Source: Anaerolineae bacterium
GTDB taxonomy: Bacteria; Chloroflexota; Anaerolineae; Aggregatilineales; Phototrophicaceae
Reading direction: 5' to 3'
Length of the DNA: 11,284 nt
NCBI GenBank assembly: GCA_025454715.1
Contig: JALONY010000053.1
Location: 1-11,284, forward strand
Shown one piece after another: positions 1 to 11,284 of the stretch (position 1 is its first letter; each line of letters opens with the position of its first letter). The notes under the pieces were generated by a model that saw only the letters and a program-made list of their open reading frames with translations, had not been told where the DNA came from and made no database searches. A program made the translations under genes and the position numbers.

Positions 1-24
1 CACGGTGTCGTTGACCGTCGCGCC

Positions 25-1422
25 CTAATCGCCCGCCTCGGGCGAGACGGCCTCAATCAGGATATCGCGGGCACCGATGCGGTTGTTGGCCACCGCCACG
101 CCCTCGTGAATCAGCCCAGCCCAGCATTGTTGGGGGTTGCGCGTGGTCACGATGTCGGTCAGGCGCACCGCGCCCCACACCACCGACCGCTCCCCGGGGG
201 CGAGATAGTAGTACACGTTGTCATTGGTCGGGTCGGTGGCTTGGCGCAAGTCCTCAAATCGCCCGACTGCCCAACGGTAGGGGTAGCTCTGCTCCGACGT
301 GTCGCATTGCACCCCGACCCGCCACACGCCGTCTTGCTCGATGGCGTTGAGCGCCGCCGCGACCTGATCTTGTTGATAGACCGTGCCGGGCGGGGGGCCA
401 TCGGTGCGGATGGGGCTGGCGCCATAATTCTCGACCACCAGCCGGAACACCAACAGCTCACCCATCGGCACGATGACCGTGCCCAAGCGCACGTCGGTCG
501 GGTCGCTCGGCTCGTCCAGCAAGCGCCCCAAACCGTCCGAGTCCGAGAAGTACACCTCGTCATACGGCAGGGTCGAAAACGCGACATCCGCGCCCGTGAC
601 CTGCCCGACGATGCCCGCCCGTGGCTTGCCACCGTCTTGCAACGTCAACGCGCCGCGCTGGCTGACGCGCTGCCCGACCGCGTCTTGGGCTTCCAGCACA
701 ATCACGTAATCGCCGTCCGGCGGCGGCTCCGCCCCGATGTCCACCCCACCCTCATAATCGAACTCTTGCCAGCCGACCTCGCCGAGGCGGGTGCGCGTCT
801 GGCGCGGGGCGATGTACAAGCGCTCGCCCGCGTCGTCCACCAGATAGGCCGTGACGGTGGCCGGTTTGGTCAGGTAGGCGCTGACCGCGACGCGGTCGGC
901 CACGCCGTCTTGGTTGGGCGTGAAGGTGGTGGGCGACACGCTGAAATTGTTGAGCAACGGCAACTCGGCGTCGCCGCCCTCGATTTTGAGCGTGCCGCGC
1001 AATTGCCCGACCTCGGCCTGCTCGACCCCGACCGCGATGATTTCCCACAGGTAATCCCCGTCGGGCACCAAGCGCCGGTCAATCGTGCCCTCGAACGCCT
1101 CATCAGGCAAGCTGAACCCATCGACCACGCCGCTGAACTGGATGGCATATTGCCCGGGCGGGGTGCGGACGTTGGTGCGGAACTCGTAAATCGACTGTTC
1201 GCCGTCAATCAGGTGCAACGACACATCGGCGGTGCGCGCCAGCGTAAACGCGAACGTCACCACATCGGCCACCCCGTCGGCGTTGGGCGACAGCACCACC
1301 GCGTCGAAACCGGCCTCACTGACCAATGGCCGGTCGGGGTTGAGCAACGCACCGCTGGCCAGCACCACCAGCGCGGCGGCGACCACCGCCGCAACCGCAA
1401 TCACCGCCACAGACAAGCGCAT
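25..1422 (-). CDS. Secreted or anchored protein with two FlgD/CHU_C-like Ig modules
   Basis: The 465-aa product starts with a hydrophobic signal peptide or anchor (about residues 4-27) and has no lipobox Cys, so it is probably exported. Two related beta-sandwich modules follow. Each opens with an SPNxDGVAD/TPNxDGVAD-type motif (45-53 and 168-176) and closes with PDGDY plus a beta strand (120-124, 235-239). This pattern is known from FlgD Ig-like and gliding-motility C-terminal modules and suggests a structural or cell-surface role. The C-terminal third (about 285-460) looks all-beta, unassigned, with Cys373 and Cys433 as a possible disulfide pair. The ATG at 1422 has a GAGGGAG ribosome site about 8 nt upstream. 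It lies 20 bp after the DsbA-like gene, so the two are probably co-transcribed. No enzymatic motif is visible. The gene call is firm; function is unknown. Confidence 0.85.
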   Translation of the reverse strand: MRLSVAVIAVAAVVAAALVVLASGALLNPDRPLVSEAGFDAVVLSPNADGVADVVTFAFTLARTADVSLHLIDGEQSIYEFRTNVRTPPGQYAIQFSGVVDGFSLPDEAFEGTIDRRLVPDGDYLWEIIAVGVEQAEVGQLRGTLKIEGGDAELPLLNNFSVSPTTFTPNQDGVADRVAVSAYLTKPATVTAYLVDDAGERLYIAPRQTRTRLGEVGWQEFDYEGGVDIGAEPPPDGDYVIVLEAQDAVGQRVSQRGALTLQDGGKPRAGIVGQVTGADVAFSTLPYDEVYFSDSDGLGRLLDEPSDPTDVRLGTVIVPMGELLVFRLVVENYGASPIRTDGPPPGTVYQQDQVAAALNAIEQDGVWRVGVQCDTSEQSYPYRWAVGRFEDLRQATDPTNDNVYYYLAPGERSVVWGAVRLTDIVTTRNPQQCWAGLIHEGVAVANNRIGARDILIEAVSPEAGD

Positions 1423-1442
1423 GTTCTGCTCCCTCGCCCGTG

Positions 1443-2426
1443 TTAGCTGTCCGCCGTGGCGGTCGGCGCAACCGTCGGCTCGACAGTCGGCTCGGCAGTG
1501 GGTTCGGTCGTCGGCTCAGCGGTCGGCTCGGCGGTGGGTTCCGTCGTCGGCTCAGCCGTCGGCTCGGCGGTCACGTCGTCAGGGCTGACGGTGGCGTCAC
1601 TGGTCGGCTCAGCCGTCGGCTGGCCACCGCTCCGCAGCTCGAGGGCGCGGTTGATGGCGTCGTTGGCGGCCAACAACAAATCTTCACCGGCCACCGGCAC
1701 GTCATTGACGAACACGGTCGGGGCGACCACGGTCGAGTCGCGGCCACCGGCGTCTTGCTGGGCGCGGGTGATTTGCTCTTGCGGGCGGTTGCTCCGCAGG
1801 CAGTCATCGAACAAGCCCATATCCAGCCCGAGGTTTTCCGCGCCGCTCCGCAGGCGGTTGCTGGCATAGGCGCCCTGCACCCCATATTGGTCGAACCAGC
1901 CATAGGCCGCATCGACATAAGCGAACAAGCGGTTTTGCTCGTTGGCGCACCACGCGGCACGGGTCGCCCCTGCCGAGTTGCTGGCCTCCATGCGCTGGCT
2001 GGCGTCGTACAGCACATAGCTGAACGTGATTTCGCCAGAGCGCACGCGCTCCAGCAACGCCGGAAACACCGTGCGGTGGAACGTGCGCGAGTCGCTCTCG
2101 GACAAGCTGATGAAGGCCGACACGCGCACCGTGCCATCGGGGTTGCCGAGGCGCAGGTACCCGCGCTCGGTACGGCTGACGGGCAGGCCGTCGTAGCGGG
2201 CGGTCAGGTCGGTCGGGATGGGCGCCTCGACCGGCGCACGGCTGGCCACCACCGCCAGCAACACCGACAACGCAATCGCCAGCATCACCCCACCACCAAT
2301 CAAGAAGCGCTGGCGGCGTTGCTCTTGTTGGCGCTCTTGGCGGCGCTCACTGGCGCGATTGGTCGGCTTGGCAGGGGCGGCTTTTTTGGCGAGGGGGGCT
2401 TTGGTCTCGGGGGTCTTCTTGGACAT
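1443..2426 (-). CDS. Membrane-anchored DsbA/thioredoxin-fold protein lacking CxxC, with PT-rich tail
   Basis: The 327-aa product has a basic cytoplasmic N-terminus (1-40), one TM helix (about 41-61), an extracytoplasmic DsbA-like domain (about 85-262) and a Pro/Thr/Glu repeat tail (271-326). The DsbA family (Thioredoxin_4 type) is recognised from the segment after the first strand (RTFHRTVFPALLERV, 114-128), AAWCANEQNRLF (158-169), LFDDCL (205-210) and the cis-Pro motif APTVFVND (235-242). The position where relatives carry CPYC holds ESDS (110-113), so redox catalysis by the usual mechanism is not expected. Cys160 and Cys209 remain and could form a structural disulfide. The ATG at 2426 has GGAGA 6 nt upstream. 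It lies 51 bp after nusB. A chaperone-like or scaffold role is inference only. Confidence 0.82.
   Translation of the reverse strand: MSKKTPETKAPLAKKAAPAKPTNRASERRQERQQEQRRQRFLIGGGVMLAIALSVLLAVVASRAPVEAPIPTDLTARYDGLPVSRTERGYLRLGNPDGTVRVSAFISLSESDSRTFHRTVFPALLERVRSGEITFSYVLYDASQRMEASNSAGATRAAWCANEQNRLFAYVDAAYGWFDQYGVQGAYASNRLRSGAENLGLDMGLFDDCLRSNRPQEQITRAQQDAGGRDSTVVAPTVFVNDVPVAGEDLLLAANDAINRALELRSGGQPTAEPTSDATVSPDDVTAEPTAEPTTEPTAEPTAEPTTEPTAEPTVEPTVAPTATADS
1458..1616 (-). repeat. Degenerate 12-bp tandem repeat encoding TAEP/TTEP/TVEP units
   Basis: The 3' end of the DsbA-like gene is built of degenerate 12-bp units, read on the plus strand as variations of GTCGGCTCGGCG. They encode about nine Thr-x-Glu-Pro units (residues 287-318) plus looser flanking copies. 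Such Pro/Thr/Glu tails are common as extracellular linkers or wall-spanning stalks. The in-frame unit can expand or contract without a frameshift. Confidence 0.8.
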
Positions 2427-2477
2427 GCGCGGTCTCCGTGGGTGCGAAAGATAAACGGTGCGGGCAAGGCAATCGGG

Positions 2478-3002
2478 CTAGGCGGTCAACGTCCGCAACC
2501 GCGCCACCACTTCCTCGCGATCCATCAAGTTGCCCAGCACGCCGTTGACGAACCGCGCCGACGAATCGGCACCGTACTGCTTGGCGAGGCTGACGGCTTC
2601 ATCGATGGCCACGCCGACCGGAACCCAGTTGGCGATGGCATATTCATAGACCGCCAAGCGCAAGATGCACCGGTCGATGGCGGCGAGGTGGCGTACCGGA
2701 AACTCCGGCGCGAACGGCTGAATGGCCGCATCTAGCCCCTCGCGGTAGCGCAACACCCCCTCGACCAAGCGGCTGGCATAGACGGTCACGTCGTCCTCGA
2801 GGGTCGTGCGGTCGAGCCGCTGGTTCAAGCTGTTCATGACCTCACCCATCGGGTGGCCGGTCATATCCAGCTCATAAAGCGCCTGAAGCGCCAACACCCG
2901 CGAAATGCTGTGGGCGTGCTGCATCGGGGCGTGGTGGATTTCTTCGACCGTGACCTTGTCGTCGGGCGAGAGGTTATCGAGTTCTGGGATAGGGAGCGAC
3001 AT
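2478..3002 (-). CDS. nusB: Transcription antitermination protein NusB
   Basis: This is NusB, the RNA-binding factor that works with NusE (ribosomal protein S10) at boxA sites in rRNA antitermination in the cytoplasm. The 174-aa product shows the family landmarks in order: ALQALYELD (38-46), HLAAIDRCILRLAVYE (105-120), VAIDEAVSLAKQYG (131-144) and SSARFVNGVLG (147-157). An N-terminal extension of about 30 residues precedes the usual start. The internal Met27 would give a conventional length, but it has no ribosome site in front, whereas the ATG at 3002 has an AAGG about 9 nt upstream, so the longer form is preferred. It is separated by 102 bp from the upstream membrane-protein gene, and a promoter is predicted in that gap. 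It probably heads a unit with the DsbA-like and Ig-module genes. Confidence 0.95.
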   Translation of the reverse strand: MSLPIPELDNLSPDDKVTVEEIHHAPMQHAHSISRVLALQALYELDMTGHPMGEVMNSLNQRLDRTTLEDDVTVYASRLVEGVLRYREGLDAAIQPFAPEFPVRHLAAIDRCILRLAVYEYAIANWVPVGVAIDEAVSLAKQYGADSSARFVNGVLGNLMDREEVVARLRTLTA

Positions 3003-3046
3003 CGCGGTTTGCCTTGCTTGTGGGGCTCATCTGTTCAAACCGCATC

Positions 3047-3076
3047 AGTATAGGGCAAGCGCGCCGGTTTTGGCAG
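3047..3076 (-). promoter_or_regulatory. Predicted sigma70-type promoter for nusB and downstream genes
   Basis: Read on the minus strand, a -35 CTGCCA (3071-3076) and a -10 TATACT (3047-3052) are separated by 18 nt. The expected start is about 38 nt upstream of the nusB ATG. The -10 is strong and the -35 matches TTGACA at four of six positions. It would allow nusB and the genes after it to be expressed independently of the ubiquitin-like operon. Confidence 0.5.
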
Positions 3077-3089
3077 GGGGCGCGCCCCC
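3076..3089. repeat. 14-bp perfect GC palindrome between the two minus-strand units
   Basis: GGGGGCGCGCCCCC is its own reverse complement. It lies 16 bp after the stop of the proline-rich membrane-protein gene and touches the -35 element of the predicted nusB promoter. As RNA it could form a 5-bp GC stem with a CGCG loop, but no U-tract follows on either strand, so a standard intrinsic terminator is not supported. A protein-binding site or weak terminator is possible. Confidence 0.5.
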
Positions 3090-3104
3090 ACGGTCTGCGA
3101 ACGC

Positions 3105-4094
3105 TCAGGATTGGGGGATATTCACCACGAACGGCACCAATTCGACCATCCCCAGCGCGTGTTGCCCCACCCCCGACAACACCTCGACATACCCACCCAA
3201 GCGATGACCACCCGCCGCCAGCGGGAATTGGTCGAGCGGGACGCTGAGCATCAGGTCGGCAGACTCCCCTACGCCATCCAAGCGGCGTTGTGCAGCCAGC
3301 TGGCCGCCCGAGGTGCGAAACTCGCTCAGCGCGGCAGGTGACAACAGCGGTTGAGCATCGCGGGTAAACCACACCCCGACCACCAACGGCTCTCGCGCAC
3401 AGCCCGCCGTGCTCAGGCCGACCTGCACGCGCAACGCCCCATCCACCGTGCCGGTTTCAGCGGTCAGTCCAGTGACCGTACAACCGGCCTCCGGCAACAG
3501 CGACGTATGCGAAGGGGTGTTGAACAACGAGGCTTCCGGCAAAACGGCCTCGGGTTGCTGCTGCAAGATGCTGGAGGTAAACGCCGTCAAAAAGGCCAGC
3601 CCCGCCAGCACGATGACCACCATCACCACCACCTGTTGGAGCACGCCCACCACCGCGCCCCACTGCACCCCCGCGACCGGCGGGCGGCGGCGCAAGGCCG
3701 CTGGCACCCGCTCAGGAAAATCCTGCGGGTCGGGCGGTGGGGGCTGTGGGCGGAATAACCCCACCGGCATCTGGCCAGCACGCCGCAACGCCAGCCGCTC
3801 CTCATCGGTCATCTCGGGGATGCGGGTGTTTTGGGGCAGGGGCAGCGCGTTCTTCAGGCGCGCCACATCCTCCTCGGTGCGTGGCTTGGGGCGGGCAGGG
3901 GGCGGTACGACGCGGGGTTGGGGGGGCGGGGGCGGCGCAACCGGCGGCGGGTCGGCAGGCAGGCTGCGCAAGCGCCGGATGGCATCTTCCACGACGCGCC
4001 GCCGCTCCTCGGGCGACATGCTGGCAAAATCGGACGGGCGCGCCGGTGGGCGGTTGGCCGGTGGCCGATTGGGCGGGCGCTGCGCGTCACTCAT
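3105..4094 (-). CDS. Proline-rich single-pass membrane protein of the ubiquitin-like operon
   Basis: I do not recognise this 329-aa protein. Residues 1-145 are hydrophilic with proline-rich stretches (7-20, 49-67, 116-129) and short charged, probably helical parts (27-44, 94-106). One TM helix spans about 147-172. The C-terminal part (about 180-329) looks like a beta-rich extracytoplasmic domain with two cysteines, 205 and 232, that could pair. The proline-rich part is predicted to be cytoplasmic. The only two lysines, 70 and 81, are both in it. The ATG at 4094 overlaps the E1 stop by 8 bp (ATGAGTGA), which argues for translational coupling with the conjugation genes. It could anchor, be a substrate of, or report on the pathway; none of these is shown by sequence. 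Confidence 0.83.
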   Translation of the reverse strand: MSDAQRPPNRPPANRPPARPSDFASMSPEERRRVVEDAIRRLRSLPADPPPVAPPPPPQPRVVPPPARPKPRTEEDVARLKNALPLPQNTRIPEMTDEERLALRRAGQMPVGLFRPQPPPPDPQDFPERVPAALRRRPPVAGVQWGAVVGVLQQVVVMVVIVLAGLAFLTAFTSSILQQQPEAVLPEASLFNTPSHTSLLPEAGCTVTGLTAETGTVDGALRVQVGLSTAGCAREPLVVGVWFTRDAQPLLSPAALSEFRTSGGQLAAQRRLDGVGESADLMLSVPLDQFPLAAGGHRLGGYVEVLSGVGQHALGMVELVPFVVNIPQS

Positions 4095-5547
4095 GGGCGC
4101 TGGGGGTCGGCAAATCGCTCAACGTGAGCGGCACGCTGGGGGTCAGCCCGAGCACCTGCTCGAGGTCGCCCGCCGCCAAGCGCCCGCCCACCCCACACAC
4201 CGCGCAATCCTCGCGCCGTGCCGCCGCAATCGAGCGGGTGCTGTGGTCGTGTAGGAAATAGTAGACCAAGCGTTGCGCCACACGGTAGCCGGTCAGCAGG
4301 TTCAAGAACTCGCCCACCGCCATCGAGGCCAATGTGCCGTTCAAGAACACCACCGAGGGCGCATGAATGTCCTCGGTCGGGATGTAACCGCGCTCTTGGC
4401 GTAGCTTGCGCTGCTCCGGCGGCAACAAATCGTCCGCGGCCATGGCCGAGTTAATCGCCCGCACGCACTCCAAACAAAAGCCGTCCGGCATCACCACGCG
4501 ATACTGCCCGCCCGACTCGGTGATTTTGCCGTCGGCGTCGGTCGTCAGCCCAACCCCGATGTCGATATAGGGCAACATGTACTGGATGGCGAAGCTGTTC
4601 AGCAACAAGCGGCTGCCGTGGCTGTCGGTACACCCGAACAGCACATCACACGTCTTGAGCGCGCTGGCGCTGGCCGGTGTCGGGAAGGCGCTGGCGTGCA
4701 CGTCGATACGCATGGTCTTGGGGTCGATGGCCTCCAGCGCATCGCGCATCACCTCGACCTTGCGACGCTGGCGTGCCGCGTCCAGCGCATCACCGCCGAT
4801 AAAGCGGTTGAGGTTCGAGTCTTCCAGCGTGTCGCCATCGACCAGCACGAACTGCCGGACGCCCAACAACGCCAATTGTTGCGCCACCGCGCTCCCGATG
4901 CCGCCCAGCCCGACGATGCCGACCCGCGTGGCGCGCACCCGCGCCTGCCCCGCCGCCCCAAAGGCTTGTATCTGGCGGCTGAAACGCGCCTGATAGCGCG
5001 CCGCCTCGGGGTCATCGGCCTGCTCCCGCAGGGCATACCGTTTGATGGGGTGGCTCAGGATGGTCACGCCGTCGATTGGCTCCATCTCGGCGCTCTCAGG
5101 GTTATAAATCATCCCGTCGGCGCTATCGTGCCCGAACACCAGCATCAAATGGTGAAACGGCGGCTTGGCCTTGCTGGCGAACCACGCGAAGCGCGGCGCA
5201 GCCTGCGTCGTATCGATGCTGGAAAACCCGACGTGCTCATGCGCGAACGGGTGCGAGTGAATCTCGATCAGGCTGTATTCGTTGGTCAGGGTATGGCGCG
5301 CCACGCGCTGGGCGGCCTCGTCGGTCATGTGCAGATAACCGCCGTTTTGCGTCACGTAATCGCTCGGCTCCATCGGCAACAGGTGGTGCACCAACAAGCG
5401 CAAGCGCCCCTCGCCCTCGGCAGGGGTGGCAAACGCGAAAGCGGCTTGTTCGTCGCCGTTGGGCTGAAATAGGTGCGCGTGCAACCACGCGAATTGTTGG
5501 GCGCTGAACACCACCTCGACCGACCTAGGCCGCGCCGCGCCGCTCAT
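4087..5547 (-). CDS. JAB metallopeptidase fused to ThiF-type E1 (ubiquitin-like activating/deconjugating enzyme)
   Basis: The 486-aa product is a two-domain fusion. Residues 1-165 are a Prok-JAB (Mov34/MPN/PAD-1) zinc peptidase with a probable catalytic Glu33, HSH at 97-99 and SSID at 109-112, the JAMM pattern HxH-x9-SxxD. Residues 185-455 are a ThiF/MoeB/E1 adenylating domain: GLGGIG nucleotide loop (213-218), Asp239, SNLNR (244-248) with the Arg finger, Lys263, CTD (306-308), and zinc pairs CxxC at 358/361 and 448/451. The E1 should adenylate the C-terminus of the ubiquitin-like protein encoded two genes upstream; JAB should cleave conjugates. The crossover segment (about 386-404) has no Cys, so the usual thioester site is missing. 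The start at 5547 is chosen because it forms an ATGA overlap with the E2 stop and has GAGGG about 8 nt upstream; a GTG at 5580 is the alternative. Confidence 0.93.
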   Translation of the reverse strand: MSGAARPRSVEVVFSAQQFAWLHAHLFQPNGDEQAAFAFATPAEGEGRLRLLVHHLLPMEPSDYVTQNGGYLHMTDEAAQRVARHTLTNEYSLIEIHSHPFAHEHVGFSSIDTTQAAPRFAWFASKAKPPFHHLMLVFGHDSADGMIYNPESAEMEPIDGVTILSHPIKRYALREQADDPEAARYQARFSRQIQAFGAAGQARVRATRVGIVGLGGIGSAVAQQLALLGVRQFVLVDGDTLEDSNLNRFIGGDALDAARQRRKVEVMRDALEAIDPKTMRIDVHASAFPTPASASALKTCDVLFGCTDSHGSRLLLNSFAIQYMLPYIDIGVGLTTDADGKITESGGQYRVVMPDGFCLECVRAINSAMAADDLLPPEQRKLRQERGYIPTEDIHAPSVVFLNGTLASMAVGEFLNLLTGYRVAQRLVYYFLHDHSTRSIAAARREDCAVCGVGGRLAAGDLEQVLGLTPSVPLTLSDLPTPSAHE

Positions 5548-6005
5548 TTTTTGCCCTCTTTGCCGAGGATGCCGAGGCACAAATGCAAATAACTCATCAA
5601 ATTATCGCCACTGCCCGGGTGGTTGCTGGGGCGCCACGTCCCGTTGGGGACGTTGTGGGCGTGGGCACAAAACCACTGCCAGCCGTTCTCGATCAATTGC
5701 TTTTGCCACTCGGGATAATATTTGTCGCGCCAACCCAGAAAATAATGGTTGGTGATTCGTAAGCCCGCATCACAATAAAACCCGTCGGGAGGGACTTGTG
5801 GATAAGCCATCGGCACCAGCATCAACACATCGACCAACCCATCGCCGGTCTTGGTCAGGCGCGGGGGCACGGGCAAGCGCTTGACGCACACCCACAAGCC
5901 TTCTTTTTGGTCGAACGTCACCCTGCCGGGTTCGGTGCCATAGTCGGGCGCGACGACATGAAACACCTCATCGCGCACCCGCCGCAACAACGCGGTCTCA
6001 CCCAT
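5544..6005 (-). CDS. Divergent bacterial E2-fold (UBC-like) protein, probably Prok-E2_E type
   Basis: The 153-aa protein would accept the activated ubiquitin-like protein from the E1 and pass it to a target. The assignment rests on three things. There is a beta-strand run ending in a YP..PPD motif (68-74), typical after the third strand of UBC folds. A Trp/His-rich segment and Trp-Arg-Pro follow (WQWFCAH 109-115, TWRP 123-126), then a C-terminal helix. And it lies between the modifier and E1 genes. The best family match I know is prokaryotic E2 family E. No HPN motif is seen. Four cysteines are present (40, 78, 113, 143); Cys113 and Cys78 are the plausible active-site candidates, but I cannot choose firmly. 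The ATG at 6005 has a strong GAGGGGAGGG site. It starts 32 bp after the modifier gene. Confidence 0.78.
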   Translation of the reverse strand: MGETALLRRVRDEVFHVVAPDYGTEPGRVTFDQKEGLWVCVKRLPVPPRLTKTGDGLVDVLMLVPMAYPQVPPDGFYCDAGLRITNHYFLGWRDKYYPEWQKQLIENGWQWFCAHAHNVPNGTWRPSNHPGSGDNLMSYLHLCLGILGKEGKK

Positions 6006-6037
6006 CGTATCCCTCCCCTCGCGCTCAGGCGCACGGC

Positions 6038-6259
6038 TCAGCCATAAATGAACGACGGCAAATCTTCGAAACGCTCGTATTGCCCGACTTGGACGTGCTC
6101 GCTCTTGTCGATGATGGTGCGCTCGCCGCGGGTGTTGACCGCAACGACCGTCCGCATCGGGTCGCGCCCAGCCTCGACCAAAATCTCGCGCCCCGTCTTG
6201 ATTGGCGCGTTCGTCTCGACGAATTGATCACCGACCCAATATCCGTTTTGGCGTGCCAT
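6038..6259 (-). CDS. Ubiquitin-like modifier protein (multiubiquitin-family beta-grasp), single domain
   Basis: The 73-aa protein resembles one unit of the bacterial multiubiquitin family (beta-grasp): an N-terminal strand pair (YWVGDQFV, 7-14), a KTGREILVEAG segment (21-31) where the helix starts, then VVAVNTRGERTII (38-50) and a C-terminal ERFEDLPSFIYG. The stop comes directly after Gly73, so the product would need no cleavage before activation. There is a single terminal Gly, not GlyGly. Lys21 and Lys52 are the only lysines. It is the first gene of the operon, 32 bp ahead of the E2 gene and in the same operon as a JAB-E1 fusion, the classical neighbourhood for a bacterial ubiquitin-like modifier. 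A GAGAGAGG stretch lies upstream of the ATG. Fold assignment by eye is tentative, but context makes the role likely. Confidence 0.8.
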   Translation of the reverse strand: MARQNGYWVGDQFVETNAPIKTGREILVEAGRDPMRTVVAVNTRGERTIIDKSEHVQVGQYERFEDLPSFIYG

Positions 6260-6341
6260 CGGTCAGCCCTCTCTCAACTGCTCTGGACGGGAGGCCGCCT
6301 CAACCGCAGGCGCGAAACTGCGCCAACCTCCCTCACCTGTT

Positions 6342-6371
6342 ATCATACTGCCAAACGTTTCCCTACGTCAA
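6342..6371 (-). promoter_or_regulatory. Predicted sigma70-type promoter of the ubiquitin-like operon
   Basis: On the minus strand, -35 TTGACG (6366-6371) and -10 TATGAT (6342-6347) are spaced by 18 nt, each with five of six consensus bases. The start would be near 6335, leaving a leader of about 75 nt before the modifier ATG. An A-rich stretch (6384-6390, AAAAAATA on the minus strand) upstream of the -35 could act as an UP-like element. Confidence 0.6.
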
Positions 6372-6377
6372 CCAACT

Positions 6378-6415
6378 TGCCCTATTTTTTCAGCCTTCCC
6401 CCAAAGAATAGGGCA
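6378..6415. repeat. Inverted repeat between divergent promoters, candidate operator
   Basis: Arms TGCCCTATTTTTT (6378-6390) and AAAGAATAGGGCA (6403-6415) pair at 12 of 13 positions, the outer nine perfectly, around a 12-nt centre. The repeat starts 6 bp upstream of the minus-strand -35 and lies upstream of the plus-strand -10, so neither predicted transcript includes it. This favours a DNA-binding site over an RNA hairpin. Confidence 0.6.
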
Positions 6416-6466
6416 TCCCCCCGCCACCCCCCGCGCAAGCCCATACACGCGCATGTGTCGGAATTG

Positions 6467-6475
6467 TGATATATT
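6467..6475 (+). promoter_or_regulatory. Predicted extended -10 promoter for the receiver gene
   Basis: TGATATATT combines a TGn extension with a -10 TATATT at 6470-6475. No good -35 is found 16-18 nt upstream, as is usual for extended -10 promoters. An imperfect palindrome, ACAC-N6-GTGT (6445-6458), covers the -35 position and could bind an activator or repressor. The leader to the ATG at 6557 would be about 75 nt. Confidence 0.45.
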
Positions 6476-6556
6476 GGGGGGAGAGTGACTCACATTCGCG
6501 GCAAAACGCCCATTTCTAGCCCGTCGCACTAGATGAACAGGGGATGGCAGCACATT

Positions 6557-6988
6557 ATGACGACATGGATGATTGTCGAAGACGAACCCGACCTCAACGA
6601 GCTGTTGGAGGAGATTTTTAACATCTGGGGCGTGCAAACCCTCGCGTTCGATGATTTCGACGAAGCGCTGACATGGATTGAGCAGGTCGATTCGGGCGAT
6701 GAGGACGGCGAACTGCCCGAGCTGGTCATGCTGGATTTGATGTTCAACCGCATTTTGCGCGGCGACGCGGTAGGCGAGCGCTTGCGCCGTAGCCCGCGCC
6801 TGCGCGATATGGCCATCGTCATCATGACCGCCCAGCGCGACATGCCCGAAGTCCGCGAGGAGGTCATCCGCAAGGTGCAGCCCGACGATTACATCCAAAA
6901 GCCGTTGCCACGCATCAACGAGCTGCAAAAGCGCCTCGAGCACGTCTTGGAGCGCCGCCGCAAAACCTACCCCCACAACGGCCACTGA
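6557..6988 (+). CDS. Single-domain response regulator (receiver only)
   Basis: The 143-aa protein is a CheY-like receiver with no output domain. From Met1 at 6557 the phosphorylation site residues are in place: acidic pair Glu8/Asp9, phospho-acceptor Asp60 (VMLDLM), Thr91 (IMTAQ) and Lys115 (QKPL). The C-terminal helix ends soon after (about 120-136). It would be phosphorylated by a histidine kinase not present in this window and act by protein contact. The ATG at 6557 has AGGGGA 12 nt upstream, slightly far; an in-frame ATG at 6533 would add 8 residues but has no ribosome site. The first strand, WMIVEDEP, fits the shorter start. It is the first plus-strand gene, 48 bp ahead of the NERD-like gene, and probably co-transcribed with it. 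The partner pathway is unknown. Confidence 0.9.
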   Translation: MTTWMIVEDEPDLNELLEEIFNIWGVQTLAFDDFDEALTWIEQVDSGDEDGELPELVMLDLMFNRILRGDAVGERLRRSPRLRDMAIVIMTAQRDMPEVREEVIRKVQPDDYIQKPLPRINELQKRLEHVLERRRKTYPHNGH

Positions 6989-7036
6989 CCGCCACCGCAT
7001 CCCAGCGCACGCCTCACCCGACCGGATAAGCCACCC

Positions 7037-7768
7037 ATGAAAAATATCACCCCCAAGCGCGCCATCACCCGCCGCGCCCATCAATTCATCGTCTTTGGCG
7101 GGGCAGGTCTCGCCTTCGGCATCTTCCTCGTCACCGTCGCCCAAGTCTTGGGGCGCTTGCCGTTGGCTGCGCCGGGCTCACAGGCGGCAGCCACGCTCGA
7201 TTTCATCAGCAGCACCTTCACCCCCATCGGGGTCATCGTCGGGCTGTTGGGCGCGGCGGCGGTGGTGCGCGGCCTGACCTTTCGGCGTGACAACCCGCTG
7301 GCGCAAGTGGTGGCCGAGCGCATGATGCCGGTGGTAGACGACAGCTATACCTTCGTCCGCAACGTCAACAAACTGCGCTTCTACGTCGATGGCGTGCTGG
7401 TCGGCCCGCCGGGGGTGCTGGTCTTTCGCATCGTCGAGCGCGGTGGCAAGCTGCTGATGCACGAGGGCGACCGCTGGCTGAAGCCCTCGCCGGATGGGGG
7501 GTGGTTGCCCGCGGGGTTCGACGCCACCCGCGATTGCATCGCCGATATGAAGGCCATCAAGGCTTATCTTGCCCAGAACGGGGTGCAGACCGAGGCCATT
7601 TTCGGGGTGGTGGTGCTGACCAAGCCGACCCGCATCGAGGAAAAACTGCCCAAGCTGCCCTCGGCCACCCTCGAGACCCTGCTGGAGCGCCTGCGCGCAG
7701 GGTATATGGCCAAGCCGCGCATCGACCCCGCCACCGCCGCAGCCATCGTCAACCACCTGCGCAACTGA
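7037..7768 (+). CDS. Two-TM membrane protein with degenerate NERD-like domain
   Basis: The 243-aa product has two TM helices (about 17-39 and 60-82) followed by a cytoplasmic domain. The region RFYVDGVLVGPPGVLVFRIV (114-133) resembles the core of NERD (nuclease-related) domains, where an Asp precedes a GPxG turn and a strand normally carrying ExK. The later helix-strand (ATRDCIADMKAIKAYL, 163-178; AIFGVVVLT, 187-195) also fits. Asp118 is kept, but the ExK residues align with Arg131 and Val133, so nuclease activity is doubtful. It begins 48 bp after the receiver gene and ends 10 bp before the AddB-like gene, suggesting one transcript. It could be a membrane-bound DNA-binding or structural relative of NERD proteins. 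The domain call is by eye and tentative; the gene itself is firm. Confidence 0.8.
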   Translation: MKNITPKRAITRRAHQFIVFGGAGLAFGIFLVTVAQVLGRLPLAAPGSQAAATLDFISSTFTPIGVIVGLLGAAAVVRGLTFRRDNPLAQVVAERMMPVVDDSYTFVRNVNKLRFYVDGVLVGPPGVLVFRIVERGGKLLMHEGDRWLKPSPDGGWLPAGFDATRDCIADMKAIKAYLAQNGVQTEAIFGVVVLTKPTRIEEKLPKLPSATLETLLERLRAGYMAKPRIDPATAAAIVNHLRN

Positions 7769-7778
7769 AAGGCGCCCG

Positions 7779-8120
7779 ATGCCCATCACCCTGCTGCGTG
7801 CACCCGTCGGGGCGGGCAAGACCCGCGCCATCATCGAGCACATCAACGCCACCTACCGCGCCGACCCGTTGGCACGGGTGTGGGTGGTGTTGCCCACCGC
7901 CCGCCAAGAGTTCACCCTGCGCCAGCGGCTGATTGACGAGGGCAGCGGCAACGCGCCGTTGTTCAACCTCGAATTGTTCAACTTCTACGCGCTGTACGAG
8001 CGCGTCTTGCTGGCCGCCCGCCAGCCGGTCTACGAGGTCTCGGGCATGAGCCGGATGATGGTGGCACCTATACGCCCATCGCCAAGACCCTCGGGTTTGC
8101 CGAGCTGGTCAGCCGCCTGA
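7779..8120 (+). CDS. AddB-like helicase/nuclease, N-terminal fragment (frameshifted)
   Basis: This 113-codon frame is the 5' part of a broken AddB-like gene. It carries a Walker A-type ATP site APVGAGKT (8-15) and the following family-typical stretch VWVVLPTARQEFTLRQRL (about 34-51) and FNLELFNFYALYERVL (about 60-75). The ATG at 7779 has AAAGG 7 nt upstream and lies 10 bp after the NERD-like gene. True homology seems to stop near residue 93-95; from about 8065 to the stop at 8120 this frame is the shadow of the continuing gene, which moves to the frame used at 8162-10996. If not repaired, the fragment would be a nonfunctional ATP-site peptide. Confidence 0.75.
   Translation: MPITLLRAPVGAGKTRAIIEHINATYRADPLARVWVVLPTARQEFTLRQRLIDEGSGNAPLFNLELFNFYALYERVLLAARQPVYEVSGMSRMMVAPIRPSPRPSGLPSWSAA
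8036..8075 (+). other. Frameshift/deletion site inside the AddB-like gene
   Basis: Coding passes from the frame of 7779 to the frame of 8162 in this interval. Both frames are open here: the second has had no stop since 7936. There is no slippery heptamer that would suggest programmed slippage. Comparison with the family from memory suggests roughly 10 residues are missing between SGMSRMMV and TYTPIAKTLGF, so a small out-of-frame deletion fits slightly better than a one-base error. Confidence 0.7.
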
Positions 8121-8161
8121 TTGACGAGCTGAAATCGGCGCGCATCACCCCTGACTCATTT

Positions 8162-10996
8162 TTGGAGGTGGCCACCACCCCCAAAGACCGCGAATTGGCC
8201 ACCCTATATGCCCGCTACCAAGCCGCCTTGCAACGGGGCGGCGGCGCGGTGCCGCTGGCCGACATCGAAGGCTTGGGCTGGCTGGCCTTGGACGTGTTGG
8301 AGCAACGCCCCGACACCGTGCCGCGCCTCGGCCTCTTGGCCGTCGATGGGTTCGATCAGCTCACGACGGTGCAAGCCGACCTCGTGCGGGCGCTGGCTCA
8401 GCGCGCAGACCAGACCGTGCTCAGCCTGACCGACATGCCCGAGCGCGTCGGGCAACGCGCCCGCAAAACCTACGACCTGCTCACCCGCCCGCCCAACGCG
8501 GTCGAGCCCGTGTCGTTGCCGCCCCGCCCGTTCCAAAGCCCGACCTTGGAGCACCTCGCCCGCAACGCCTTTGCCGAGCACCCCACCCGCACCCCGCTGG
8601 CCGCCGACGACGAGGCGCTCACCTTCATCGAGGCCGCCGACCCGTTCGCCGAGTCCAGCGAGGTCATGCGGCGGGTCAAACGCTTGCTATTGGGCGGTGC
8701 CCCCGCCGAGTCGGTCATGATCGTGGTGCGCGATTGGGCGACTTATGCACCGCCCCTCACCCGCGCCGCGACGGCATTCGGCGTGCCGGTGGCCATGCAC
8801 CACGGCCAAAGCCTGACCGATCACCCGTTGGGCGCGTTCGTCGAGTCCGTGTTACGCCTATCCGAAGAGGACTTTCCGACCCCAGACCTGCTCGAGGTGC
8901 TGCAATCGCCCTATGTGCGCCTCGCGGACGAACACGCGCTCGACCCGGTGGTGTTGAACGCTATCGCCCAACAAACACACCTCATGGGCGGTGAGCAAGC
9001 GTGGCTGTCGGCCATCGAAGCCGTGGCGCAACACGGCCTCAACCCAGACGATGAATCCGAGTCCATCGTGTTATCGCCAGACCAACGCGACGACCTACAA
9101 GCCCGCCTCGTCACATTGTTCCAAGCCGTGCGCCTGCCCGAGGCCGCCACGCTCAACGATTACGTCCAGCGCGTCGAGGAGTGGTTCGGGCACGATGAGC
9201 AAACCGATACCGCCGTGCCGTTGGCCTATACCCTCGGCACGTTCGACGCGCTCCGCCATGCCGCCGATACGTCGGACGCCCAGCACGACCGCGACGCCTT
9301 GCGCGCCCTAAAGGACGCCCTGCGCCACCTGCTCAACGCCCATGCGCTGGTGCGTTGGCTCAGCGGCAGCACCGAGGCCGATGTGCTCACCCGCCAACAC
9401 TTCCTCAGCGATTTGCGCGCCGCGCTCAACAACGCCAGCCTGCGCGAGCCGTCCAGCCGCGCTGGGCGCGTGCTCATCACCCAGACCACCGATGCCCGTG
9501 GCCTGCCGCACGATAGCGTGTTCATCATCGGGCTGTCGGAGGGCATGTTTCCGGCCAAGACCGCCGATGACCCGCTGTATCTGGACGCCGAGCGCGAGTT
9601 GCTGACCGAGCGTTTGCGGCGCGTGACGGGTGGGGTGGTCGGGCTGGCCACCCGCGCCGAGCGCGCCGGTGACGAGGGCATTTTCTACGAGCTGATTGGC
9701 CTGCCGCGCCAACGTTTGGTGCTCTCGCGCCCCTACCTGCAAAACGGCGGCAGATGGCCGGCCAGCTACCTGTGGCGCGCCAGCGTCGAGCCGTTCGCCA
9801 GCACCTACGACCAGTTGCCCAGTACCCGCCGCGTGCGCGTGGCACCTGCCGCCTTGCCCCTGCCCCAAGACGCCGCCACCCTCAGCGAGCTGGGCGCCAG
9901 CCTGTTGCACGCCGACCCCGTCAACGACGACGTGCGCGGGTTTGTGGCCTACCTGCACGCCCAACACGGCGCGTGGCTGGCGCACACCCGCCAAACCACC
10001 CTCATCGAGCAACAACGCCAGCGCTCCAACGCCCCGACCAGCCCGCACACCGGCGACCTGCGCGATACGCCCTACGCCGCACCGTTGGCACAACGCTATG
10101 GCGACGACTACCGCTGGAGCGTCAGCGCGCTAGAGACGGCCTCGGTCTCGGCTTATCAGTTTTTCGCCAAGCGCGTGTTGGGGTTACAAGAGGTCGAGGA
10201 GGTGTCCGACGAGGTGGATATCCGGTCGGTCGGCAACGCCATGCACGGCATCTTCAACGACCTCTACACCCGCTTCATGCAACACGGCTGGTCGGTCTCG
10301 CCCGAGCACGCCCATGCCGCCCTCGCGCTGGCCGAGGCCGAGCTACCGGCGTTGCTGGACGAGGCGCCACACACCTGTGGCTTCGCCGACTCGACTGAGT
10401 GGGCGCTGGAGCGCATCAACCTCCATCAGCGCATCCTCGGCCTCATCGCAGCCGATTTCAGCAGTGAGAACGCGCTGACGACAGCGTTCAACATCACCAA
10501 GCCGCGCCTGCCCCTCTTGCGTGAATGGGCGTTCGATGCGCGCATCGCCTTGCCCAACGCGCAGGTCATCCACTTGCGCGGGCGCTTCGACCGCGTGGAT
10601 GTGGTCAAGCTGGGCGACGGCTTGGGGTTCGTGCTCATCGACTACAAAAGTGGCAAGACGCCCTACGACAAGAAAGAGCTCACGACCGGCAAGAAGCTGC
10701 AAATGCCGCTCTACATCCGCGCCCTAGAGCACTTGCTCAAGACCGGCCAGCTCGACGCGGTGCTGCGCGCCGCCAAACTGCCCACCGACGCCACCCAACT
10801 GGTCGTCTTGGGCGGGCTGTACTGGGGCGTTAAGGGTATGTTCCCCAGCCTCGCGACGGTGAAGGCCGAGGATACGGACTTGATAGACGCGGCGCTCCAG
10901 CGCACGGCGACCCTCATCCAGCGCATCCGTGAGGCCGATTTTACGCCCAGCGCCCTGCTGCCCGATGAGGGGAAATGCGACAAAACGTGTGCCTAG
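8162..10996 (+). CDS. AddB-like ATP-dependent helicase/PD-(D/E)XK exonuclease, main part after frameshift
   Basis: This 944-codon frame is the bulk of an AddB/RexB-like subunit for double-strand break end processing. Coding in this frame really starts near 8042-8066 (TYTPIAKTLGFAEL...); TTG 8162 is only the first possible start. Visible parts: LAVDGFDQLTTVQADLV (about 58-74) of the Walker B region, helicase segments VMIVVRDW and SLTDHPLGAFVESVL, the motif ITQTTDARGLPHDSVFIIGL with EGMFP (about 440-464), then the RecB-like nuclease with GNAMH (His695), LRGRFDRVD, IDYKSG (Asp827, Lys829) and QMPLY. AddB Fe-S clusters use one Cys before the nuclease and three at the end. Here the first site reads SAYQFF (Ser for Cys) and only Cys939 and Cys943 remain before the stop. 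No AddA is in the window. It converges on and overlaps lgt. Confidence 0.87.
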   Translation: MEVATTPKDRELATLYARYQAALQRGGGAVPLADIEGLGWLALDVLEQRPDTVPRLGLLAVDGFDQLTTVQADLVRALAQRADQTVLSLTDMPERVGQRARKTYDLLTRPPNAVEPVSLPPRPFQSPTLEHLARNAFAEHPTRTPLAADDEALTFIEAADPFAESSEVMRRVKRLLLGGAPAESVMIVVRDWATYAPPLTRAATAFGVPVAMHHGQSLTDHPLGAFVESVLRLSEEDFPTPDLLEVLQSPYVRLADEHALDPVVLNAIAQQTHLMGGEQAWLSAIEAVAQHGLNPDDESESIVLSPDQRDDLQARLVTLFQAVRLPEAATLNDYVQRVEEWFGHDEQTDTAVPLAYTLGTFDALRHAADTSDAQHDRDALRALKDALRHLLNAHALVRWLSGSTEADVLTRQHFLSDLRAALNNASLREPSSRAGRVLITQTTDARGLPHDSVFIIGLSEGMFPAKTADDPLYLDAERELLTERLRRVTGGVVGLATRAERAGDEGIFYELIGLPRQRLVLSRPYLQNGGRWPASYLWRASVEPFASTYDQLPSTRRVRVAPAALPLPQDAATLSELGASLLHADPVNDDVRGFVAYLHAQHGAWLAHTRQTTLIEQQRQRSNAPTSPHTGDLRDTPYAAPLAQRYGDDYRWSVSALETASVSAYQFFAKRVLGLQEVEEVSDEVDIRSVGNAMHGIFNDLYTRFMQHGWSVSPEHAHAALALAEAELPALLDEAPHTCGFADSTEWALERINLHQRILGLIAADFSSENALTTAFNITKPRLPLLREWAFDARIALPNAQVIHLRGRFDRVDVVKLGDGLGFVLIDYKSGKTPYDKKELTTGKKLQMPLYIRALEHLLKTGQLDAVLRAAKLPTDATQLVVLGGLYWGVKGMFPSLATVKAEDTDLIDAALQRTATLIQRIREADFTPSALLPDEGKCDKTCA

Positions 10997-11284
10997 CCTT
11001 CTTCTTGGCCGGTTCGCCACCGCCCTTGAAGACCTTGCCCCACTGGATGGCACCGAAGCGCGGCGCCAGCCCAACCAGCGCAATCACCAGCCCGAGGCCG
11101 CACATCAGTTGCGTCACGTTGATGCGCGCCGTCACGTTGCCCGCCGCATCGGTGATGCGGAACAGGTTCAGCTCGATACGCAGGAACTCGAGGGCGTAGC
11201 GCACCACGCTGTACGAGGCCAAGTACAAGAAGAACAACGTGCCCGGCTTCAGGCTGTCGCGTTGGGTGTTGAACAGGCGCAGCA
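10941..11284 (-). CDS. lgt: Prolipoprotein diacylglyceryl transferase, C-terminal part (partial at window edge)
   Basis: Reading the minus strand from the window end gives about 114 residues of the C-terminus of Lgt, the inner-membrane enzyme that transfers diacylglycerol from phosphatidylglycerol to the lipobox Cys of prolipoproteins. Recognisable parts are the KPGTLFFLYLASYSVVRYALEFLR region (about nt 11246-11175), which includes the conserved Y...R..EFLR pattern, then NVTQL and a last TM helix (about nt 11118-11060). A basic tail with PAKKKA follows. The frame then runs 16 more residues into the antisense of the AddB-like gene before stopping at 10941, an unusual tail that may reflect a lost stop codon. 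The 5' part lies outside the window. Confidence 0.85.
   Translation of the reverse strand, partial: LRLFNTQRDSLKPGTLFFLYLASYSVVRYALEFLRIELNLFRITDAAGNVTARINVTQLMCGLGLVIALVGLAPRFGAIQWGKVFKGGGEPAKKKARHTFCRISPHRAAGRWA

Follow-up and report, generated by a model that had tools for sequence, protein, structure and literature searches.

The window, a stretch of 11,284 nucleotides from an Anaerolineae bacterium, probably carries a one-genus variant of the Bub-type (Iyer type 6e) conjugation operon, in which a ubiquitin-like protein (Ubl) would be adenylated by an E1, held as a thioester on Cys113 of an E2, conjugated in a reaction tied to the membrane and removed again by a JAB metalloprotease. The protein families, the gene order, the intact catalytic residues, the co-occurrence of a membrane protein (MP) and the homology of its C-terminal domain are all established at the sequence level. 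The original prediction of a Ubl/E2/JAB-E1 conjugation operon coupled to a proline-rich membrane protein is upheld. Its view that the layout resembled no known system has to be abandoned, the Ubl-E2-(JAB-E1) order being that of operon type 6e of Iyer 2006, now called Bub, to which the first three genes belong.

The four predicted open reading frames are found on the reverse strand from 6259 to 3105, with the coordinates and spacings initially given. They encode the single-domain Ubl modifier (6038..6259, 73 aa), the E2-fold protein of the Prok-E2_E (PF14462) family (5544..6005, 153 aa), the BubCD-like JAB-E1 fusion (4087..5547, 486 aa, with its ATG at 5547 and an alternative GTG start possible at 5580) and the one-pass MP with one transmembrane (TM) segment (3105..4094, 329 aa). 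Ubl and E2 genes are separated by a 32-bp gap, those of E2 and JAB-E1 share a 4-bp ATGA overlap, and JAB-E1 and MP overlap by 8 bp. A promoter-like TTGACG-18-TATGAT, a consensus match only, precedes the Ubl gene on the same strand (6342..6371), and promoter-like sites number two in the region vs 0.6 expected.

A single-sequence AlphaFold model of the Ubl is poor (pLDDT 58.8), and a structure search with it returned zero matches. The assignment to the multiubiquitin-type domains, here present as one copy, comes from profiles and shuffles. A profile built from the Ubls of other loci (21 sequences) placed exactly three of the 372 ORFs in the three loci of the genus under an E-value of 1e-3, and they were the three genus Ubls (1.4e-4 for the window). 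Profile-profile comparison gave an hhalign probability of 95.1% and a score of 41.2 vs a maximum of 17.6 over 300 column shuffles; pairwise comparisons with small alignments were weak (probabilities of 14% and 6%), whereas the larger 21-Ubl profile was clear. The protein ends in ..FIYG, and its terminal Gly73 (codon 6041-6043) occupies a column common to 14/14 aligned Ubls. Such a minimal modifier had been thought unusual; going by ORF length, however, Ubls of one domain are common among related loci.

The E2 reaches 28.4 bits with Pfam Prok-E2_E (cut-off 25). Searched alone against the PDB it found no related chain (a single chance match, E 1), and its single-sequence AlphaFold model is poor (pLDDT 47.4); a profile of 20 family E2s matches Citrobacter BubB at 2.4e-17. 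The nucleophile column of 38 aligned E2s contains Ser (27/38) or Cys (11/38) and no other residue. BubB has the serine (WSRH) and the window E2 the cysteine, Cys113 (5667..5669, reverse strand), its putative nucleophile. In the E2 trees (38 of 39 rows, a 45-aa fragment from L055 being left out), all Cys E2s stand on one side of a branch with support 99/93, or 94/89 when the nucleophile column and the two columns flanking it on either side are taken out. In the tree of E1s (41 of 42 rows, without the shorter of two L064 fragments), the Cys-E2 systems are not united (3 changes) and the position of the window genus is not resolved.

In the PDB, the JAB-E1 fusion matches Citrobacter BubCD best (2e-33, residues 14-425). 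Its E1/ThiF adenylation part (4204..4983, reverse strand, residues 189-448) matches Pfam ThiF at 1.2e-38 and keeps its adenylation residues intact (the G213 loop, N245, R248, K263 and D308), together with zinc-type cysteines C358, C361, C448 and C451 and zero Cys between 362 and 447. In the JAB/JAMM part (5098..5526, reverse strand, residues about 8-150), E33, H97, H99, S109 and D112 are all present. Of the HMM families proposed at the outset, Prok-E2_E and ThiF were found and Prok-JAB stayed below the Pfam cut-off (0.067); the Ubl alone matched no Pfam family at or above cut-off. In a second genome of the genus (G001), K and N replace Glu33 and His97, so this genome can probably do without Ubl removal.

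MP has one strong hydrophobic segment (3576..3632, residues 155-173, mean hydropathy 2.75) between a proline-rich N-terminal segment presumed to be cytosolic (3633..4094, 37 Pro in 154 residues) and a C-terminal domain presumed to lie outside (3117..3542, with Cys 205 and 232), all on the reverse strand. We infer a single-pass protein of type II topology, N-terminus in. The K+R residues around the TM segment favour this orientation in G001 (3 before, 0 after) and G002 (3 before, 1 after); G000 shows no charge bias, with 0 K+R in the 15 residues on either side. A PLPxNTR...LRRAxQ stretch in the N-terminal part is common to the window and G001, and two Cys occur in the C-terminal part of 3/3 genus MPs. 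Counted from its ATG, the MP gene of G002 gives a short product of 201 aa, and the stretch ahead of it is open in another frame. The C-terminal domain is homologous (hhalign 96.5%, score 61.0 vs a maximum of 19.6 over 150 shuffles) to the C-terminal domains found in trypsin-like proteases of HtrA type from the same family, one of them encoded in the window's own genome.

In the proposed mechanism, the JAB-E1 would adenylate Gly73 of the Ubl, and no maturation cut would be needed because the gene already ends in Gly. MoeB/ThiF-type enzymes carry a cysteine at a site where the window E1 has none, so transfer of the Ubl to Cys113 of the E2, as a thioester, is probably more or less direct. From there the E2 would move it to an amine or hydroxyl group on a target, and the N-terminal JAB metalloprotease would remove it again. 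MP would anchor this chemistry at the membrane: the proline-rich tail on the inner side would be either the first target or a docking site for the enzymes, and the outer domain may bind something in the envelope or outside. Going further, the Ubl pathway could be wired to MP as a single-pass receptor, a ligand on the outer domain triggering conjugation onto the inner tail through the Cys-thioester E2; we regard this extension as rather unlikely.

The distribution of the system is sporadic. At 1e-20, JAB-E1 matches were found in 24/400 genomes of the phylum, and Prok-E2_E in 9/298 genomes of the class. Viral contigs held no relative, five phage records matched in the ThiF part only, and the 139 plasmid records matching the JAB-E1 were all under 60% identity; a mobile or viral origin was rejected on these grounds. 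Two loci from the contig scan (L005 and L006) were rejected as false, their matching ORFs resembling proteases with a short common motif and having no E2 nearby.

Two further roles for the operon are possible, each clearly less probable than the mechanism above. The first is antiphage defence, in which infection would see the Ubl attached to a protein of host or phage, with MP as a membrane effector or sensor. The nearest E2 kin adjoin CRISPR-Cas genes or arrays, and PMC13373217 reports regulators common to immune operons and to Bub operons elsewhere. Against this, the three genus loci have no CRISPR array and zero matches to Csx15 or NYN, no RAMP protein was found in the three genus genomes, and neighbouring genes are conserved between G000 and G002. 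The stress regulators found upstream of Bub operons (CapW, CapH+CapP, CapK+CapS) were also absent from the 12 window proteins scanned, although they are not universal in Bub (219 + 59 of 544). PMC13373217 also states, against this role, that protection from phage by Bub is yet to be demonstrated.

The second, to which we would give similar odds, is regulation of envelope stress or of a housekeeping process, with MP sensing outside conditions and the Ubl tagging membrane proteins. The domain shared with HtrA-type proteases speaks for it, as does the synteny conserved in G000 and G002, which takes in NusB and a DsbA-like protein, both following MP, and a divergent response regulator. In G001, however, NusB-DsbA sits on another contig without the operon, and none of the 34 other genomes of the family matches JAB-E1 at 1e-20.

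It is also conceivable, if improbable, that the first three genes form a working Bub system and that MP has nothing to do with it, being retained next to them through chance or co-transcription. Sequence divergence is far quicker in MP than in the trio (26-30% vs 60-70% identity among genus genomes), and MP has no relative in Bub-like loci outside the genus (131 loci fetched). The expected conservation of the four-gene order is borne out only inside the genus, in 3/3 genomes of a sample of only three; elsewhere the fourth gene was not found with the trio. Yet MP follows the trio in all three, the frames of JAB-E1 and MP overlap by 8 bp in G000 and by 23 bp in G001, and MP stays even where the genes downstream differ, in G001 vs the other two. 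A sulfur-carrier or biosynthesis role without conjugates, as in ThiS/MoaD-like use, is very unlikely: the E1 is without a transfer cysteine, and among NCBIfam models those for MoeB and ThiF score best, every one far under cut-off, but E2 and JAB partners are present, the window holds zero biosynthetic neighbours and the proteins are kin to BubCD and BubB.

Should the receptor reading be correct, the Cys-type Bub branch, to which the CRISPR-Cas-associated sets also belong, would represent a thioester variety next to the Ser one, and the switch between Cys and Ser could be traced within one family. For want of the cysteine, the E2s of this operon type were at first regarded as dead enzymes. A column holding only Cys or Ser, with the Cys E2s grouped, offers a natural pair for studying how an E2 changes between thioester and oxyester chemistry. 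The co-occurring MP is a concrete candidate for the site of action in the genus branch, and through the CRISPR-associated kin a link of Ubl conjugation with CRISPR-Cas immunity becomes open to testing.

Among the known systems, type II CBASS (Cap2/Cap3) has a cGAS-like cyclase and an E1-E2 fusion, and Bil has the BilA-D gene set with a free JAB and a two-part E1. The window shares with both a Ubl-type conjugation logic, and its ThiF part weakly matches Cap2 (1.8e-6). Gene content rules out either identity: its E2 is a separate gene with no E1-E2 fusion, its E1 layout is different, no cGAS-like cyclase occurs among the 12 window proteins scanned, and its JAB is joined to just one ThiF domain in a fusion protein.

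Type 6e, as described in PMC1779556, combines one to three Ubl repeats, an E2-like domain that can have its own gene between those of Ubl and JAB+E1, a JAB fused N-terminally to the E1 and a patchy spread. The window has the same order of Ubl, E2 and N-terminal JAB-E1 fusion; 5/7 named plasmid loci also have it with a separate E2 gene, and in the remaining two, L082 and L083, it is the product of the Ubl gene that the E2 profile matches. Gene order and one-domain Ubl are ordinary for Bub/type 6e; the Cys E2 and MP are not. The same paper describes the E2s as inactive and without the conserved cysteine, where the window E2 has Cys113, and a metal-binding protein with the signature C-x3-C-x35-38-H-x2-C. 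This protein (DUF6527) is absent from the window operon and present in 6/7 named plasmid loci, 0/3 genus loci and 1/26 loci searched in all. The signature is visible by eye in the DUF6527 of L079.

With Citrobacter Bub (BubCD/BubB, PDB 9ea4, 9ea5, 9eae, 9eav), the window shares homologous JAB-E1 and E2 proteins and an RGYI..APSV stretch without Cys in both E1s. Further along, BubCD carries a Cys (SACVSEF) that has no counterpart in the window E1, the BubB nucleophile is Ser instead of Cys, and MP is extra. The nearest E2 kin of the window genus form a Cys-E2 sub-group from Microcystis, Aphanizomenonaceae, Nostoc plasmids and same-phylum genomes, which adjoins CRISPR-Cas genes or arrays in 10/10 loci seen, with explicit type III effector genes in 4/10 neighbourhoods. 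The seven of its E2s that are on the E2 tree form one group with the window E2. Its Ubl is a separate gene in 7/10 sets; in L088 and L089 it seems to form a fusion with the E2, and in L022 it lies off the contig. Cys E2, JAB-E1 and single-domain Ubl are common to these sets and the window, but where they have CRISPR, NYN and Csx15 neighbours, the window has MP.

Contig C167, which the window covers in full, belongs to a 2.67-Mb draft genome (G000) with a completeness of 71%. The four genes lie on its minus strand and encode a ubiquitin-like protein (Ubl, 6259-6038), an E2 (6005-5544), a JAB-E1 fusion (5547-4087) and a membrane protein (MP, 4094-3105); the spacings and overlaps originally read between them agree with the computed ORF coordinates. 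Promoter-like sites, both consensus matches only, precede the Ubl gene (6371-6342, minus strand) and, more weakly, separate MP from NusB (3076-3047, minus strand), the latter being consistent with MP as the final gene of the unit. NusB is followed on the same strand by a DsbA-like protein and a protein matching CHU_C below the cut-off. The genes upstream are divergent and code for a response regulator, a protein whose NERD match stays below the cut-off, and an AddB-like protein. The AddB-like gene is found as two ORFs in the window (7779-8120 and 8162-10996, plus strand) and as a single 1083-aa ORF in G002, a genome of the same genus (L007:3265-6516). The DsbA/thioredoxin-like protein (1443-2426, minus strand) has a C-terminus of PT-type Thr/Pro/Glu repeats.

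Searching 61 genomes for the JAB-E1 at 1e-20 returned three matches, namely the window's own protein and those of the two other genomes of its genus, G001 and G002, with none in 34 other genomes of the family or 24 of the order. The four-gene order, whose conservation in relatives was the check originally proposed, holds within the genus (G000, G001 and G002) and does not extend to the other family and order genomes searched. G002 keeps the entire run from AddB, NERD and the response regulator through the four genes to NusB, DsbA and CHU_C. In G001 the four genes are adjacent on contig C470, which stops 0.3 kb upstream of the Ubl gene, and MP is not followed by NusB; contig C198 instead carries NusB-DsbA-CHU_C, and the 1.5 kb upstream of it there contains none of the four genes. 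The module is intact despite these differing downstream neighbours, and gene order thus suggests that MP belongs with Ubl, E2 and JAB-E1.

The enzymes conform to the families originally proposed. The E2 matches Pfam Prok-E2_E at 28.4 bits (cut-off 25) and the E1 half of the fusion matches ThiF at 1.2e-38. The Prok-JAB match of the other half is poor by itself (0.067), yet the JAMM residues E33, H97, H99, S109 and D112 are in place. The adenylation residues N245, R248, K263 and D308 are also kept, together with four zinc-type cysteines. The stretch between residues 362 and 447, where the cysteine of MoeB/ThiF-type E1s lies, is free of cysteine in all three genus E1s. Among solved structures the nearest is that of Citrobacter BubCD, the JAB-E1 of a bacterial ubiquitination-like (Bub) operon (2e-33, residues 14-425). 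The G001 JAB-E1 (L008:10450-11910, minus strand) carries Lys for Glu33 and Asn for His97, with its adenylation residues intact; each substitution occurs in one of 42 aligned rows, both times that of G001. Having neither the catalytic Glu33 nor the zinc His97, this JAB has probably lost its deconjugating activity.

The Ubl exceeded the cut-off of no Pfam family. A profile of 21 Ubls from other loci, picked by the analyst as single-domain, matched exactly the three genus Ubls among 372 ORFs (1.7e-8, 9.7e-5 and 1.4e-4), and profile-profile alignment gave a probability of 95.1% and a score of 41.2, whereas 300 shuffles reached no more than 17.6. A single-sequence AlphaFold model has a strand-strand-helix-strand-strand order. 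Because this model is of low pLDDT (58.8) and without a PDB match at E 0.001, it is from homology that we infer a beta-grasp fold.

MP has a single hydrophobic segment, a proline-rich N-terminal part (37 Pro in 154 residues in G000, weaker in G001 with 17 in 143) and, in all three genus sequences, two cysteines in its C-terminal part. It is poorly conserved (26-30% identity; BLASTP 5e-13 between G000 and G001). In G002 (L007:10138-11008, plus strand), the ORF holding the transmembrane segment and outer part begins at an ATG 240 bases past the JAB-E1 stop, the stretch between being open in another frame; this frame shift may be genuine or an assembly error. With the three MPs as queries, 151 genomes yielded no further full-length relative and 13 weaker matches (1e-7 to 1e-2) in eight other genomes, G000 and G002, eight of these matches falling on the C-terminal domain. 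Among the matched proteins, five bear one or two copies of this domain, namely the trypsin-like (HtrA-type) proteases at loci L105, L106, L107, L112 (1327-2991, plus strand) and L113. The four scanned (L105, L107, L112 and L113) are Trypsin_2 proteases over the Pfam cut-off, one of them encoded in the window's own genome, and their MP-type domain has no Pfam match at 0.01. Judged solely by eye, the N-termini of the proteases look signal-like.

A profile of seven protease domains, built with MP sequences excluded, retrieved exactly the three MPs among 372 ORFs below 1e-3 (2.7e-6, 9.8e-5 and 4.8e-4). Among the 5260 ORFs of all 131 loci and the window, they ranked after the proteases (3.8e-5, 0.0014 and 0.0068), with nothing else below 0.01. 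Profile-profile comparison gave 96.5% and a score of 61.0, the maximum in 150 shuffles being 19.6. The MP profile matched no Bub-like locus outside the genus in the same set. Since MP and proteases have it in common, the domain probably represents a module of this lineage that lies outside the cytoplasm, in support of an N-in, C-out MP; charge bias around the transmembrane segment favours this orientation in G001 and G002, not in G000.

In the alignment of 38 E2s, which include near-copies, the nucleophile column holds Ser in 27, Cys in 11 and no other residue; L115, L130 and L131, identified later, likewise carry Cys. A W-P pattern after the nucleophile is typical of E2s, and Cys113 can be read as the nucleophile because of this column, the downstream W-P pattern and Citrobacter BubB, the E2 that has Ser where the window has Cys113. 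Bub enzymes reportedly use an unusual ester chemistry. The 11 Cys E2s form one side of a branch in the unrooted E2 tree (support 99/93, or 94/89 with the column and two columns each side removed), and seven of them make a sub-group (97/94). The E1 tree does not unite the Cys systems: the label takes three changes, with L020 apart and the window genus unplaced.

CRISPR-Cas genes or arrays adjoin all seven sub-group loci and a further three of that type identified later (10/10). Those in a Microcystis plasmid (L086/L116; cas1, cas2, cas10, Cmr3, cmr4, array), Aphanizomenonaceae (L087; cas2, cas10, Cmr3, array) and Nostoc (L115; cas1, cas2, two genes annotated CRISPR-associated) are joined in this set by L023 (type III RAMP, Cas6 and Csx15 over cut-off, CARF below), L024 (Csx15, CARF below cut-off), L022 (Csx15), L130 (type III RAMP, Csx15), L131 (Cas6, NYN), L088 (cas1 best fitting type I-D, cas2, Csx15, array, with RAMP genes ~13 kb off on the same contig) and L089 (arrays, NYN), in whose genome no RAMP or Cas1 was found. 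Explicit type III effector genes occur in four of the ten, and an NYN-domain gene is often near E2/JAB-E1. A scan of 33 loci detected arrays in four, each of this CRISPR-linked Cys-E2 kind, and in none of L022, L023 and L024. The Csx15 and NYN profiles, built in part on the CRISPR-linked loci themselves, matched none of the three genus loci or 16 other JAB-E1 loci. The Ubl has its own gene in seven of the ten, is off contig in L022 and is apparently fused to the E2 in two. In these, L088:9192-9875 and L089:9509-10375 (both minus strand), a Ubl-like segment is apparently N-terminal in the E2 ORF, the profile match being weak (0.21 and 5e-4). The split is not clean, as the Ser-type genome G397 has cas1 ~6 kb from its operon. 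Together with its JAB-E1 and, in most cases, a single-domain Ubl, the Cys E2 possibly forms an undescribed CRISPR accessory module; among the papers returned by term searches of open-licence PMC articles, we recognised none that links such sets to CRISPR-Cas.

Families, residues and gene co-occurrence, as read from sequence, are the established part of the mechanism, from which we infer every dynamic step. E1 would adenylate Gly73 of the Ubl, which would then pass to Cys113 of the E2; conjugation would take place near the membrane, with MP serving as target or dock, and JAB would take the Ubl off again. As to its role, kinship to the CRISPR-linked sets leans towards defence, while the lean towards envelope sensing comes from the synteny common to two genomes and from MP's protease-type C-terminal domain.

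Operon type 6e, as described by Iyer et al. (2006, PMC1779556), combines a Ubl protein with one to three repeats, a JAB+E1 gene, a metal-binding protein and an E2-like domain, which sometimes has its own gene between those for the Ubl and JAB+E1 and which the authors deemed inactive because its cysteine is missing. Type 6e corresponds to Bub, an equation made in the present analysis. According to PMC13373217, there are 544 Bub operons, with CapW or CapH+CapP linked to 219 and CapK+CapS linked to 59, and phage protection is given there as not demonstrated. Seven named plasmid loci have the same core as the window operon; six of them include DUF6527, unlike the three genus loci. One-domain Ubls are frequent among related loci. 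The claim that the layout matches nothing known therefore fails, and with its type 6e/Bub core and one-domain Ubl the operon is of a known kind.
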